Assembly: GCF_025642135.1 (NCBI RefSeq)
Contig: NZ_CP106793.1
Location: 4,158,001 to 4,222,000, forward strand
Direction: 5' to 3'
Source of the DNA: Streptomyces cynarae
GTDB lineage: Bacteria > Actinomycetota > Actinomycetes > Streptomycetales > Streptomycetaceae
DNA length: 64,000 nucleotides
The position numbers and the translations under genes were made by a program. Position 1 is the first letter of the stretch; every line of letters starts with the position of its first letter. Shown here in pieces: positions 1-64,000 of the stretch. The notes beneath the pieces are model-generated. The model searched no databases, was not told the origin of the DNA, and saw only the letters and a list, made by a program, of their open reading frames with translations.

Positions 1-662
1 CGCTCCGGGTCCTCGGCGGTGCTCAGCTCCTGGTAACCGAGCTGGCAGACCGCCGAGTACGGCGCGAGCGGCGCCTCGGTCGAGCCGGCCACGATCACAT
101 CGGTGCCCCGGTGCACGGCGCGCGCGGCGTGCGCGAGGGCGTCGAGGCCGCCGGCCTCGTCGGCCGCGACGACCGAACAGGGGCCCTTGAACCCTCGGCG
201 GATGGAGATCTGACCGGTGCTGGCCGCGTAGAACCAGGCGATGGACTGGTAGGGGCCGACGAAGCGGCTGCCCTTTCCCCACAGCTGCTGCAGCTCCCGC
301 TGCCCGAACTCACCGCCGCCGGATCCGGCCGCGGTGACCACGCCGAGGGAGAACGGCGAACCGTGCTCGTCGGCGCGGCCGATCCGGGCGTCGGCCAGGG
401 CCAGGTCGGCCGCGGCCATCGCGAAGTGCGTGAACCGGTCGGTCTGCACGAGGAAGCGCTCTTCGACCACCGCCGCCGGGTCGAAGGCGCGGACCTCGCC
501 GGCCACCTTCAGCGGCAGGTGCTCGCACCCCTCGCGGGTGACCCGGTCCAGGACGCTGATGCCCTCCCGGGTGGACTTCCAGAAGGTGTCGGTACTCGTT
601 CCGTTGGGCGCGACGACGCCGATTCCGGTGACGCCGGCGCGCCTCACGTGGGGTGCGCTCAT
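1..662 (-). CDS. whiE-ORFIV: Spore-pigment type II PKS chain length factor (KS-beta), 3' part cut by the window edge
   Basis: This is the N-terminal 220 residues of a ketosynthase-beta/chain length factor, the partner that forms the minimal PKS heterodimer with the KS-alpha encoded just upstream. It starts [20 protein letters not shown]. Where KS-alpha has the catalytic cysteine ([10 protein letters not shown]), this protein reads [10 protein letters not shown], so the cysteine position is Glu; most antibiotic CLFs carry Gln there. The ATG overlaps the KS-alpha stop as ATGA, which suggests translational coupling and 1:1 synthesis. Gene order (SchA/CurD, cupin, KS, CLF, divergent hydroxylase) matches the whiE grey spore-pigment cluster. 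The missing 3' part lies left of base 1. Confidence 0.93.
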
Positions 663-1927
663 CGTGTCCTCTCCCTCTGCCGGGTCAGGATCACCGCGGA
701 CTGGAAGCCGCCGAACCCGCTGCCCACGGAGAGCACGCTGGTCAGCTTCCGCTCCCGGGCCACGCGCGGGACGTAGTCCAGGTCGCACTCCGGGTCGGGG
801 GTCTCGTAGTTCGCGGTCGGCGGTACGGCCTGGCGGTCCAGGGCCAGTACGCAGGCCACGACCTCGATCGCGCCGATCGCCCCGAGGGAGTGCCCCACCA
901 TGGACTTGATGGAGCTCATGGGCGTGTCGTACGCGTGGTGGCCCAGGGCTCGCTTCACGGCGGCGGTCTCGTGGCGGTCGTTCTGCCGGGTGCCGGAGCC
1001 GTGCGCGTTGACGTAGTCGATGGCCGAGCCGTCGAGGCGGGCGTGGTCGAGCGCCGTCTCGATGGCGCGGGCCATCTCCAGGCCCTCGCTGGTCAGTCCG
1101 GTCATGTGGTAGGCGTTGCCGAAGGTGGCGTAGCCGCTGAGCTCGCAGTACACCCGCGCGCCGCGGGCCCGGGCGTGTTCCAGCTCCTCCAGGACGAGCA
1201 CCGCGCCGCCCTCGCCCATGACGAACCCGTCACGGTTGTTGTCGAAGGGCCGTGAGGCGTGTGCGGGGTCGTCGTTGTTCGGGGACGTGGCCTTGATCGC
1301 GTCGAAGCAGGCCATGGTGATCGGGGAGATCGGCGAGTCGGAGGCGCCCGCGATGCAGACGTCGGCCCGGCCCTCCTCCACGGTGTGGAAGGCGTACCCC
1401 ACCGCGTCGAGCCCCGAGGTGCAGCCCGTGGAGACGGTCTGCACCGGACCAGAGGCGCCGAAACGTTCCGCCACCATCGAGGCCAGCGTGCTCGGCGAGA
1501 ACGCCCGGTGCAGGTGCGGACCCGCCTCCCGGTGGTCCACGTCCCAGCGCTGCCCGCGATGGCTGACCAGGACGTAGTCGTGCTCCAGCCGGGTGGTTCC
1601 GCCCACCGCGGTCCCCAGGGACACCCCGACCCGCCAGGGGTTCTCCCGGGCCAGGTCGAGGCCGGCGTCCCGTACGGCCTCCTCACCGGCGACCAGGGCG
1701 AACTGGATGTACCGGTCGGCACGTTCGATCTGCTCCGGCCCCAGCCCGCACGCCACCGGGTCGAAGTCGCACTCGGCGGCGATCCGCGAGCGCAGGCCGG
1801 TCGGGTCGAAGAAGGTGATGCCCCGCGTCGCGGTACGGCCGTTGGCGAGCAGATCCCAGAACGCCGGGACGCCGATGCCGCCCGGTGCCACGACGCCTAT
1901 GCCGGTGACCGCCACGCGCCGGGTCAT
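659..1927 (-). CDS. whiE-ORFIII: Spore-pigment beta-ketoacyl synthase KS-alpha
   Basis: A 422-aa type II PKS ketosynthase that extends a malonyl-ACP-derived polyketide chain with the CLF and an ACP in the cytoplasm. The active-site Cys169 lies in [11 protein letters not shown], the two catalytic histidines are at about 309 (VNAHGSGT) and 346 (SMVGHSLGA), and Lys341 lies in [10 protein letters not shown], so the thiolase-fold catalytic set is complete. Length is normal for the family. The ATG overlaps the stop of the upstream cupin gene as ATGA, and its own stop overlaps the CLF start in the same way, so ORFII-ORFIII-ORFIV form a tightly coupled operon. Aromatic antibiotic KSs are similar, but the flanking genes point to spore pigment. 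Confidence 0.95.
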
Positions 1928-2385
1928 GAACGGACCTGACCTCGGTCGGCCGGCCGGGCACCGCCCGCCCCGGCTCCTTCCGCGGCGACCGCGACGGCTT
2001 CCGTCTCCTCGGTGTCGACGTGGCCGAGCTGCGGGGTCGGGGCGAGGGGGCCCAGATGGAAGACGAGACGCGCCTCCTCGTCACCCACGTTGCGGAAGCG
2101 GTGCCGCATGTAGGCGGGGATCATCAGGCCCTGCTCGGGGCGCAACGCGTGCGGCTCGCCGTCCAGGTCCACCTCGAGCCGGCCGCTGAGGACGTAGACG
2201 AACTCCTCGGAGTAGGGGTGGTAGTGCTCGCCGATCCGATCCCCCGGCTGCACGATGGCCACACCCATGAAACCGCTGGTGGAGCCGACCGTGGCCGGGG
2301 TGAGCATGGCGCGCAGATCGCCGCCGCGTCTGGTGTTGGGCTCGATCTCGCCGAGCTCCACGATTCTGGGACGGGGTTTGGTCAC
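1924..2385 (-). CDS. whiE-ORFII: Cupin-domain protein of the spore-pigment cluster
   Basis: A 153-aa single-domain cupin. It contains the two metal-binding motifs expected for the fold: [17 protein letters not shown] (His-x-His...Glu) and a later [16 protein letters not shown] segment. The GTG at 2385 is chosen because GGAGGAA lies 7 nt upstream; the frame is open further upstream but without a better site. The protein is the second gene of the whiE-type operon, 64 nt after the SchA/CurD gene and overlapping KS-alpha by 4 nt. In whiE-like clusters this cupin is thought to help modify or fold the polyketide. Residues after about 120 are Ala/Gly/Glu-rich and probably disordered. Confidence 0.9.
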
Positions 2386-2449
2386 GTCGTTCCTCCGATG
2401 GTGTGCTGCGTCGACAGGGGGCGGGGCCACCACGGCCCTGTGGTGCCGG

Positions 2450-3604
2450 TCAGGCCTCGGCCGAACGGCGGTCGGTGATGAGGTCCATACGGGCGAGCGT
2501 CAGGAAGCGCGCCAGGTCGCCGCCCTTGAGGGCAGAGCCGTCCGCACCGACGGCGGCGCCGTCGAGGAGGGTGGTCAGCTCGGCCGCCTGCCCCGGATCG
2601 GCCAGCCCGAGGGTCAGCACCGGGTCGGCGTCGGCACCGCCGCGAACATCGATCAGCCGTACGACGATCTCGTCGCGCTGGAAGATCGTGCTGCCGCAGA
2701 CCGGGCTGCGCGGATCGTCCGCCCGCGCCTCGTCCTGCTCCGCGAGGAGCCGGGCCAGCCGCATCCCGCAACCCGGCCGGGCCGGGTAGTACAGCGCGAG
2801 CCGCTTCGCCTCCGGGCACTCCTGATCCGACGTCACATGGTGGACCGCGGGCAGCGCCGCGCGAGTGAAGAAGACCCGCGCGGACTCCGGGTCGTTGAGG
2901 TCCCGGTCGTGCTCCAGATAGGGGTTGATGGCCTCCTCCACCGCCCGCACCTCCGGCTGCCGGGAGACGTGCCGCAACGCCGCGAGCAGGTCGCCCCGCA
3001 CCTCGATGGCCCGCACCACCCGGTTGCCGTGCATGAACAGCGAGGTCCGGCACAGCCGCGTGGTGTCGTCGACCCGGGCCTGAGGCGAGGCGTAGTCCGA
3101 GAGGATCTTCGCCACGGTCTGCTCACTGCCCGGCTTGACCGTGAAGGTGAGCGCATGGCGGATCACTCCGTCACCGATCCGCGGGGACGCCTGCAGCCGC
3201 CGGTTCGCGGACCTGGCGGACGACTCGCCACCGGTCTCCCGGACGATGTGGAAACGCAGCGACCGGGTGTCCCGGACACAGCTGTGCAGCGGCTGCACCA
3301 TCCGCACGTGCTCCTCGCTGTTCACCCAGGCGAGGAACGGCGGGGCACTCTCCCACTCGCTGGTGATGAGCCACTGCGAGGGATTCTCGATCGACTGGCA
3401 GAGCTGGTCGCTGACGTGCCCGGGAACGGACGCGACCTGGTTGCACAGCTGCTCGTACGCCTCCAGGAACTGCTGCTGGGCTCCGTCGTAGACGTCCACC
3501 AACAGGACGACCCGGAGCGGGGAGCCGTCGAACACCGACTGCGAGACCCGTTTCGACACCTGTCGCGTCACCGGTTCTGAAACACGTTCAGACATTGTGG
3601 TCAT
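2450..3604 (-). CDS. whiE-ORFI: SchA/CurD-like protein of the spore-pigment cluster
   Basis: A 384-aa protein resembling WhiE-ORFI/SchA/CurD. It contains repeated ferredoxin-like, antibiotic-monooxygenase-type segments: one near residues 25-110 ([20 protein letters not shown], with [18 protein letters not shown]) and a second near 150-240 ([20 protein letters not shown]). The family is found in spore-pigment and curamycin-type clusters; its exact reaction is unsettled, with monooxygenation or cyclisation proposed. ATG 3604 follows AAGGAG at 11 nt; a second in-frame ATG lies three codons on. It is the first gene of the minus-strand operon and diverges from the FAD hydroxylase. Confidence 0.88.
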
Positions 3605-3828
3605 GCTGCGCTCTTCTCCTTCGGCGGGGCAGAAGCCGACATCGGCCGCGGGTGACACGACGTCAGCGTTCCTCGATCGTGTTCCGGCCGCCGGTGGTGC
3701 GCGACTCGTATGAACCACGTGGGTGATCACGCGGGTGATTGGCCGCGCCGACGCACGCGAAGCCGCCCGGAGAGGGCATGGAAACCACAACGCGCCCCAA
3801 CCCCGCACCCCTGCCCCTGGAGGCACCG
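3605..3828. promoter_or_regulatory. Divergent whiE promoter region
   Basis: The gap between the two whiE-type transcription units must hold both promoters (whiEP1 and whiEP2 in S. coelicolor, where P2 depends on sigma-F). A perfect palindrome GTGATCAC occurs at 3723-3730, inside GGGTGATCACGCGGGTGATT; repeated GTGA elements of this type resemble sites of the developmental repressor BldD, but this is inference. I could not pick confident -35/-10 elements. Confidence 0.5.
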
Positions 3829-5484
3829 ATGCAGCAAGAAGCCGACCACCGGGTTCCGGTCCTCATCGTCGGCGGCTCCCTGGTGGGCCTGTCCATGTCC
3901 CTGTTCCTGGGCCGTCACGGCGTGCGGCACACCCTCGTCGAGCGGCACGCGGGCACCTCGATCCACCCACGCGGACGCGGCAACAACGTGCGGACGATGG
4001 AACTCTTCCGGGTGGCCGGCATCGAACCGGACATCAAGACCGCGGCCTCGCTCCTCGCGGACAACCACGGCATCCTGCAGACCCCGACACTCGTCGGCGA
4101 CGCCGGCGAATGGCTGTTCCGGCACATCGACCCGGGCGGCGGACTCGCCCGGTTCAGCCCCACCGCCTGGTGCCTGTGCAGCCAGAACGACCTGGAACCC
4201 GTCCTGCTCGACAGCGCCCGGGAACTCGGCGGCGACCTGAGGTACTCCCACGAGATGGAGTCCTTCGAACAGGACCCCGAAGGGGTGACGGCCGTCGTCC
4301 GCGACCGGGCCACCGACGAGCGGTACACCGTCCGCGCCGACTACCTCGTCGCGGCGGACGGCCCGCGCAGCCCCGTGCGGCGCCGGCTCGGCATCGGACA
4401 GACCGGACCCGGCGACCTCTTCGCCAACGTCAGCGTCACCTTCCGCTCCAAGCTGCTCGCCGACGTGGTCGGCGACCGCCGCTTCATCTGCTGCTACCTC
4501 ACCGACCCCGAGGCCGACGGCGCACTGCTGCCCGTCGACAACAAGGAACAGTGGGTCTTCCACGCGCCCTGGCACCCCGAACGCGGCGAAACCCTCGAGG
4601 AGTTCACCGAGGACCGGCTCCAACGGCACATCCGCCGCGCCGTCGGCGTGCCCGACCTCGACGTGGAGGTCACCGGCAAGGCGTCCTGGCGCGCCGCCGA
4701 ACGCGTCGCCGACCGGTACACGGCCGGCCGCGTCTTCCTCGCCGGGGACTCCGCCCACGAGATGTCCCCGACCGGGGCGTTCGGCTCCAACACCGGCATC
4801 CAGGACGCCCACAACCTGGCCTGGAAACTCGCCGCCGTCCTCGGCGGCTGGGCCGGACCCGGCCTGCTGGACACCTACGACACCGAGCGCCGGCCGGTGG
4901 CCCTCGCCACCAGCGCCCGCGCCTCGGCCCGCTCGGTGGAGCACAGCCACCCGGGCTTCTCCCCCGCGCCCGGAATGCGCGGCGACGGCCCGAGAAGCGG
5001 CATCCTCAACGTCGTCCTCGGCTACCGCTACCCCGAGGGCGCCGTCGCCGGGGCCGACCCCGCGCAACCGGTCGTGCCCGACGCCGTACGCCTCACCGGG
5101 GAGCCGGGCAGCCGCGCCCCCCACCTCTGGCTGCGCCGCTCCAGCGCCCGGCTGTCCACGCTCGACCTGTACGAACGCGCCATGGTCCTGCTCAGCGACG
5201 CCCGCTCCACGGCGGGGTGGCACGACGCGGCCCGCCGCATCGCGGTGACGGACGGCGTACGCCTCGAGACGTACCGCATCGGCACGGGACCGGATGCCGA
5301 CCTGACGTACGACGAGGAGGAGGGAACCGGGCCCGGCGACTGGGCACGGGCGTACGGCACGACGACGGACGGAGCGGTCCTGGTGCGACCGGACGGGTTC
5401 GTGGCCTGGCGGGCACCGGGAGCCGTACCGGACCCGGTGGACGCGCTGCGGGAGGTGCTGGCGGCGCTGCTCAGGCCGGCCTGA
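3829..5484 (+). CDS. whiE-ORFVIII: FAD-dependent aromatic polyketide hydroxylase (spore pigment)
   Basis: A 551-aa flavoprotein monooxygenase of the PHBH/RdmE class, expected to hydroxylate the spore-pigment polyketide. The N-terminal Rossmann motif is VLIVGGSLVGLSMSL; the DG motif is VAADGPRSPVRR; the GD motif is VFLAGDSAHEMSPTGAFG followed by the FAD-binding NTGIQDAHNLAWKL. The C-terminal ~130 residues look like the thioredoxin-like domain of these hydroxylases, ending in a VLVRPDGFVAWR segment. The ATG at 3829 has GGAGG 5 nt upstream and places the Rossmann motif at the usual distance from the N-terminus. An alternative ATG at 3778 with GGAG would add 17 Pro/Thr-rich residues. Divergent from the biosynthetic operon as in whiE. 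Confidence 0.92.
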   Translation: MQQEADHRVPVLIVGGSLVGLSMSLFLGRHGVRHTLVERHAGTSIHPRGRGNNVRTMELFRVAGIEPDIKTAASLLADNHGILQTPTLVGDAGEWLFRHIDPGGGLARFSPTAWCLCSQNDLEPVLLDSARELGGDLRYSHEMESFEQDPEGVTAVVRDRATDERYTVRADYLVAADGPRSPVRRRLGIGQTGPGDLFANVSVTFRSKLLADVVGDRRFICCYLTDPEADGALLPVDNKEQWVFHAPWHPERGETLEEFTEDRLQRHIRRAVGVPDLDVEVTGKASWRAAERVADRYTAGRVFLAGDSAHEMSPTGAFGSNTGIQDAHNLAWKLAAVLGGWAGPGLLDTYDTERRPVALATSARASARSVEHSHPGFSPAPGMRGDGPRSGILNVVLGYRYPEGAVAGADPAQPVVPDAVRLTGEPGSRAPHLWLRRSSARLSTLDLYERAMVLLSDARSTAGWHDAARRIAVTDGVRLETYRIGTGPDADLTYDEEEGTGPGDWARAYGTTTDGAVLVRPDGFVAWRAPGAVPDPVDALREVLAALLRPA

Positions 5485-5511
5485 GCCCGCTCACCCGACG
5501 GGGGTGTGCCG

Positions 5512-5548
5512 GGTGGTTCCGGACGGCTTCCCGGCGTCCGGAACCACC
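5512..5548. terminator. Terminator hairpin between convergent genes
   Basis: A perfect 14-bp stem GGTGGTTCCGGACG / CGTCCGGAACCACC encloses a 9-nt loop, between the hydroxylase stop (5484) and the stop of the convergent secreted-protein gene (5559). It can serve both strands. Confidence 0.75.
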
Positions 5549-5558
5549 GGCGGAACAG

Positions 5559-6008
5559 CTAGCGCCAGATCGTCTGGATCGAGTCGAACTGGACCCAGGT
5601 GATCGGGTTGCCGCTGTTGGCGCCGTAGATGGTCACGGAGCCCGCGGTGTTCACCTCGAAGCGGCAGGCGTTGATGCCCTGGCTGTTGTTCCGGGGGGTC
5701 GTGGCGCGGACGTACCAGGTGGGCAGCCCTATGGACGCCGGGAGAGTGGCGATCTTGGTGTCGGCGGTGAGGCTGCAGGTGATCGCGCCGCGGGCCTGGA
5801 GGAAGGTGGTGCCGAGGATGGTGACGATGCGGACCTGCGGGGTCGCGCCGGTCTGCGCGGTGATGCCGGGCTCCAGCACCAGATCGGTCCACGCGGTGGC
5901 GTCGACCGCGGCGGCGGCCGCGGGGGTGGCGGTGGCGACGCTGCCGACGGCGACAGCGGCGGGCAGGCCGAGAGCGGCACCGAGGATGCTACGGCGGTTG
6001 TAGGACAT
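5559..6008 (-). CDS. Tat-secreted small protein sharing a C-terminal module with its neighbour
   Basis: A 149-aa protein with a twin-arginine signal (MSYNRRSILGAALG..., then a hydrophobic stretch and Ala-rich cleavage region near 30-34). The mature part is ~115 aa and beta-rich. Its end, TPRNNSQGINACRFEV...NPITWVQFDSIQTIWR, parallels the end of the upstream protein (VPRNNSGGYCVARAEA...NAITWAQLDNFSAVWR). ATG 6008 follows AAGGAG. It lies 53 nt downstream of that gene on the same strand, so the two are probably co-transcribed. I do not recognise a specific function; the shared module suggests a carbohydrate- or surface-binding domain. Confidence 0.75.
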   Translation of the reverse strand: MSYNRRSILGAALGLPAAVAVGSVATATPAAAAAVDATAWTDLVLEPGITAQTGATPQVRIVTILGTTFLQARGAITCSLTADTKIATLPASIGLPTWYVRATTPRNNSQGINACRFEVNTAGSVTIYGANSGNPITWVQFDSIQTIWR

Positions 6009-6061
6009 GGCGGTTGGTCTCCTTGACGAGGCCGTGTGCGGAATGGCGGAGGGTGGCGACT

Positions 6062-7348
6062 TCAGCGCCAGACGGCGCTGAAGTTGTCGAGCTGCGCCCA
6101 GGTGATGGCGTTGGTGGAGGTCCCGCCGTACAGGCGCAGCTGGCGGTCGGTGCCGGCCTCGGCCCGGGCGACGCAGTAGCCACCGCTGTTGTTGCGCGGG
6201 ACGTTGCAACGGGTCTCCATGCTCGGGGAGAGCGTGTCGGGCAGTGTGCCGATGACCGCGTCGGCGTTGAAAGTGCCCTTGACCCCGCCGCTGAGCTGGA
6301 GCGTCGTGACGCCGCTGACGCTGATGAGCCGTCCCTTGGGGGCGTTCTGGTCGACGCTGACGCCGGAGGCGAGGGGAATCGTCTGCCAGTCGGTGAGCAC
6401 CTTGACGCCGTCGACCTCGGCCGCCCCGGAGAGCGACACGATGGTGCAGGTGCGCGGCCCGGGGTCCTCGCAGGCGAAACCGAAGTGGAGGTAGGGCACG
6501 TCGTCCACCACTTCCACGGTCATGCCCTCCGGCTCGCGCCATTGGAGGCCCGGCGCGGCGGTGATGAACTGCCGGGCCAGGACGTTCCCGGTGGCCCACT
6601 CGACAGCGGTGATGTAGGTGTTGCCCGGCGGAGGGTTGTACGGAGTGCTGGGCGGGCTGACGGTGCTGTCGTAGTGCTCCCCGTCGAGCAGGTACAGCAC
6701 GCCGCTGTGGGACGCGTATCCCTGGAAGACGCCCAGACCCGTGGGCTGAGCCAGGCGCTGGAGCGGCGTGAAGACGCCCGCCGCCGCCTGGGCCAGGTCG
6801 TACCGCTCGTAGTACATCGTGCCGCCGGTGCTGAACCGGACGATGAGCTCGTTGGCGCTGCGGTCGATGGTGGGGGTGACGCCGCGGGCGCCCGTCACGG
6901 GGGTGTACGGCGTGGTGTGCAGGGAGGACCCGTAGTCCAGGACCGTCCCGGTCTGGAACTCGAAGTTGGTGATGGCGGTGCCGAAGCCCTCGTTGCTGCT
7001 GTTGGCCACGGATGCCGTCTCGGTCCACAGGCGGATGACGCCGCTGCGGTTCTCGACGCCGAGGTTGACGCCGTGGCCGAATCCCCGCAGATACATGTAC
7101 CCGACGATGGCGCCCGACCGGTTGAGGCGCGTCACGCACATGTCTCCGTTGGCGAGCCGGTCGGCGCCGGAGACCGGTCCGGACTCCCCGCTGAGGGTCA
7201 GACCGCCCTCCATCACCTGGAGCACGAAGATGTCGCCGGACACCGGGTCGATGCCGAACGACTGCATCACGGTGCTGTTCTTGAGCGGGCGCCGGTGGAG
7301 CAGCTTGCCCACCGGTCCCGCGATGTCTATCTGTCCTGCAACGGTCAC
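6062..7348 (-). CDS. TagC/phage receptor-binding-protein-like beta-propeller protein
   Basis: A 428-aa protein whose first ~270 residues resemble the beta-propeller of phage tail-spike/TagC-like proteins ('teichoic acid biosynthesis protein C-like'): MQSFGIDPVSGDIFVLQV, GDMCVTRLNRSG, YMYLRGFGHGVNLGVE, YEHY/DGEHYDSTVSP. The C-terminal ~150 residues hold a beta-rich module that is repeated, diverged, in the small Tat-secreted protein downstream. GTG 7348 is preceded by AAGGAG at 10 nt. No signal peptide is evident. Such proteins in Streptomyces are usually chromosomal relatives of phage baseplate or wall-binding proteins. The role is unknown; family placement is from recall. Confidence 0.7.
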   Translation of the reverse strand: MTVAGQIDIAGPVGKLLHRRPLKNSTVMQSFGIDPVSGDIFVLQVMEGGLTLSGESGPVSGADRLANGDMCVTRLNRSGAIVGYMYLRGFGHGVNLGVENRSGVIRLWTETASVANSSNEGFGTAITNFEFQTGTVLDYGSSLHTTPYTPVTGARGVTPTIDRSANELIVRFSTGGTMYYERYDLAQAAAGVFTPLQRLAQPTGLGVFQGYASHSGVLYLLDGEHYDSTVSPPSTPYNPPPGNTYITAVEWATGNVLARQFITAAPGLQWREPEGMTVEVVDDVPYLHFGFACEDPGPRTCTIVSLSGAAEVDGVKVLTDWQTIPLASGVSVDQNAPKGRLISVSGVTTLQLSGGVKGTFNADAVIGTLPDTLSPSMETRCNVPRNNSGGYCVARAEAGTDRQLRLYGGTSTNAITWAQLDNFSAVWR

Positions 7349-8147
7349 GCGACGCCGCTCCTTCTCGCACGTTCCTGTGCTGTCATGTTCGGGGCGGCGC
7401 AAGTGTCGCATGATCACTGCGTTGAGCACGGAACCCCTCGGTCCGCTCCGCTCACGCACCGCACACACAAACGGCCCCGAACAAGGAGTCCGGGGCCGTT
7501 CGGCGGGTCCGCCGACCTTCGTCCTCCCGGCTGGAGAGGACGAAGCGACCAGACTTCATGGGCAGGCCGCGGGACAAGCAAGGATCCGCAGGTCACGGAC
7601 CATGCCGCGACTCCCGTCGCCCAGGTCGTAATGCGCCGTCCCCACCGAGTGCCCGGCGAAGAACTGGCGCACGTGTCGATCAAGTGCTTCGGCAGCCCCA
7701 TCCGTCGTCATACCGGGGATCATGTCAGGCGCCTAATAAGGTCGAGGGGGCGGTAACCGCTGGACCACGTCCTGCTGCAGGCCGACCTCACGGCGGTGAC
7801 CCCCGGCCCGTTTCGGCGTGAGGTCGGCAGAGTCTCAATGACCGAGCCAAGCGACGGGCGCCGGCCGATGGTGCGCACGGCGCCCGTGTCGGGCCCGGGC
7901 TTTGAGGTCTGGCCTCATCCTTATCAGGTCGATCATGGGGACTCGGCGACGTCGGCCAACCGGCTGGTGCCCTTGGCTGATCGTCCGTTGTCATTCGGCG
8001 TTGGTCGGCACTGTCCGCACCTGTTGGTGTCAGCCGACTGATTCCCTCTTTGCAGATCTACTGCCAGTTCTTCTGGAAGAGAGGTCGGACACTCCCCGTA
8101 TCGTGCACGCAAGCTCTGGATGCACGACCGGCAAAAAAGGGAGAAGG
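7349..8147. other. Gene-poor junction region of about 800 bp
   Basis: No convincing gene is present. Open frames here are short, lack ribosome sites and resemble nothing I know. The region holds an isolated hairpin (7470-7500) and sequence of lower GC than its surroundings near 7700-8100. Together with the integrase remnant next door it looks like a decayed mobile-element or rearrangement junction. Confidence 0.5.
7470..7500. terminator. Orphan terminator-like hairpin
   Basis: A perfect 10-bp stem AACGGCCCCG / CGGGGCCGTT with an 11-nt loop. There is no intact gene ending just upstream on either strand, so it may be the left-over terminator of a lost gene. Confidence 0.55.
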
Positions 8148-8558
8148 ATGGACGAGTGGGGCCCTGTTGACTTGATACATCTGTCTGACGGACGAGGGGT
8201 CTCCCTCGTCCTGCGTGCAGTTGAGCCCCACAAAGCACGACACGCCCGGGTTCAAGCCGAGTGCCTTATAACTACGGATTTCGTAAATGCCCGCTTGAAG
8301 ACCAACATCCGGCTTGACGACCTCGAAGAATGGGAGGACGCACTGAGACGCCTCAGTGCTGGTGAAGACGCCAGCTGGCCCCAAGGAAGCCGAGGGCTGG
8401 AACTGTACTTCCACCCACACGAAGACGGCTGGCTCTCCATCTCGGTCCACGATCCCGACAGGTTGACAGTGGCCCTGGGACTCGAACCAACGCCTGAGTG
8501 GCTTGATGAGCATGAGGCAAATCTTCAACGTCTACGTGACGCCTGCGGCGAGTCCTGA
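8148..8558 (+). CDS. Hypothetical protein, possibly DUF5959-like
   Basis: A 136-aa soluble acidic protein starting MDEWGPVDLIHLSDGRG. ATG 8148 has GGGAGAAGG directly upstream, while the open frame before it is unlike coding sequence. It contains DLEEWEDALRRLSAG and a histidine/aspartate-rich LYFHPHEDGWLSISVHDPDR segment, a pattern I associate with a Streptomyces-specific family of unknown function (DUF5959), with modest certainty. It lies in the junction region beside an integrase remnant, so it may be cargo of a former element. No function can be given. Confidence 0.6.
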   Translation: MDEWGPVDLIHLSDGRGVSLVLRAVEPHKARHARVQAECLITTDFVNARLKTNIRLDDLEEWEDALRRLSAGEDASWPQGSRGLELYFHPHEDGWLSISVHDPDRLTVALGLEPTPEWLDEHEANLQRLRDACGES

Positions 8559-8594
8559 AGACAGACAAGACACGGGTGGGTGCCGGCGAGACCC

Positions 8595-8745
8595 TGGTGT
8601 CGCGCCCCGCGTCGTGATGGAGATCCTGGGGCACGGCCAGATCAGCATCACGATGGGTGTCTACACGCACGTGACCTCGGACACACAGCGCGAGGCCATC
8701 AGTCACATGGACCGCCTGCTCAGGCGCCGTATCGATCGTGAGTGA
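8595..8745 (+). pseudogene. C-terminal remnant of a tyrosine recombinase (integrase)
   Basis: About 50 residues read PRVVMEILGHGQISITMGVY, then THV...AISHMDRLL, which is the C-terminal box of phage-type tyrosine integrases, including the LGH motif and the nucleophilic Tyr in VYTHV. The catalytic Arg and most of the protein are missing, and the frame upstream does not continue the homology. It sits 81 bp from the 3' end of tRNA-Thr and points towards it, the classic position of an integrase beside its attachment site. This supports past integration at this tRNA. Confidence 0.8.
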
Positions 8746-8774
8746 TCGCACGGGTTTATGTCACCCGTGGATGT

Positions 8775-8810
8775 CGAACGCCCCGGACCGATCATCGGCC
8801 GGGGCGTTCG
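8775..8810. terminator. Terminator of tRNA-Thr
   Basis: A near-perfect 36-bp inverted repeat, CGAACGCCCCGG / CCGGGGCGTTCG with a further CCGAT-C-ATCGG in the centre, lies 17 bp past the tRNA 3' end on the minus strand. Confidence 0.7.
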
Positions 8811-8826
8811 TGCTGTTCAGCGAGAG

Positions 8827-8900
8827 AGCCCCCTGTCGGATTCGAACCGACGACCTTCGCTTTACAAGAGCGGCGCTCTGACCAGCTGAGCTAAGGAGGC
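8827..8900 (-). tRNA. tRNA-Thr (anticodon UGU)
   Basis: The minus strand folds as a tRNA: acceptor GCCTCCT pairs with AGGGGGC (one G-T wobble), the D arm is GCTCAGCTGGTCAGAGC, the anticodon loop is CTTGTAA (anticodon TGT, threonine codon ACA), and the T arm is GTCGG-TTCGAAT-CCGAC. The discriminator base is T and CCA is not encoded. It reads threonine ACA codons, which are rare in this genome. An integrase remnant abuts its 3' end. Confidence 0.95.
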
Positions 8901-9146
8901 ATGCGCAGGGCGAGGCAAGTGTGCCCATGCACGCTCGTGCAGTGTACCCAGGTCCCGGCCCAGCCCTGTCGAAAATTTCCGCGAAGTTCACATGCCCCGA
9001 GGTACTGACATGCGGGCGAACGCCAGGTACCGTCTCGGTCCAGTTCACTCTTGTGGACTACACCACAACGGAACCCCGTAGTGGCAACCACCTTCCTACT
9101 CGGATCGTCCGGCACGTTCCTGCCGGTAGAAGGGGGCCCATTCACC

Positions 9147-10235
<1,089 letters not shown>

Positions 10236-10269
10236 CCCGACGACCTCGGCTTATTCACCCAGGTTGACG

Positions 10270-10303
10270 AAAAGGGCCCCGCAGCAGGCTGCGGGGCCCT
10301 TTT
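10270..10303. terminator. msiK terminator
   Basis: A perfect 15-bp stem AAAAGGGCCCCGCAG / CTGCGGGGCCCTTTT with a 4-nt loop, starting 35 nt past the msiK stop and ending in four T residues. Confidence 0.9.
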
Positions 10304-10441
10304 CGCTGTCGACAAATACCCCGGCATACGGGGCATTTCGGCAGGCCGCGTCAACCCGTTACCCAGAAATCAGCGCTTCTCCATCACCCGAACCGGTGAC
10401 TAAATGTCGCCAAATCACTACGGGACGCTACCCTCACTCGC

Positions 10442-10885
10442 GTGAAGCACACCACTACTCCTCAGGGACGGCGCGGCCGGGGCCCCGCCCGCCGGATCGG
10501 CCGCACCCTCGCCCTCGTTCTGCCCGTCGTCCTGGTGCTGTCCGGGACGCTGGCGGTGACCCGCGTCAACTGGTCGGGCGGCTCCAACTCGGTGCTCGCC
10601 GCCTCCTCCGAAGACGTCTCCACACGTGCGTCCTCCCGGGCCCCGCAGGACGTGCTGCGCGACAAGCTCCTGCTGGAACTGCAGGAGAAGAACCCGGGTG
10701 CCGCCCTCACCCACCTCCAGGAGGCCGTCAACGACCGCCCGTCACTGGCGAAGCACTGCGCGTCCATCGCCAGGGCGCTGGGCCGTGCCGCGGTCCGCAT
10801 GTACGGGCCGTCGCGGGCCCAGGCCTACGCCCGGCCGGTCTGCGACACGTCCTTCGCCTCGGGCGTGGCGGGCGGCCGCGGCTGA
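10442..10885 (+). CDS. Membrane-anchored hypothetical protein
   Basis: A 147-aa protein with a basic N-terminus ([14 protein letters not shown]), one hydrophobic helix at about 22-42 (LALVLPVVLVLSGTLAV), then an extracytoplasmic Ser-rich linker and a helical domain with two cysteines (HCASIAR, PVCDTSF) that could form a disulfide. GTG 10442 is the only plausible start and has no clear ribosome site. It lies between the msiK terminator and the nucleotidyltransferase. I do not recognise the family; similar short exported proteins are conserved at this place in Streptomyces, from recall. Confidence 0.7.
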   Translation: MKHTTTPQGRRGRGPARRIGRTLALVLPVVLVLSGTLAVTRVNWSGGSNSVLAASSEDVSTRASSRAPQDVLRDKLLLELQEKNPGAALTHLQEAVNDRPSLAKHCASIARALGRAAVRMYGPSRAQAYARPVCDTSFASGVAGGRG

Positions 10886-10928
10886 GGGCCCGGCCGGGGC
10901 GGGGCGCGAGGCGACGTACAGTTCGGTC

Positions 10929-11660
10929 ATGACCGATCCGAACGCCGCCTCGCGCCCCGTTCAAGCCGTTGTCCTGGCCGGGGGCCAGGGCACCCGGCTG
11001 CGTCCGTACACCGATGACCGGCCCAAGCCGATGGTGGAGATCCCGGGCACCGGGACTCCGATCATCGGCCACCAGCTCGTCTGGCTGGCCGAGGAGGGCG
11101 TCACGGACGTCGTGGTCTCCTGCGGCCACCTCGCCGAGGTCCTGCAGAACTGGCTGGCCTCCGCCGACCTGCCGCTGCGCGTCACGACGGTGGTGGAGTC
11201 GGAGCCCCTCGGCCGCGGCGGCGGCCTGCGGTACGCCGCGGAGCACCTGCCGCACCCCGACAAGCCGTGGTACGCGACGAACGGTGACATCTGGACCCGG
11301 TTCTCGCTGCGCGACATGGCGGACTTCCACACCGAGCGCGACGCGGTCGCCACGCTGGCGCTGGCGCGGCCGCGCATTCCGTGGGGCGCGGTGCAGACGG
11401 ACGGCTTCGGCCACGTCACGGACTTCATCGAGTCCCCGCCGTCGACGTTCGAGATCAACGCGGGGGTCTACGTCTTCTCCGCCGAGTTCGCCAAGATGCT
11501 CCCGGAGCGGGGCGACCACGAGCGTACGACGTTCCCCCGCCTGGCCCGCGAACGCCGCCTGGCGGGCTTCCCGATCCCGCAGGGCGCGTACTGGCGGGCG
11601 ATCGACACGGCGAAGGACCTCACGGAAGCGGCAAAGGAGCTCGCGGCCCAGGGCCGCTGA
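10929..11660 (+). CDS. NDP-sugar (mannose-1-phosphate guanylyltransferase-like) nucleotidyltransferase
   Basis: A 243-aa nucleotidyltransferase of the NTP_transferase family. The nucleotide-binding signature is VVLAGGQGTRLRPYTDDRPKPM at about 14-35, followed by GTPIIGHQLVWL, the sugar-nucleotide loop VESEPLGRGGGLRYA, and YATNGDIWTRF with the metal-binding Asp. It lacks the left-handed beta-helix acyltransferase domain of longer homologues. It should make an NDP-sugar (GDP-mannose or dTDP-glucose type) in the cytosol; the substrate cannot be fixed from sequence. It may be co-transcribed with the upstream anchored protein (43-nt gap) and ends at a strong hairpin. Confidence 0.85.
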   Translation: MTDPNAASRPVQAVVLAGGQGTRLRPYTDDRPKPMVEIPGTGTPIIGHQLVWLAEEGVTDVVVSCGHLAEVLQNWLASADLPLRVTTVVESEPLGRGGGLRYAAEHLPHPDKPWYATNGDIWTRFSLRDMADFHTERDAVATLALARPRIPWGAVQTDGFGHVTDFIESPPSTFEINAGVYVFSAEFAKMLPERGDHERTTFPRLARERRLAGFPIPQGAYWRAIDTAKDLTEAAKELAAQGR

Positions 11661-11731
11661 CGCTGCGACAGGGGGCCACACCTCCTCCCAGACACAACCC
11701 CTCCCAGACACGCCTGCCCCCAGACACGCCT

Positions 11732-11784
11732 GTTCCCGCACGAAGGGGCCCGCACACCATGTGCGGGCCCCTTCGTGCGGGAAC
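11732..11784. terminator. Long bidirectional terminator
   Basis: A perfect 24-bp stem GTTCCCGCACGAAGGGGCCC(GCAC) with its complement encloses the 5-nt loop ACCAT. It sits between the nucleotidyltransferase stop (11660) and the stop of the convergent DoxX gene (11791). It is preceded by short CAGACAC-containing direct repeats from about 11690. Confidence 0.9.
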
Positions 11785-11790
11785 GTCGGG

Positions 11791-13485
11791 CTACCCCAGC
11801 AGCCCGCCCACCAAGTGGTCGGAGCCGCCGGAGCTGCTGCCGCCGCCTCCCCCTGTGCCGCCCGTCGAGCCGCCGGTCGGGCCTGCCGTGCCCGTGCCGC
11901 CCGACGAGGAGGGGCCCGCACTGGTGCCGGGGGCGCGCCCGGACGGGGACGAGTGGCGGCGCGGGGCCTGGCCCACGCTGCCCTGGGTCTGGCTCGGCTG
12001 GCCGCCCGTGACCGAACCGGTCGCGCCCGCCGTGGCCGGCGTCCTGGCCGTGCTCGACGGCGACGAGGTCGTGCCCTGGGTCGTCGGCGGTTGCGAGGCC
12101 GAGGGGCTCGCCTTGTGCTGCCGCGCCCCCGGCGTCCCGGGCAGCGGTGAACCCGGCAGTTCGTTGCGCGGCGCCTCTCCGGGCCCGGGCACGACCACGC
12201 GGTCCGCGTCCCGCACCGCCCCGCCGAGCAGCGAGCCGACCAGCAGCGTCACCCCGGTCACCAGCCCCGTCACCACGGCGCCCCGGCGCAGCACGTACTG
12301 CCGCAGCTCCCAGATGTCCGCCCGCGGCCCGAGCCGGCGCCACGCGCTCCCCGCCAGACGGCCGTCCACGGAGTACACCGGCGCCCCCGCGATGACCAGC
12401 GGCGACCAGGCGGCGAGGTAGATGATGTCGGGCGCGTCGTATCCGGGGGTGGTCCGCCAGCTCACCGTCACGATCAGTGCCGCCGACAGCAGCGCCCCGG
12501 CCGCGGCCGCGACCCGCTGCCACAGCCCGAGGACGGTCAGCACGCCCACGATCACCTGGAGGAAGGCGATGACCAGGCCGGTGCCGACGGGGTGGTGGAG
12601 CGCGAACTCCCGTAGCGGCTCGGCGACTTGCCAGGGGTGCAGAGTGTTCAGCCAGGTGACCATGGACCCCCGTTTCCCGCCGTCGAAGTAGAGGGGGTCG
12701 CAGAGCTTGCCCATGCCGGCGTAGGCGGAGACGGAGCCGAGGAAGATGCGCAACGGCAGCAGCACCACGCCGAGGTTCATCCGACGCCCGGGGTAGTAGG
12801 CGTGCCGTACGTGGTCGCCGCCGTGCCGCCTGCTCCGCGGCCCGTTCGCGAGTTCCTCGGTGCGCGCCGTGTCCGCGAACTCGCCGTCCCGGTACGGCGG
12901 TTCGCCGTAGGCGTGCCTGTGCCCGTCGTACGCGACGTCGTCGTAGGCGCTTTCCACACTCCGCATCGGCGGCAGCAGCCGGGTCTCCCCGGCCAGCGGA
13001 CCGCGCTGGGCACCGACGACCGGCGTCTGAAGCGTCTGTGCGGTCAGGTGGTCGTCGTAGCCGCCGGTGCCCGCCAGGCCGTCCAGTCCGACGCGCGGGA
13101 TGACCTGGGTCGCGCCCGGGTCGCCGCCCGCCTCCTCGCCGTGCACCACGCTCGACGTCCGTACGGCCTGGAGCAGCCGGTGCGCACCGGTGTCGTCGGG
13201 CGCCGACTTACCGCTCCAGACGACGGGCCGACGGCGGCCGGCCTGCCCCGCCGTACCAGCGACGGGCATGCGCGCGACGTCCTGCGCGCCGCCGACCTGC
13301 CGGGCGACCCGCGGGTACTGGGCGCGGCGCGCCGACGCACCCAACTGCACGCGGAAACTCGCATGATTGACGATGACCTGCGCCGGGTCGCTCGGCACCT
13401 TCACCATGCTCAGCGCGGGAGCGTCGTCGAACCCGGACGACCGGTCCCCCGTGGGTGTGCGGCGTGTTCTGGTCTCCACACTCAT
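11791..13485 (-). CDS. DoxX-family membrane protein with long N- and C-terminal extensions
   Basis: A 564-aa protein. Residues 1-235 are a long, polar, low-complexity cytoplasmic region. From about 237 (LGVVLLPLRIFLGSVSAYAGMGKL) come four hydrophobic helices of a DoxX-like domain (LVIAFLQVIVGVLTVLGLW; AAAGALLSAALIVTVSW; IIYLAAWSPLVIAGAPV), then a fifth helix near 420 (GLVTGVTLLVGSLLGG) and a C-terminal tail of Pro/Ser/Thr/Gly repeats. The DoxX core is near the usual ~150 aa; the extensions are unusual. DoxX proteins act with thiol or quinone redox systems, but no partner is visible. It lies convergent to the nucleotidyltransferase and downstream of rlmB. Confidence 0.85.
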   Translation of the reverse strand: MSVETRTRRTPTGDRSSGFDDAPALSMVKVPSDPAQVIVNHASFRVQLGASARRAQYPRVARQVGGAQDVARMPVAGTAGQAGRRRPVVWSGKSAPDDTGAHRLLQAVRTSSVVHGEEAGGDPGATQVIPRVGLDGLAGTGGYDDHLTAQTLQTPVVGAQRGPLAGETRLLPPMRSVESAYDDVAYDGHRHAYGEPPYRDGEFADTARTEELANGPRSRRHGGDHVRHAYYPGRRMNLGVVLLPLRIFLGSVSAYAGMGKLCDPLYFDGGKRGSMVTWLNTLHPWQVAEPLREFALHHPVGTGLVIAFLQVIVGVLTVLGLWQRVAAAAGALLSAALIVTVSWRTTPGYDAPDIIYLAAWSPLVIAGAPVYSVDGRLAGSAWRRLGPRADIWELRQYVLRRGAVVTGLVTGVTLLVGSLLGGAVRDADRVVVPGPGEAPRNELPGSPLPGTPGARQHKASPSASQPPTTQGTTSSPSSTARTPATAGATGSVTGGQPSQTQGSVGQAPRRHSSPSGRAPGTSAGPSSSGGTGTAGPTGGSTGGTGGGGGSSSGGSDHLVGGLLG

Positions 13486-13625
13486 CTAACCGAGTGACGT
13501 GTGGTTAGGACACTGCTTTGACTCCGCGGATCTGTCCGGACCCCGTCAAGCTTGCCCTGTACGACCGAATTCCCCCGTACGAGTGAGGATGCGAACGTCT
13601 GTCCGCATCCTCCGGCCCGTCGGTG

Positions 13626-14564
13626 TCACGCGCGTCGGCGGGCGGCCTCGTACAGCACGATCCCCGCCGCCACACCGGCGTTGAGCGACTCGGCGCCACC
13701 CGGCATGGGGATCCGCACCCGGAGGTCGCAGGTCTCGCCGACCAGCCGCGACAGCCCCTTGCCCTCGCTGCCGACGACCACGACGACCGGCCCCTCCAGC
13801 GCGTCCAGCTCACCGAGTTCGACATCCCCGTCGGCGGCGAGCCCGACGACCGTGATCCCGGCCTTCTTGTACGCCTCCAGGGCGCGCGTCAGGTTGGTGG
13901 CGCGGGCGACGGGCGTACGGGCGGCCGTACCGGCGGAGGTCTTCCACGCACCGGCGGTCATACCGGCCGCGCGCCGCTCGGGCACGACCACCCCGTGCCC
14001 GCCGAAGGCGGAGACGGAACGGACCACGGCGCCGAGGTTCCGCGGGTCGGTGACCCCGTCGAGGGCGACGATCAGCGGGTCCTCGCCCTCGTCGTAGGCG
14101 GCGTCGGCGAGGTCCTCCGGGTGCGCGTACTCGTACGGCGGGACCTGGAGGACGAGGCCCTGGTGGTTGAGCCCGTTCGTCATCCGGTCCAGCTCGGGGC
14201 GGGGCGCCTCCATGAGGTTGATGCCGCCGCGCTCGGAGGCGAGCTGCAGCGCCTCGCGCACGCGCTCGTCGTTGTCGATGAACTGCTGGACGTAGAGCGT
14301 GGAGGCGGGCACGCCCTCGCGCAGCGCCTCGACCACCGGGTTGCGCCCGACGACCAGCTCGGAGGAGGACTTCCCACCCGTGCGACGCTGGGGGCGCCCC
14401 TGAGCGCGGCGCGCCTTCGCCTGTACGGCGCGCTGCTTGGCGTGTCCCTTGCGCATCTCGGCGGGCGGAGTCGGGCCCTTGCCCTCCAGGCCCCGGCGTC
14501 GCTTGCCGCCGCTGCCGACCTGCGCGCCCTTCTTGCCGGACATGCGGCGGTTGTTCGCGGCCAT
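13626..14564 (-). CDS. rlmB: 23S rRNA 2'-O-methyltransferase, TrmH family (RlmB)
   Basis: A 312-aa SpoU/TrmH-type methyltransferase, probably acting on 23S rRNA G2251. A basic N-terminal tail of ~68 residues ([20 protein letters not shown]) precedes the L30-like substrate-binding domain ([14 protein letters not shown]) and the SPOUT catalytic domain with the three motifs: [29 protein letters not shown] and [18 protein letters not shown]. Catalytic Asn and Arg are in motif 1. The adjacent gene upstream is cysS, with a terminator hairpin between, matching the conserved cysS-rlmB arrangement of actinobacteria. The basic tail is a common actinobacterial feature. Confidence 0.93.
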
Positions 14565-14626
14565 GACCTACCTGTCTGTTGAAGCGTTCGTACGTACGTC
14601 CAGTACGTCTCTTACATCTATGCAGT

Positions 14627-14652
14627 GTGCCGCCCGGAGGGCCGGGCGGCAC
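14627..14652. terminator. Hairpin after cysS
   Basis: A perfect 11-bp stem GTGCCGCCCGG / CCGGGCGGCAC with the tetraloop AGGG lies 27 bp past the cysS stop on the minus strand, before rlmB. Confidence 0.75.
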
Positions 14653-14678
14653 AATCGATCATCGGATCGGCGGTGGGA

Positions 14679-16079
14679 TCAGCGCGGGCCGAGCGTCCAG
14701 CGCGGGCCCTGCGGACTGTCCTCGATGACGAGCCCGGACTGGTTGAGCTGGTCGCGGATGGCGTCCGCGGTGGCCCAGTCCTTGCGGGCGCGGGCCGCCT
14801 CCCGCTGCTGGAGCACCAGGCCCACGAGGCTGTCGACCACACCGTGCAGGTCCTCGCCGCGGTCGCCCTCGCCGGCCCACTGGGCGTCGAGCGGGTCGAG
14901 GCCGAGGACGCCGAGCATGGCGCGCACCTCGGCGAGCCGGGCCACGGCGGCCTCCTTGTCGTCGGCCGCGAGCGCGCTGTTGCCCTGCCGGACGGTGGTG
15001 TGCACCACGGCCAGCGCCTGCGGCACACCCAGGTCGTCGTCCATGGCCTCGGCGAAGGCGGGCGGCACCTCGGCGGCGGGCTCGACGACACCTCCGGCCT
15101 TCTCGACGACGCGCTGCACGAAGCCCTCGATGCGCGCGAACGCGGACTCGGCCTCGCGCAGGGACTCCTCGCTGTACTCGATCATCGAGCGGTAGTGCGG
15201 CGTGCCCAGGTAGTACCGGAGCACGATGGGCCGCCACTGCTTGACCATCTCGGAGACGAGCACCGAGTTCCCGAGGGACTTCGACATCTTCTCGCCGCTC
15301 ATGGTGACCCAGGCGTTGTGCACCCAGTACCGGGCGAACTCGTCGCCGAAGGCCTTGGCCTGGGCGATCTCGTTCTCGTGGTGCGGGAAGATGAGGTCGA
15401 GGCCGCCGCCGTGGATGTCGAAGGCGGAACCCAGGTACTTGTGCGCCATGGCCGAGCACTCCAGGTGCCACCCGGGGCGGCCGCGTCCCCAGGGCGTCTC
15501 CCAGGTGGGCTCGCCGGGCTTGGCGGCCTTCCACATGGCGAAGTCGCGCGGGTCCCGCTTGCCGGTCTCCCCGACACCGGAGGGCTGCTGGAGGTTCTCC
15601 AGCTCCTGGTTGGACAGCTGGAGGTACTCCGGGAAGGACCGCACGTCGAAGTAGACGTTGCCGTCCGCCTCGTAGCCGTGCCCGCGCTCGATGAGAGCGC
15701 GCATCATCTCGACCATCTCGGTGATGTGCCCGGTGGCGCGCGGCTCGTACGTCGGCGGGAGGCAGCCGAGCACGGTGTACCCGTCGTCGAAGGCGCGCTC
15801 GTTCTCGTACCCGATGGCCCACCAGGGGCGGCCCTGGTCCGCGGACTTCGCGATGATCTTGTCGTCGATGTCGGTGACGTTCCGGACGAAGGTCACCTGG
15901 TACCCGCGGTACTCGAACCACCGGCGCATGATGTCGAAGTTGAGGCCCGAGCGGATGTGCCCGATGTGCGGCGCGGCCTGCACGGTGGCGCCACACAGGT
16001 AGATCGAGACACAACCCGGCTTGAGCGGGGTGAAGTCACGGATCTGCCGGGCGCTGGTGTCGTACAGGCGAATAGTCAC
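14679..16079 (-). CDS. cysS: Cysteinyl-tRNA synthetase
   Basis: A 466-aa class I aminoacyl-tRNA synthetase that charges tRNA-Cys. The zinc-binding Cys29 lies in IYLCGATVQAAPHIGH, which also contains the HIGH motif (38-41); the second zinc ligands are in WHLECSAMAHKYLG and GGGLDLIFPHHENE. The KMSKS loop is GEKMSKSLGN. The C-terminal DALR-type helical region and short anticodon-binding tail are present, so the length is standard. The MshC paralogue of mycothiol synthesis is shorter and has different context, so cysS is preferred. Stop is followed by a hairpin and then rlmB. Confidence 0.96.
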   Translation of the reverse strand: MTIRLYDTSARQIRDFTPLKPGCVSIYLCGATVQAAPHIGHIRSGLNFDIMRRWFEYRGYQVTFVRNVTDIDDKIIAKSADQGRPWWAIGYENERAFDDGYTVLGCLPPTYEPRATGHITEMVEMMRALIERGHGYEADGNVYFDVRSFPEYLQLSNQELENLQQPSGVGETGKRDPRDFAMWKAAKPGEPTWETPWGRGRPGWHLECSAMAHKYLGSAFDIHGGGLDLIFPHHENEIAQAKAFGDEFARYWVHNAWVTMSGEKMSKSLGNSVLVSEMVKQWRPIVLRYYLGTPHYRSMIEYSEESLREAESAFARIEGFVQRVVEKAGGVVEPAAEVPPAFAEAMDDDLGVPQALAVVHTTVRQGNSALAADDKEAAVARLAEVRAMLGVLGLDPLDAQWAGEGDRGEDLHGVVDSLVGLVLQQREAARARKDWATADAIRDQLNQSGLVIEDSPQGPRWTLGPR

Positions 16080-16173
16080 GAGTCCAGAGTAGTGGGCCGG
16101 GACCGGTGTCCGGCGCCCAGCCCGCCAAGACCGTCACCCGATCATGCGGCGGATGCGGCAGGCGTCCCTCGCC

Positions 16174-16581
16174 TCAGAGCCGCCCCGCCACCTTCCGCGG
16201 CACCACCCGCACCACCACCCGGTCCGCGTCCTGCGCCGACGCCGGGTTGAACTCTGCGTATTTCTTTCCCGTGTACTTCAGCGACAGTTCGTCGATCAGT
16301 TCGCGGGCGCCCTCGGTGCTCATCTCCGCGGTGCCGCGGATCTCCGCGTACTCGTACGGCGCATCGGGGTTCAGGACCACCACGCTCACCCTGGGGTCGC
16401 GGTCCAGGTTCAGCTTCTTGCGGCGGTCGACGGTCGTGGAGAAGAGGATGTCGTCGCCGTCCCGCTTGACCCACACGGGGGACAGTTGCGGGCCGCCGTC
16501 GGGTTGGAGCGTGCCGACGACGATGAAGACGGGGCTGTCGAGCAGGCTCTTGAGGCGGTCGGACAGTACGGCGGTCGGCAT
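16174..16581 (-). CDS. PPOX-class F420-dependent oxidoreductase
   Basis: A 135-aa split-barrel flavin/deazaflavin-binding protein. Typical segments are VVGTLQPDGGPQLSPVWVKR, DDILFSTTVDRRKKLNLDRD and PRVSVVVLNPDAPYEYAEIRG, ending with the FVR-like VVVRVVPRKV. The family in actinobacteria uses F420H2 to reduce small molecules; the substrate is unknown. ATG 16581 has GGAGG 6 nt upstream. It stands alone between cysS and ispF. Confidence 0.85.
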   Translation of the reverse strand: MPTAVLSDRLKSLLDSPVFIVVGTLQPDGGPQLSPVWVKRDGDDILFSTTVDRRKKLNLDRDPRVSVVVLNPDAPYEYAEIRGTAEMSTEGARELIDELSLKYTGKKYAEFNPASAQDADRVVVRVVPRKVAGRL

Positions 16582-16639
16582 GGGTGCCTCCGGGACCTGG
16601 GTCGTGTGTCGCTGGTCACTCTGCCGGTACCCTCGCACG

Positions 16640-16810
16640 CTCTCGGCACGCCCGCACCACGAGCGCCGTCCGCATCACACGTGCGCCACGAGCGCCGCCC
16701 TCAGCAAAGGCGCACCGAGAGCGCCGCCCTCAGCACAGACGCACAGAGGACGCCGCCCTCAGCAAAGGCCCGGCAAGAGTCCCGTCACACTCGCACCACG
16801 AGCGCCGTCG
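16640..16810. repeat. Short tandem repeats beside the ispF 3' end
   Basis: Three imperfect 29-30-nt units beginning GCGCCGCCCTCAGCA start at 16692, 16721 and 16751. An 18-nt stretch, CGCACCACGAGCGCCGTC, occurs exactly at 16653-16670 and again at 16792-16809, where it is the last codons of ispF. The intergenic copy therefore duplicates coding sequence. Confidence 0.75.
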
Positions 16811-17303
16811 CCACCGCCATCAGGCCCTCGTCCCGGCCGGGGAAGCCGAGGCCGTCCGTCGTGGCGCCGGAGACCGAGACCGGTGCGCCCGCCGCCTCCG
16901 AGAGGACCTTCTGCGCCTCGTCGCGGCGTCTGCCGATCTTCGGGCGCGGCCCCACGACCTGGACCGCGATGTTCCCGATCCGGAACCCCGCCTCGCGCAC
17001 GATCCGTGCCGCCTCCGCGAGCAGCGTCACCCCGGACGCCCCGGACCACTCGGGCCGCCCGGTGCCGAAGTGCTGCCCCAGGTCGCCGAGGCCGGCGGCG
17101 GAGAAGAGCGCGTTGCACGCGGCGTGTGCGACCACGTCCGCGTCGGAGTGACCCGCGAGGCCGGGCCCCTCGCCGTCCCACTTCAGGCCCGCGCACCACA
17201 GCTCCCGACCCTCCTCGAAGGCGTGGATGTCGGTGCCGATGCCCACCTGGGGCAGCAGCGGCCCACCCGGCGGCAGCCGGACATCGGAGGCTTCAGAACC
17301 CAT
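16785..17303 (-). CDS. ispF: 2-C-methyl-D-erythritol 2,4-cyclodiphosphate synthase
   Basis: A 172-aa MEP-pathway enzyme that cyclises CDP-ME 2-phosphate to MEcPP. The metal site is formed by GIGTDIHAF (Asp, His) and [11 protein letters not shown] (His); the C-terminal [16 protein letters not shown] is the family signature. About 15 N-terminal residues precede the canonical start of the fold. Its ATG lies inside the 3' end of ispD (11-bp overlap), so the two are translated from one message, as is common. The C-terminal coding sequence takes part in a local repeat. Confidence 0.95.
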
Positions 17304-18054
17304 CGGTGAGCCTCCTGCGGGTCAGAACCGCCTCGGCGAGCACCAGGTCCAGCGGCCGCGTGACCTTGAAGGCCTCCTCGTGGCCGGGGACCACGACGAC
17401 CGGCAGCCCGAGCTGCTCCACCATGCTCGCGTCGTCCGTGACGTTGTCCGTGACCGTCTCGTGGGCCTGGATCAGCGTCGCGCGGTCGAAGCCCTGCGGG
17501 GTCTGCACCGCGCGCAGCCGGGCGCGGTCGGGGGTGGCGACGACCGGTTCGGGCTCGCCGGGCGCGGCGGCCGGCTGGACCTCCTTCACCGTGTCGGCGA
17601 GCGGCAGCGCCGGAACGACGGCCGGCGCGCCCTCCCGTACCGCCTCGATCACCGCGTCCACCGTGTCCACCGGCACCAGGGGGCGGGCCGCGTCGTGGAC
17701 CAGGACGATCCCGTACTCGGGCGGCAGGGCGTCGAGGCCGAGCCGCACGGACTCCTGGCGCGTCTCGCCGCCGGGGACGACCAGGAAGTCCGTCCTCTCC
17801 GGCAGCGCGTGCGCGTCGAGCAGCGACTTGACCTCGGCGGTCCCGTCGGGCGGGGCCACGACGATGACGAGGGAGACCGCGCGGGACGCCGCCATCGCCC
17901 GGACGGCGTGGATGAGCATGGGAACGCCACCGAGCGCGCGGAGCGCCTTGGGGGCGCCCGGGCCGAGGCGTACGCCCCGGCCGGCGGCCGGGATCACCGC
18001 GGCGGTGCGGACGGCGGGTGGCTCGATGGTCGAAGGGCGCGAAACGTCAGACAT
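17293..18054 (-). CDS. ispD: 2-C-methyl-D-erythritol 4-phosphate cytidylyltransferase
   Basis: A 253-aa cytidylyltransferase that forms CDP-ME in isoprenoid synthesis. The CTP-binding motif is [19 protein letters not shown] (about 20-38); the conserved VHDAARPLV and the later TPQGFD segments are present. It overlaps ispF by 11 bp, and carD lies upstream in the same orientation across a ~360-bp gap, the order known from other actinobacteria. The N-terminal 17 residues are a variable extension. Confidence 0.95.
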
Positions 18055-18413
18055 CGGTTCCTGTCAGGTTTGTGTGCTCGGCCGGGATGGGTATGGCCAC
18101 ACCGTGCCGGGCGCGACGCCTTGACCGGACCCTTCCGTGACTTCTGGTCGAGCCGACTGCCCGGGCCCGGCACGCCAAGTATCGGGGGTTTCCCCGTCGG
18201 CACAGGGATCGGGCAGGGGCTTTCGCGTTCCGGCTGTTGCACCTGAGGTTCAGGCCGCGGCGTCATGGGTACGTCGGGCAGTGACGGGTACGAACATGCC
18301 GCAGCGCCCGGCGACATCTACTGTGTCATCGGGCACCGCGGCATCGCGTGTGTGCTGTGCGCCGGTCGGTCCGCCACGCTCCTGGCCGGGGAGCGAGCGG
18401 GCCGGGACGGGCG
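18055..18413. other. Intergenic region between carD and ispD
   Basis: A 359-bp gap. It should contain an ispDF promoter and perhaps the carD terminator. Open frames on the plus strand run antisense into carD and lack ribosome sites, so I do not call a gene. I see no strong long hairpin. Confidence 0.4.
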
Positions 18414-18896
18414 TCAGGACGCGAGGACCTCGTCGAGGAGAGCCTCGGCCTTGTCCTCGTTCGTGTTCTCCGCGAGGGCGAGCTCGCTCACCAGGATCTG
18501 CCGGGCCTTGGCGAGCATCCGCTTCTCACCGGCGGAGAGTCCGCGCTCGCGCTCACGGCGCCACAGGTCACGCACGACTTCCGCGACCTTGATGACGTCG
18601 CCGGAGGCGAGCTTCTCCAGGTTTGCCTTGTAACGACGAGACCAGTTCGTGGGCTCCTCGGCGTACGGCGCGCGCAGCACCTCGAAGACCCGGTCCAGCC
18701 CGTCCTGACCGACCACATCACGCACGCCGACGAACTCCGCATTGTCCGCTGGCACACGCACCGTCAGGTCGCCCTGGGCGACCTTCAGCACCAAGTAGGT
18801 CTTGTCCACGCCTTTGATCTGGCGAGTTTCGATGGCCTCGATCAGCGCGGCCCCGTGATGGGGATAGACCACGGTGTCGCCAACCTTGAACGTCAT
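18414..18896 (-). CDS. carD: CarD-family RNA polymerase-binding transcription regulator
   Basis: A 160-aa CarD/CdnL protein. The N-terminal Tudor-like RNAP-interaction domain starts [20 protein letters not shown] and continues to about 65; the C-terminal helical DNA-binding domain contains [17 protein letters not shown] and [22 protein letters not shown]. The protein binds the RNAP beta subunit and stabilises open complexes, especially at rRNA promoters. It is essential in mycobacteria. The ATG is preceded by an AAGGGG-like site. Length and context (upstream of ispDF) are standard. Confidence 0.95.
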
Positions 18897-19574
18897 GTGA
18901 CAGGTACCCCTTCCGTGGCTATCCAGGGTAACACGGAAACCGCGTCATCTGAATGGCGTTTTCGCAGGTCAGGGCATATCTCGGGGCTTGACAAGCGCGA
19001 CCGGAACGTGCTTCGAGGGGTGAGCGGAAGAGGGTATTCGCAGGTCGGAGCGGCTGCGCGGGCGGGGTGAAACCCGGGCGTTACACGCGTCGCAGGGCTC
19101 CGAGCGTGCCCGAAACATCCGCTTTTGTCCACCCTCAAGTGATCGACTTCCGCTACTCCGTTCGGTGCGCGGAGGCGGGTACGAGTCGAATCCGGAATTG
19201 ATCAAGGGCTCCGGCGAGGCGCGGTTGTTGCGTCGGTGATCGATTTTCGGCACCTGTCTCGCAACCCGCCTCGCATTCCTTACGGGAAATCCCCGGGGCG
19301 GGTGAGGAGACGCTTATGTGAATGATGAGTCAGGAGTCGTCAAAGTGGCAGATGGGACTGCTGTGGAACAAGCTGAGTCCTGCGCCGCCTCCCTGGCAGC
19401 GGTGGGGCGCGCTGCCGCCGGGGCCGGACCCGCGAGGCGAAGTGCCGGGCTTGGGGAGGGTCGGGTGCGGTGGCCCGGGGGCGGCTCGGTAACCTAAGGC
19501 CGCTGACAGATACTTAGGGCGGCTTTATCAGGGGGTCGCCCTGCTTCGCCCACGTACAAGGAGTTGCCGCCGCC
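18897..19574. other. Large divergent intergenic region between carD and a lipoprotein gene
   Basis: A 678-bp gap that must hold promoters for both genes. A TTGACA-like hexamer occurs at about 18986 on the plus strand. I see no RNA gene and no long hairpin. Its length suggests complex control of carD. Confidence 0.45.
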
Positions 19575-20240
19575 GTGAGCAGCAGCCTTCGACGCGGCGC
19601 CCTCGCCGCCGCCGCCATCGCGTTCTCGATCGCCTCGCTCGCCGCCTGCGGCGCCGGCAACGACAGCCAGACGCTCCAGGTCAAGCCGGACAACGCGGCG
19701 ACCAGCGTCGGAAATCTCAAGATCCAGAACGCGCTCGTCATCACCCAGCCGGACCCGAAGTCCACCGGGCCCGCCGTGATCTCCGCGACGATCTTCAACG
19801 CAGGCCGCACGGACCAGACGCTGGACTCCATCACGGTCGACGACACCGGCAAGACCGCAGAGCTCAGCCCCGCCTCGGGCAAGGGCAAGGGCAAGCTGAC
19901 CATCCCGGCCGGCGGCTCCCTCGTGATCGGCGGCAAGGGCAACGCCTCCGCGGTGCTGCCGAGCAGCCGGGAGGCCGTGCAGGACGGCAACGCGCAGAAG
20001 ATCACGTTCAGCTTCAGCGAGGCCGGGGACGTGAGCCTGCGGGCGTTCGTGGTTCCCGCCGAGAGTTACTTCACCAAGTGGGGCCCGAGCAACATCCCGT
20101 CGCCGTCGGCCACCGCCTCCGCCTCCCCGGCCACCTCGAAGCCGGGCTCCCCCAAGCCGTCGACGTCGGTGCAGGGTTCCCCGGCCGCGGGCGCCGAGCG
20201 CTCCCCGTCGGCGACCGCGTCGAAGTCCCCGAGCCACTGA
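19575..20240 (+). CDS. Putative lipoprotein
   Basis: A 221-aa exported lipoprotein. The signal (LRRGALAAAAIAFSIASLAAC) ends in a lipobox with Cys25. The mature domain (about 30-165) is beta-rich, immunoglobulin-like, with LVITQPDPKSTGPAVISATI and IPAGGSLVIGGKGNASAVL, and resembles copper-chaperone-like or DUF461-type periplasmic folds, though without a Met/His cluster. A Ser/Pro/Ala/Thr-rich tail of ~55 residues follows. GTG 19575 has AAGGAG 11 nt upstream. It lies between carD and phoP, where S. coelicolor also has a lipoprotein. Function unknown. Confidence 0.8.
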   Translation: MSSSLRRGALAAAAIAFSIASLAACGAGNDSQTLQVKPDNAATSVGNLKIQNALVITQPDPKSTGPAVISATIFNAGRTDQTLDSITVDDTGKTAELSPASGKGKGKLTIPAGGSLVIGGKGNASAVLPSSREAVQDGNAQKITFSFSEAGDVSLRAFVVPAESYFTKWGPSNIPSPSATASASPATSKPGSPKPSTSVQGSPAAGAERSPSATASKSPSH

Positions 20241-20251
20241 GGCACGCCGGA

Positions 20252-20305
20252 CCCGTACGACGAAGGGCGGCGCCCCCAGCGGGGTGCCGCCCTTCGTCGT
20301 ACGGG
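20252..20305. terminator. Lipoprotein gene terminator
   Basis: A perfect 20-bp stem CCCGTACGACGAAGGGCGGC with its complement, and an inner CCCC/GGGG that can extend it. A second, imperfect hairpin (about 20355-20396, GGGCGGG / CCCGCCC) lies between it and phoP and may end the phoRP message on the other strand. Confidence 0.85.
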
Positions 20306-20446
20306 CCCGCGCGGGGCGGGCACGGCCGCCGACACCGCGGCAGGCACCCACACGCACGGAGGGCGGGCACTCCGCCAGGAGTCCCGCCCTTCGTCGGCAA
20401 TCCGTGCGCCGGCACGCCGCCGCCGTCGTCGTTATGGCTCGCGACT

Positions 20447-20516
20447 GAACGGCTCACGGCTCACGGCACATGGCTCACGGCTCACGGCTCACGGCTTACG
20501 GCTCACGGCTTACGGC
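20447..20516. repeat. Ten tandem heptamers at the phoP 3' end
   Basis: On the minus strand the unit is GCCGTGA, in ten consecutive copies (variants GCCGTAA, GCCATGT, GCCGTTC). The first unit contains the phoP stop codon TAA, so the array starts at the very end of the gene and runs downstream. Confidence 0.9.
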
Positions 20517-21190
20517 TCGAACTTGTAGCCGAGGCCGCGGACCGTCACCAGGTACCGCGGGGCACCCGGGTCCGGCTCGATCTTGGCCCGCAGGCGCTTG
20601 ACGTGGACGTCGAGGGTCTTGGTGTCGCCCACGTAGTCCGCGCCCCAGACCCGGTCGATGAGCTGCATACGGGTCAGCACGCGGCCCGCGTTGCGCAGCA
20701 GCATCTCCAGCAGGTCGAACTCCTTCAGCGGCAGGTCGACCTTCGACCCGGAGACCGTGACCACGTGACGGTCGACGTCCATCCGCACCGGACCCGCCTC
20801 CAGCGCCGCCGGCGTCACCTCCTCCGGCTCGCCGCGCCGGCGCAGCACGGCCCGGATCCGGGCGACCAGCTCCCGCGAGGAGAACGGCTTGGTGACGTAG
20901 TCGTCGGCCCCTATCTCCAGCCCGACGACCTTGTCGATCTCGCTGTCCTTGGCGGTCACCATGATGACGGGGACGTTGGAGCGACCGCGCAGTTGGCGGC
21001 ACACCTCCGTGCCGGGCAGACCCGGCAGCATCAGGTCGAGGAGGACGAGGTCGGCGCCGTTGCGCTCGAACTCGTCGAGTCCGTCGGGCCCGGTGGTCGC
21101 GACGGCGACCTCGAAGCCCTCCTTGCGGAGCATGTACGACAGGGCGTCGGAGAAGGACTCCTCGTCCTCGACGACGAGCACTCGGGTCAC
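20510..21190 (-). CDS. phoP: Phosphate-responsive response regulator PhoP
   Basis: A 226-aa OmpR-family regulator. The receiver domain (1-120) has acidic residues in VVEDEES, phospho-acceptor Asp52 (LLDLMLPG), Thr in MVTAKD and Lys in TKPF. The C-terminal winged helix (about 130-226) ends RYLVTVRGLGYKFEP. PhoP binds 11-nt direct repeats (PHO boxes), controls phosphate scavenging and also affects antibiotic production. Its ATG overlaps the phoR stop... more exactly the gene is downstream of phoR... the order on the minus strand is phoR then phoP, with phoP's start codon overlapping the phoR end by 4 nt. Identification rests on the PHO box and adjacent phoU. Confidence 0.94.
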   Translation of the reverse strand: MTRVLVVEDEESFSDALSYMLRKEGFEVAVATTGPDGLDEFERNGADLVLLDLMLPGLPGTEVCRQLRGRSNVPVIMVTAKDSEIDKVVGLEIGADDYVTKPFSSRELVARIRAVLRRRGEPEEVTPAALEAGPVRMDVDRHVVTVSGSKVDLPLKEFDLLEMLLRNAGRVLTRMQLIDRVWGADYVGDTKTLDVHVKRLRAKIEPDPGAPRYLVTVRGLGYKFEP

Positions 21191-22509
21191 GGAAGGACCT
21201 CCGGGGCGGGAAGCGGTTCGTACGGGGATGAGACGGTGGGGGTCGTCCCGTAGGGCGGGCCGTCCTCGTCATCGAGGTCGGACGGATGATCGGTCGCACG
21301 GTCGCGGGCCGCACCCGCCTCCGGCAGCCGCAGGGTGAAGGTGGAGCCCTGACCCTCGGAGCTCCACACCGTGACCTCCCCGCCGTGCGAGGCGGCCACA
21401 TGCTTGACGATCGCAAGGCCGAGGCCGGTGCCGCCCGTGGCACGGGAGCGGGCCGGGTCGACGCGGTAGAAGCGCTCGAAGATGCGCTCCTTGTCCTTGT
21501 CGGAGATGCCGATGCCCTGGTCGGTGACCGCGATCTCGATGAGGTCGCCGCCGTGCGCGGACACCCGGCGGGCGGCGATGCCTACGCGGGTGCGGGCGGG
21601 CGAGTAGTTGACGGCGTTCTCCACGAGGTTGCCGAGGGCGGCGGCGAGCTGTCCGCGGTTGCCCCACACGTGCAGTTCCGCGGGGCCTCCCAGCCCTCGT
21701 CCACCACCACCCTGATCGGGCCCTTCGGGCACCCATACATTCGAGGCCATGGTGATCTGCTTGGTGGTGGCCGCGTGCCGGCATCGGTCGATGGCCTCGG
21801 CGACCAGTTCGTCGACGCGCACGGGCTCGGCGTCCTCCAGCGGGTCGTCGTTCTGCACCCGGGAGAGGTCGATGAGCTCCTGCACGAGGTTGGTCAGGCG
21901 GGTGGCCTCGACCTGCATCCGGCCCGCGAAGCGCTGCACGGCCTCGGGGTCGTCGGAGGCGTCCATCACGGCCTCGGAGAGCAGCGACAGGGCACCCACC
22001 GGTGTCTTCAGTTCGTGGCTGACGTTCGCCACGAAGTCGCGGCGCACCGCCTCTATCCGGCGGGCCTCGGTGAGGTCCTCGACGAGCAGCAGGACAAGCC
22101 GGGAGCCGAGCGGCGCCACGCGCGCGGAGACGGCGAGCGCCTCCCCGCGTCCGGTGCCGCGCCGCGGCAGGTCCAGCTCGACCTGGCGTATCTCGCCGTC
22201 GCGCCGGGTGTCACGTGCCATGTGGAGCATCGGCTCGACGGCGAGCCTGCCGCCGCGCACCAGCCCGAGCGCATAGGCTGCGGAGCTGGCCTTGACGACG
22301 GCGTCGGCCTCGTCGAGGACGACGGCCGAGGAGCGCAGGACGGACAGCACCGTGTCCACGCCCGGCGGCAGCACGGGGTCGGTGTGCAGGGAAGTGCGGG
22401 TGGGGCGCTTCTGGTCGCGCTCGCTCCAGCGGAACGCCAGCATGGCGATGACACCGGTGAGCACTCCGGCGATCGCTGCCGCTGCGGCGACCGCCGCGTT
22501 CACGTCCAT
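21187..22509 (-). CDS. phoR: Phosphate sensor histidine kinase PhoR
   Basis: A 440-aa membrane kinase. One N-terminal transmembrane helix (AAVAAAAAIAGVLTGVIAMLAF, residues ~5-26) leads to a PAS-like region (about 55-150) and a DHp domain with phospho-acceptor His165 (VANVSHELKTP). The ATPase domain has NLVENAVNYS (N box), VTDQGIGISDKDKERIFERF (G1/F) and GTGLGLAIVKH (G2). A Gly-rich insertion near 265-275 (GPDQGGGGRGLGG) is uncommon. Its stop overlaps the phoP start (4 bp) and the operon starts opposite phoU with a shared PHO box. Confidence 0.94.
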   Translation of the reverse strand: MDVNAAVAAAAAIAGVLTGVIAMLAFRWSERDQKRPTRTSLHTDPVLPPGVDTVLSVLRSSAVVLDEADAVVKASSAAYALGLVRGGRLAVEPMLHMARDTRRDGEIRQVELDLPRRGTGRGEALAVSARVAPLGSRLVLLLVEDLTEARRIEAVRRDFVANVSHELKTPVGALSLLSEAVMDASDDPEAVQRFAGRMQVEATRLTNLVQELIDLSRVQNDDPLEDAEPVRVDELVAEAIDRCRHAATTKQITMASNVWVPEGPDQGGGGRGLGGPAELHVWGNRGQLAAALGNLVENAVNYSPARTRVGIAARRVSAHGGDLIEIAVTDQGIGISDKDKERIFERFYRVDPARSRATGGTGLGLAIVKHVAASHGGEVTVWSSEGQGSTFTLRLPEAGAARDRATDHPSDLDDEDGPPYGTTPTVSSPYEPLPAPEVLP

Positions 22510-22582
22510 GCGTCCAGATTAGGCAGCTCCTCGCACCTGCCCACAGCCATCGGAGTGCGACCTCGAACACTCGTCGCCCAGA

Positions 22583-22615
22583 GTTCACCTGGGAGCCAGT
22601 ATTGGTTCATTCGGG
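22583..22615. promoter_or_regulatory. PHO box in the phoRP-phoU divergent promoter
   Basis: Three 11-nt direct-repeat units in a row: GTTCACCTGGG, the degenerate AGCCAGTATTG, and GTTCATTCGGG. Units 1 and 3 fit the Streptomyces PhoP consensus G(G/T)TCAYYYR(G/C)G at every position. Placement between phoR and phoU predicts PhoP autoregulation and control of phoU. Confidence 0.9.
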
Positions 22616-22781
22616 ATGGCGGAAACAGTCGCGTACGGGCCGGAACGTGGGAGCGTGGGGTGCGTAGGGCGCCGTGTCCGCCGTGTTCTCGTCATGGCGG
22701 CGGTGTTCTCGTCATGACGGCGACGGGCCCCGGCGCCCGACCCCCCGGCCCCCGGAGCAGACGTAAGAGAGGGACACCCAG

Positions 22782-23471
22782 ATGCGGGACGCGTACCACG
22801 AGGAACTTGACTCGATCGGTGACAGCCTGGTCGAGATGGCCCGGCTGGTCGGGTCGGCGATCGGGCGTGCCACGACGGCCATCCTCGACGCCGACCTGAA
22901 GCTGGCGGAGGCCGTGATCGAGGCCGACCAGAAGGTCGACGACCTCCAGCACGACCTGGAGGCGCGCGCGATAGCCCTCCTGGCCCGCCAGCAGCCGGTG
23001 GCGACGGATCTGCGCATCGTGGTGACGTCGCTCAGGATGAGCGCGGACCTCGAGCGCTCGGGCGACCTCGCCCAGCACGTCGCGAAGCTGGCCCGGCTGC
23101 GCTTCCCCGAGCGCGCCGTGCCGCACGACCTGCACGCCACCATCCTGGAGATGGGCCAGCTCGCCCAGCGCCTGATGGCCAAGGCGGCCGAGGTGATCGT
23201 CACCAAGGACGTCGACCTGGCGCTGCAGCTCGAGCAGGACGACGACGAGATGGACCTGCTGCACCGCACCCTCTTCCAGCACCTGATCGACGAGCGCTGG
23301 AAGCACGGCATCGAGACCGCCGTGGACGTGACCCTGCTGGGCCGCTACTACGAGCGCTACGCCGACCACGCTGTCGCGGTGGCCAAGCGGGTGGTGTACC
23401 TGGTGACCGGCGAGCACGCGGACGCCCTCCAGCCCGATGTCCAGCCGGTGACGGGCGTCGAGGGCGCGTGA
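22782..23471 (+). CDS. phoU: Phosphate system regulator PhoU
   Basis: A 229-aa helical protein with two PhoU repeats, starting MRDAYHEELDSIGDSLVEMA. The metal-binding E/D-rich signatures are in repeat 1 (VIEADQKVDDLQHDLE) and repeat 2 (QLEQDDDEMDLLHRTL); LRMSADLERSGDLAQH and YYERYADHAVAVAKRVVYLVTG are the conserved helix ends. PhoU dampens PHO signalling by linking PhoR to the phosphate transporter. It is divergent from phoRP and shares its PHO box. Confidence 0.95.
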   Translation: MRDAYHEELDSIGDSLVEMARLVGSAIGRATTAILDADLKLAEAVIEADQKVDDLQHDLEARAIALLARQQPVATDLRIVVTSLRMSADLERSGDLAQHVAKLARLRFPERAVPHDLHATILEMGQLAQRLMAKAAEVIVTKDVDLALQLEQDDDEMDLLHRTLFQHLIDERWKHGIETAVDVTLLGRYYERYADHAVAVAKRVVYLVTGEHADALQPDVQPVTGVEGA

Positions 23472-23603
23472 CGGGGAGCCCGCAAGGGGCCTGAAGAAGG
23501 CCGGCCGGGCGGGTACGAGCCCCCGTGCGCCGTTGATGCGCCCGGCCGAGCGGGCATGCAATGGGCGGAGGCACCAGTCTCGACATCCTTCGAGGAGCGA
23601 CTC

Positions 23604-23756
23604 ATGGCCGAGACCCCGAGCACGTCCGACCCCACGCAGGAGCGCGAGACCCAGCAGCCCGCCGAGATCGCAAGCCTGCCGCTGGTCGGCGCCTGCGGCT
23701 GCGGCTCCGGCTGCGGATGCGGATGCCAGTCGGGCGCGCCCTGCCAGTGCGGCTGA
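23604..23756 (+). CDS. mtpA: Small cysteine-rich metallothionein-like protein
   Basis: A 50-aa protein. The N-terminal half is acidic and polar (MAETPSTSDPTQERETQQ) and the C-terminal end is ACGCGSGCGCGCQSGAPCQC G, with seven cysteines in CxC and CxxC-like spacing, as in a metal-thiolate cluster. ATG 23604 has GAGGAG 8 nt upstream. It follows phoU, the position of the metallothionein gene mtpA described in S. coelicolor, and probably shares its transcript (132-nt gap) . It should bind Zn or Cu in the cytosol. The symbol is from recall of synteny. Confidence 0.8.
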   Translation: MAETPSTSDPTQERETQQPAEIASLPLVGACGCGSGCGCGCQSGAPCQCG

Positions 23757-23768
23757 CGGCACATCGCG

Positions 23769-23808
23769 CACGACAGCACGACAGCACGGCAGCACGACAG
23801 CACGACAA
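23769..23808. repeat. Five tandem octamers
   Basis: CACGACAG repeated five times (third copy CACGGCAG, last CACGACAA), starting 12 nt after the metallothionein stop. Confidence 0.85.
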
Positions 23809-23829
23809 CGGAACACGGACCTACGACGA

Positions 23830-23862
23830 CGAGGGGTCCCGGCGCACTGCCGGGGCCCCTCG
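23830..23862. terminator. Terminator after the metallothionein gene
   Basis: A 14-bp stem CGAGGGGTCCCGGC / GCCGGGGCCCCTCG (one G-T pair) with loop GCACT. Confidence 0.85.
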
Positions 23863-23892
23863 TATGCGTGGGAAAGCCCACGAGCGCAGCAT

Positions 23893-23942
23893 GAAAGAGA
23901 AGGAAGGAAAAGAAAGGAAGGGAAGGGAAGGGAAGACGGGGG
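23893..23942. other. Purine tract with G-quadruplex motif
   Basis: Bases 23893-23936 are 44 consecutive purines, rare in such DNA. Within 23920-23942 four G-runs (GGG-AA-GGG-AA-GGG-AAGAC-GGGGG) meet the standard quadruplex pattern. It ends 25 bp before the DUF4242 start codon, inside the 5' leader. Confidence 0.8.
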
Positions 23943-23967
23943 CGGACCAGGAACGAGGTACCAAGCC

Positions 23968-24216
23968 ATGGCCCAGTTCATGGACATCCACCGCGGTATG
24001 AGGGGCATCACGGCCGATCAGCTGAGTGCGGCACACCAGGCCGACCTCGCCATCGAGGAGGAAGAGGGCGTGCACTTCCAGCACGCATGGGCGGACCCGG
24101 AGTCCGGAACGGTCTACTGCCTGTCCGAGGCCCCTTCGGCCGAGGCGGTCCAGCGCATCCACGAACGCGCAGGCCACAAGGCGGACGAGATCCACCCTGT
24201 CCCCCTGTCGACCTGA
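23968..24216 (+). CDS. DUF4242 protein (SCO4226-like, nickel-binding)
   Basis: An 82-aa ferredoxin-like protein starting MAQFMDIHRGMRGITADQLS. It has DLAIEEEEGVHFQHAWAD, GTVYCLSEAPSAEAVQRIHE and a C-terminal HKADEIHPV segment, the pattern of the DUF4242 family. The S. coelicolor homologue SCO4226 has been described as a dimeric nickel-binding protein; His residues here could do the same. ATG 23968 is preceded by ACGAGG. A quadruplex-forming purine tract lies in the leader. Physiological role unknown. Confidence 0.85.
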   Translation: MAQFMDIHRGMRGITADQLSAAHQADLAIEEEEGVHFQHAWADPESGTVYCLSEAPSAEAVQRIHERAGHKADEIHPVPLST

Positions 24217-24330
24217 AGCCGCCGACCCCCTGTCGACCTCACGCGGCCACCGGACGGGCACCGGCTCAGAGCCCCCGCGCCTCGAACGGTTGACCGACAC
24301 ATGGCAATGATTGAGTAAAACCGCCTCCGC

Positions 24331-24358
24331 GGGAAATGGTGCGCACTCGCGCGGCGTT
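24331..24358 (+). promoter_or_regulatory. Candidate sigma-R promoter of mshA
   Basis: GGGAAA at 24331-24336 and GTT at 24356-24358 are 19 nt apart, close to the sigma-R consensus GGGAAT-N18/19-GTT. The start codon is ~65 nt further on. mshA is a known sigma-R target in S. coelicolor. Confidence 0.65.
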
Positions 24359-24422
24359 CGTCTCCTTGGAGGGTGTTCCGCGCCGTCCGCACAGGCATGC
24401 CCGCAGCAAGGAGGAACGCCAC

Positions 24423-25763
24423 GTGAGCCAGTACGTCACCAGGCTCGGGCGTCGCTCCCCGGCGACCACCTCGCGGCTGCGGCTGCCGCACCGCAGGCCC
24501 CGCCGTGTGGCCATGCTCTCCGTGCACACCTCACCGCTGCACCAACCCGGCACGGGTGACGCCGGCGGCATGAACGTCTACATCGTGGAGCTGGCCCAGC
24601 GGCTCGCCGACCTGGGCATCGAGGTCGAGGTGTTCACCCGGGCCACCACGGCCGCTCTGCCGCCGGCCGTCCAGCTGACCCCGGGCGTGCTCGTCCGGCA
24701 CGTCGACGCCGGACCGTACGAGGGGCTGGCCAAGGAGGACCTCCCGGCCCAGCTGTGCGCTTTCACGCACGGTGTGATGCAGGCGTGGGCCGGTCACCGC
24801 CCCGGCTACTACGACCTCGTGCACTCCCACTACTGGCTCTCCGGCCACGTCGGCTGGCTGGCCGCCCAGCGCTGGGGCGTCCCCCTGGTGCACGCCATGC
24901 ACACCATGGCCAAGGTCAAGAACGCCAACCTCGCCGAGGGCGACACCCCCGAGCCCGCCGCCCGGGTCATCGGTGAGATGCAGATCGTGGCCGCCGCCGA
25001 CCGGCTCATCGCCAACACCTCCGAAGAGGCCGACGAACTCGTACGCCACTACGCCGCCGACCCCGGCAAGGTGGCCGTCGTCCATCCCGGGGTGAACCTG
25101 GAGCGCTTCCGGCCCGCCGACGGCCGGGCCGCCGCCCGGGCCCGGCTCGGGCTGCCGCAGGACGCGCTGATCCCGCTCTTCGCCGGACGCATACAGCCCC
25201 TCAAGGCGCCCGACGTGCTGCTGCGCGCCGTCGCCGTCCTCCTCGACGAGCGCCCCGAGCTGCGCTCCCGCATCGTCGTGCCCGTCGTGGGAGGCCCCAG
25301 CGGCAGCGGGCTCGCCAAGCCGGAGGGGTTGCAGAAGCTCGCCGCCCGGCTGGGCATATCCGACGTCGTCCGCTTCCGGCCGCCGGTGCGGCAGGACGAG
25401 CTCGCCGACTGGTTCCGCGCGGCGTCCGTCCTGGTGATGCCGTCGTACAGCGAGTCCTTCGGGCTCGTCGCGATCGAGGCACAGGCCGTCGGCACGCCGG
25501 TCCTGGCGGCCGCGGTCGGGGGGCTGCCCGTCGCCGTGCGGGACGGGCACACCGGGTTCCTGGTCGAGGGCCACGATCCCGCCGCGTACGCGCGCGTGCT
25601 GCGCGATTTCGCCGACGACCCGCAGCTGTGCGCCCGCATGGGCGAGGCCGCGGCCCGGCACGCCGGGTCGTTCGGCTGGGACGCGGCGGCCTCCGCGACC
25701 GCCGGGGTGTACACGGAGGCCATGCAGGCCCACCGCCGCCGGGCGCGCGCCCACCACGGCTGA
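24423..25763 (+). CDS. mshA: D-inositol-3-phosphate glycosyltransferase MshA
   Basis: A 446-aa GT4 glycosyltransferase catalysing the first step of mycothiol synthesis, transfer of GlcNAc from UDP-GlcNAc to inositol 3-phosphate. The N-terminal domain has [29 protein letters not shown] (acceptor loop), VHSHYWLSG and [12 protein letters not shown]; the C-terminal domain has [17 protein letters not shown] and the E-x7-E motif [18 protein letters not shown] 24423 follows AAGGAGGAA. A sigma-R-like promoter lies upstream, fitting thiol-stress control. The YbjN-domain gene follows 22 bp on, probably in the same transcript. Confidence 0.96.
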
Positions 25764-25785
25764 CACCTCGCGTACGCTGCCTGAC

Positions 25786-26286
25786 ATGTCCGATGAGCAG
25801 CGCGCCGCACAGGTCATCGAAGGGGTCCTGAAGGACGCCGAACTGGAGTGGGAGAGCCCGCAGTCGGGCTCGTTCGTCGTGAAGCTCCCCGGGACGCGAA
25901 AGCTGTCGACGACCGTCTCACTGATCGTCGGCCGGCACTCGCTGTCCCTCAACGCCTTCGTGATCCGCCACCCCGACGAGAACGAGCCCGCGGTGCACCG
26001 CTGGCTGCTGGAGCGCAACCTCAAGCTCTACGGGGTGAGTTACGCCGTCGACCCGCTCGGCGACATCTACCTCACCGGCCGGCTGCCGCTGGCCGCGGTC
26101 ACCCCGGACGAGGTGGACCGACTGCTCGGCTCGGTCCTGGAGGCGGCCGACGGCAGTTTCAACACCCTCCTGGAGCTGGGTTTCGCGTCCGCGATCCGCA
26201 AGGAGTACGCCTGGCGGGTGTCCCGCGGGGAGTCCACCCGCAACCTGGAGGCGTTCAGTCATCTGACCCAGCGACCCGAGAACTGA
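25786..26286 (+). CDS. YbjN-domain protein (type III secretion chaperone-like fold)
   Basis: A 166-aa protein of the YbjN/TY3-chaperone-like family. It has SLIVGRHSLSLNAFVIRHPDENE, HRWLLERNLKLYGVSYAVD and DIYLTGRLPLAAVTPDEVDRLLG, the typical alternation of strands and helices. It follows mshA by 22 bp, an arrangement I recall as conserved in Streptomyces and mycobacteria. Its biochemical role is unknown; a link to mycothiol is only suggested by linkage. Confidence 0.85.
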   Translation: MSDEQRAAQVIEGVLKDAELEWESPQSGSFVVKLPGTRKLSTTVSLIVGRHSLSLNAFVIRHPDENEPAVHRWLLERNLKLYGVSYAVDPLGDIYLTGRLPLAAVTPDEVDRLLGSVLEAADGSFNTLLELGFASAIRKEYAWRVSRGESTRNLEAFSHLTQRPEN

Positions 26287-26428
26287 CCTCCCTTCATCGC
26301 CGCACGACCCCTTCCACACCGTGGAACCCCGTGGCATGCTCACCGCCAGCACAGTTCTGAACATCGTTCACATCCATGGACTTTATCTCTCGGGCTCGTC
26401 CCGGGAATCCTTGGAAGGCGGTTCGGGC

Positions 26429-28096
26429 ATGGGCAAGGGGAACGCGGACCTCAGCAGACGGAGCCTGCTCGCAGGCGCCATCGCCGTGGCGGCCGCCGCC
26501 GCCACCGGAACGACGACGGCGGCCGCCACACCGTCCAGGGGGCAGGTGCCCGTCCTGTGGCACGAGTTCGTCCGCGCGCCGTTCACCCATCCGCAGATCC
26601 CGTACGTGGGCCGGGCCGGTCACCGGCGCGGAACGGCGCGCTTCCCCCGCCGCCCCGTGGTGGCCGACGTGACCGCCTACGGAGCCGTGGCGGACGGCAC
26701 GACCGACTGCGCCCCCGCGATCAACCGTGCCATCGCCGACGCCGGAAGGGCCGGCGGCGGCACGGTCACCATCCCGCCCGGCACCTTCCGCCTCGACGGC
26801 CTGATCCACATCGGGTACGACGGCGTCGTGCTGCGGGGCGCGGGCAGTGACCGTACGACGCTGTACGCGACGAAGAACCTGACCGAGCTGATCGGCGTCT
26901 ACGGCTCCCGCTACGGCGGCACCAAGTCGTCCTGGTCCTGGGCGGGCGGCCTCATCTGGCTGGCGCCCAAGGCCCGTTGGGACTCCCTGGTCGCGGCCAT
27001 CCGGGCGCAGGCATGGCCGTTCGAGGGCTGGACCGGCAACAAGCGCGACGAGTGGGAGACGCTGACCACGGTGTCCCCGGCCAGGCAGGGCTCCTGGACG
27101 GTCACGGTCGCGGACGCCCGCCGGCTGAGGCCGGGCCGACTGGTCCTGCTCCGCCTCGCGGACGACGCCGGCCACACCCTTCTGGAGCACATGTCGGGCG
27201 GCGGCCCCGGCCCACAGGCGTACTCCTGGGACGACAAGACGAAACTGACGTCCTACGTCCCCTATGAGTGGCCCGTGCGCGTCGCGCGCGTGGCGGGCCG
27301 GAAGGTCACGTTCGAGCGACCTCTTCCGCTGGACGTGCGCCCGGAGTGGGATCCGCGCCTGACCACGCACGTACGGGAGCTGAGCGGCGCGGGCGTCGAG
27401 GGCCTCACCCTCCAGGCGATCGAGACCCCGCAGTCCCAGCACCTGCTGGACAAGGGTTACAACGGGGTCGTGTTCCAGTGCGCGTACGACTGCTGGGCGG
27501 ACGACGTCGTCGTGCGGCACGTGGACAACGGCTTCGGCCTGGTCGCCGCCTCCTCCTGCACACTGCGCCGCACGCGCGTGGCGGGCCGTGGCTCGCACCA
27601 CCCCTACTTCTGCCGCGAGGGCTCGCACGACAACCTGATCGAGGACTTCACGATCGAGCAGCGGACCGTGCCGGCCCCGCCGGACACCCAGCTCCACGGC
27701 ATCAACGTGGAGGGCCTGTCCTCGTACAACGTCTGGTCGCGCGGTGAGATGCAGATGGGCACGTTCGACTCGCACCGGGGACTGCCGTTCGCGAACGTCC
27801 GTACGGACATCACCGTGAACAACAACGGCCGTCACGGCGGTGACGCCATCGCCGGGCCCCTCTTCGGCGCCCGCTTCACCCACTGGAACATCCGCGTGAC
27901 GAACGGCCGTGCGGGCCTGATGAAGATCGACGGCCTGGCGCCGTACTCCGCCACAGTCGGCATCGACGAGGTCACGGAGTTCGACCAGATCGACGTGCCC
28001 GACTTCACGGGCGACCTGCACTCCCGCCTGGAGCTGTACGGCACGACGGACGCCGTACGGCCGCGGAACCTGTACGAGGCGCAGCGGGGGCTGTGA
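26429..28096 (+). CDS. Tat-secreted beta-helix polysaccharide-acting enzyme
   Basis: A 555-aa exported protein. The twin-arginine signal is LSRRSLLAGAIAVAAAAATG. The mature domain starts with the pectate-lyase-3/GH55-type motif VADVTAYGAVADGTTDCAPAINRAIADA and the GGGTVTIPPGTFRLDG loop, then many beta-helix rungs (GYNGVVFQCAYDCWADDVVVRHVDNG; REGSHDNLIEDFTIEQ). It probably lyses or hydrolyses a plant or microbial polysaccharide; substrate unknown. ATG 26429 follows GGAAGG at 10 nt; an upstream in-frame ATG at 26336 would bury the Tat motif. It is monocistronic. Confidence 0.8.
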   Translation: MGKGNADLSRRSLLAGAIAVAAAAATGTTTAAATPSRGQVPVLWHEFVRAPFTHPQIPYVGRAGHRRGTARFPRRPVVADVTAYGAVADGTTDCAPAINRAIADAGRAGGGTVTIPPGTFRLDGLIHIGYDGVVLRGAGSDRTTLYATKNLTELIGVYGSRYGGTKSSWSWAGGLIWLAPKARWDSLVAAIRAQAWPFEGWTGNKRDEWETLTTVSPARQGSWTVTVADARRLRPGRLVLLRLADDAGHTLLEHMSGGGPGPQAYSWDDKTKLTSYVPYEWPVRVARVAGRKVTFERPLPLDVRPEWDPRLTTHVRELSGAGVEGLTLQAIETPQSQHLLDKGYNGVVFQCAYDCWADDVVVRHVDNGFGLVAASSCTLRRTRVAGRGSHHPYFCREGSHDNLIEDFTIEQRTVPAPPDTQLHGINVEGLSSYNVWSRGEMQMGTFDSHRGLPFANVRTDITVNNNGRHGGDAIAGPLFGARFTHWNIRVTNGRAGLMKIDGLAPYSATVGIDEVTEFDQIDVPDFTGDLHSRLELYGTTDAVRPRNLYEAQRGL

Positions 28097-28218
28097 CCGG
28101 TGTGGGGCCGGCGGGTGCCGTGACCAAGGCGGAGCCGGCGGGCCGTGACCAGGGCGGGGCCCAGCGGGGGCTGGGCCCTGGACGATGCCGGCGGGGGTGG
28201 TGACCGGGTCGGCCCGCC

Positions 28219-29475
28219 TCAGGCCGCGCCGACCTCCGCCGCTCCCGCCGTCTCCTTCTCCGTCCCCCGCGCCGGCTCCTCCCCCGGGAGGCGGCGCATC
28301 AGCGCGGCGTAGCCGACCCCGGCCGTCGTACCGACCACCGCGCACAGGCCCCACAGCCACTCCGCGCCCAGCCGGTCGATGACGAAGCCGGACAGCAGCG
28401 GCGCGACGAGCGAGGCCACCGACCAGGACAGGGTGTACATGCCCTGGTAGCGGCCGCGCCCGTGCACCGGGGAGAGGCGTACCACGAGGCCGGTCTGGGT
28501 GGGCGCGTTGACGATCTCCGCCAGCGTCCACACGCACACCGTCAGCGCGAAGACACCGACCGAGCCCGCGAAGGCGGTCAGCCCGAAGCCGTACCCCGCG
28601 AGCACGGAGGAGACCACCAGCAGCCGGCGCGGGTCGCGGTGCTCGATGAAGCGGGTGACCGGGATCTGCAGCGCGACGATCAGCACGCCGTTGACGGCGA
28701 TCGCCATGCCGTAGTCCGCGGGCGAGAACCCGGCCTCGCCCATGGCGACCGGCAGACCGACGGACCCCTGCTGGAAGACGAGCGCGACGAGGAAGGACAG
28801 CCCGACGACGCTCATGAAGCGGCCGTCCCGGACGACGGTCCCGAGGCCGACGTCGCCCGCGGCGTCCTTGGCGGTGGGAGCGGGCCGCGACTCGGGCAGC
28901 TTCGCGAAGACGACGACCGCGCAGACCAACGTCATCCCCGCCTCGATCAGGAACCCGGCGAGATAGCTGAACTCGGCGATGAAACCCGCCGCCATGGAGG
29001 ACACCGCGAAGCCCAGGTTGATCGCCCAGTAGTTGAGGGAGAAGGCGCGCACCCGGTCCTCGGGGCGCACGATGTCGGCCATCATCGCCTGCACGGCGGG
29101 CCGGGAGGCGTTGCTCGCCATGCCGACGAAGAAGGCGACGGCGGCGATGGAGACGGGGTCCCGCACGAACCCGAGCAGCGCCACGAACCCGGCGGTCGAC
29201 GTCTGCGCGATCAGCAGGGTGGGCCGCCGCCCCAGCCGGTCGGCCATCACGCCCCCGCCGAGCGAGGAGACGACACCGCCGAGCCCGTGCAGCGAGGCGA
29301 CGAGACCGGCGTACGAGGCGGAGTACCCGCGGTCCAGGGTCAGGTACAGCGCCATGAAGGTGGCGACGAAGGCGCCCAGCCGGTTGACGAGCGTGCTCGT
29401 CCACAGCCACCAGAACTCGCGGGGAAGCCCCGAGACGGTCTCGCGGGCGGCACGTCTGACGGCGGCGATCGACAT
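28219..29475 (-). CDS. MFS drug-efflux transporter
   Basis: A 418-aa 12-helix major facilitator. Loop 2-3 carries the signature GGGVMADRLGRRPTLL (GxxxDRxGRR). The sequence resembles MDR/YqgE-type exporters (SWSVASLVAPLLSGFVIDRLG near the C-terminus; helices 7-12 in residues ~215-400). A second GRGRYQGMY motif follows helix 8. ATG 29475 has GGGGGA upstream. It stands alone, divergent from phosphoglycerate mutase. Substrate unknown. Confidence 0.88.
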   Translation of the reverse strand: MSIAAVRRAARETVSGLPREFWWLWTSTLVNRLGAFVATFMALYLTLDRGYSASYAGLVASLHGLGGVVSSLGGGVMADRLGRRPTLLIAQTSTAGFVALLGFVRDPVSIAAVAFFVGMASNASRPAVQAMMADIVRPEDRVRAFSLNYWAINLGFAVSSMAAGFIAEFSYLAGFLIEAGMTLVCAVVVFAKLPESRPAPTAKDAAGDVGLGTVVRDGRFMSVVGLSFLVALVFQQGSVGLPVAMGEAGFSPADYGMAIAVNGVLIVALQIPVTRFIEHRDPRRLLVVSSVLAGYGFGLTAFAGSVGVFALTVCVWTLAEIVNAPTQTGLVVRLSPVHGRGRYQGMYTLSWSVASLVAPLLSGFVIDRLGAEWLWGLCAVVGTTAGVGYAALMRRLPGEEPARGTEKETAGAAEVGAA

Positions 29476-29671
29476 GAGGGTCCCCCACGGGCGTAGGCGC
29501 ATGTAAGCGGCTCGAACGGTGATCACAACTTACAAACGCGCGGCAGGGAGGGGCCACTCAATTAACAGATGCCGTCAACTGTCGTACGGCGCGGGAACCG
29601 TCCGCCGACCGACTGTCCGCCTGCCGAGCGGGCCGTACGAGGGGGTGAATGCGTGGATTACGCTCTGAGGC

Positions 29672-30433
29672 ATGGCCGACGCACCGTACAAGCTGATCCT
29701 CCTCCGCCACGGCGAGAGCGAGTGGAACGCGAAGAACCTGTTCACCGGCTGGGTGGACGTCAACCTGAACGAGAAGGGCGAGAAGGAGGCGGTCCGCGGC
29801 GGTGAGCTGCTCAAGGACGCCGGCCTGCTGCCCGACGTGGTCCACACGTCCCTCCAGAAGCGCGCGATCCGCACCGCGCAGCTGGCACTGGAGGCCGCCG
29901 ACCGCCACTGGATCCCGGTCCACCGCTCCTGGCGCCTGAACGAGCGCCACTACGGCGCCCTCCAGGGCAAGGACAAGGCCCAGACGCTTCAGGAGTTCGG
30001 CGAGGAGCAGTTCATGCTCTGGCGCCGCTCCTACGACGTGCCGCCGCCCCCGATCGAGGACGACTCGGAGTTCTCCCAGGCCGACGACGCGCGCTACGCG
30101 ACGATCCCGCCGGAGCTGCGCCCGAGGACGGAATGCCTCAAGGACGTCGTCTTCCGCATGCTCCCGTACTGGTACGACGGCATCGTCCCCGACCTCCTGG
30201 CCGGCCGCACGGTCCTGATCGCGGCCCACGGCAACAGCCTGCGCGCCCTGGTCAAGCACCTGGACGGCATCTCGGACGCCGACATCGCCGGCCTGAACAT
30301 CCCGACGGGCATCCCGCTCTCCTACGAACTGGACGCCGACTTCAAGCCGATCACTCCCGGCGGCACGTACCTCGACCCGGAAGCGGCCGCGGCGGCGATC
30401 GAGGCGGTCAAGAACCAGGGCAAGAAGAAGTAG
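29672..30433 (+). CDS. gpmA: 2,3-bisphosphoglycerate-dependent phosphoglycerate mutase
   Basis: A 253-aa cofactor-dependent mutase interconverting 3- and 2-phosphoglycerate. The catalytic LRHGESEWN (His13) and second His in [12 protein letters not shown] are present, with YGALQGKDK and the family-typical [11 protein letters not shown]. The C-terminal KNQGKKK tail is common in actinobacterial GpmA. Length and motifs are complete. A hairpin-T run follows. Confidence 0.96.
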
Positions 30434-30445
30434 GGATTGCGATCA

Positions 30446-30486
30446 TGCCCCTGAGCTGCGCAGATGTCGCGGCTCAGGGGCATTTT
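30446..30486 (+). terminator. gpmA terminator
   Basis: Stem TGCCCCTGAGC / GCTCAGGGGCA followed by TTTT, 12 nt past the stop codon. Confidence 0.85.
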
Positions 30487-30576
30487 CACGGCCTGGGCCC
30501 TCTCTGGACCCTCATGCCCCCGGGTCCTGAAACGGGCGCGGGCCCCCCGGGGTACACCGCAGATCCTGGGCGTTGG

Positions 30577-31152
30577 TCAGGCGGCGGCCCGGGAGGCGGC
30601 GCGCAGCGGCGTGAGCGCGGTGCTCCAGGCGACGACCTGGTCCAGCAGAGCGTCCAGTGCGGCGGCGCTGTGGTCGGCCGGCTTGAGGGTGGTGTAGTTC
30701 TCGAACTCGGTCATCAGTGACAGCATGACCTGCCGGCCCACGCAGGCCATGTCCAGGGCGCCGCAGACCAGCCGTAGTTGTTCGGCCGCCCGGGCGCCGC
30801 CGACGACGCCGTAGGAGACGAACCCGACCGCCTTGTTGTTCCATTCCGCAAAGAGGTAGTCGAGGGCGTTCTTGAGCACCCCGGAGGTGGAGCTGTTGTA
30901 CTCGGGGGTGACCAGGACGAACCCGTCGAACGAGGCGATCCTGGCCGCCCACGCCTGCGTGTGCGCGTGCTGATAGTGGCCGTGCATGGCCCCGAGCGGC
31001 TCGTCCAGGTGGGGGAGCGGGTGGTCACGCAGGTCGATCAGCTCGAACTCGGCGTCGGTGCGGCGCGATGCGGTGTCATGGACCCACGTGGCGACCTGTT
31101 CGCCGTTGCGGCCCGGGCGGGTGCTGCCGAGGATGATGCCGATCCTGATCAC
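30577..31152 (-). CDS. NADPH-dependent FMN reductase
   Basis: A 191-aa flavodoxin-like reductase. The FMN phosphate loop is ILGSTRPGRNGEQVA, and FVLVTPEYNSSTSGVLKNAL is the diagnostic motif of the SsuE/YieF-type family, with GFVSYGVVGGARAAEQL following. GTG 31152 has AGGAGA upstream. It lies 63 bp downstream of the SnoaL-like gene on the same strand and the two diverge from an ECF41-type sigma factor, which typically controls such neighbours. It may provide reduced flavin or reduce quinones. Confidence 0.88.
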   Translation of the reverse strand: MIRIGIILGSTRPGRNGEQVATWVHDTASRRTDAEFELIDLRDHPLPHLDEPLGAMHGHYQHAHTQAWAARIASFDGFVLVTPEYNSSTSGVLKNALDYLFAEWNNKAVGFVSYGVVGGARAAEQLRLVCGALDMACVGRQVMLSLMTEFENYTTLKPADHSAAALDALLDQVVAWSTALTPLRAASRAAA

Positions 31153-31215
31153 GTCCGATTCTCCTGTTCTGTTTCTGGTGCAGCTGGTGCGACTTTTTGT
31201 GGCGCGGCGCATCTG

Positions 31216-31671
31216 TCAGCGGGCGTCCGCGTCGCGCGGGGGCACGGAGCCCGTCAGGGGGCTTTCGTCGAGGTACCGGATCTCGTAGACGCGTTCGGTG
31301 AACTTCCATCCGTCCGGGGTGCGTTGGTAGCGGTCGTGGTAGATGGCGTAGTTCACCCCGGACCGGCCGTCGCGGCCGCGCCCGACTTCCGACATGTACG
31401 CACGGCCGGACGCGGTGTCGCCGTCGAGCTGGATCAGGCCCGGATGGGTGTTCTGCACCAGGAAGTCCACGAACTCCGGTACCCGTCGGCCCCAGGCGCG
31501 GATCTGCTCCTGGCCGGTCATCTCGGCGGGGATGTCGGGCACCCGCCACACGCCGTCCGGTGTGAACAGCGACGCGACACGGTCGTAGTCGCGCATCATC
31601 ACCGCATCGGTGAACTCGCCGCGCAACGCCTCGATCTCGACCCGGTCCGCGATCACCTGAAAGTCGCTCAT
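31216..31671 (-). CDS. SnoaL/NTF2-like protein
   Basis: A 151-aa NTF2-fold protein (MSDFQVIADRVEIEALRGEF; YDRVASLFTPDGVWRVPD; NYAIYHDRYQRTPDGWKFTER). The cone fold forms a small-molecule pocket; members are cyclases, isomerases or binding proteins. ATG 31671 has GGAGG 5 nt upstream. It heads a two-gene unit with the FMN reductase and is the likely target of the divergent ECF sigma factor, which itself carries a C-terminal SnoaL-type domain. Confidence 0.85.
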   Translation of the reverse strand: MSDFQVIADRVEIEALRGEFTDAVMMRDYDRVASLFTPDGVWRVPDIPAEMTGQEQIRAWGRRVPEFVDFLVQNTHPGLIQLDGDTASGRAYMSEVGRGRDGRSGVNYAIYHDRYQRTPDGWKFTERVYEIRYLDESPLTGSVPPRDADAR

Positions 31672-31722
31672 CGTTTCCTCCCTGTCACAGCCACGGGGCT
31701 GCTGTGCCGGTGTCAGCAGTAC

Positions 31723-31747
31723 GACGGCGCAGCTCCCCCAGATGTCA
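31723..31747 (-). promoter_or_regulatory. Candidate ECF41-type promoter of the SnoaL-like gene
   Basis: On the minus strand TGACAT (31747-31742) and CGTC (31726-31723) are 15 nt apart, close to the ECF41 pattern TGTCACA-N~16-CGTC. The start codon is ~50 nt downstream. A TGTCACA also occurs on the plus strand at 31683. Confidence 0.35.
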
Positions 31748-31833
31748 GGCGGGACGCCGACCTCACATTCCGGTGCGCTGTCCCGTCGATCCGGTGAGTG
31801 CGCATCCGATCGGCGCAAGGCAAGGGGAGGACC

Positions 31834-32751
31834 GTGACCACCGGAGACGATCAGAGCCTGGGCGCGATCATGAGCGAGCGGCGTCAGCTGATCAATCTCG
31901 CCTACCGGCTGCTGGGCTCCCTGGCCGAGGCCGAGGACGCCGTCCAGGAGACCTACGCCCGCTGGTACGCCATGTCCCGCCGACAGCAGGACGCCATCGA
32001 GTCCCCCGGCGCCTGGCTGACGAAGGTCGCGAGCCGCATCTGCCTGGACCTGCTTCGCTCGGCACGGGCCCGGCGCGAGCGCTACGTGGGTGAATGGATC
32101 CCCGAGCCGCTGCCCGAACCCACCCAATGGACCACCGCGTCGGCAGGCGGCGCCACGGCCGACCCGGCCGACAGGGTGACGCTCGACGAGTCGGTCAACA
32201 TGGCCTTTCTCGTCGTGCTCGAATCGATGACCCCGGCCGAACGCGTCGCGTTCATCCTGCACGACGTCTTCCGCTACTCCTTCGCCGAAGTCGCCGAGAT
32301 CGTCGGCCGCACACCCGCCGCCTGCCGTCAGCTGGCCTCCTCCGCCCGCCGCCGCATCCGCGCCTCCCAGACGTCCGCGACCTCGGCGGCCCACCAGGCC
32401 GGCATCGTCAGGGACTTCAAAGAGGCTTGGCAGGCCAAGGACATCAGTGCCCTCATCGGCCTCCTCGACCCCGACGCCACAGTGGTCGCCGACGGCGGCG
32501 GCGTCACCAGAGCCTCACTCCGCCCCATCGAAGGCGGCGAGCGGATCGCGCGCTACCTGACCGACCTCTTCGCGAGGGCACCCGGCACGGTGACCATCGT
32601 GGAACGCACGGTCAACGGCCGGCCCGGCCTGGTCGCCCAGCAGGACGGCCGCACCGTGGCGGTATACGCGTTCGACATCGCCGGCGATCGGATCACCCAC
32701 ATCTGGGCGGTGCTCAACCCCGCAAAGCTCCGCCCCTGGACGACGGGCTGA
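31834..32751 (+). CDS. ECF41-type sigma factor with SnoaL-like C-terminal domain
   Basis: A 305-aa SigJ-like sigma factor. Region 2 is RRQLINLAYRLLGSLAEAEDAVQE; region 4 is LESMTPAERVAFILHDVFRYSFAEVAEIVGRTPAACRQLASSARR. The linker has the ECF41 motif W(I)PEP (EWIPEPLPEP) and the C-terminal extension has DGGG (VVADGGGV) and NPxKL (LNPAKL), the hallmarks of this group, whose extension replaces an anti-sigma factor. GTG 31834 follows GGGGAGG. Divergent from its likely target operon. Confidence 0.92.
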   Translation: MTTGDDQSLGAIMSERRQLINLAYRLLGSLAEAEDAVQETYARWYAMSRRQQDAIESPGAWLTKVASRICLDLLRSARARRERYVGEWIPEPLPEPTQWTTASAGGATADPADRVTLDESVNMAFLVVLESMTPAERVAFILHDVFRYSFAEVAEIVGRTPAACRQLASSARRRIRASQTSATSAAHQAGIVRDFKEAWQAKDISALIGLLDPDATVVADGGGVTRASLRPIEGGERIARYLTDLFARAPGTVTIVERTVNGRPGLVAQQDGRTVAVYAFDIAGDRITHIWAVLNPAKLRPWTTG

Positions 32752-32819
32752 CCCGGGTCGTCGAGCGCGACATGCTCGGCCGTGCTGGTCGCTTCCGCGT
32801 CCGTCGTAGTGTGCTGTGC

Positions 32820-33572
32820 GTGAACGGGACCCCGCACTTGCCGACGCAAGAAGACATGGAACTGATCGAGTTGGCCCGGCGCATTGTGGAGGCCAACGGC
32901 GACGGGGAGGTGCACACGGTTGGCGCCGCTGTCCGGGATGCCCGGGGACGCACGTTCGGTGGCATCAACCTCTACCACTTCACCGGCGGGCCCTGTGCGG
33001 AGCTCGTGGCGCTCGGGCATGCCCGTGCGGCGGGGGCGCGTGACCTCACGACGATCGTTGCGGTCGGCGACCGGGGCCGCGGTGTGCTCGCGCCGTGCGG
33101 TCGTGACCGACAAGTCCTCCTCGACCACCATCCAGGCATCCGCGTCCTGGTTCCGACGCCCGATGGAGTCCGCAGCATCTCCATCGCCGACCTCCTGCCG
33201 CACAGCTATGTGTGGGCGGAGCAGGCCGTGCCCTCCGAACCGGACTGTCCTGAGCCGGCCAGGCCGTCCCTGCACTTCCATCGGGACTATCTCGACGCCG
33301 TCCGCACGGGCCGGAAGACGACGACCGTACGCCGGGACCCGGTTGCCACGGGGCCGGTCGACATGGTCTTCGAGCTGGACGAGGAGGTGGTACTGAAGGG
33401 TGTCGTCACGCAGATCACGTCGAAGAAGGTCGGCGAACTGACCGAGCAGGACGCCATCGCCGACGGGTTCCGCGATCTCGCGGAACTCCACGACAGGCTG
33501 CGGTACCACTACCCCGACATCGGTTCCGCCGATGACATCGCCATCGTCCACTTCCGCTTGGCCGACGCCTGA
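32820..33572 (+). CDS. Cytidine deaminase-like domain fused to an ASCH domain
   Basis: A 250-aa fusion. Residues ~10-135 resemble tetrameric cytidine or blasticidin S deaminases: AAVRDARGRTFGGINLYH, then GPCAELVALGHA (zinc Cys plus catalytic Glu) and APCGRDRQVLLDHHP. The usual PCxxC is PCGRD, so the third zinc Cys is Asp. From ~155 an ASCH domain follows (LHFHRDYLDAVRTGRKTTTV), with the Lys and Thr of the GRKTxT motif used by the N4-acetylcytidine amidohydrolase YqfB, and GELTEQDAIADGF. GTG 32820 gives a full deaminase domain but has no clear ribosome site. It follows the sigma gene by 68 bp. Confidence 0.82.
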   Translation: MNGTPHLPTQEDMELIELARRIVEANGDGEVHTVGAAVRDARGRTFGGINLYHFTGGPCAELVALGHARAAGARDLTTIVAVGDRGRGVLAPCGRDRQVLLDHHPGIRVLVPTPDGVRSISIADLLPHSYVWAEQAVPSEPDCPEPARPSLHFHRDYLDAVRTGRKTTTVRRDPVATGPVDMVFELDEEVVLKGVVTQITSKKVGELTEQDAIADGFRDLAELHDRLRYHYPDIGSADDIAIVHFRLADA

Positions 33573-33710
33573 CCCGTGCGTGTGGGAACCCTTGGGTGAT
33601 CCCGCAGGGTGAGCCGATGGCTTTCGACTGGGCTCGCGATCGAGTCGGACCGTCTCTGGGCCGTCCGAGGTCGCTCGGCAGCGGACAGCCCTGTAGAGAG
33701 GTGGACCAGG

Positions 33711-34106
33711 TCAGGTCAGGGCCGGTACGAAGCCGCCGCGTGAGGTGCCCGAGCCCAGCAGGAAAGGCCAATCGAGCACCTCGGGCAGTCGGTCCATGGA
33801 CAGGACGACTGCTCCGCCGGCCCCTTCGACGTCGGCGCACCAGTCGGCCATGTCACCGGGGGCAGTGTCCCCCTCCGCTCCGCCGAGCACCGGGGCGGCA
33901 AGAGCAGGGACGACGAGTCCGTGCTCGCCCGGTCCATCCACGACACACAGCGTGAGCCTGGGGAGGATGTTCCAGCCTTCACAGAGGGGCACTGCCCCGT
34001 CCGGCACGGTCAGTGCCGGAAGGACATGGTGAACAGGCGCGTCGGCCAACAGGAGCACGGGCGTGGCACCACGGACGAACAGAGTTTTCTCAGGCTCCAG
34101 AAGCAC
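33711..34106 (-). CDS. Hypothetical protein
   Basis: About 131 aa, hydrophobic-acidic, with LLLADAPVHHVLPALTVPDG, GWNILPRLTLCVVDG and MDRLPEVLDWPFLLGSG. It looks like a real globular protein but I do not recognise the family. The start is uncertain: the frame is open to an ATG at 34232, but that ATG lies in the loop of the peptidase terminator, so a GTG at 34106 is preferred, with a weak ribosome site. Convergent with the deaminase fusion. Confidence 0.5.
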   Translation of the reverse strand: MLLEPEKTLFVRGATPVLLLADAPVHHVLPALTVPDGAVPLCEGWNILPRLTLCVVDGPGEHGLVVPALAAPVLGGAEGDTAPGDMADWCADVEGAGGAVVLSMDRLPEVLDWPFLLGSGTSRGGFVPALT

Positions 34107-34216
34107 GGGCCCACTATCGCAGGCGGGACCATCAGGCCCGCCCCCGGGCCGCCCGCCGACCGCGAGTTGATGCGGAGCTGACGGGACGCCCCCCTGAGGC
34201 ACGTCCCGCGGCAGCG

Positions 34217-34245
34217 GACGGCCCGAGTGCATGACTCGGGCCGTC
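34217..34245 (-). terminator. Terminator of the S53 peptidase gene
   Basis: A perfect 12-bp stem GACGGCCCGAGT / ACTCGGGCCGTC with loop GCATG, 42 bp past the peptidase stop. Confidence 0.85.
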
Positions 34246-34286
34246 CCGGGGACTCGGCGGCGAACCCCCCTAGCAGCACCGAGGCG

Positions 34287-35660
34287 TCAGCCGCGGCGGC
34301 TCGTCCGGGCGAGGGCCTGCACGAAGCGGAGGGCGTCCACCGTGCCCACGCCGGTGGCCATGTCGTAGCCGTTGACGGCCTTGTAGCCGGTGACGCCCTC
34401 ATAGCTGTTGTCCGTGCCGTCGTTGACGTCGACGATGCCGGAGTTCTTCTGCTTGAGGAGGCTGTACAGCGCCCCGTTGATGTTGCCCACCCGGTGGCCG
34501 GCCGCCTGGTCGGCGAGGGCGATGATGCCCGAGAAGAGCGGGCTGGCCTCGCTGGTGCCGCCGGAGACGTCCCAGCCGGTGGCGGTCGGGTCGAAGCTGG
34601 AGTAGACCCAGGCGCCGCCGTTGACCGCGGCCGCCATCGACACGTCCGGGGTGCCGCGGCGGGTGCCGACGACGTTCTTCACGCCGCTCTGGAAGGCCGG
34701 GCGGGGGAAGACGTGCGACTGGCCGCCGCCGCCCGCGCCGTAGTCGTTGTAGACGCTGTCCGGCTTGACGCGCTGCCCCTTGTCGTTCAGGTGGAGCTGG
34801 GTGCCGCCGATGGAGGTGACCAGCGGGTCCGAGGACGGCCAGGAGTTGACGGGCTTCTTGTAGTAGGTCTTGCCGTCCGCCATGAGGTCCGTGGCGCCGC
34901 CGTCGCCGGAGGAGGCGAGGACCGTCACGTGCTTGCGGTTCGCGTCCTGGAAGGCGTAGCGCAGGTTCTTGATGCTGGAGAAGTCGCCCTTGTCGAAGCC
35001 GGGGAACGTGTTCTCGGTGGCGCCGAAGCTCTGGCTGATGACGTCGCCGACCCCGTGGTCGATCAGGTACTTCTCGGCGTTCATCATCTCCGGGAGACCG
35101 GTGGTGCCTTCGGTCTCGGAGACCGCCGTCTCCACCAGGACGATCTTGGCGTCGGGCGCCACGGCGTGGGCCATCTCGACGTCCAGGGAGGTCTCGCCGG
35201 CCCAGCCGGTCATGTCGGAGTTCTTCGGGTCGAAGGGGGGCACCTTGCCCCACTTGACCACCTTGACCTTGGTGCTGGGCAGGCCGAACTGCTTGCTGTA
35301 GACGTCGAGGTCGTGCTGGACCGTCGGGGAGCCGAACGAGTCGACGATGACGATGGTGCGCCCCTTGCCCGTGACGCCCTTCTTGTACAGCGGGTTGAGG
35401 TTGTACGCGGTGCGGTACTGGAGCGGGTTGTAGCAGGCGATGTGCCACTTGGCCTGGCACTGCTCGCTGGTGAGCGGGCTGGCCACACCATGGATGAGCG
35501 TGTGCCCGACGACGGCCGGAACCGCCTTGGTGTGCGGTACGGCGGCGGGCGCGGCGGTGGTGACGCCGGCCAGCGGAGCGGTCGCCAGCGCGGCGACGGC
35601 GAGGGCGGCGGTGGCGGCCGTGGAAGCCGCGACACCCCGCCCGGTACGGGCTATGTGCAT
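34287..35660 (-). CDS. Secreted S53 (sedolisin-like) serine-carboxyl peptidase
   Basis: A 457-aa exported acid peptidase. A Sec signal (RTGRGVAASTAATAALAVAALA, ending near AAPAA) precedes a short linker and the catalytic domain: Glu and Asp of the triad in AGETSLDVEMAHAVAP, the oxyanion Asp in VLASSGDGGATD, and the catalytic Ser in VSGGTSEASPLFSG. The C-terminal calcium site (YDMATGVGTVDALRF) is typical. The long propeptide of sedolisins is absent or very short. ATG 35660 follows AGGGGG. Monocistronic. Confidence 0.92.
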   Translation of the reverse strand: MHIARTGRGVAASTAATAALAVAALATAPLAGVTTAAPAAVPHTKAVPAVVGHTLIHGVASPLTSEQCQAKWHIACYNPLQYRTAYNLNPLYKKGVTGKGRTIVIVDSFGSPTVQHDLDVYSKQFGLPSTKVKVVKWGKVPPFDPKNSDMTGWAGETSLDVEMAHAVAPDAKIVLVETAVSETEGTTGLPEMMNAEKYLIDHGVGDVISQSFGATENTFPGFDKGDFSSIKNLRYAFQDANRKHVTVLASSGDGGATDLMADGKTYYKKPVNSWPSSDPLVTSIGGTQLHLNDKGQRVKPDSVYNDYGAGGGGQSHVFPRPAFQSGVKNVVGTRRGTPDVSMAAAVNGGAWVYSSFDPTATGWDVSGGTSEASPLFSGIIALADQAAGHRVGNINGALYSLLKQKNSGIVDVNDGTDNSYEGVTGYKAVNGYDMATGVGTVDALRFVQALARTSRRG

Positions 35661-35846
35661 GAATCCCCCTGAGTGGTCCGGAGTCGCACGAAGTGGTCTC
35701 CGCACATCCCACCCACTGAGTCATGCACAGGACAAGATCGTTGAACTGTAGATGCCGAATCCTTTACCGGCTCGGGGGCAGTCCCGGCGTCGGAGTTGTC
35801 CACAGGCCGGTCCGGCGGTCCGTCCCGCCCCCTTACTCTCGTAGGC

Positions 35847-36665
35847 ATGTCAACCCGCGTCGCGTCCCGCCCCGTGGGTACGGTGACGCGCGGGACGACC
35901 AATCCGAATCGGCTGCGCCGGATGGATCGCTGGATCGCAGCGGTCCATGGGGCCGAGCTTCGTCGTACGGCGGAGCCCGTGGCCGTCGACCTCGGGTACG
36001 GGGCCGCGCCCTGGACCGCGGTCGAGTTGCTGCGACGGCTGCGTGCCGCCGCGCCCCGCACCCGGGTCGTGGGGGTGGAGATCGAGCCCGCCCGGGTCGA
36101 GGCCGCGCAGCCGTACGCCCGTGAGGGGCTGGTCTTCCGGCACGGCGGGTTCGAGGTGCCCGTGCCGGGGCGGCCCTCGCTCATCCGGGCGGCGAATGTC
36201 CTGCGGCAGTACGAGGAGGGCGAGGTCGTCGCCGTCTGGGAGCGGCTGTGCGCCCGGCTCGCCCCCGCCGACCCGGCGTCCGGCTCCCGCGGCGGGCTGC
36301 TCGTCGAGGGCACGTGCGACGAGATCGGCCGCCGTCACGTGTGGGTCGCCCTGGGCCCCGAGGGTCCACGCACCGTGACGTTCGCCACCCGGCTCGGTTC
36401 CCTCGACCGCCCGTCCGACCTGGCCGAGCGGCTGCCGAAGGCGCTCATCCACCGCAACGTCCCCGGCGAGCCCGTGCATGCCTTCCTGCGCGACTTCGAC
36501 CGCGCCTGGGCCGCCGCCGCACCCTACGCCGCGTACGGCGCGCGCCAGCGCTGGATACGCAGCGTCCGCCGGCTGACGGCGGACTGGCCGGTCACCGACG
36601 GCCCGGCGCGCTGGCGCCAGGGGGAAGTCACCGTGGCCTGGGGGGCCTTGGCGCCCCGCACATGA
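35847..36665 (+). CDS. Class I SAM-dependent methyltransferase-like protein
   Basis: A 272-aa Rossmann protein. The SAM loop is VAVDLGYGAAPWTAVELLRRL and the acidic strand end is VVGVEIEPARVEAA; VLRQYEEGEVVAVWERL corresponds to the post-SAM region. The C-terminal ~100 residues are Arg/Trp-rich. The methyl acceptor is unknown. ATG 35847 is preceded by GTAGG. It is divergent from the S53 peptidase and conserved near the NlpC/P60 gene in Streptomyces, from recall. Confidence 0.82.
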   Translation: MSTRVASRPVGTVTRGTTNPNRLRRMDRWIAAVHGAELRRTAEPVAVDLGYGAAPWTAVELLRRLRAAAPRTRVVGVEIEPARVEAAQPYAREGLVFRHGGFEVPVPGRPSLIRAANVLRQYEEGEVVAVWERLCARLAPADPASGSRGGLLVEGTCDEIGRRHVWVALGPEGPRTVTFATRLGSLDRPSDLAERLPKALIHRNVPGEPVHAFLRDFDRAWAAAAPYAAYGARQRWIRSVRRLTADWPVTDGPARWRQGEVTVAWGALAPRT

Positions 36666-36861
36666 CCCCTGCCCGACCTGCGAGGAACGATCTTCCTGAG
36701 TCCTTCGTCACACTCGCGGGAAGATCGCCGTACGCGGGCCCGTGACAGGGGAGGGAGATCGTCGTACGAGGTGCGGCAGGTGGGGGAGTTTTTTGCGCGG
36801 CCAGGTCCCGTCTCTGTGACTTTGCGCCCGAGCGTGGCACGATCCCCAGACGTCTCGTAGG

Positions 36862-36874
36862 TTACTGACGGTAA
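36862..36874. promoter_or_regulatory. Short inverted repeat upstream of the NlpC/P60 gene
   Basis: TTAC-TGACG-GTAA, 20 bp before the start codon, in the position of an operator or leader element. No further support. Confidence 0.3.
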
Positions 36875-36894
36875 ATCAGCTTTGGGGGAAAGGT

Positions 36895-38016
<1,122 letters not shown>

Positions 38017-38304
38017 ACCGGACGTCGACCGGAGACAGGGCCGTGTCGTGAGGTGACCCTCCCCACGTGACGCGGCCCACCCTCCCTCTGGGTGAAACCT
38101 GCGCGGGACGTGACTTTCGTCATCCTCGCCGGGATGGTTCCGTGTCCAACTGCGGTAGGGGATGCGGCATATGCCGATGGCCGGTTGCACCACCCCGCCC
38201 TGCCGAGCATTCCATTGCGGCCTCGGCTACCGCTATGGTCCCCGTCGGTGGGTCGAGTCCCTCGTCCCGTCGTGCCCTCGGGGGGAGGGAAGGAACCCAA
38301 GACG

Positions 38305-39645
38305 ATGCCCGTACCCGTGCCGCGGCCCCGAGCGATCCCGGCCGTGGAGGGTGGTCAGGCTCGAGCCGCGTCCCTGCCCGGCGATCAGACCGCTCAGACC
38401 GCTCAGGGGCCGTCCGCCCGTGCCAAGGCCCAGAACGACACGCTCACCCTGCTCGTGATCGAGGACGATCCGGCCGGTTCGCCGATCGTGCCCGAGATGC
38501 TCGACTCGGCAGGCCGCCCCATACGGCTGCGCACCGCCCGCAACCTCACCGAGGCCGAGCGGCTGCTCACCGACGACGTCCACTGCATCCTGCTGGACCT
38601 CGCGCTGCCCGCGCCCGGTCGGGCCGCCGAGGAGGAGGACGAGCTGGCCGTGCTGCGGCACGTGCTTCAGCTCGCGCCCCGCCATGCCGTGCTCGCGCTC
38701 ACCGCGTCCGGTGACGCGGAGCGGGGTGCCGAGGCCGTGCGCGTGGGCGCCCAGGACTACCTGTTCCGCGAGGAACTGGACGGGCGGCTGCTGAGCCGTG
38801 CGATCCGGTACGCGGTCGAACGCAAGCGGTCCGACACGGCCGAGCGGCGGCTGACCGAGTCCAAGCTGCGCGCGCAGGAGAACGCCCGCCTGGAGCGCGG
38901 CCTGCTGCCCACGCCGCTGCTCGACGGGTCCTCGCTGCGCTTCGCCGCCCGCTACCGGCCCGGCCGTTCGCGTGCCCTGCTCGGCGGTGACTTCTACGAC
39001 ACGGTGCGCACGCCGGACGGCACGGTGCACGCGATGATCGGAGACGTCTGCGGGCACGGCCCGGACGAGGCGGCGCTCGGCGTGGAGCTGCGCATCGCCT
39101 GGCGTGCGCTGACGCTGGCGGGGCTGTGCGGGGACGAGCTGCTGTCCACGCTGCAGCAGGTCCTGGAGCACGAGCGGGACAACGACGAGATCTTCGCCAC
39201 GCTGTGCACGGTCGACATCGCGCCGGACGGCCGCCGCGCCGGGCTGTGCCTGGCCGGCCACCCGGCCCCGTTGATCGCGCGCCCCGACCCCCGAGCTCCC
39301 GGCTCCGCTCGAGAAGGGGGGACCCCCATCGCCGAGCTGCTGCCGTACGACAACAACGGCCCCGCGCTCGGCCTGCTGCCGGGCGCCCGCTGGCCGCGGA
39401 TGCAGGTGGAGCTGGGACCGGTCTGGAGCCTGATGCTCTACACCGACGGGCTGATCGAGGGCCGGGTCGGGCAGGGCGGGGAGCGCCTGGGGCAGGACGG
39501 CATGGTGGAACTGGTCCGCCGTCGGCTGAGCGAGGGCCTGACGGGCGAGGAACTGCTGCGCGCGACGGTCAACGAGGTCCGCGACCTCAACGGTGGAGAG
39601 CTGGCGGACGACGTGGCGGTGGTCCTGCTCGACCGGGCGCCGTAA
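38305..39645 (+). CDS. Response regulator-PP2C (SpoIIE-type) phosphatase
   Basis: A 446-aa cytoplasmic protein. After ~45 polar residues, a receiver domain (LTLLVIEDDPAGSPIV; phospho-acceptor Asp in CILLDLALP; Thr in LALTASGD) leads through a helical linker (RRLTESKLRAQENARLERGL) to a PP2C/SpoIIE phosphatase with GGDFYDTV, MIGDVCGHGPDEA, LAGHPAPLI and LADDVAVVLLD metal-site motifs. Such RsbU-like proteins dephosphorylate anti-anti-sigma factors. ATG 38305 has GGAAGGAA upstream; the frame before it is not coding-like. Its anti-sigma partner is not in the window. Confidence 0.93.
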   Translation: MPVPVPRPRAIPAVEGGQARAASLPGDQTAQTAQGPSARAKAQNDTLTLLVIEDDPAGSPIVPEMLDSAGRPIRLRTARNLTEAERLLTDDVHCILLDLALPAPGRAAEEEDELAVLRHVLQLAPRHAVLALTASGDAERGAEAVRVGAQDYLFREELDGRLLSRAIRYAVERKRSDTAERRLTESKLRAQENARLERGLLPTPLLDGSSLRFAARYRPGRSRALLGGDFYDTVRTPDGTVHAMIGDVCGHGPDEAALGVELRIAWRALTLAGLCGDELLSTLQQVLEHERDNDEIFATLCTVDIAPDGRRAGLCLAGHPAPLIARPDPRAPGSAREGGTPIAELLPYDNNGPALGLLPGARWPRMQVELGPVWSLMLYTDGLIEGRVGQGGERLGQDGMVELVRRRLSEGLTGEELLRATVNEVRDLNGGELADDVAVVLLDRAP

Positions 39646-39783
39646 GCCACGACGGCAGGTCGGACCATGGCGGACCGCCGCCTACCGCTGCCCGCCGCGC
39701 ACGAAACGCCCGGCGCAACACAGCCCATACACGGGCCGCCCGCCGTCTACCGCAGCCCCAGCCGCCCAGGGGCCGCCCGCCCT

Positions 39784-40119
39784 CTAACGCCCGCCGTTGT
39801 ACGGTCCGTACGGACCGTCGCTGCTGCTCCCCCGGCGGCGACGGCCCCAGCCGCCGCCCGAGACCTGCTTGAGGGCGGGGCGGACGTCCACGAAGAACAC
39901 GATCGTGGCGACGAGGCCGGCGAGCTGCAGGAAGAGCATCGGCACGAACAGGTTCACCGCGACCGCGATGCCGAGGATGATCAGCCAGAAGCCCTTGTTC
40001 TGCTTGTCGGCGGCGCGGTACGCGTCCTCCCGGTACAGCACGGCCATGGCCAGCGCCACCACGGCGAGCACCAGCATGGCGGTGAAGAGCAGCCACATCA
40101 GGCCGCCGAATGCCGTCAT
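39784..40119 (-). CDS. DUF2516 membrane protein
   Basis: A 111-aa inner-membrane protein with three hydrophobic helices (MWLLFTAMLVLAVVALAMAVLY; GFWLIILGIAVAVNLFV; QLAGLVATIVFFVDVRPAL) and a basic glycine-rich tail (GGWGRRRRGSSSDGPYG). It matches the actinobacterial DUF2516 pattern. ATG 40119 is preferred; GTG codons at 40137 and 40134 are in frame. It lies downstream of the HbhA-like gene with a terminator between. Function unknown. Confidence 0.8.
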   Translation of the reverse strand: MTAFGGLMWLLFTAMLVLAVVALAMAVLYREDAYRAADKQNKGFWLIILGIAVAVNLFVPMLFLQLAGLVATIVFFVDVRPALKQVSGGGWGRRRRGSSSDGPYGPYNGGR

Positions 40120-40197
40120 CAGCACAATGCCCACCACCCGAGTCGAGTCGTCTCTACGGCCAACCGTACCCGCCTGCGGCCACCGCGTACCCGTACA

Positions 40198-40230
40198 ACG
40201 GGCCGGGCACCTCCGAAGTGCCCGGCCCGT
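40198..40230. terminator. Terminator after the HbhA-like gene
   Basis: A perfect 13-bp stem ACGGGCCGGGCAC / GTGCCCGGCCCGT with loop CTCCGAA. Confidence 0.85.
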
Positions 40231-40283
40231 CGTCCGTCATCGTCCGTCATCCGTCGCGTGGCCCCGCCGGGGCCACGCGTTCC

Positions 40284-40937
40284 TCATTTGGCCGGAGGCG
40301 TGGTCTTCTTCGCCACCGGCTTGCGGGCCGCCGGGGCCGTCTTCTTCGCCACCGGCTTCTTGTCCTCGGCGAACTCGGCCGTGGGGGCCTCGGCCGGCTT
40401 CGGCTCGGCCTTGACCTCGACCGGCTCGGGCTTGCCCTCGACGGCGACGGCCAGGTCCTCGATGCCCTCGGCGGCCTCGCCGCGCCAGGTCTTCACGGCC
40501 TGCTCGCCGTGCTCGGCGACCTTCTCGTAGGTCTCCCGAGCCTTGACCGCGTACTCGGCGGCGACGCCCACACCCCGCAGCGCGAGGTCCTGGGCGGTCT
40601 CGCCGAGCTTCTTCAGGTCGGCGTCCAGGCTGCTGCCGAACTTCTTGAGGTCCGAGTCGAGGCTGCCGATGAACTCGCCCACCTTGGCCTGGATGGTCGA
40701 CTGCGTCTCCTTGACGCGGGCGCCGGCCTCCTTGGCGCGGGCCGCGGCCTTCTCCTGGACCGCCTTCGGGTCGGTGTTGCGGACGGCCTCGATGCGGGCC
40801 GGGGCCTCGGCCCGCAGCTGCTCGACCAGCGCGGGCACCTTCTTGGCCTGCTTCAGGGCCAGGTCGGCGGTGCCGGCGGCGAAGTAGAGCGGGGTGGGGT
40901 CGCTGAGGGTCTTGCGCAGGTCGTCGGTGATGGCCAT
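40284..40937 (-). CDS. HbhA-like lysine-rich-tail protein
   Basis: A 217-aa protein like heparin-binding haemagglutinin. A coiled-coil core (about 25-150; KQAKKVPALVEQLRAEAPAR, AAARAKEAGARVKETQSTIQ) is followed by a Lys/Pro/Ala tail (KKPVAKKTAPAARKPVAKK). In mycobacteria HbhA binds heparan sulfate; in Streptomyces the tail may bind DNA or polyanions. ATG 40937 has GGGAGGA upstream. Together with the XRE and DUF2516 genes this is a conserved actinobacterial group. Confidence 0.85.
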   Translation of the reverse strand: MAITDDLRKTLSDPTPLYFAAGTADLALKQAKKVPALVEQLRAEAPARIEAVRNTDPKAVQEKAAARAKEAGARVKETQSTIQAKVGEFIGSLDSDLKKFGSSLDADLKKLGETAQDLALRGVGVAAEYAVKARETYEKVAEHGEQAVKTWRGEAAEGIEDLAVAVEGKPEPVEVKAEPKPAEAPTAEFAEDKKPVAKKTAPAARKPVAKKTTPPAK

Positions 40938-41054
40938 GGGATGGTCCTCCCGTTTCGGCTTCGTTGAGGGTTTTGGGCGGTCCGCGGGACATCGAGCCGT
41001 CCCGGTGGTCCGGTCGCTGTCCGTGGCGTGGTCCCGGTGGTCCCGGTGTCCGGG

Positions 41055-41579
41055 TCAGCCGGCTGCCTGCCGCGGACCGGCATCGCTGCCGTCGGCCGTG
41101 CGGGGGCCGGCGTCGGCGGTGTCCTGGGCGTCGTTCATGCCGTGCGCCTCCTGAGACTGCTGAGCCTCCCGAGTCCGAGCCTCATGAACCGCCTGACCAT
41201 CCTCGTCGGCCGCGCCCGCCCGGGTGACCTCGAAGCCGTTCTCCTTGCGGAACGACTCGTAGATCTGCAGCAGCACCTGCTTCTGCCGCTCGGTCAGCGT
41301 GGGATCGGCGAGGATGACGGCACGCGTCTCCACCTCGTCCCGGTCCCGCTCGGCGTCGAGGATGCCGGCGCGCACGTACAGCGTCTCGGCGGAGATCCGC
41401 AGCGCCTTGGCGACCTGCTGGAGCACCTCCGCGCTCGGCTTGCGCAGCCCGCGCTCGATCTGGCTCAGGTACGGATTGGACACGCCGGCGGCGTCGGCGA
41501 GCTGCCTGAGCGACAGCTGCGCGTTGCGGCGCTGCTCACGCAGGTACTCACCGAGGTTGCCGACGTTCAGCGATGCCAT
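41055..41579 (-). CDS. XRE-family transcription regulator
   Basis: A 174-aa regulator. The HTH is in EYLREQRRNAQLSLRQLADAAGVSNPYLSQIERGLRKPSAEVLQQVAKAL (residues ~9-58), followed by a helical region and an acidic, Gln/Ala/Gly-rich tail. ATG 41579 has AAGGTAGAGG just upstream. A perfect 20-bp inverted repeat lies 30 bp before the start, suggesting autorepression. The HbhA-like gene follows in the same direction, 118 bp on, and may be a target. Confidence 0.9.
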   Translation of the reverse strand: MASLNVGNLGEYLREQRRNAQLSLRQLADAAGVSNPYLSQIERGLRKPSAEVLQQVAKALRISAETLYVRAGILDAERDRDEVETRAVILADPTLTERQKQVLLQIYESFRKENGFEVTRAGAADEDGQAVHEARTREAQQSQEAHGMNDAQDTADAGPRTADGSDAGPRQAAG

Positions 41580-41609
41580 GCCTCTACCTTGCCCCATGAG
41601 CGCTAACAA

Positions 41610-41629
41610 TTGCAAGCACCCGCTTGCAA
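41610..41629. promoter_or_regulatory. Operator-like palindrome upstream of the XRE gene
   Basis: TTGCAAGC-ACCC-GCTTGCAA, perfect 8-bp arms, 31 bp upstream of the start codon and AT-richer than its surroundings. Confidence 0.7.
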
Positions 41630-41745
41630 AAGTGCGCCACGTCACGGGAAGGGGATCGCCATCGCCGTGCGGCGTGTCACACCACCGCCGTCCATCCCAC
41701 ACCCGCCGCGCCCGGGACCGTGGGAGGCGCCGGTGCGCGGACGGG

Positions 41746-41771
41746 TGACGTCATGAGACGGAGTGACGTCA
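41746..41771. promoter_or_regulatory. Two TGACGTCA palindromes
   Basis: The 8-bp palindrome TGACGTCA occurs at 41746-41753 and 41764-41771, in the longer direct repeat GTGACGTCAT with 18-bp period. Placed between the divergent XRE and nitroreductase-hemerythrin genes, it looks like a tandem operator. Confidence 0.55.
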
Positions 41772-41966
41772 TAAACCGTTGGCGCCGGGTCGCGTACCCC
41801 GATAACGTGCGGCCCATGACTGCCGGGTCGGCCTTGGGCCGTTCACGAGTGGGGCACCCGGCCTCCGAGTGAGGCGGGGGCGGGCGAGAGGCCCGCCGTT
41901 CTCCTTCTGTTCCGACGCGTATCCCATCCCACCACGCCGAACAGAAGAAGGCAGCGACAGCAGAGC

Positions 41967-42806
41967 ATGCCCAACCCCTTCAACCAGCAGATCATCGACG
42001 AGTTCCGCGCCCACCGGGGCCGCGTGGGCGGCCCCTTCGAGAGCGCCCGGTTACTGCTCCTCACCACCACCGGCGCCCGCACCGGCACCCCGCACACCAC
42101 CCCCCTCGGCTACTACCCCGACGGCGGCGAGCGCGTCCTCGTGATCGCCTCGGCCGGGGGCGCGCCGCGGCACCCCGACTGGTTCCACAACCTCGTGGCG
42201 CAACCCCAGGTCACCGTGGAGACGGGCGTGTTCACCTACGAGGCGACCGCGGTCGTCCTGGACCGCGCCGCGCGCGACGAGGCGTTCGCCCGCGCCGTCG
42301 AGTCGAACCCCGGCTGGGCCGAGTACCAGGCGAAGACGGACCGTGTCATCCCGGTCGTCGCCCTCCGGGAGAATCCGAGGCCGGGCCCGCCGCGCATCGA
42401 GGCATCCTCTCCGGGTGAGGCCATCAGGGCGGTCCATGACGTCTTCCGCCGCGAGCTGGCCCTGATCAGGAAGGAGTTCGCGGCCTCGGGAGGCGGCCCC
42501 GCCCTGGGCGCCCAGCTCCGGATCAACTGCCTGACCCTCTGCAAGGGGCTGGGCAACCACCACGCCGGCGAGGACGTCACCCTGTTCCCGTCCCTCGAAG
42601 GCCGCCACCCCGAGCTGGCACCGGCCTTCGACCGGCTGCGCCGCGAACACGAGCGGATCGCCGCCCTCCTGGACGACCTGCGCCGGGTCGTGTCGGCACC
42701 CGACGTGGACCGGGCCGGTGCCCTGCCCGAGGTGGAACGCCTCACCGACGAGCTGGAGGCGCATCTGACGTACGAGGAGGCACAGTTGGCAGCCGTACTG
42801 CGCTGA
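41967..42806 (+). CDS. F420-dependent nitroreductase-like domain fused to hemerythrin
   Basis: A 279-aa fusion. Residues 1-140 are a DDN-type split barrel (MPNPFNQQIIDEFRAHRGRV; LLLLTTTGARTGTPHTTPLGYY; HPDWFHNLVAQPQVTVETG). Residues ~150-279 are a hemerythrin HHE domain: AIRAVHDVFRRELALI, LGNHHAGEDVTLFPSL, LRREHERIAALL and ELEAHLTYEE carry the diiron His/Glu ligands. The combination could couple F420H2 reduction to oxygen or NO handling. ATG 41967 follows GAAGAAGGC. No operon partners. Confidence 0.88.
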   Translation: MPNPFNQQIIDEFRAHRGRVGGPFESARLLLLTTTGARTGTPHTTPLGYYPDGGERVLVIASAGGAPRHPDWFHNLVAQPQVTVETGVFTYEATAVVLDRAARDEAFARAVESNPGWAEYQAKTDRVIPVVALRENPRPGPPRIEASSPGEAIRAVHDVFRRELALIRKEFAASGGGPALGAQLRINCLTLCKGLGNHHAGEDVTLFPSLEGRHPELAPAFDRLRREHERIAALLDDLRRVVSAPDVDRAGALPEVERLTDELEAHLTYEEAQLAAVLR

Positions 42807-42920
42807 TCAGCTGCGGCTGAGCCGCCCCTCCGTACATCCGGAGACACCCTGGTGGGTCACAGCGGTCATATGAGCAGCCAGGCTCACCAGGGAACGGGCG
42901 TGTGCGCACCCCATGCAGAC

Positions 42921-43027
42921 GGGACACCGCCCAGGTAGGGACCACATACAGGCGGGGCACCGCCCGGGTGGCGACCACACAGGCGGGACACCGCCCGAGT
43001 AGCGACCACATACAGGCGGTACACGCC
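42921..43027. repeat. Tandem 31-33-bp repeat
   Basis: Three consecutive units (42921-42953, 42954-42984, 42985-43017), each GGGxCACCGCCCxxGTxGxGACCACA(TA)CAGGC, plus a 10-bp partial copy, followed at 43052 by a run of nine G residues. It fills most of the gap between the hemerythrin and double-kinase genes (convergent). Confidence 0.85.
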
Positions 43028-43135
43028 ACGGAGCTGCACCTCTGCGATCGCGGGGGGGGGCGGCGGCAACCACGTGGTCCTGCTCCAGGCGGCATCCCTC
43101 GCCCCCTCCCCCGTGCAGAAGCGCCCGGCGTCAGG

Positions 43136-45433
43136 TCAGACGTCCACCCAGAGCCCGGCCGTCCGCCCGCGTCCGTGGTCACCATGCGGGAGTGCACGGG
43201 CAAGATGAGGGTTCGCCGTCAGTTTGGCGGGAAGCCCCAGCGCGGCCGTGGCTTGGAACAGGGTCATCGCGTACGTGTCCACCGCCCGGCGGACGTTGGG
43301 GGCGTCCAGGCCGTCGCCGGTCACGAGACGGTCGAGATCGACGTACGCCGAGCGGACGACCTCCATCCACCGGTAGACCCGCCAGTCGTCCTGCCAGCCC
43401 TTGGTGCAGTCCTCCGGCAGCCGTTCGGACCAGCGTGCGAACAGCCGCTCCCGGATCTCGGGACGCGTGGGCGTGAGGTGCATGTGGCGTACCAGGTCGT
43501 ACAGGGCGTCCCCGACCATCGCCATCTCCCAGTCGATGAGCGTCAGCCCGCCGGTCGGCCGGCGCACCAGGTTCCACGGGTTGAGATCGCCGTGCAGGAG
43601 GACGGGCCGGCGCGGGACCAGGGTGTGGCGGTCGAGGATCTCGCCCAGCCGGTGACTGCTGGGCAGTCCCAGTTCGCGTGCCAGATCCGCCGTCTCCTTG
43701 GGCAGTTCGCCCACCAGGCGGACCAGTTCGTCGCACAGGCCCTTGTAGAAGTCCTGCCGGAACACGGCGCGACCGAAGTCGGTGCAGTCGACGCAGGTCA
43801 GCGCGTTCAGCTGGTCCACCAGGTCGTCCGCCTCGTACGGCCGGAGCCCGTCCACGGGGTGGTCGGGCGGGCGGACGTCATCCGGTCCCTCGTAAGAGTG
43901 AATGGTGAACGGCTCGTTCAGCCCGCTGGTGCCCAGGGCCAGCACCTTGGGAGCCCGTACACCGGCCTTCGACCGCTCGATCGCCCTCAGAACGGCGTGC
44001 TCGTTGAGGAACCTGCGCTCCCGGGGGTTCCCCGCGCCGACCTTCCGGCGGACCATGACGGGACACGGCACTCCCGGCACCCGAACCGCCGTGTTGAGGT
44101 GTGCCGCCCCCTTGAACACCCGGTCCGCCGAAGCGGCACCCTCCTCGAACAGCGCCTTGCTCACCGCCGCCGCCGGGAACCCCGGGAGCAGAGGCACCCG
44201 CTCGTCCCGCTGCCAGACGATCTCCATGGCGGAGCGCTCACGGGCCTTGCCCCCGTGGGACTCTCGCCAGCGGAAGAGGATGCGCTCGATCTCGCTCTCA
44301 TCCAACACATGGCCCAGCCGCAACGGTTCTTCGGCCGCCAGCAGCGCCCGGTGCACCTCCTGCGTCGCGGCATCGAGGTCACGCTGGTCGAAGGAGTCGC
44401 CGAGCGATGTGGCCGCGCGCATCACGTCGGGATAGACGGACTGGGCCCGTTCGAAGGCGACGTAGTGCTTCAGATCCCGGTCGAGGCCGTTGACGGCCTT
44501 GGGGCGCCGTCTGCGCATGGCCTGGTGCCACGCCTCCACGACCTCGGGCCACTGGTAGTCGGGGTACTGCATCCGCACCAGGTGGGTGGCGAGGTCGTGC
44601 AGCGGGTCACCGAATCCGGCCAGTTCCCAGTCGACACAGATCAGGGGCGGTTTGCCGCGGTAGGACACGATCACGTTGTCCCGGTGCATATCCGTGTGGA
44701 GCAGGCTGAAGGGGCGGCGGACAAGGGCCGGGACCCGCTCCGCGAAGCGCACCATCGCGTCCTCGGGGATGCCCAGCATCGCGAACAGCCCTCCGAACTC
44801 GGCCCAGTTCGGACGCCTGATCTGCTCCTCCGCCGCGAACGCCAGCGCCCGCAGAAAGGCACCGCTGTCCCGGCTCGAACGGGGCCAGGACACCGGGAGC
44901 GGGGGGAGGTGCTGCCTGGCCACCTGCGTCATGTCCGCCAGGAGACCCGCGAGGTCGGCGATCAGTACCGAGTCCACCGGCTGTCCCTTGGGGCAGATGC
45001 TGGACAGCGGCACCCCCTCCACATAGCTCAGGACGGTGATGTCGCCGCACTTGGCCAGACAGCGGGGGACGTACGGGAGAACACCGCTGATCGTGTTGAG
45101 GATCTCCGCCTCGTCGTGCCATGTCCTGATGACCACGGACAGCGCCGAGGGGATCCGCTGCCGCACCGTGACACGTTCGCCGTCCTTGCCGGCCACAAGC
45201 CGGGAGTCCTGCTCGGTGAGCGGCCGCACCATGTAGTTGACGTTGTGATGCCCCCGTTCGAAGGAGCCCAGCGCCCTGGCGTAACGCAGGAACCTCTCGA
45301 AGTCGTCGTCCGCCGCAGGCTCCAGAGCGCGGTTGCTAGGCAATGGCGGACCGCCCAACGATGACTCCTGAATGGCTGTGCGGCGCGTGCGATGGTCATG
45401 CGCCGCGAACAAGGTGGGCACACGGTAGGGCAT
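43136..45433 (-). CDS. Protein with two APH-type kinase domains
   Basis: A ~765-aa cytoplasmic protein with two phosphotransferase (aminoglycoside/choline-kinase fold) domains in tandem. Domain 1 (about 60-330) has the catalytic loop LLHTDMHRDNVIV and metal motif ICVDWELAGFGDPLHDLA. Domain 2 (about 415-740) has LLHGDLNPWNLV and LTLIDWEMAMVGDALYDL. Both have intact catalytic Asp and DFD-like Asp. ATG 45433 is a guess: the frame is open to 45505 and no strong ribosome site is seen. It is the first of a run of accessory genes with GntR-type regulators. Substrate unknown; a small hydroxylated molecule is likely from the family. Confidence 0.75.
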   Translation of the reverse strand: MPYRVPTLFAAHDHRTRRTAIQESSLGGPPLPSNRALEPAADDDFERFLRYARALGSFERGHHNVNYMVRPLTEQDSRLVAGKDGERVTVRQRIPSALSVVIRTWHDEAEILNTISGVLPYVPRCLAKCGDITVLSYVEGVPLSSICPKGQPVDSVLIADLAGLLADMTQVARQHLPPLPVSWPRSSRDSGAFLRALAFAAEEQIRRPNWAEFGGLFAMLGIPEDAMVRFAERVPALVRRPFSLLHTDMHRDNVIVSYRGKPPLICVDWELAGFGDPLHDLATHLVRMQYPDYQWPEVVEAWHQAMRRRRPKAVNGLDRDLKHYVAFERAQSVYPDVMRAATSLGDSFDQRDLDAATQEVHRALLAAEEPLRLGHVLDESEIERILFRWRESHGGKARERSAMEIVWQRDERVPLLPGFPAAAVSKALFEEGAASADRVFKGAAHLNTAVRVPGVPCPVMVRRKVGAGNPRERRFLNEHAVLRAIERSKAGVRAPKVLALGTSGLNEPFTIHSYEGPDDVRPPDHPVDGLRPYEADDLVDQLNALTCVDCTDFGRAVFRQDFYKGLCDELVRLVGELPKETADLARELGLPSSHRLGEILDRHTLVPRRPVLLHGDLNPWNLVRRPTGGLTLIDWEMAMVGDALYDLVRHMHLTPTRPEIRERLFARWSERLPEDCTKGWQDDWRVYRWMEVVRSAYVDLDRLVTGDGLDAPNVRRAVDTYAMTLFQATAALGLPAKLTANPHLARALPHGDHGRGRTAGLWVDV

Positions 45434-45538
45434 CTCGACGCAGCGGAACGTTTGACTCCAGCATTCGGTACGCATTTGAGCGCATGCGGCACTCAGAAGC
45501 AGCACGCCGTCGGAAATACCACGGATGCCGGCTCCGTG

Positions 45539-46432
45539 TCAGGCGGCCTCGGCGAGCAGGTCCCACACGGAGTTGAACCACGACTGCATGCTGTCGACGA
45601 AGGTGGAGCCGGGCGAGTTCGGGTCGCCGTCCCTGATGTGGTGCGTGAGGGTGGCACCGAGCCCGATCACGTCGAGCGCCTCGATCTCCCGGCCGCTGTC
45701 CAGGACGATGGGACGCTCGTCCACCACGTAGGGGCCGAACAACGCCTCGGACTCGTTGAAGAGGTAGACCTTGAAGGCCGGCGGCAGTGCCACGTGGCGG
45801 ACCTGCAGGTCGAAGGACTCGACGAGCTTGGACGCCTGGAGGCTCGCGAGCACCCGCGGCAGCGAGGCCATGGCGTCCCGGGCGATCCCGAGGTGGCGCT
45901 CCCTGACCGTCCCGGCCTCGCCCGGGTTCATGGCCCGGGGATACGGAAGCTCCAGATCCTCCGACGGCAGTAGAAGCCGTACGCTCACGCGGGGCGGCGA
46001 GGGGCGGGACTCGGCCCTGCGCACTCGGACCCATTCGGCCTGGAGCATCTGCAGATGCATCCCGAGCGATTCCGCGGTCAGGGTGTAGACGTCGAGCGCG
46101 ACCTCCTGAAGATCGAATGCCTGCTCGATGAACGACCCCACGGTCACGGCGCCGCGCCGATGCACGCCCCGGGGCGTCGAGGATTCGATGCGCTGACTCC
46201 GGATCACCCGCGACCCGCTGCCGCGCCGGGACTCGATCCAGCCTTCGCTGGTGAGCTCCCTGATCACCCGCTGCACGGTGTCGCGGGACACGCCGAACTC
46301 CTCGGCCAGGGCCCGTTGAGGAGGCAGCGTGCCGTTCACCGGGTACGTCCCGTCGGCTATGCGGACGCGCAGGGCTGCCGCGACACGGTCGAACTCCGTG
46401 CCGCCACCGTCGCCGACCCGTTCTGCGTCCAC
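45539..46432 (-). CDS. GntR-type regulator 1 with novel C-terminal domain
   Basis: A 297-aa regulator. The winged helix (about 10-80) has GTLPPQRALAEEFGVSRDTV and LTSEGWIESRRGSGSRV. The C-terminal ~200 residues are not UTRA or FCD; they contain VSVRLLLPSEDLELPYP, FKVYLFNESEALFGPYVV and a terminal FVDSMQSWFNSVWDLL, a pattern shared with the two regulators at 47.5 and 48.8 kb and loosely like pseudo-PLD domains. GTG 46432 gives a compact N-terminus. It diverges from micropeptide gene 1 with an 18-bp palindrome between. Confidence 0.85.
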   Translation of the reverse strand: MDAERVGDGGGTEFDRVAAALRVRIADGTYPVNGTLPPQRALAEEFGVSRDTVQRVIRELTSEGWIESRRGSGSRVIRSQRIESSTPRGVHRRGAVTVGSFIEQAFDLQEVALDVYTLTAESLGMHLQMLQAEWVRVRRAESRPSPPRVSVRLLLPSEDLELPYPRAMNPGEAGTVRERHLGIARDAMASLPRVLASLQASKLVESFDLQVRHVALPPAFKVYLFNESEALFGPYVVDERPIVLDSGREIEALDVIGLGATLTHHIRDGDPNSPGSTFVDSMQSWFNSVWDLLAEAA

Positions 46433-46545
46433 ACACCGACCGTACCTTCTCTGCCCGACAGCCAAACACTTTTCGGGCAGCCAGCAGTCCAACTGCCCTA
46501 CTGGTTAAGGGATCAAGCAGGCAGGGCACTTCCAATTCAGAGCAA

Positions 46546-46563
46546 CCAGTCCAATTGGACTGG
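46546..46563. promoter_or_regulatory. Operator-like palindrome of regulator 1
   Basis: Perfect 18-bp palindrome CCAGTCCAATTGGACTGG, between regulator 1 and micropeptide 1. Related half-sites (CCAACTGCCCTACTGG) lie at about 46489-46504. Confidence 0.75.
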
Positions 46564-46619
46564 AAGTTGATCGGTTCACGGAAGCTCCATGGGGGCTTCA
46601 CCGGAAACGGAAGGGCCGG

Positions 46620-46811
46620 GTGGGGGAAATGATCCAGTCGGAGGCGCTCGCCACCGCAGCCGAGTTCGTCCTGTCGATGCTGGCCCAGTCGGAGTACGGA
46701 CTACTGGGAGCCGTCCTCGTGTCGCTCGTCTTCATGGGTGTCCGAGCGGGCCGGCCGCACCTCGCGCTGGGAGCCGCGGTGGTGTTCGCCGTCCTGATGG
46801 CTCAGGCCTGA
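46620..46811 (+). CDS. Micropeptide 1, two-helix membrane protein
   Basis: A 63-aa hydrophobic protein with helices near 10-20 (weak), 26-41 (YGLLGAVLVSLVFMGV) and 47-63 (LALGAAVVFAVLMAQA). GTG 46620 has GGAAGG 5 nt upstream; ATG 46629 is an alternative. Its sequence YGLLG...GVRAGRP...GAAVVFAVLMAQ aligns with micropeptide 2 at 48.6 kb. It is divergent from regulator 1 and overlaps the HAD gene's 3' end by 10 bp on the other strand. Function unknown. Confidence 0.75.
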   Translation: MGEMIQSEALATAAEFVLSMLAQSEYGLLGAVLVSLVFMGVRAGRPHLALGAAVVFAVLMAQA

Positions 46812-47539
46812 CCGCGCAGGATCGACAGCAGCGGTTCGAGCGAGTTGACGACGATGTCGGCGCCCACGCTCCTCAGGCGCTTCTCCTTGTCCTCGTTGCG
46901 CGCGTAGCCGAGGAACGCGACCCCGGCGTCCTGAGCGGCGAGGAAGTCCGAAGGGGCGTCGCCGATCATCACAGACAGGGAGCGGTCCGCCCCCATCGCG
47001 TTCAGGGCCTGGTTCAGGCAGTGCGGATGGGGTTTGAGCAGATCGAGGTCGGCCGTGCGGCCGAAGACGTAAGGGGCGAAGCAGGAGACCAGCCCTCGGG
47101 TCGCCAGGTAGCCGGCCGCCACGCGCGCGGAGTTGTTGGTCGCTATGGCGAGCTGGCCGCCCACGGTGGTCCATGTGCGGATCAGGGGGTCGGCGTACGG
47201 GGTCGGCATGGCCGACGCGACCGCCTTCAGCTCCTGCTGGGTGAGCCTCTCCTCCAGTTCGGTCACCAGGTCGCTCTGCGGGTGCCGCCGGTGGATGGCC
47301 TCCAGGACGTAGTGCGGATCCGGGTGGACCCGTTCCTCCTCGGTCAGCAGGCCCCGCAGCCCCCGGCTCTCGAGCCACTCCACGAGTTGGCCTGCCACAT
47401 GCTCGGCGGCGTGCCCAGCGAAGAGCCGGCAGATCGGGCCGTCGAAGTCGAAGAGCACAAAGCGCGCGCCGGTGATCAGTTCGCGCAGTTTTCCTGTCTC
47501 TGCCGTCACCGCATCAGTCTGCTTCGCATCAGAAGTCAC
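46802..47539 (-). CDS. HAD-family phosphatase
   Basis: A 245-aa HAD hydrolase (Gph/phosphoglycolate-phosphatase-like). Motif I is VLFDFDGPICRLFAGHA (catalytic Asp pair), motif II is LAIATNNSARVAAG, motif III Lys is in DLDLLKPHPHC, motif IV is VMIGDAPSDFLAAQDAGV. The cap lies at about 55-140. GTG 47539 shares one base with the TAG of regulator 2 (TAGTG), so it is translationally coupled to it. It may act on a phosphorylated product of the nearby double kinase; this is inference. Confidence 0.85.
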   Translation of the reverse strand: MTSDAKQTDAVTAETGKLRELITGARFVLFDFDGPICRLFAGHAAEHVAGQLVEWLESRGLRGLLTEEERVHPDPHYVLEAIHRRHPQSDLVTELEERLTQQELKAVASAMPTPYADPLIRTWTTVGGQLAIATNNSARVAAGYLATRGLVSCFAPYVFGRTADLDLLKPHPHCLNQALNAMGADRSLSVMIGDAPSDFLAAQDAGVAFLGYARNEDKEKRLRSVGADIVVNSLEPLLSILRGQA

Positions 47540-48393
47540 TAGGAGAGTGTCAGGTCCGTGGTGATGGTTTCCCAGAGGGCGTCGAACCACTTCTGGGACT
47601 CTTCCACAAAGGCGTCGTCCCGTCGCCCCGCCCGGCGTTCGAAGGAGAAGAGGAGGGAGGCGGCGCCGAGCGTGTCGTACATCTCGAGGGTCTGGCTGTT
47701 CACCTCCTCCTCGCGCCTGGTGAGCATGTAGTACGCCATCAGGGCCTCGGCACCGTTGAGGAGGTAGAGCTTCACCGGCGGGGTGAAGGGCAGGGCCCGG
47801 AAGGTCACACGGACGTCGATGCCGTGTGACGAGCGCAGGGCCTGGAGGTTGTGGCGCAGCACATGGCCCTGGGCGTTGCGCTGTTCGAGCCAGCGCTGGT
47901 GGACCGGGTCCTCGTTGTCACCGGGGCTGTCGACGGAGATCGGGAACGCCAGGTTGATCTTCCGGGAGGGCAGCAGGATCCGCACGTCGATCGACTGCGG
48001 ACGGATGCGGCCCTCGTGGATCAGCCGGAGCGGTTCGCCCAGCGCCAGCATCAGGGTCTCGGCGGTCAGGCAGGCAGCGTCGATCCGCACGTTGGGCGCG
48101 GCGAACGCCTCCGCGAGCCTCGGCGCCAGCGCCACCATCGTCGGCTGCGGTTCGTCGCTGACCGGCGGGGGCTCGGCGATACGGGGCGGGCTGCCCCGGC
48201 TGACGCTGCTGAGCAGGCCGTCGTCCTGGAGGACGCGCAGCGCCTGGCGGACCGTGCCCCGCTCCACACCGAACTCCTCGGCCAGTTCGGCCTGGGTCGG
48301 CAGACGCTCGCCCGGCTTCAGCTCGCCGGCGCGGATCCGGGTCCGCAACGTGTCGGCGATCTCCTGGGGCGAGGACCTTCTGCTGCCGTTCAC
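47539..48393 (-). CDS. GntR-type regulator 2 with novel C-terminal domain
   Basis: A 284-aa paralogue of regulators 1 and 3. The winged helix contains RLPTQAELAEEFGVERGTVRQALRVL; the C-terminal domain has DVRILLPSRKINLAFPISVD, PVKLYLLNGAEALMAYYMLTRREEE and FVEESQKWFDALWETI. GTG 48393 has AGGAGA 8 nt upstream; the frame is open to 48420. It is coupled to the HAD gene downstream and diverges from micropeptide 2 across 253 bp that hold an AGTTGG/CCAACT operator-like site. Confidence 0.88.
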   Translation of the reverse strand: MNGSRRSSPQEIADTLRTRIRAGELKPGERLPTQAELAEEFGVERGTVRQALRVLQDDGLLSSVSRGSPPRIAEPPPVSDEPQPTMVALAPRLAEAFAAPNVRIDAACLTAETLMLALGEPLRLIHEGRIRPQSIDVRILLPSRKINLAFPISVDSPGDNEDPVHQRWLEQRNAQGHVLRHNLQALRSSHGIDVRVTFRALPFTPPVKLYLLNGAEALMAYYMLTRREEEVNSQTLEMYDTLGAASLLFSFERRAGRRDDAFVEESQKWFDALWETITTDLTLS

Positions 48394-48501
48394 TGCGACG
48401 TTCTCCTGGGTCACGACCAAACGCTACAACCCCCGTCCATCTACCGGGAGTTGTTTGAATGTTGTTTATAGGTACCAACCAACTGGGGATAACTTCAGTG
48501 T

Positions 48502-48528
48502 AGTTGGTTGCCAACTCGGAAGAGTTGG
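48502..48528. promoter_or_regulatory. Operator-like site of regulator 2
   Basis: Inverted repeat AGTTGG-TTG-CCAACT (48502-48516), then 6 bp and another AGTTGG (48523-48528). A further CCAACT lies at 48479. The same arrangement occurs upstream of regulator 3. Confidence 0.75.
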
Positions 48529-48646
48529 CGGAGGGTGTCCCTCCTCTCGCACATTATCCGCAGGTAGTCCCCAGATGCAGACCGCTCAATCCCCTCTGTC
48601 CCGCCACCCGGTCCCCCGAGGTCCGCCCCTGGAAAGAGGTCCCGCC

Positions 48647-48835
48647 ATGCCCGCACTCGCCCTTCTCTCCGCCCTCTTCGTCGTCGGATTCGACCAGTTC
48701 GTCCAGTGGAAGTACGGGACGATCGGCATCATCGGGCTGACGCTGCTCACGATCGGGATCAAGGCCAACAGCCCCGCCTGCAGCTCCATAGGGGCCGTCG
48801 TCCTCGCCCTGCTGGTCGCCCAGCCAGCACTCTGA
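48647..48835 (+). CDS. Micropeptide 2, two-helix membrane protein
   Basis: A 62-aa hydrophobic protein (MPALALLSALFVVGFDQFVQ; then WKYGTIGIIGLTLLTIGIKA and SIGAVVLALLVAQPAL). ATG 48647 follows AAAGAGG. It aligns with micropeptide 1: YG-x2-G, G(I/V)(K/R)A-x2-P and GA(A/V)V-x-A-x-L-x-AQ are shared. Divergent from regulator 2 and convergent with regulator 3 (5-bp gap). Function unknown; membrane insertion is predicted from hydrophobicity. Confidence 0.75.
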   Translation: MPALALLSALFVVGFDQFVQWKYGTIGIIGLTLLTIGIKANSPACSSIGAVVLALLVAQPAL

Positions 48836-48840
48836 CCAGG

Positions 48841-49764
48841 TCAGACGCCCAGATCCAGCTCAGAGCTGATGGTCTCCCACAGGGCGTTGAACCACAGGTG
48901 CGACTGCTCCACGAACGTCGTGTCCCGCAGCCCGGCCCCCTGCGCGAACGGGAACAGCATCGACCGGGTCCCCTCGGCGTCGTACAGCTGAAGGTGCTCC
49001 TGGTCGATCTCCGCCTCGCGCCGGGTCAGCGTGTAGTACGCGAAGAGCGCCTCGGCGCCGTTGATCAGGTACAGCTTGACCGGCGGCGTGAAGGGCAGGG
49101 CGCGGAAGGAGACGTGCGCGTCGATGCCGTGGGTGCTGCGCAGCGCCAGCAGGTTGTGTCTGAGGACCCGGCCCTGGGCATTGCGCTGGGCCAGCCAGCG
49201 GCGGTGCAGGCGGACGCCGTCCGTGCCCTCCACCGGTGTGGGGAACGCCAGGTCGATACGGCCGCTGGGCAGCAGTACGCGTACGTCGACCTTGGCCGGT
49301 TCCATGCGCCCCGCGTGAATCTCGCGCAACGGCGCGCTCATCGCGGGCGTCAGCGACACCGCCGTCAGGCACAGGGCGTCGATCTCCACGTGCGGCGCCG
49401 CGAAGGCGGCGGATATCCGCGGGGCCAGCGCCACCATCGTGGGCTGCGGCGGGGCCTGGGGCCCGGCCGACGCCCTCCCCGCGGGGTGCGCCACGGTCGC
49501 CGGGCTGCCCTTGGAGACGTTGGTGAGCAGTTGCTCGGACTGCAGGATGCGCAGCGCCTGGCGCACGGCTCCCCGCTCCACGCCGAACTCGTCCGCCAGC
49601 TTGGCCTGCGTGGGCATGCGCTGGCCCGGTCGCAGCACCCCCGACCTGATCCGGCTGCGCAGCTCGTCGGCCACCTCGTGGTGCGATCTCTGTGGCCGTT
49701 GTGACTTCTTCCGCCCGCTCGCGGCAGCGTGTTCCGGCTCCACGATCGAACCGTACAACTTCAC
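48841..49764 (-). CDS. GntR-type regulator 3 with novel C-terminal domain
   Basis: A 307-aa close paralogue of regulator 2: RMPTQAKLADEFGVERGAVRQALRIL in the winged helix and PVKLYLINGAEALFAYYTLTRREAE and FVEQSHLWFNALWETI in the C-terminal domain. GTG 49764 has GGAAGA 5 nt upstream. A perfect 19-bp palindrome lies 65 bp upstream. Unlike regulators 1 and 2 it has no recognisable divergent micropeptide. It probably arose by tandem duplication. Confidence 0.88.
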   Translation of the reverse strand: MKLYGSIVEPEHAAASGRKKSQRPQRSHHEVADELRSRIRSGVLRPGQRMPTQAKLADEFGVERGAVRQALRILQSEQLLTNVSKGSPATVAHPAGRASAGPQAPPQPTMVALAPRISAAFAAPHVEIDALCLTAVSLTPAMSAPLREIHAGRMEPAKVDVRVLLPSGRIDLAFPTPVEGTDGVRLHRRWLAQRNAQGRVLRHNLLALRSTHGIDAHVSFRALPFTPPVKLYLINGAEALFAYYTLTRREAEIDQEHLQLYDAEGTRSMLFPFAQGAGLRDTTFVEQSHLWFNALWETISSELDLGV

Positions 49765-49828
49765 GCCATCTTCCGTCAGTTCAGAAGAAGGTGGTTATGA
49801 GACGACTCCAAGCGGAGATAAGTCAGGT

Positions 49829-49857
49829 GGAGTTGGTCACCAACTCCGGCAAAGTTG
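49829..49857. promoter_or_regulatory. Operator-like site of regulator 3
   Basis: Perfect palindrome GGAGTTGGT-C-ACCAACTCC (49829-49847), followed after 5 bp by AGTTG (49853-49857), the same layout as at regulator 2. Confidence 0.8.
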
Positions 49858-49899
49858 AACGAGCTTGAGTGCTCCTGACCGACATGGTCGTACGAGTGA

Positions 49900-49934
49900 C
49901 CGGGCTCCCTTCCGGAGGGGAGCCGGGAGCCCGG
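49900..49934. terminator. Hairpin between regulator 3 and the Eis-like gene
   Basis: Stem CCGGGCTCCC / GGGAGCCCGG with an inner loop that can pair further; about 95 bp past the Eis-like stop on the minus strand. The rest of 49935-50028 shows nothing I can support. Confidence 0.6.
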
Positions 49935-50028
49935 CGTGCACCACAACCACAACTGAATCGCTACGGATGAACAAGCACAGCAGTCACCACCCGCACGGAA
50001 GGAGCACCACCCGAGAGCCCCGTGAGGC

Positions 50029-51285
50029 TCAGAAGATGTCCGGGCACCACGGTCGCCTGGACGTACGCAGCAGGGCGTCGGCGACGGAGGCGGCGCCCTT
50101 TTGCTGTTCCCGTACCCGCCCGAGCGCCGCGAGCCGCACCGCGGACTCGTCCCCCAGCCACAGGGTCGCCAACTCGCCCACCGGCAGGGTCAGCTCGGGC
50201 TCCTGGTCGGTGCGCACGCACTCGGCGCCGTCCGGCCCGGCCTGAAGCCGGTAGCGGCCGCCGGCGAGTCCGGCCTCGTCGACCACCTCCAGGACGAGCG
50301 TGCCGGACGTCGCGTAGGTGCGTACCTCCAGGGCGCGTACGACGTCCAGGATCCGTACCCACAGCGTGTCCGCGTACGTGGTGAGGCGGGCCGCGCGCGG
50401 GTCGGGGAGGAGGTGGGGCAGCAGGTCGTCCGGGGCGCGGTTGCCGGACTTCACGGTGGTGACCCAGTCGAGCGAGCACAGGTAGTGCCACAGGACGCGT
50501 TCGGCGCTGGGGCTGGTCGTGATCAGGCTCTTCACGGTCGCGGTCTGCAGCGGCCGCTTGCCGTCGCCCCAGTGGTCGTCGCTCACATAGGCGGCGAGAC
50601 CGTCGATCTCCCCGGAGGCGGAGCGGTGGACGGCGTAGAAGGGTTCCGTCCACTCGTCGTCGTCGAAGCGCAGGGCGCCCGTGTTGAGCTGCCACCAGCG
50701 GTCGCCGCGGGAGATCGCGCCGGGCACGGCGCGACGGAAGCGCTCGTGCAGCTCGGGGCCGAGTTTGCGGACCTCGTCCGCGTCCACGAGATCTATACGA
50801 CCGTCGTCGAGGACCGGGCGGTGGCGCTCGAGGCCGGTGCGGGGGACGTCGATGGTCCACTCGGCGGTGTGGGCGGCCGGGCCGAAGCCGTAACGGCCGT
50901 AGATGGGGTATTCGGCGGCGGTGAGGGTGGCGACGACGTCGCCGCGTTCCTTCGCCGCGGCGAGGTCGAGGGCCATCATGCGCGTCAGGAGGCCGCGGCG
51001 GCGGTGGGTGGCGGTGACGGAGACGTTGGTGATGGCGTCGGCGGCCACCAGTGCGCCGCCGACGGCGGTCAGCTCCTGCGGGAAGGAGCGGAAGGTGGCG
51101 ACACAGCGGGCGTCGTCGAAGGCCGCGAGGGTGCGGGCGGGGGTGATGTTGCCGCCACGGACGGCGAGCTCCTGGTCGGAGACGTGGGGGGAACGGAGGA
51201 ACCCGGTGTGCAGGGCACGGATCCAGTCGGGGATCTCGGAGTCGGTGATGGGGCGTACGTCGAGGTCCTGAGGATGGCGGCTCAT
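50029..51285 (-). CDS. Eis-like GNAT N-acetyltransferase
   Basis: A 418-aa protein of the Eis family: N-terminal GNAT domain with acetyl-CoA motif [21 protein letters not shown], second GNAT-like domain, and C-terminal SCP2-like domain ([23 protein letters not shown]). It ends in Phe, whose carboxylate serves as the general acid/base in mycobacterial Eis; Tyr in [12 protein letters not shown] matches the catalytic Tyr region. Such enzymes acetylate amines on aminoglycosides or protein lysines. ATG 51285 is at the edge of a tandem-repeat array that forms its upstream region. Confidence 0.9.
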
Positions 51286-51344
51286 GGGGTCACGGTAGGA
51301 GGGCGGGGGTGGGGGTGTCGCGTGGATTTACGACTGCCCGCCGC

Positions 51345-51880
51345 CGGACCACGCTCGTCGCCCCCGGACCCGGCTCATGTCGCTCCGAATCCCGCTCGTC
51401 ACCCCCGGACCACGCTCGTCAGCCCCGGATCCTGCTCATCGCTCCGGATCCCACTGGTCACACCAGGACCACTCATCACATCCCGGATCTCGCTGATCGC
51501 TCCGATCCAGCTGGTCACAGGCGGCCCACGCTAGGTCCCAACCGGATCCCGCTGATCGCTCCGACCCCACTGGTCACAGACGGACCACGCTCGTCCCCAC
51601 CGGACCCCACTCATCGCTCCCGACCACGCTGGTCACATCCGGACCACGCTCCTCCCCCGAACCCCACTCATCGCTCCCGACCACGCTGGTCACATCCGGA
51701 CCACGCTCCTCCCCCCGAACCCCACTCATCGCTCCCGACCACGCTCGTCACATCCGGACCACGCTCCTCCCCCCGAACCCCACTTATCGCTCCCGACCAC
51801 GCTGGTCACATCCGGACCACGCTCGTCGCCCCTCGATCCCGCTCATCGCTCCCGACCACGCTCGTCGCCCTCCCCGCAGA
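51345..51880. repeat. Intergenic tandem-repeat array
   Basis: Four nearly identical 57-58-bp units start at 51605, 51662, 51720 and 51778, each beginning CCCCACTCATCGCTCCCGAC. Each holds GACCACGCTGGTC (or GACCACGCTCGTC) and CGGACCACGCT. A partial fifth unit follows at 51837 and diverged copies run back to about 51345. GACCA-CGC-TGGTC can form small hairpins. Frames through it are not credible genes. The array separates the asparaginase stop (51896) from the Eis-like start. Confidence 0.9.
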
Positions 51881-51895
51881 GCACGAAGCACTCTG

Positions 51896-52876
51896 CTAGA
51901 ACACCGCCCGTATCTCCCCCACCTCACGGCCTCCGCCCAGCAGCGGTGCCCTGCCGATCCGCTGGAGCACCGGGGTCTCCACCCCCATCAGGGTCAGTGC
52001 CCTGGCCAGGATCGGGCCCAGGGTCCGGGTCGCGCCGTCGTCGATCTTGAAGGCCAGGGCACGGCCGTCCGGGAGGGCGACCGCCTGGACCGCCTCCGCG
52101 CCCATCTTCGACAGGGCGCCCGGTATCTCGCGCATCAGCCAGGTGTCGGGGCGGCGCGTGCCCGCCACGTACTCCGGGTGTGTCCGCATCGCGTCCGCCA
52201 CGCGGCGTTCCGCCGTGCCCGGGGCCGCCAGGACGAAGGAGCGGTAGGCGCGGGCCAGGCCGGTCAGGCTGATCGCCGTCAGCGGCGCCCCGCAGCCGTC
52301 CGTGCCCACCGCCGCCACCGGCTCCCCGGCGGCCTCCTCCACCACGGAGTGGATCAGCCGCTGAAGAGGGTGCTCGGGGTCGAGGTACGTCTCCAACGGC
52401 CAGTCCCGCAGCGCGCACGCCGCCAGCATCGCCGTGTGCTTGCCGGAGCAGTTCATGGTGATCCGCTCGCGTACGGCGCCCGAGGCCAGGTACGCCTCCG
52501 CCTCCTGCGGGTCCAGCGGCAGGTCCGGCGGGCACTGCAGGCGCTCGGGGGCCAGCCCGTGCTCCGCCAGCATCTCCCGCACCAGGTCCAGGTGGAACGT
52601 CTCGCCCGAGTGGCTCGCCGCGGCGAGCGCGAGCCGCTCCCCCGTCAGGTCCAGGCCGGCGCGCAGCACACCGGCCGCCTGCATCGGCTTGTTCGACGAG
52701 CGCGGGAAGACGGGCGCCGTCACGTCGCCGAGCGCGAACTCCACGGAACCGTCCTCGGCGAGCACGACCAGACTCCCCCGGTGCCGCCCCTCGACGAACC
52801 CGGACCGCACCACCTCGGCGAGCACCGGGGGCGCGGAGGACTGTGCGGATATGGCGGGCTGGGCGGAAGTCGACAT
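51896..52876 (-). CDS. Asparaginase (R. etli type II-like)
   Basis: A 326-aa member of the Asparaginase_II (ReAII-type) family, unrelated to E. coli AnsB. It has PVFPRSSNKPMQAAGVLRAG, ASHSGETFHLDLV, MNCSGKHTAMLAACAL and VGTDGCGAPLTAISLTGL; the paired cysteines and Ser-Lys tandems correspond to the zinc and catalytic sites. It hydrolyses asparagine to aspartate and ammonia. ATG 52876 follows AAGGG; the frame is open to 52957 with Arg/Ser-rich non-conserved residues. Tandem-repeat DNA follows the stop. Confidence 0.88.
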   Translation of the reverse strand: MSTSAQPAISAQSSAPPVLAEVVRSGFVEGRHRGSLVVLAEDGSVEFALGDVTAPVFPRSSNKPMQAAGVLRAGLDLTGERLALAAASHSGETFHLDLVREMLAEHGLAPERLQCPPDLPLDPQEAEAYLASGAVRERITMNCSGKHTAMLAACALRDWPLETYLDPEHPLQRLIHSVVEEAAGEPVAAVGTDGCGAPLTAISLTGLARAYRSFVLAAPGTAERRVADAMRTHPEYVAGTRRPDTWLMREIPGALSKMGAEAVQAVALPDGRALAFKIDDGATRTLGPILARALTLMGVETPVLQRIGRAPLLGGGREVGEIRAVF

Positions 52877-52984
52877 GGGTGAGGTTGCCCTTCGGGACGG
52901 GGACCTGGCCGGCACGGCCCGGGACCGGGTTCCCTCCCGGGCGGCGGGCACGCTCATGGGCCCCGGGTCACCGGGGCCCTGGCG

Positions 52985-53605
52985 TCACGTGAGCAGGTCG
53001 TCTACTTGCGCTTCCCCTTCACGGTACCTGCGGGCGATCTCGGCACTGCAGTCGTCCGCCGTGCGCTGCAGATCCTGCCGCCGCCGGGAGACCTGCTGCT
53101 CGTAGCGCACGAGCCGCCCCATCCCCGCGCCCAACTCCTCGTCCGTACGCGCCTGGAGGTCCGACAGCTCCACCTCGGCGAGCATCTCGGCCGCCAGCCG
53201 CCGGTACTCCTCGCCGTGCGGTGTGCCGAGAGTCACATGCCGGGCCGAGGACCGTTGGCGGGCTGGGGGGTCCCTGAGGATCTCCGGGAGCCGTTCCATG
53301 ACCCCGTCGGGCGCCGCGCCGCCCCCGCGGCGGGCCAGCTCCGCACGCAGGATGTCGATGCGGCCCTGCAACAGCCGCCGTACGTAACTGAGGTCCGCCT
53401 CGTCCCGCTGGGCGTCCCGGCGCAGCGCGCGCAGCTCCGGCAGTCCCAGGCCGGACAGACTGTGCTCCTGCGGGTGCACCCTGCTCGGAGAGCTCGGGGG
53501 AGGATCCGCGGGCAGCGGGGGGCTGTCCGTGCGCTGCACGGGCGCCCGGCACTCCGCCATGGTTGCCGTACGGGCGGGCTGCTGCCCGGTACTCGGTGTG
53601 CTCAT
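52985..53605 (-). CDS. rsiG: Anti-sigma factor RsiG (c-di-GMP-dependent, targets sigma-WhiG)
   Basis: A 206-aa coiled-coil protein. Two helices each carry the c-di-GMP signature E(X)3S(X)2R(X)3Q(X)3D: residues 69-84 (EADLSYVRRLLQGRID) and 169-184 (EQQVSRRRQDLQRTAD). Two copies of this exact motif define RsiG, which binds a c-di-GMP dimer and then holds the sporulation sigma factor WhiG inactive. The first 50 residues are Pro/Ser-rich. ATG 53605 is taken; a downstream ATG at residue 16 is possible. It links c-di-GMP to the sporulation programme that ends with whiE pigment. Confidence 0.93.
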   Translation of the reverse strand: MSTPSTGQQPARTATMAECRAPVQRTDSPPLPADPPPSSPSRVHPQEHSLSGLGLPELRALRRDAQRDEADLSYVRRLLQGRIDILRAELARRGGGAAPDGVMERLPEILRDPPARQRSSARHVTLGTPHGEEYRRLAAEMLAEVELSDLQARTDEELGAGMGRLVRYEQQVSRRRQDLQRTADDCSAEIARRYREGEAQVDDLLT

Positions 53606-53797
53606 GTACCTACCGTCCCCTCGACCGGCGCGGCACCCCCCACGGATGCGCCGCTAACACACGCATCGTGCCACTGCAAGTAGCCGTAATGTGGCCAAGT
53701 GACCATGGACAGCCCAGATGGGGGTGTTGAGGGTCAAGGCGGAACGACCAGTTGGCCGTATCCCGGGGCCGCCGAGCCGCACGGCATCATGGTCTTC

Positions 53798-54223
53798 ATG
53801 CGTGCGGTGGTGCAGAGGGTCGACGGCGCGAGCGTCGTCGTGGACGGTGAAACGGTCGGCGAGATCAGCGGCGAGGGGCTGTGCGTGCTCGTCGGGGTGA
53901 CGCACGACGACACCAAGGAGAAGGCGGCCCAGCTCGCCCGCAAGCTGTGGTCGATCCGCATGCTGCACGACGAGAAGTCCTGCTCCGACATCGACGCGCC
54001 GCTGTTGGTGATCAGCCAGTTCACGCTGTACGGCGACGCCCGCAAGGGGCGCCGCCCGACCTGGAACGCGGCCGCCCCCGGCGATGTCGCCGAGCCCCTT
54101 GTCGACGAGGTGGTCGCGCAGCTGCGGGCGCTGGGGGCGACGGTGGCGACGGGGCGGTTCGGAGCGGCGATGCGGGTGTCTTTGACGAATGACGGCCCGT
54201 TCACGGTGCTGCTCGAGATCTGA
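53798..54223 (+). CDS. dtd: D-aminoacyl-tRNA deacylase
   Basis: A 141-aa DTD that hydrolyses D-amino acids (and Gly) from mis-charged tRNA. It has [21 protein letters not shown], the [15 protein letters not shown] motif (73-87) and the cross-subunit Gly-cisPro motif [10 protein letters not shown] (133-134). ATG 53798 is chosen by homology; ATG 53789 is also in frame. Convergent with ygfZ. Confidence 0.95.
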
Positions 54224-54243
54224 GCCGGTCCCGCTGCGCCGTT

Positions 54244-55209
54244 CTACGGCTCGACCACGACCTCCTGGGCCGCTGCCGTCTCGTCCGCCATCAGGCGGGC
54301 GTCCAGCGGGACGTTCCGTTTGACCAGGGCCAGCGCGACCGGGCCCAGTTCGTGGTGGCGTACCGACGTCGTCACGAAGCCGATCTTGCGGCCGTCCGGG
54401 CCGTCGTCCGCGAGGCGGAGCTCCGTGCCGTGCGGGGGCAGATGGACCTCGCTGCCGTCGAGGTGGAGGAAGACCAGGCGGCGGGGCGGCTTGCCCAGGT
54501 TCTGGACGCGGGCGACCGTCTCCTGGCCGCGGTAGCAGCCCTTCTGGAGGTGGACGGCGGTGCCGATCCAGCCCAGCTCGTGCGGGATGGTGCGGTGGTC
54601 GGTCTCGAAGCCCAGGCGCGGGCGGTGCTGCTCCACGCGGAGCGCCTCGTAGGCGAGGATGCCGGCCGCGGGGCCGTTCTTCTCCGCGTACGACTCCAGG
54701 TCCGTGCGCGGGAGGAACAGGTCACGGCCGTACGGCGTCTCGCGGACCAGCACTCCCTCGGGCGCCTCGGCGATCGAACCGGCCGGCAGGTGCACCACCG
54801 CGAAGTCGTCCGTGCGGTCGGCGACTTCGACGCGGTAGAAGAACTTCATCGACTCCAGGTACGCGATCAGCGCGCCCTGGGTGCCGGGCTCGACATGCGC
54901 CCAGACCGTCTCGCCGTCGTCGACCAGGTACAGGGCGTGCTCGATGTGGCCGTGCGCCGACAGGATCAGCGCCTCGGTGGCCCGGTGCGGGGGCAGTTCG
55001 CTGACGTGCTGGGTGAGCAGCAGGTGCAGCCAGCTCAGCCGGTCCTCGCCGCTGACGGTGACGACACCGCGATGCGAGAGGTCCACGAATCCGGAGCCGT
55101 CGGCAAGGGCGCGCTGCTCGCGGAACAGGTCGCCGTAGTGGGCGGCGACGCCTTCGTCCACGCCCTCGGCAGGGACGGCGCCGGGCAGGGACAGCAGGGG
55201 ACTCTTCAT
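54244..55209 (-). CDS. ygfZ: YgfZ/GcvT-type folate-binding Fe-S protein
   Basis: A 321-aa relative of the glycine-cleavage T protein. The diagnostic K-G-C-Y-x-G-Q-E motif is present as QKGCYRGQETVARVQNLG, with DFAVVHLPAG and GYRIGV-like IGWIGTAVHLQ around it. YgfZ uses folate in repair or maturation of some Fe-S enzymes. It lies 10 bp downstream of nur, so the two are probably co-transcribed. Confidence 0.92.
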   Translation of the reverse strand: MKSPLLSLPGAVPAEGVDEGVAAHYGDLFREQRALADGSGFVDLSHRGVVTVSGEDRLSWLHLLLTQHVSELPPHRATEALILSAHGHIEHALYLVDDGETVWAHVEPGTQGALIAYLESMKFFYRVEVADRTDDFAVVHLPAGSIAEAPEGVLVRETPYGRDLFLPRTDLESYAEKNGPAAGILAYEALRVEQHRPRLGFETDHRTIPHELGWIGTAVHLQKGCYRGQETVARVQNLGKPPRRLVFLHLDGSEVHLPPHGTELRLADDGPDGRKIGFVTTSVRHHELGPVALALVKRNVPLDARLMADETAAAQEVVVEP

Positions 55210-55219
55210 GGTCTCAAGC

Positions 55220-55657
55220 CTACGACGGGGTAGTTGAACTCTTGAGCGAACAGTCCCTGCACCGGCCGAAGATCGCGAAGTGCTTCATGTCGGTGTCGAA
55301 GCCGAACGTCTCGCGCAGCTTGGCGGTGAACTCGGCCGCCACCGCGACGTCCGCCTCGATCACGTTCTGACAGTCCCGGCAGACCAGGTGGATGTGGTGG
55401 TGCCGGTCCGCCAGGTGGTACGTCGGCGCGCCGTGCCCGAGGTGGGCGTGGCTGACCAGCCCGAGTTCCTCCAGGAGCTCCAGGGTCCGGTACACGGTGG
55501 AAATGTTGACCCCCGACGCCGTCTTCCTCACCTCGCTGAGGATGTCGTCGGGGGTCGCGTGCTCCAGTGTGTCCACGGCTTCGAGCACGAGTTGCCGCTG
55601 CGGGGTCAGCCGGTAGCCGCGCTGCCGCAGATCGCTCTTCCAGTCGGTGCTCACCAC
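55220..55657 (-). CDS. nur: Nickel-responsive Fur-family regulator Nur
   Basis: A 145-aa Fur-type repressor. The winged helix has GYRLTPQRQLVLEAVDTLEHATPDDILSEV and VNISTVYRTLELLEELGLV; the metal/dimer domain has HLGHGAPTYHLADRHHHIHLVCRDC and FAIFGRCRDC. The sequence is nearly that of S. coelicolor Nur as I remember it. Nur with Ni represses nickel uptake and Fe-SOD genes. Two GTG codons head the gene (55657, 55654). Upstream of ygfZ. Confidence 0.92.
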   Translation of the reverse strand: MVSTDWKSDLRQRGYRLTPQRQLVLEAVDTLEHATPDDILSEVRKTASGVNISTVYRTLELLEELGLVSHAHLGHGAPTYHLADRHHHIHLVCRDCQNVIEADVAVAAEFTAKLRETFGFDTDMKHFAIFGRCRDCSLKSSTTPS

Positions 55658-55901
55658 ATGCCCAGTCTAGGGCTGGGGCACGCATCACGGTCGGCCGTCG
55701 GCATGGCATCGCGGAGGAGTCGGCGGCGCACTGTGCCGAGCCCCATGCCCCGGTGGACGGTGTAAGCCGGGGTCCGGCGCACCATCAGCGCTGCCGCCAC
55801 ACGTCAGCAGCCGAGCCAGAGGTCCGCACCATCCGCATCATGGGGCGTGCAGGCGGTACCGTCGGCACCAGCACCGGCCTTCGAACCCGGAGGAAGCTCC
55901 C

Positions 55902-56252
55902 GTGACCGCACAGCGCCCAGAGCAGAGCCCCGAGCCGCTCATCCCCATGCCTGCCCTCACCCCTGAGGGACTGCGTACTGCGGTCGAGAGGCTGACGCCG
56001 AGCCGTGTGCCGGCCTTCGTGCAGGATCTCGTCGAGGCGACGACCAACGCTCAGCAGACGCAGTCTCTCGCGCCTCTGCGCACCTTCGTCCACACCTGGG
56101 GCGTGTTCGTCGCGATTCAGCGTCGTCCCTCCCGCGCCACGCGCCTGCGCCACCTGGAAGAAGTAGTCAGCGCGGGCACGGAGGACCCGGCGGACGCCAT
56201 CGCCGAGATCCGGAGGATCCACGTCGAGGCGGAGGCGGAGGCCGGTCTGTGA
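55902..56252 (+). CDS. Putative antitoxin (DUF6247-like)
   Basis: A 116-aa helical protein: LTPEGLRTAVERLTPSRVPAF, SLAPLRTFVHTWGVFVAIQR and RLRHLEEVVSAGTEDPADAI. The pattern resembles DUF6247 proteins, which occur before RelE-like genes in Streptomyces (moderate certainty). GTG 55902 has AGGAAG 5 nt upstream. Its stop overlaps the next start as GTGA, as in toxin-antitoxin pairs. Confidence 0.7.
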   Translation: MTAQRPEQSPEPLIPMPALTPEGLRTAVERLTPSRVPAFVQDLVEATTNAQQTQSLAPLRTFVHTWGVFVAIQRRPSRATRLRHLEEVVSAGTEDPADAIAEIRRIHVEAEAEAGL

Positions 56253-56512
56253 GCGACTGGAAGTGGGACTACAACCCGAGCGAGGAGTACCTGACCGCCG
56301 GCCTCCCCGTGGGCGTGGTGGCGGAGGTGGAGCGCATCGCCACCGAACTCGCCGCCCTCGGACGTGACGCCGAGACGGCGGGCAGCCGCCCGGAGGGGAA
56401 GCCCGGCGGGCTGCGGAACTTCCCCATCTTCGGCGGACGCGGCTTCATCCAGTTCCTCGCCGTACCCCGGCACGAGTGCGTCTACGTCTGCAACGTCGTC
56501 TGGAACGGGTGA
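56249..56512 (+). CDS. Putative RelE/ParE-like toxin
   Basis: An 87-aa protein: PVGVVAEVERIATELAALG, GKPGGLRNFPIFGGRGFIQF and HECVYVCNVVWNG. The size, the helical start and the terminal beta-strands fit a RelE-fold ribonuclease, though the usual basic catalytic residues are sparse. It overlaps the upstream gene by 4 bp (GTGA). Convergent with nitrobindin (6-bp gap). Confidence 0.65.
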   Translation: MSDWKWDYNPSEEYLTAGLPVGVVAEVERIATELAALGRDAETAGSRPEGKPGGLRNFPIFGGRGFIQFLAVPRHECVYVCNVVWNG

Positions 56513-56518
56513 GCCGAG

Positions 56519-57094
56519 CTACTTGAAGAAGGCGATGCCGTCGTCCGGGAGGTCGTCCGGGAGGGCCTTCGCCCAGCGCTCGACGTCCTCCGGGGTGACG
56601 ACCTTCTTCAGGTGGGCCGACATGTACGGGCGCAGCTCGACGTCCGGCGTCTGCTTCTCGCCGACCCACATCAGGTCGCTGTTGACGTAGCCGTACAGGC
56701 GCTTGCCGCCCGTGTACGGACCCGACGCCTCGGTACGGGCCACCGCGTCCGTCGCCAGGTCGATCTGCGGCTTCTGGTGCGCCAGCTCGCCGTACCAGAC
56801 CTCGACGACGCCGTCGTTGCGGACCATGGTCACCTCGACCTTGCGGTCCGCGTCGATCCGCCAGTAGCCGGACTCCGACTCCAGCGGCCTGACCTTGTTC
56901 CCGTCGCCGTCCAGCACCCAGGTGTGCGAGTGGTACTCCAGGAAGTTCCGGCCGTCGTGGGTGAAGGAGACCTCCTGCCCGAAGTTGCACTTCTCGGAGC
57001 CGGGGAAGTCGTGCACACCGGCGCCGGCCCAGTTGCCGAGCAGGAAGGCGAGCGGGACGAGGTCCTTGTGGAGGTCGGACGGGATCTCGATCAT
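56519..57094 (-). CDS. Nitrobindin-like heme-binding beta-barrel protein
   Basis: A 191-aa THAP4/nitrobindin-type beta-barrel. The signature GxWxGxG is LGNWAGAGVHDF; YWRIDADRKVEVTMV, VEVWYGELAHQKPQIDL and VNSDLMWVGEKQTPDVEL follow. Such barrels bind ferric heme and react with NO or peroxynitrite. The heme-ligand His should be near the C-terminus (YMSAHLKKV). ATG 57094 follows a weak site. A tiny membrane-peptide gene lies 32 bp upstream. Confidence 0.88.
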   Translation of the reverse strand: MIEIPSDLHKDLVPLAFLLGNWAGAGVHDFPGSEKCNFGQEVSFTHDGRNFLEYHSHTWVLDGDGNKVRPLESESGYWRIDADRKVEVTMVRNDGVVEVWYGELAHQKPQIDLATDAVARTEASGPYTGGKRLYGYVNSDLMWVGEKQTPDVELRPYMSAHLKKVVTPEDVERWAKALPDDLPDDGIAFFK

Positions 57095-57125
57095 GAGCAG
57101 CTTTTCGTCGTGGATGGCGTAGGGG

Positions 57126-57224
57126 TCAGCGCTGGCCCTCGAAGAGCTTCTTCACGGTCAGCCCGGCGAAGGCGAGCACGCCGACGCAGACCAGGACCAG
57201 CAGGGTTTCGAAGAAGATCTCCAC
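57126..57224 (-). CDS. 32-aa single-helix membrane micropeptide
   Basis: GTG 57224 is preceded by AAGGAG at 7 nt and reads 32 codons to TGA: MEIFFETLLVLVCVGVLAFA then GLTVKKLFEGQR. One transmembrane helix (6-24) is followed by a basic tail. It precedes nitrobindin on the same strand by 31 bp and is probably co-transcribed. I recall no function, but the ribosome site and helix make it credible. Confidence 0.7.
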   Translation of the reverse strand: MEIFFETLLVLVCVGVLAFAGLTVKKLFEGQR

Positions 57225-57260
57225 GGGAGTGCTCCTTGCTGAGCGAGGGTGGGTACACAA

Positions 57261-57297
57261 GAGCCGGGTCCCACTGTAGTCGGCCGGGACCCGGCTC
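57261..57297. terminator. Terminator of the three-gene membrane-protein operon
   Basis: A perfect 12-bp stem GAGCCGGGTCCC / GGGACCCGGCTC with a 13-nt loop, 17 bp past the operon's last stop (57314). Confidence 0.85.
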
Positions 57298-57313
57298 CTC
57301 TCCCCGAGGTCGG

Positions 57314-58165
57314 CTAGCCGAGCAGCTCGCTCTGCAGGACGATCGTCTGCTGGAAGGGCACGGCCTTCGCGCCGCCCTTCCTGGACTGCACGATCAGCGC
57401 CAAAGTGTCGCCGGCGGACAGATACGCCTCGCGGACCTGTTCGGCGCCGTAGGGCTTGGTCTCCGCGAACACCTGGTGCTTCACGTCCTCGACCTGGGCG
57501 GCGCCCGGGTAGTCGTCCCTGGCCACCTCCGCGGCACCGCGCACGGCGTACCGCGGGGCGCTGTAGTCGATCAGTTTGCTGGACAGGAACTCGTCCGCGA
57601 CGGCCGCGGTGTCGAACTGCAGCAGGTAGATCCGCGTGTGCGTGCCGTCGGGGGTGTTCCAGCCGCGGGCGGCGACATGTCGCAGGCCGTTGTCCGTCAG
57701 CAGCTGCCCGAGCTCCTTGCGGTCATCCTGGTCGGTGAACTCCGCGAGGAAGGTCCGCGCCGGCAGCCAGCCGTCCGTGCCGCGCAACGTCGCGTCGGCC
57801 CTAGCGCCCTCGGGGGCGGGTAGAAGGAGGGCCCGCAGGTCGGCGTAGTGACTCCCGGTGCTGTTCCGCTCGGCGAACGGCCCCGGACTGCCGGACGGCA
57901 GCGGCGGCTTCACCAGCCGCGGGTACTCCCAGCGCCCGTCGGAGGCTGTGGCCAGCCAGGGGAGGTCGGTGCGCTCCGGCCGCGTGATGCCGTACGCCGT
58001 CGCACCCCCGGCCACCGCGAAGACGGCTACGGCGGCCGTCCAGCGCAGGAGGGCGCGCAGGGCGCGGCGATCCTTCTTCACCGGGGGCGGTGCGAGGGGC
58101 GGCGTTCCAGGCTCCGACGGCACCACCACGTGCTGCACCTCGGTCCGCTCCGTCTGTTCGGTCAT
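57314..58165 (-). CDS. Membrane-anchored protein, third of a coupled trio
   Basis: A 283-aa protein: polar cytoplasmic N-terminus (about 1-36), one helix (LLRWTAAVAVFAVAGGATAYGI, ~39-60), then an extracytoplasmic domain with DGWLPARTFLAEFTDQDDRK and YLLQFDTAAVADEFLSSKL. It shares layout with the two upstream genes and its ATG overlaps the previous stop (ATGA). No family recognised. Confidence 0.8.
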   Translation of the reverse strand: MTEQTERTEVQHVVVPSEPGTPPLAPPPVKKDRRALRALLRWTAAVAVFAVAGGATAYGITRPERTDLPWLATASDGRWEYPRLVKPPLPSGSPGPFAERNSTGSHYADLRALLLPAPEGARADATLRGTDGWLPARTFLAEFTDQDDRKELGQLLTDNGLRHVAARGWNTPDGTHTRIYLLQFDTAAVADEFLSSKLIDYSAPRYAVRGAAEVARDDYPGAAQVEDVKHQVFAETKPYGAEQVREAYLSAGDTLALIVQSRKGGAKAVPFQQTIVLQSELLG

Positions 58166-58965
58166 ACCGCCTTCCCCGGGTCCGCGATGCGGTCGAGCTG
58201 AGTGCGCAGCAGCACCGCAGCCCCTTCGGTGTCCATCGGTCCGGCCCCGTACGCCGTCGCCGTGACGAGCACGTCGCCCTGGTACGCGGAGCAGAACATC
58301 ATGTCGAGCTTCTCGCCCGCCTCGGTCGGCGACAGGAAGCAGTGCGCGTTCTTGTGGCCCCGGATCGCCGGGCCCTTCCGGAAGACGCTCAGGGCGCTCA
58401 GGAACTCGTTCTGGAACGTCGAGATGTCGCGTACCGCCGCGCGGCTCTCCAGCTGCGTCAGGACGACGTCCATGGTGAACGCCTTGTCCGTGCTGAGATA
58501 GCTGCGCAGGGCCATGCCCGTGGTGTGCTGACTGTCGATCTGCTTCTCCAGTCGCAGCCGCTGCGAGCGCGGCAGAGCGCTCAGAGACTGCTTGCGCAAG
58601 GCGGCGGCCTCGGCTCCGCTCAGATGTGCGTCGGCACCGTACTGGTCGATGTCGGGACCGCGGACCAAGTCGTCGGTGCCGTACGGCACGAGCATGCCGG
58701 CGAGCCCGGACGCGGACGCCGGTTTCGCCTCCGAGTCCTTCTGCTGCGCCGGGAACTTCCAGGTGGGCGCGCCCGCGTCCCGGTCGGCGTCGCTGACGGT
58801 CACAGCGGTGTACCCGACGCCGACGACCAGGGCCGCAGCCAGCAGGACGGCTCCGGTGACAGCGGCGACGCGGCCACGGCGTACGGGGCCCCGCGCCGGA
58901 AGCCCGTCGGGCGGTGCGGCGATCGCTGCCGCGCCGGACTGGCTGCTCTCGCTGTTGTCATTCAC
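58162..58965 (-). CDS. Membrane-anchored protein, second of a coupled trio
   Basis: A 267-aa protein with one helix near 30-50 (VAAVTGAVLLAAALVVGVGY) and an exported domain containing QRLRLEKQIDSQHTTGMALR, FTMDVVLTQLESRAAVRDIS and CFLSPTEAG / MMFCSAYQGDV (two cysteines, possibly disulfide). GTG 58965 overlaps the previous gene's TGA. Unknown function; probably part of a complex with the other two. Confidence 0.8.
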   Translation of the reverse strand: MNDNSESSQSGAAAIAAPPDGLPARGPVRRGRVAAVTGAVLLAAALVVGVGYTAVTVSDADRDAGAPTWKFPAQQKDSEAKPASASGLAGMLVPYGTDDLVRGPDIDQYGADAHLSGAEAAALRKQSLSALPRSQRLRLEKQIDSQHTTGMALRSYLSTDKAFTMDVVLTQLESRAAVRDISTFQNEFLSALSVFRKGPAIRGHKNAHCFLSPTEAGEKLDMMFCSAYQGDVLVTATAYGAGPMDTEGAAVLLRTQLDRIADPGKAV

Positions 58966-59726
58966 AGCCGCCCCACCTGCCGCTTCGCCAGGTCCATGAC
59001 CTTCTCCTTGGAGATGGGCTTCGTGTCGTAGATCCAGATCTCCATGGCGATGTCTCCGCGCCGGGCGTGCGCCTCTGCGGAGTACACCGATACGCCGGAC
59101 TCGGTATCGGGCCTGGTGTGGACGTACGCCCTGCCGTCCCCCGTACCAGGGATGGCCCAACTGCGCGATCCGGCCTCGCGCTCCGCCCAGTAGCGACCGT
59201 TCTCGGCAGAGTCGGCCGCGGCGAGCCGTTCCTCCTGGCGGTACTGCACAAGACGGATCTCGACGCTGTACGTGTCGTCCAGTCGCCAGGCGGTGACTGC
59301 GGCCCGGCGGAACTCGGCGCCGATCTCGTACTTGAACTCGTTGGCCGGCTTTTTAAAGGTCTCCGCGTACTCCGCGAGGCTCATCCAACCGTCGTGACCC
59401 GGCTCGAACAGGGGGTCCTGTGCGCCGCTCGGCCGCTTGAGCAGAAACGCCCGCAGGTCGCCGTCGGTCCGGACCCGGCGGTCCTGCGCGGCGGACAGCG
59501 GCTCGGGGCCCTTGCCCTTGGCCTGGGCGAGTACGGGCTGAGACAGGGGCGGCAGCGGGGTGGGTCGGCGGCCGGCCTGGATCACGTAACCGGTGCAGGT
59601 GCCCGCGACGACGCCGAGCACGGCGGCCGCGGCGATCAGCAGGGTCGTACGCCCGCTGCGGCGTACGGCGGGCGGACCCGGATCAGGGACCGATTCGGGC
59701 GCACCCGCGACTTCCGACAACTCCAA
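58962..59726 (-). CDS. Membrane-anchored protein, first of a coupled trio
   Basis: A 254-aa protein with one helix near 26-48 (TTLLIAAAAVLGVVAGTCTGYVI) and an exported domain: GDLRAFLLKRPSGA, DGWMSLAEYAETF, YSVEIRLVQYRQEE and GDIAMEIWIYDTKPISKEKV. The start is a TTG at 59726 with GAGGGGA upstream; no ATG or GTG fits better. It shares DGW(M/L)...F with the third protein, so they are probably paralogues. Confidence 0.75.
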   Translation of the reverse strand: MELSEVAGAPESVPDPGPPAVRRSGRTTLLIAAAAVLGVVAGTCTGYVIQAGRRPTPLPPLSQPVLAQAKGKGPEPLSAAQDRRVRTDGDLRAFLLKRPSGAQDPLFEPGHDGWMSLAEYAETFKKPANEFKYEIGAEFRRAAVTAWRLDDTYSVEIRLVQYRQEERLAAADSAENGRYWAEREAGSRSWAIPGTGDGRAYVHTRPDTESGVSVYSAEAHARRGDIAMEIWIYDTKPISKEKVMDLAKRQVGRL

Positions 59727-59815
59727 GACGTCCCCTCATGGAAAGCGACACACGGATCGGCATCCGTGCGCACAGGAGACTCATGGGCAACGGGCAGGGT
59801 TGCTCATGGAGTTGA

Positions 59816-60019
59816 TCACGATTCGGTGCGCTTGACCTCGTCGATGAAGCGGGCCCAGGCCGCGGTCTCGAAGAGGAGGGTTCCGCGGGCGGGGTCCTTG
59901 CTGTCGCGGACGGGGACGACGGAGGGGAGGTCGGGGGCGATCTCGACGCACTCGCCGCCGTCCGGATTGCTGTAGCTGCTCTTGCGCCAGCTCGCGTTAG
60001 TCAGATCGATCGCTCGCAC
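59816..60019 (-). CDS. DUF397 protein
   Basis: A 67-aa DUF397 member: LTNASWRKSSYSNPDGGECVEIA and VPVRDSKDPARGTLLFETAAWARFI are the family's signature ends. It overlaps the 3' end of the XRE-DUF5753 gene by 19 bp. Such pairs are abundant in Streptomyces and some affect sporulation and antibiotic production (WhiJ/AbaA-like). Confidence 0.93.
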   Translation of the reverse strand: MRAIDLTNASWRKSSYSNPDGGECVEIAPDLPSVVPVRDSKDPARGTLLFETAAWARFIDEVKRTES

Positions 60020-60843
60020 GGCACTTCCTCCAACATCCGCAGGACGAACTTGCGCGACTCGGCCGGGTTCAGAGCCATGTCACGCATCGAATCGTACGCA
60101 CGTTGCAGGAGCTCAACTGAGCTGTTTTCTTCGATCAGTTCACCGCGGTACGCGTTCTCCGTGTACGCCACCGTCTTCCCGTCCAGCAACCGCAAGAACA
60201 TCACCGCGCTGCTCACCAGCCCGTACAGCCCGGAGCTTTGCGGCAGCACCTGGATCGTGATGTTCGGGCGCTCCGACGCCTCCAGCAGATACTCGAGCTG
60301 GTGTCGCCACGCCTCGTCGTCACGCAGCGGCGTACGCAGCACTGCCTCCGCGAGAAGGGCGCGGAACGGCGGCGCCTCCTCCCCCTCTAGTAGCTTTCGT
60401 CGCCCAGTGCGGGCTTCGACCTGCTGATTCAGCTCCTCGCCCTTGGCACCGCCCAGTGCCAGGACCTCACGCGCGTACCCGTCGGTCTGGAGCAAGCCCG
60501 GCAGGATGCTCACTCCGAAGTGCCACAGGCTGACCGCCTCCGCCTCCAACATCATGTACCGCCGGTACTGCTCCTTGAACTGCGACGGATCCCCCACCGC
60601 CAACTCCCACAGGGCCAGCAGCAGTCCCGGCGTCCCGTAGTACTGGTCCAGCGCCTGGACGACCTCCGGGCCGCCCAGCGTCTGGCCGCTCTCCATCTTT
60701 CCGAACTGGGAGGGGTCCCAGCCGACCACCTTCGCCAGCTCCCGCAGGCTCACGCCCCGCTCGGTCCGCAGCAGGCGCAACTCCTCCGCGAACCGCCTGC
60801 GCGGCTCCTGGCTCCGTCCCGTGATCACCCGTCTCGGCGGCAT
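60001..60843 (-). CDS. XRE-family regulator with DUF5753
   Basis: A 280-aa regulator. N-terminal HTH (about 15-70: RRFAEELRLLRTERGVSLRELAKVVGW, DPSQFGKMESG) and C-terminal DUF5753 (YRRYMMLEAEAVSLWHFGVSILPGLLQT; YLLEASERPNITIQVLPQSSGLYG). ATG 60843 has GGAGGAG 4 nt upstream. Coupled to the DUF397 gene. WhiJ-like; the target is not known. Confidence 0.93.
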   Translation of the reverse strand: MPPRRVITGRSQEPRRRFAEELRLLRTERGVSLRELAKVVGWDPSQFGKMESGQTLGGPEVVQALDQYYGTPGLLLALWELAVGDPSQFKEQYRRYMMLEAEAVSLWHFGVSILPGLLQTDGYAREVLALGGAKGEELNQQVEARTGRRKLLEGEEAPPFRALLAEAVLRTPLRDDEAWRHQLEYLLEASERPNITIQVLPQSSGLYGLVSSAVMFLRLLDGKTVAYTENAYRGELIEENSSVELLQRAYDSMRDMALNPAESRKFVLRMLEEVPCERSI

Positions 60844-61021
60844 TGCGCTCCTCCGTGCAATACGGCCGTGGAAGGTGTGGAAAGAGCGCCTGGAGGCGGA
60901 GAAGCAGACCTCGTCCACGGCGTTGCGGCCCTGCTCAGGGGCCATGCTCGTAACGTCCCGAACACGCAGCGTAGTCCAAGCGTCGCGCTGCGCGCAGGCG
61001 TTGTGGAAAGGAACGGAACCG

Positions 61022-61390
61022 ATGACGGCCCTGGAACGCGGAGCGCTCGTCTACGACCCGGCCACCCGCAAGGTCGGCGAGTACCAGGACAGATCAGGGC
61101 CGTACGCCATGCTGCGCCCGGTCGGCGGCGGCCGGGAGTGGCAGGCCGATCCAGCCGCCCTCCGTCCCGCCACCCAGCGGGAGCGGCTCAGCGCCGGGGT
61201 CAGGGCGGCGAACGAGCGCGCCCGGGCCGCCGACGACACCAGCCGCCCTCCCCTGCCCGTCCGGGGCTGTGCGACGTGCGAGGAGCTGGCCGCACGGCGG
61301 GAGACCGCGCGGGCGGAGTACGACGGCAGCACCGAGACGGACGCGAACGTCCTGCTGCGCCGCCACCACAACCAGGAGCACCGCGCCTGA
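61022..61390 (+). CDS. Hypothetical actinobacterial protein
   Basis: A 122-aa protein: ALVYDPATRKVGEYQDRSGPYAMLRPVGGG, then an Arg/Ala-rich middle, GCATCEELAARRETARAEYD and LRRHHNQEHRA. A CxxC and terminal HH could bind metal. ATG 61022 follows AAGGAACGG. Similar proteins accompany XRE/DUF397 pairs in Streptomyces (recall). Function unknown. Confidence 0.75.
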   Translation: MTALERGALVYDPATRKVGEYQDRSGPYAMLRPVGGGREWQADPAALRPATQRERLSAGVRAANERARAADDTSRPPLPVRGCATCEELAARRETARAEYDGSTETDANVLLRRHHNQEHRA

Positions 61391-61432
61391 CCGGGCCCAC
61401 CGCCTTCGCCCCGGCAGGACTAGGCTGCGGAC

Positions 61433-61795
61433 ATGGCCAAGAAGCTCGTGATCAAGGTGACGGCGGGGGCCGATGCGCCCGAGCGCTGCTCTCAGGCGTT
61501 CACGGTGGCGGCGGTCGCCGTCGCCAGCGGCGTGGACGTCTCGCTCTGGCTGACCGGTGAGTCGTCGTGGTTCGCGCTGCCGGGCCGCGCCGCCGAGTTC
61601 GAGCTGCCGCACGCCGCGCCGCTGCCCGACCTGATCGAGTCGATCATGGCAGCCGGCCGGATCACCCTGTGCACGCAGTGCGCGGCCCGCCGCGAGATCA
61701 CGGAGAAGGACGTCATCGAGGGCGTACGGATCGCGGGGGCGCAGGTCTTCGTCCAGGAGGCACTGGCGGAGGACACCCAGGCGCTCGTGTACTGA
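61433..61795 (+). CDS. DsrE-family protein
   Basis: A 120-aa DsrE/F-like protein (KKLVIKVTAGADAPERCSQAF; LWLTGESSWFALPG; LPDLIESIMAAGRITLCTQCAARR). The CTQC pair lies where DsrE family members hold the sulfur-relay cysteine. ATG 61433 has a weak upstream site. Probably involved in sulfur or redox transfer; partner not visible. Confidence 0.85.
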   Translation: MAKKLVIKVTAGADAPERCSQAFTVAAVAVASGVDVSLWLTGESSWFALPGRAAEFELPHAAPLPDLIESIMAAGRITLCTQCAARREITEKDVIEGVRIAGAQVFVQEALAEDTQALVY

Positions 61796-61862
61796 CCCGG
61801 CCGCGCCGAGCGTCACCTCCGCCCTACGGGGAACTCCGACGAAGTGGGAGTGGAGGTCGACC

Positions 61863-63554
61863 ATGACGGACCCCCAGGCGACGGGCATACCCGACGAGGT
61901 CGCCAGGGCCCTGGAGGCCCTGGGCATCGGGGCGTACCTGAACGACGAGCGCGGCTGCATCCTCCATGTCAACACCCGGGCCGAGCAGCTCCTTGTCCGG
62001 CCTGTCGCCGAGCTGCTCGGGCAGGACGCACACGACGTGCTGCACCGCACCCGCCACGGGGAGACCGTGCCGAGGGCCCAGTGCCGGATGCGGGAGGCCG
62101 CGTTGACCGGACGCCCGGCGCAGGGGGGCGAGGAGTGGATGGAACGCGGCGACGGCTCCCTGCTGCAGATCGCGTGGCTGGCCACGCCCTTCCGCACGGG
62201 TGACCGGCGGCTCAACGCCACCCTCGTCCTCTTCCACCCGTTCGCCCAGGAGCAGACGCCCGGTGAACCGCAGGAGCGGGTCGGCGCGTCGCTCTCGGAG
62301 CTGGAGCGGCTGGCGCTGCTGGCCGAGACCACCACGACGCTGAGCTCCACCCTGGACGTCGACGAGGCGATGGACCGGCTGGTGAACCTGGTCGTGCCCC
62401 GCCTCGCGGACTGGGCCGTCGTCGACCTGATCACCGTGCGCGACGAGGTGCGGCGCTTCGCCGTCGTGCACACGGAGAACGGGGTCCTGGTGCACCGGGA
62501 GGACCTCGAGGGAGCGATGCCGCCGGTGCCCGAGGATTCCCCGATGCCTCTTTCCCGGGCCCTGCGCGGCGTGGCGTCCACGCTGGCCGGGCCGGAGACC
62601 TACCAGGGCCCGCCGGACTCGGGCATCGCGGTCGAGCAGCGCCGCCTGTTCGAGGCGACCGGCATGCACTCGGCCGCCATCGCTCCCATCCGCACCGTGC
62701 GGGAGGTGCTGGGAGCCCTGACCCTGGGCCGCTCCGAACGACCCGAGCGGTTCACCGCGGCGGACATCGCGCTGCTCGAGGACATCACCCGGCGTGCCGG
62801 GCTGGCCCTGGACAACGCGCGTCTCTACCAGCGGCAGCGCAAGGTCGCCGAGACCATGCAGCGCCATCTGCTGCCCCAGCTGCCCCGCGTGCAGGGATAC
62901 GCGATGACCGCCCGCTACCTGCCCGCGCCGGACGCCTCACAGGTCGGCGGCGACTGGTACGACGCCTTCACCCTGACGGACGGCGCCATGGCCGTGGTCG
63001 TCGGCGACGTCGTCGGGCACGACCTGGACGCCGCGGCGGGCATGGCACAGTTGCGCAACATGCTCCGCGCCTACGCCTGGTCGCAGGAGAAGCCACCGAG
63101 CAGGATCGTCGAGTGGCTGGACCGGGCGTCCCTGTCCATCGCCGAGGTCTCCATGGCCACCATGGTGTTCGCCCGGATGACCGTGGCCTACGACGGACAC
63201 TGCGAACTGTCCTGGACCAACGCCGGGCATCCGCCGCCCCTGCTGGTCAGCCACGAAGGTGTGGCCACCTATCTCACCGACGGGCACGGCGTCCTCCTGG
63301 GCCTCGAGCCCGAGCAGGAGCGCGAGGACGCGACGGCTCTGCTACCGCCCGGGTCCACCCTCGTTCTGTACACCGACGGGCTGATCGAATCCCCTGGTCA
63401 CTCCATCGACGAGGGCCTGGAGCGGCTGCGCCGCACCGCCGCGTCCCTGGCCCACCGCGCCCTGGACCCCTTCACCGACCTCCTGCTGGAGCGGGCCCGC
63501 GCGCCGCACAACGACGACGACGTGGCCGTCCTGGCCGTACGCATCCCCGCCTGA
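61863..63554 (+). CDS. PAS-GAF-PP2C (SpoIIE-type) phosphatase
   Basis: A 563-aa cytoplasmic signalling protein: PAS domain (about 10-130; NDERGCILHVNTRAEQLL, WLATPFRTGDRRLNATLVLFHP), GAF domain (about 150-320; ETTTTLSSTLDVDEAMDRLVNLV, FTAADIALLEDITRRAGLALDNARLY), and PP2C phosphatase (about 330-563; GGDWYDAFTLTDG, VGDVVGHDLDAAAGM, TNAGHPPPLLV, TLVLYTDGLIES, DDDVAVLAVRI). It should sense a signal and dephosphorylate an anti-anti-sigma factor. ATG 61863 follows GTGGAGG. Confidence 0.94.
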   Translation: MTDPQATGIPDEVARALEALGIGAYLNDERGCILHVNTRAEQLLVRPVAELLGQDAHDVLHRTRHGETVPRAQCRMREAALTGRPAQGGEEWMERGDGSLLQIAWLATPFRTGDRRLNATLVLFHPFAQEQTPGEPQERVGASLSELERLALLAETTTTLSSTLDVDEAMDRLVNLVVPRLADWAVVDLITVRDEVRRFAVVHTENGVLVHREDLEGAMPPVPEDSPMPLSRALRGVASTLAGPETYQGPPDSGIAVEQRRLFEATGMHSAAIAPIRTVREVLGALTLGRSERPERFTAADIALLEDITRRAGLALDNARLYQRQRKVAETMQRHLLPQLPRVQGYAMTARYLPAPDASQVGGDWYDAFTLTDGAMAVVVGDVVGHDLDAAAGMAQLRNMLRAYAWSQEKPPSRIVEWLDRASLSIAEVSMATMVFARMTVAYDGHCELSWTNAGHPPPLLVSHEGVATYLTDGHGVLLGLEPEQEREDATALLPPGSTLVLYTDGLIESPGHSIDEGLERLRRTAASLAHRALDPFTDLLLERARAPHNDDDVAVLAVRIPA

Positions 63555-63581
63555 CCCGTCCGGCCGGAACCAGGCCCGCGG

Positions 63582-63839
63582 TCACCGCCGCTTCTTGCCG
63601 TCCAGCTCGTCCCACCACTCGTCGGACTGCGGGTCCCCGGACGGGTCGTCCCACCAGCGGTCCTCGGGGCCCCGGCGGTTCGCGACCATCGCGGCCAGGG
63701 GCGGGATCACCATCGCGACCACGCACATGCCCACCGCCGCCGGAACCGACCAGATGCGCACGACTCCCCAGGCCAGGACGAACAGCGCCAGACAGGTGCC
63801 CATCATGGCGAAGTACACGTGGCGTCGTCGTGCGTACAT
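63582..63839 (-). CDS. DUF3099 membrane protein
   Basis: An 85-aa protein with two helices (YFAMMGTCLALFVLAWGVV; AAVGMCVVAMVIPPLAAMVA) and an acidic/Trp-rich tail (DRWWDDPSGDPQSDEWWDEL). The pattern fits DUF3099. ATG 63839 follows GAAGGT. Function unknown. Confidence 0.82.
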   Translation of the reverse strand: MYARRRHVYFAMMGTCLALFVLAWGVVRIWSVPAAVGMCVVAMVIPPLAAMVANRRGPEDRWWDDPSGDPQSDEWWDELDGKKRR

Positions 63840-63872
63840 ACCTTCACTATGCCCCGCGGACATGCGGAAGGA

Positions 63873-63904
63873 CCGCACCCGAGGTGTCCAACCCGTGGGT
63901 GCGG
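63873..63904. terminator. Terminator-like hairpin
   Basis: Stem CCGCACCC / GGGTGCGG between the DUF3099 start and the end of the minus-strand gene at the window edge; probably ends the latter. Confidence 0.65.
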
Positions 63905-63928
63905 CCCTTCAGCCATGCGCGGTGCTGC

Positions 63929-64000
63929 TCAGACCGCGATCGCGACCTCCGCGAGGCCGCCCTTCTGGGCGACGACGGTACGGTCCGCGGTGCCGCCCGG
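63929..64000 (-). CDS. C-terminus of a DUF1416-like protein (cut by the window edge)
   Basis: The last 23 residues, PGGTADRTVVAQKGGLAEVA then IAV, end at TGA. I associate this ending with DUF1416 proteins, small proteins encoded next to a thiosulfate sulfurtransferase in actinobacteria. The 5' part lies beyond the window. Confidence 0.55.
   Translation of the reverse strand, partial: PGGTADRTVVAQKGGLAEVAIAV

Follow-up and report, generated by a model that had tools for sequence, protein, structure and literature searches.

At a dev-type sporulation locus of Streptomyces cynarae, which also includes an APH-type kinase and a further pairing of regulator and micropeptide (reg1/pep1, the third), local repressors probably gate the expression of membrane micropeptides by sporulation sigma factors. 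The locus lies in the 64,000-nucleotide stretch of DNA analyzed here (the window). This local-repressor model draws on the divergent placement of peptide and regulator genes and their co-occurrence across genomes, on dyads between them that are conserved, held in a fixed register with the peptide promoter, and nearly confined to the locus, and on an exact promoter match in a relative, the predicted fold of the regulators, and the available part of the published dev description (PMC3187754). Coordinates are given in Table 1.

Table 1. Features of the extended dev locus (positions in the window; a dot marks features without strand)
Feature	Position	Strand	Remarks
Two-domain APH-type kinase	43136-45505	-	Longest ORF, start provisional; Pfam APH 1.6e-44 in two stretches
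reg1, third DevA-type regulator (DevF/DevG-like)	45539-46435	-	GntR head
SigB-type promoter-like site before pep1	46503-46529	+	GGTTAA-N15-GGGCAC
Perfect palindrome CAGTCCAATTGGACTG	46547-46562	.	Proposed reg1 operator
pep1, DevC-like membrane micropeptide, 60 aa	46629-46811	+	ATG 46629 is the better start; alignment with pep2
devB-like HAD phosphatase	46802-47539	-	Pfam Hydrolase 1.5e-13
reg2, DevA-type regulator	47539-48420	-	GntR head and predicted PLD-like C-terminal domain; gene context as devA
SigB-type promoter-like site before pep2	48464-48490	+	GTTTAT-N15-GGGGAT; corresponds to published SCO4189p
Dyad AGTTGG-TTG-CCAACT	48502-48516	.	Proposed operator; starts 12 bp after -10
pep2, putative DevC (SCO4189), micropeptide, 62 aa	48647-48835	+	Homologues in relatives
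reg3, DevE-type regulator	48841-49764	-	Paralogue of reg2
SigB-type promoter-like site before missing pep3	49793-49819	+	GGTTAT-N15-GGAGAT
Dyad AGTTGG-TCA-CCAACT	49831-49845	.	Proposed operator in the reg3 region, by sequence match

Four of these genes, reg2, the HAD phosphatase gene, pep2, and reg3, match devA, devB, devC, and devE of a known sporulation-control locus described in Streptomyces coelicolor. There, a GntR regulator is co-transcribed with a putative phosphatase and accompanied by a divergent small protein and an adjoining paralogous regulator (PMC3187754); in the window, likewise, a phosphatase/hydrolase gene comes directly after a regulator gene that has a paralogue next to it and a small gene facing away. 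The two paralogous regulators are 57.6% identical in S. coelicolor (PMC3187754) and 61% identical here (reg2/reg3). The published SCO4189 promoter, SigF/H/N-dependent in an E. coli test system (PMC8346170), is matched at 34 of 44 bases in the window and at 44 of 44 upstream of the pep2 orthologue in a relative (L106), and pep2 is therefore taken to be SCO4189/DevC. On the strength of gene order, identity level, and this promoter match, we take the locus to be the published one. The original prediction of a candidate new system accordingly falls at its core: the parts list is mostly known already and the system itself is not new.

What the window adds to the 2011 description is the kinase, reg1/pep1, and the promoter-dyad register; the first two extend the dev locus, and the words "kinase," "membrane," and "operator" are absent from the available part of that text (PMC3187754). 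The same source describes extra regulator copies in S. sviceus, DevF and DevG, about 31 to 33% identical to DevA, which reg1 (32% identical to reg2) resembles. The literature searched held no report of the peptide-regulator pairing, the promoter-dyad register, the dyad rarity, or a PLD-like C-terminal prediction, and searches for GntR with a small membrane protein or with phospholipase D-like found nothing. The devA paper is reportedly that of Hoskisson et al. (2006).

The original prediction of three paralogous GntR-type regulators holds. PF00392 scores far above its cut-off in reg1, reg2, and reg3 and is present in 61 of 65 aligned regulators (alignment A3, comprising 51 of 55 selected locus regulators, 11 proteins from the database, and the 3 regulators of the window; the four omitted were a pair of near-copies of the latter, one protein cut by a contig end, and one HAD-like protein). 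The listed reg1 ORF begins at TTG 46492, upstream of the start in Table 1, and the C-terminal part of reg1 has 159 homologues. Outside Streptomyces, the regulator domain occurs in 1 of 296 genomes, as two overlapping ORFs adjoining a HAD gene.

The C-terminal domain is, as first claimed, unlike UTRA or FCD. The listed Pfam and NCBIfam matches, up to the best 25 for each protein, fall on the GntR head; neither UTRA nor FCD is among the Pfam matches listed for the three regulators (25 of 26, 23, and 5), and neither ranks in the 25 commonest of the 120 families matched by 65 relatives. Placement in the HutC (UTRA) or FadR (FCD) subfamily was rejected on these grounds and on structure prediction, which gives the C-terminal domain a phospholipase D (PLD)-like fold without the catalytic histidine. 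This assignment is made solely from the predicted fold; a PDB profile search with the regulator family returned DNA-binding heads only, without a PLD match, among the best 60 of 88 matches. At the place that we take, from fold topology, to correspond to the HxKx4D catalytic motif, Lys is found in 65 of 65 regulators, His in 1 of 65, and Asn for Asp in 60 of 65. The catalytic motif of active HKD enzymes is thus missing, and since the regulators differ from the PLD superfamily nucleases Nuc, NucT, and Zucchini in their near-absent His and in Asn replacing Asp, they are not expected to act as enzymes of that type. TrmB and TrmBL2 are archaeal regulators with a PLD-like domain, whereas the proteins described here have a GntR-type head and about 10% identity to them.

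Two enzymes accompany this set, and both were correctly described at the outset. The HAD gene can start within the reg2 stop codon (TAGTG), and the nearest in-frame HAD start lies exactly at the reg2 stop in 69 of 74 HAD/reg2 pairs examined, as translational coupling would have it. The kinase carries both catalytic motif sets of a two-domain APH-type protein (two HxD....N and two DWE motifs). Across 80 loci, chosen as the best 80 of 217 by pep2 similarity (so that pep2 is there by construction) and several of them cut by contig ends, the HAD gene was found in 75 and the N-terminal part of the kinase in 74. A phosphorylated or dephosphorylated small molecule made by this kinase and phosphatase may be the effector.

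The divergent membrane micropeptides are indeed related, with 38% identity between pep1 and pep2 over 40 residues (E = 4e-8). Alignment A1 includes one pep1 row. There are 172 pep2 homologues, and median dN/dS values of 0.63 (pep1) and 0.315 (pep2) suggest purifying selection, so the peptides also stand up to the conservation check proposed for them. That only two regulators have peptides is true of the window and not of relatives, in which a third peptide, pep3, is divergent from reg3 in 53 of 81 loci; in the 2011 paper, by comparison, S. sviceus and S. coelicolor are the only species with devC-like genes next to devE (PMC3187754). We did not find pep3 in the window, where a promoter-like site and a dyad are kept beside reg3. 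Structure prediction for the micropeptide gave a low-confidence model (pLDDT 65, pTM 0.32), and no Pfam or NCBIfam family is listed for the micropeptides or for the regulator C-terminal domain. A single peptide match outside Streptomyces (E 3e-4) was treated as spurious.

Regulators and peptides travel together, as the proposed adjacency check anticipated. Peptides are divergent from a regulator in 42 of 44 cases in a 61-genome sample, which, with the 172 pep2 homologues, excludes chance. All 104 peptide-bearing genomes (of 197) also carry a DevA-type regulator; the Fisher p for this co-occurrence ignores phylogeny. These whole-genome samples are free of pep2 selection, and their first pass scores some candidates only, so that misses are possible. 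In 33 of 137 regulator genomes there is no peptide match, which indicates that the peptide is not the sole regulator target and counts against the local-repressor model.

The palindromes noted originally are real and conserved at the divergent promoters. The dyads are present in 64 of 80 pep2 regions and 52 of 53 pep3 regions, and in none of the reversed and inverted-order controls; the 16 pep2 regions without the exact core are a point against the model. In 46 of 48 and 41 of 42 cases, GTTGG-N3-CCAAC lies 12 bp after the -10. In the first pair, the CCAATTGG core is present in 32 of 33 reg1/pep1 regions and lies 21 bp after the -10 in 12 of 13. The promoter pattern was defined once the sequences had been inspected and is found in 51 of 80 pep2 loci, 42 of 53 pep3-keeping loci, and 13 of 34 pep1 loci, which also weighs against the model. 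Dyad and promoter shuffles kept single-base content only; for the dyads, shuffling in 2-mer blocks and reversed sequences served as further controls. No known structured RNA accounts for the region (0 Rfam matches, 43000-50100).

These dyads are rare. The 9.36-Mb genome holds one copy of CAGTCCAATTGGACTG and three of AGTTGG-N3-CCAACT, two of them at the locus. With up to one mismatch, AGTTGGNNNCCAACT occurs at 13 places, again two at the locus; a backward-read control gives 20, and only the three exact copies are therefore meaningful. Of the 11 off-locus sites, five were examined, and three of these lie under ORF candidates passing a base-composition filter; no such ORF covers L154 or L151, the latter being the third exact copy.

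In the model that we favor, each regulator would act as local repressor of its divergent micropeptide, its GntR head binding the dyad that closely follows a SigB-family (SigF/H/N-type) promoter, so that peptide production would require both an active sporulation sigma factor and release of the regulator. The same dyad, or a second site nearer the regulator start, could serve the negative autoregulation of devA-devB by devA that is already known (PMC3187754). The PLD-like domain, with its invariant Lys and no catalytic His, may sense a ligand, perhaps phosphorylated, whose level could be under the control of the conserved phosphatase and kinase, and the peptide would act in the aerial-hypha or spore membrane. 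One further observation is awkward for this model: the dyads of reg2 and reg3 are of a single type, yet Clark and Hoskisson (2011) argue against DevE action on the devA promoter (PMC3187754).

That known autoregulation could also be all that the dyads serve, the micropeptides merely sharing an intergenic region without control by the regulators. The regulator genomes without a peptide fit such an account, as does the reg3 dyad kept in the window without pep3, itself a point against the local-repressor model. The fixed distance of the dyad from the peptide promoter and the confinement of the peptides to genomes with a regulator argue otherwise, and we consider it improbable. Still less probable is a toxin-antitoxin-like unit, in which a toxic peptide is held down by its neighbor: a small hydrophobic peptide does adjoin a proposed repressor and occurs only in regulator-bearing genomes, but regulators persist without it, its promoter is SigF/H/N-type, PADLOC has no match for the peptides, HAD, or kinase, and the cluster sits at a conserved chromosomal place beside conserved ordinary genes. 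That same setting led us to reject integrated-plasmid transfer regulators, and a defense system was rejected because PADLOC gave only weak HTH matches, confined to the regulators. A wholly new kinase-phosphatase-regulator signaling system, suggested by the conserved kinase and HAD neighbors and by the lack of listed families for the C-terminal domain and peptides, is very unlikely given the dev gene order, identity level, and SCO4189p match.

In S. coelicolor, devA and devE mutants are blocked at two different sporulation steps, and the metabolites sensed by DevA/DevE-type regulators, like their regulons, are barely known, according to Clark and Hoskisson (PMC3187754). A speculative extension of the local-repressor model, which we hold only tentatively, is that DevA-type regulators are metabolite sensors. 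Their catalytically dead PLD-like domain would bind a lipid head group or phosphorylated metabolite under the control of DevB and the APH kinase, and each regulator would release its own SigF/H/N-driven membrane micropeptide; extension of aerial hyphae would then be halted, or septation begun, directly by the DevC-type peptides. From the fixed promoter-dyad register, the membrane micropeptide emerges as a direct regulator target, and the register links the dev genes to SigB-like sigma factors, while the paralogous pairs with their two dyad types form a natural experiment in operator divergence. Together, exact candidate operator sequences and the fold predicted for the sensing domain make a poorly understood sporulation checkpoint directly testable.

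The window (C1:4158001-4222000 of the 9.36-Mb genome) contains all three of the related GntR-type regulators in the original prediction (reg1 to reg3); reg2 and reg3 are 61% identical and reg1 and reg2 are 32% identical. The two divergent micropeptides described as related, pep1 and pep2, are also encoded there and align with 38% identity over 40 residues (E = 4e-8), as are the double APH kinase gene and the HAD phosphatase gene, whose proposed coupling to reg2 takes the form of a one-base overlap at the reg2/HAD junction in 69 of 74 pairs. What does not stand is the claim of a new system, since PMC3187754 already describes the core devA/devB/devC/devE locus. It presents devC as divergent and encoding a small protein of about 50 amino acids, devE (SCO4188) as an adjacent paralogue (57.6% identical), and DevF and DevG of S. 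sviceus as extra copies 31-33% identical to DevA; reg1, at 32% identity to reg2, resembles the latter. DevA is among the seven GntR subfamilies (PMC6608401).

PMC8346170 reports SCO4189p as a SigF/H/N-dependent promoter on the basis of a two-plasmid assay in E. coli. The 44 bp given there for this promoter are matched exactly upstream of the pep2 orthologue of L106, a locus from another genome, and with 34/44 identities in the window. Because this sequence precedes a pep2 orthologue and SCO4189 is numbered between SCO4188 and SCO4190, we infer that pep2 is SCO4189/devC. Among the Pfam and NCBIfam matches listed, the GntR head is the sole part of the regulators covered, and searches of both databases gave no significant match for pep1 or pep2. 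The C-terminal parts of reg2 and reg1 have 2814 and 159 homologues; pep2 has 172, and every organism-named one among the 120 listed is from Streptomyces. The third peptide, pep3, was not found in the window, where its promoter-like site and dyad are still present.

We compared 80 further loci, the best 80 of 217, selected via pep2. The genes recur in the order kinase, reg1, pep1, HAD, reg2, pep2, reg3, pep3, although members may be lost or present in additional copies; HAD occurs in 75/80 and the N-terminal part of the kinase in 74/80, and neighbors include GNAT (74), RsiG-like (67), and Tyr-deacylase (67) genes. With the window included, pep2 (the selection criterion for the other 80) is found in 81 loci, pep3 in 53, and pep1 in 34, with median dN/dS values of 0.315, 0.439, and 0.63, respectively. 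RsiG is an anti-sigma factor of sporulation, and the RsiG-like gene therefore places dev near another developmental gene.

Features in and around the dev locus (window coordinates)
Feature	Position	Description
Short tandem array	42908-43024	3.6 repeats of a 33-bp unit (82% matches), downstream of kinase gene
Further inverted repeat	48417-48455	Near reg2 start; AGTTGT-like half-sites (ACAAC...GTTGT)
Tandem array	51344-51866	8.9 repeats of a 58-bp unit (83% matches), flanked by the GNAT and L-asparaginase genes
RsiG-like gene (PF22802)	52985-53605	Two genes past the GNAT neighbor of the cluster

In 61 genus genomes, the peptide model gave 44 hits (27 genomes) and the reg2 C-terminal domain 83 (36 genomes). 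A regulator hit lies within 1.5 kb of 43/44 peptides, and 42/44 have a divergent regulator beside them, with 398-587 bp between C-terminal domain and peptide. Order-wide (197 genomes), the peptide is confined to one of 6 genera (104 genomes) and the regulator domain spans 4 of 6 (137 genomes); in raw counts that ignore phylogeny, the regulator is present in 104/104 peptide genomes, alone in 33, and neither is present in 60. Phylum-wide (296 genomes), both occur in the same eight Streptomyces genomes; beyond Streptomyces, each search gave a single additional hit, weak or partial in nature. At L139, in a genome (G297) from another family of the same class, a DevB-like HAD gene adjoins a DevA-like regulator that can be read only across two overlapping ORFs; the peptide model had no hit in that genome.

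The inverted repeat GTTGG-N3-CCAAC occurs in 64/80 reg2/pep2 and 52/53 reg3/pep3 intergenic regions, with a 3-bp spacer every time when 1-4 bp were permitted; shuffles gave 0.1 and 0, respectively, and reversed or inverted-order controls 0. The reg1/pep1 region instead carries CCAATTGG (32/33). Because such dyads are rare genome-wide (AGTTGGNNNCCAACT has three exact copies in the window's genome, two at the dev locus, and CAGTCCAATTGGACTG has one), the three regulators look local in action. The further inverted repeat near the reg2 start, whose k-mers AAACAACT and ACAACTCC recur in 72/80 and 63/80 regions, might be a second, autoregulatory site. Action of DevE on devA was argued against in 2011 (PMC3187754); nevertheless, reg2 and reg3 have one dyad type in common, which makes cross-talk between them worth reopening.

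A SigB-type promoter pattern, drawn up after the sequences had been read, lies upstream of pep2 in 51/80, pep3 in 42/53, and pep1 in 13/34 loci, against shuffled means of 0.45, 0.2, and 0.1 and 2-mer block shuffles of 0.85, 0.45, and 0.1; reversed sequence gave 0. Where promoter is followed by dyad, the dyad core starts 12 bp past the -10 hexamer for pep2 (46/48) and pep3 (41/42), and CCAATTGG starts 21 bp past it for pep1 (12/13). Dyads placed over the expected transcript start would fit repression of the peptide promoter.

In the open-licence literature searched, we found no report of the fixed promoter-dyad spacing, of the PLD-like fold predicted for the regulators' C-terminal domain, or of a link to the kinase. 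The core locus is in print, and these features would add new mechanistic detail to it. On the best reading, each DevA-type repressor would gate both SigF/H/N-type transcription of its own micropeptide, placed in the membrane by hydropathy and a low-confidence three-helix model, and its own transcription. Ligand binding would release the repressor from DNA, with the phosphatase and kinase as putative setters of that ligand.
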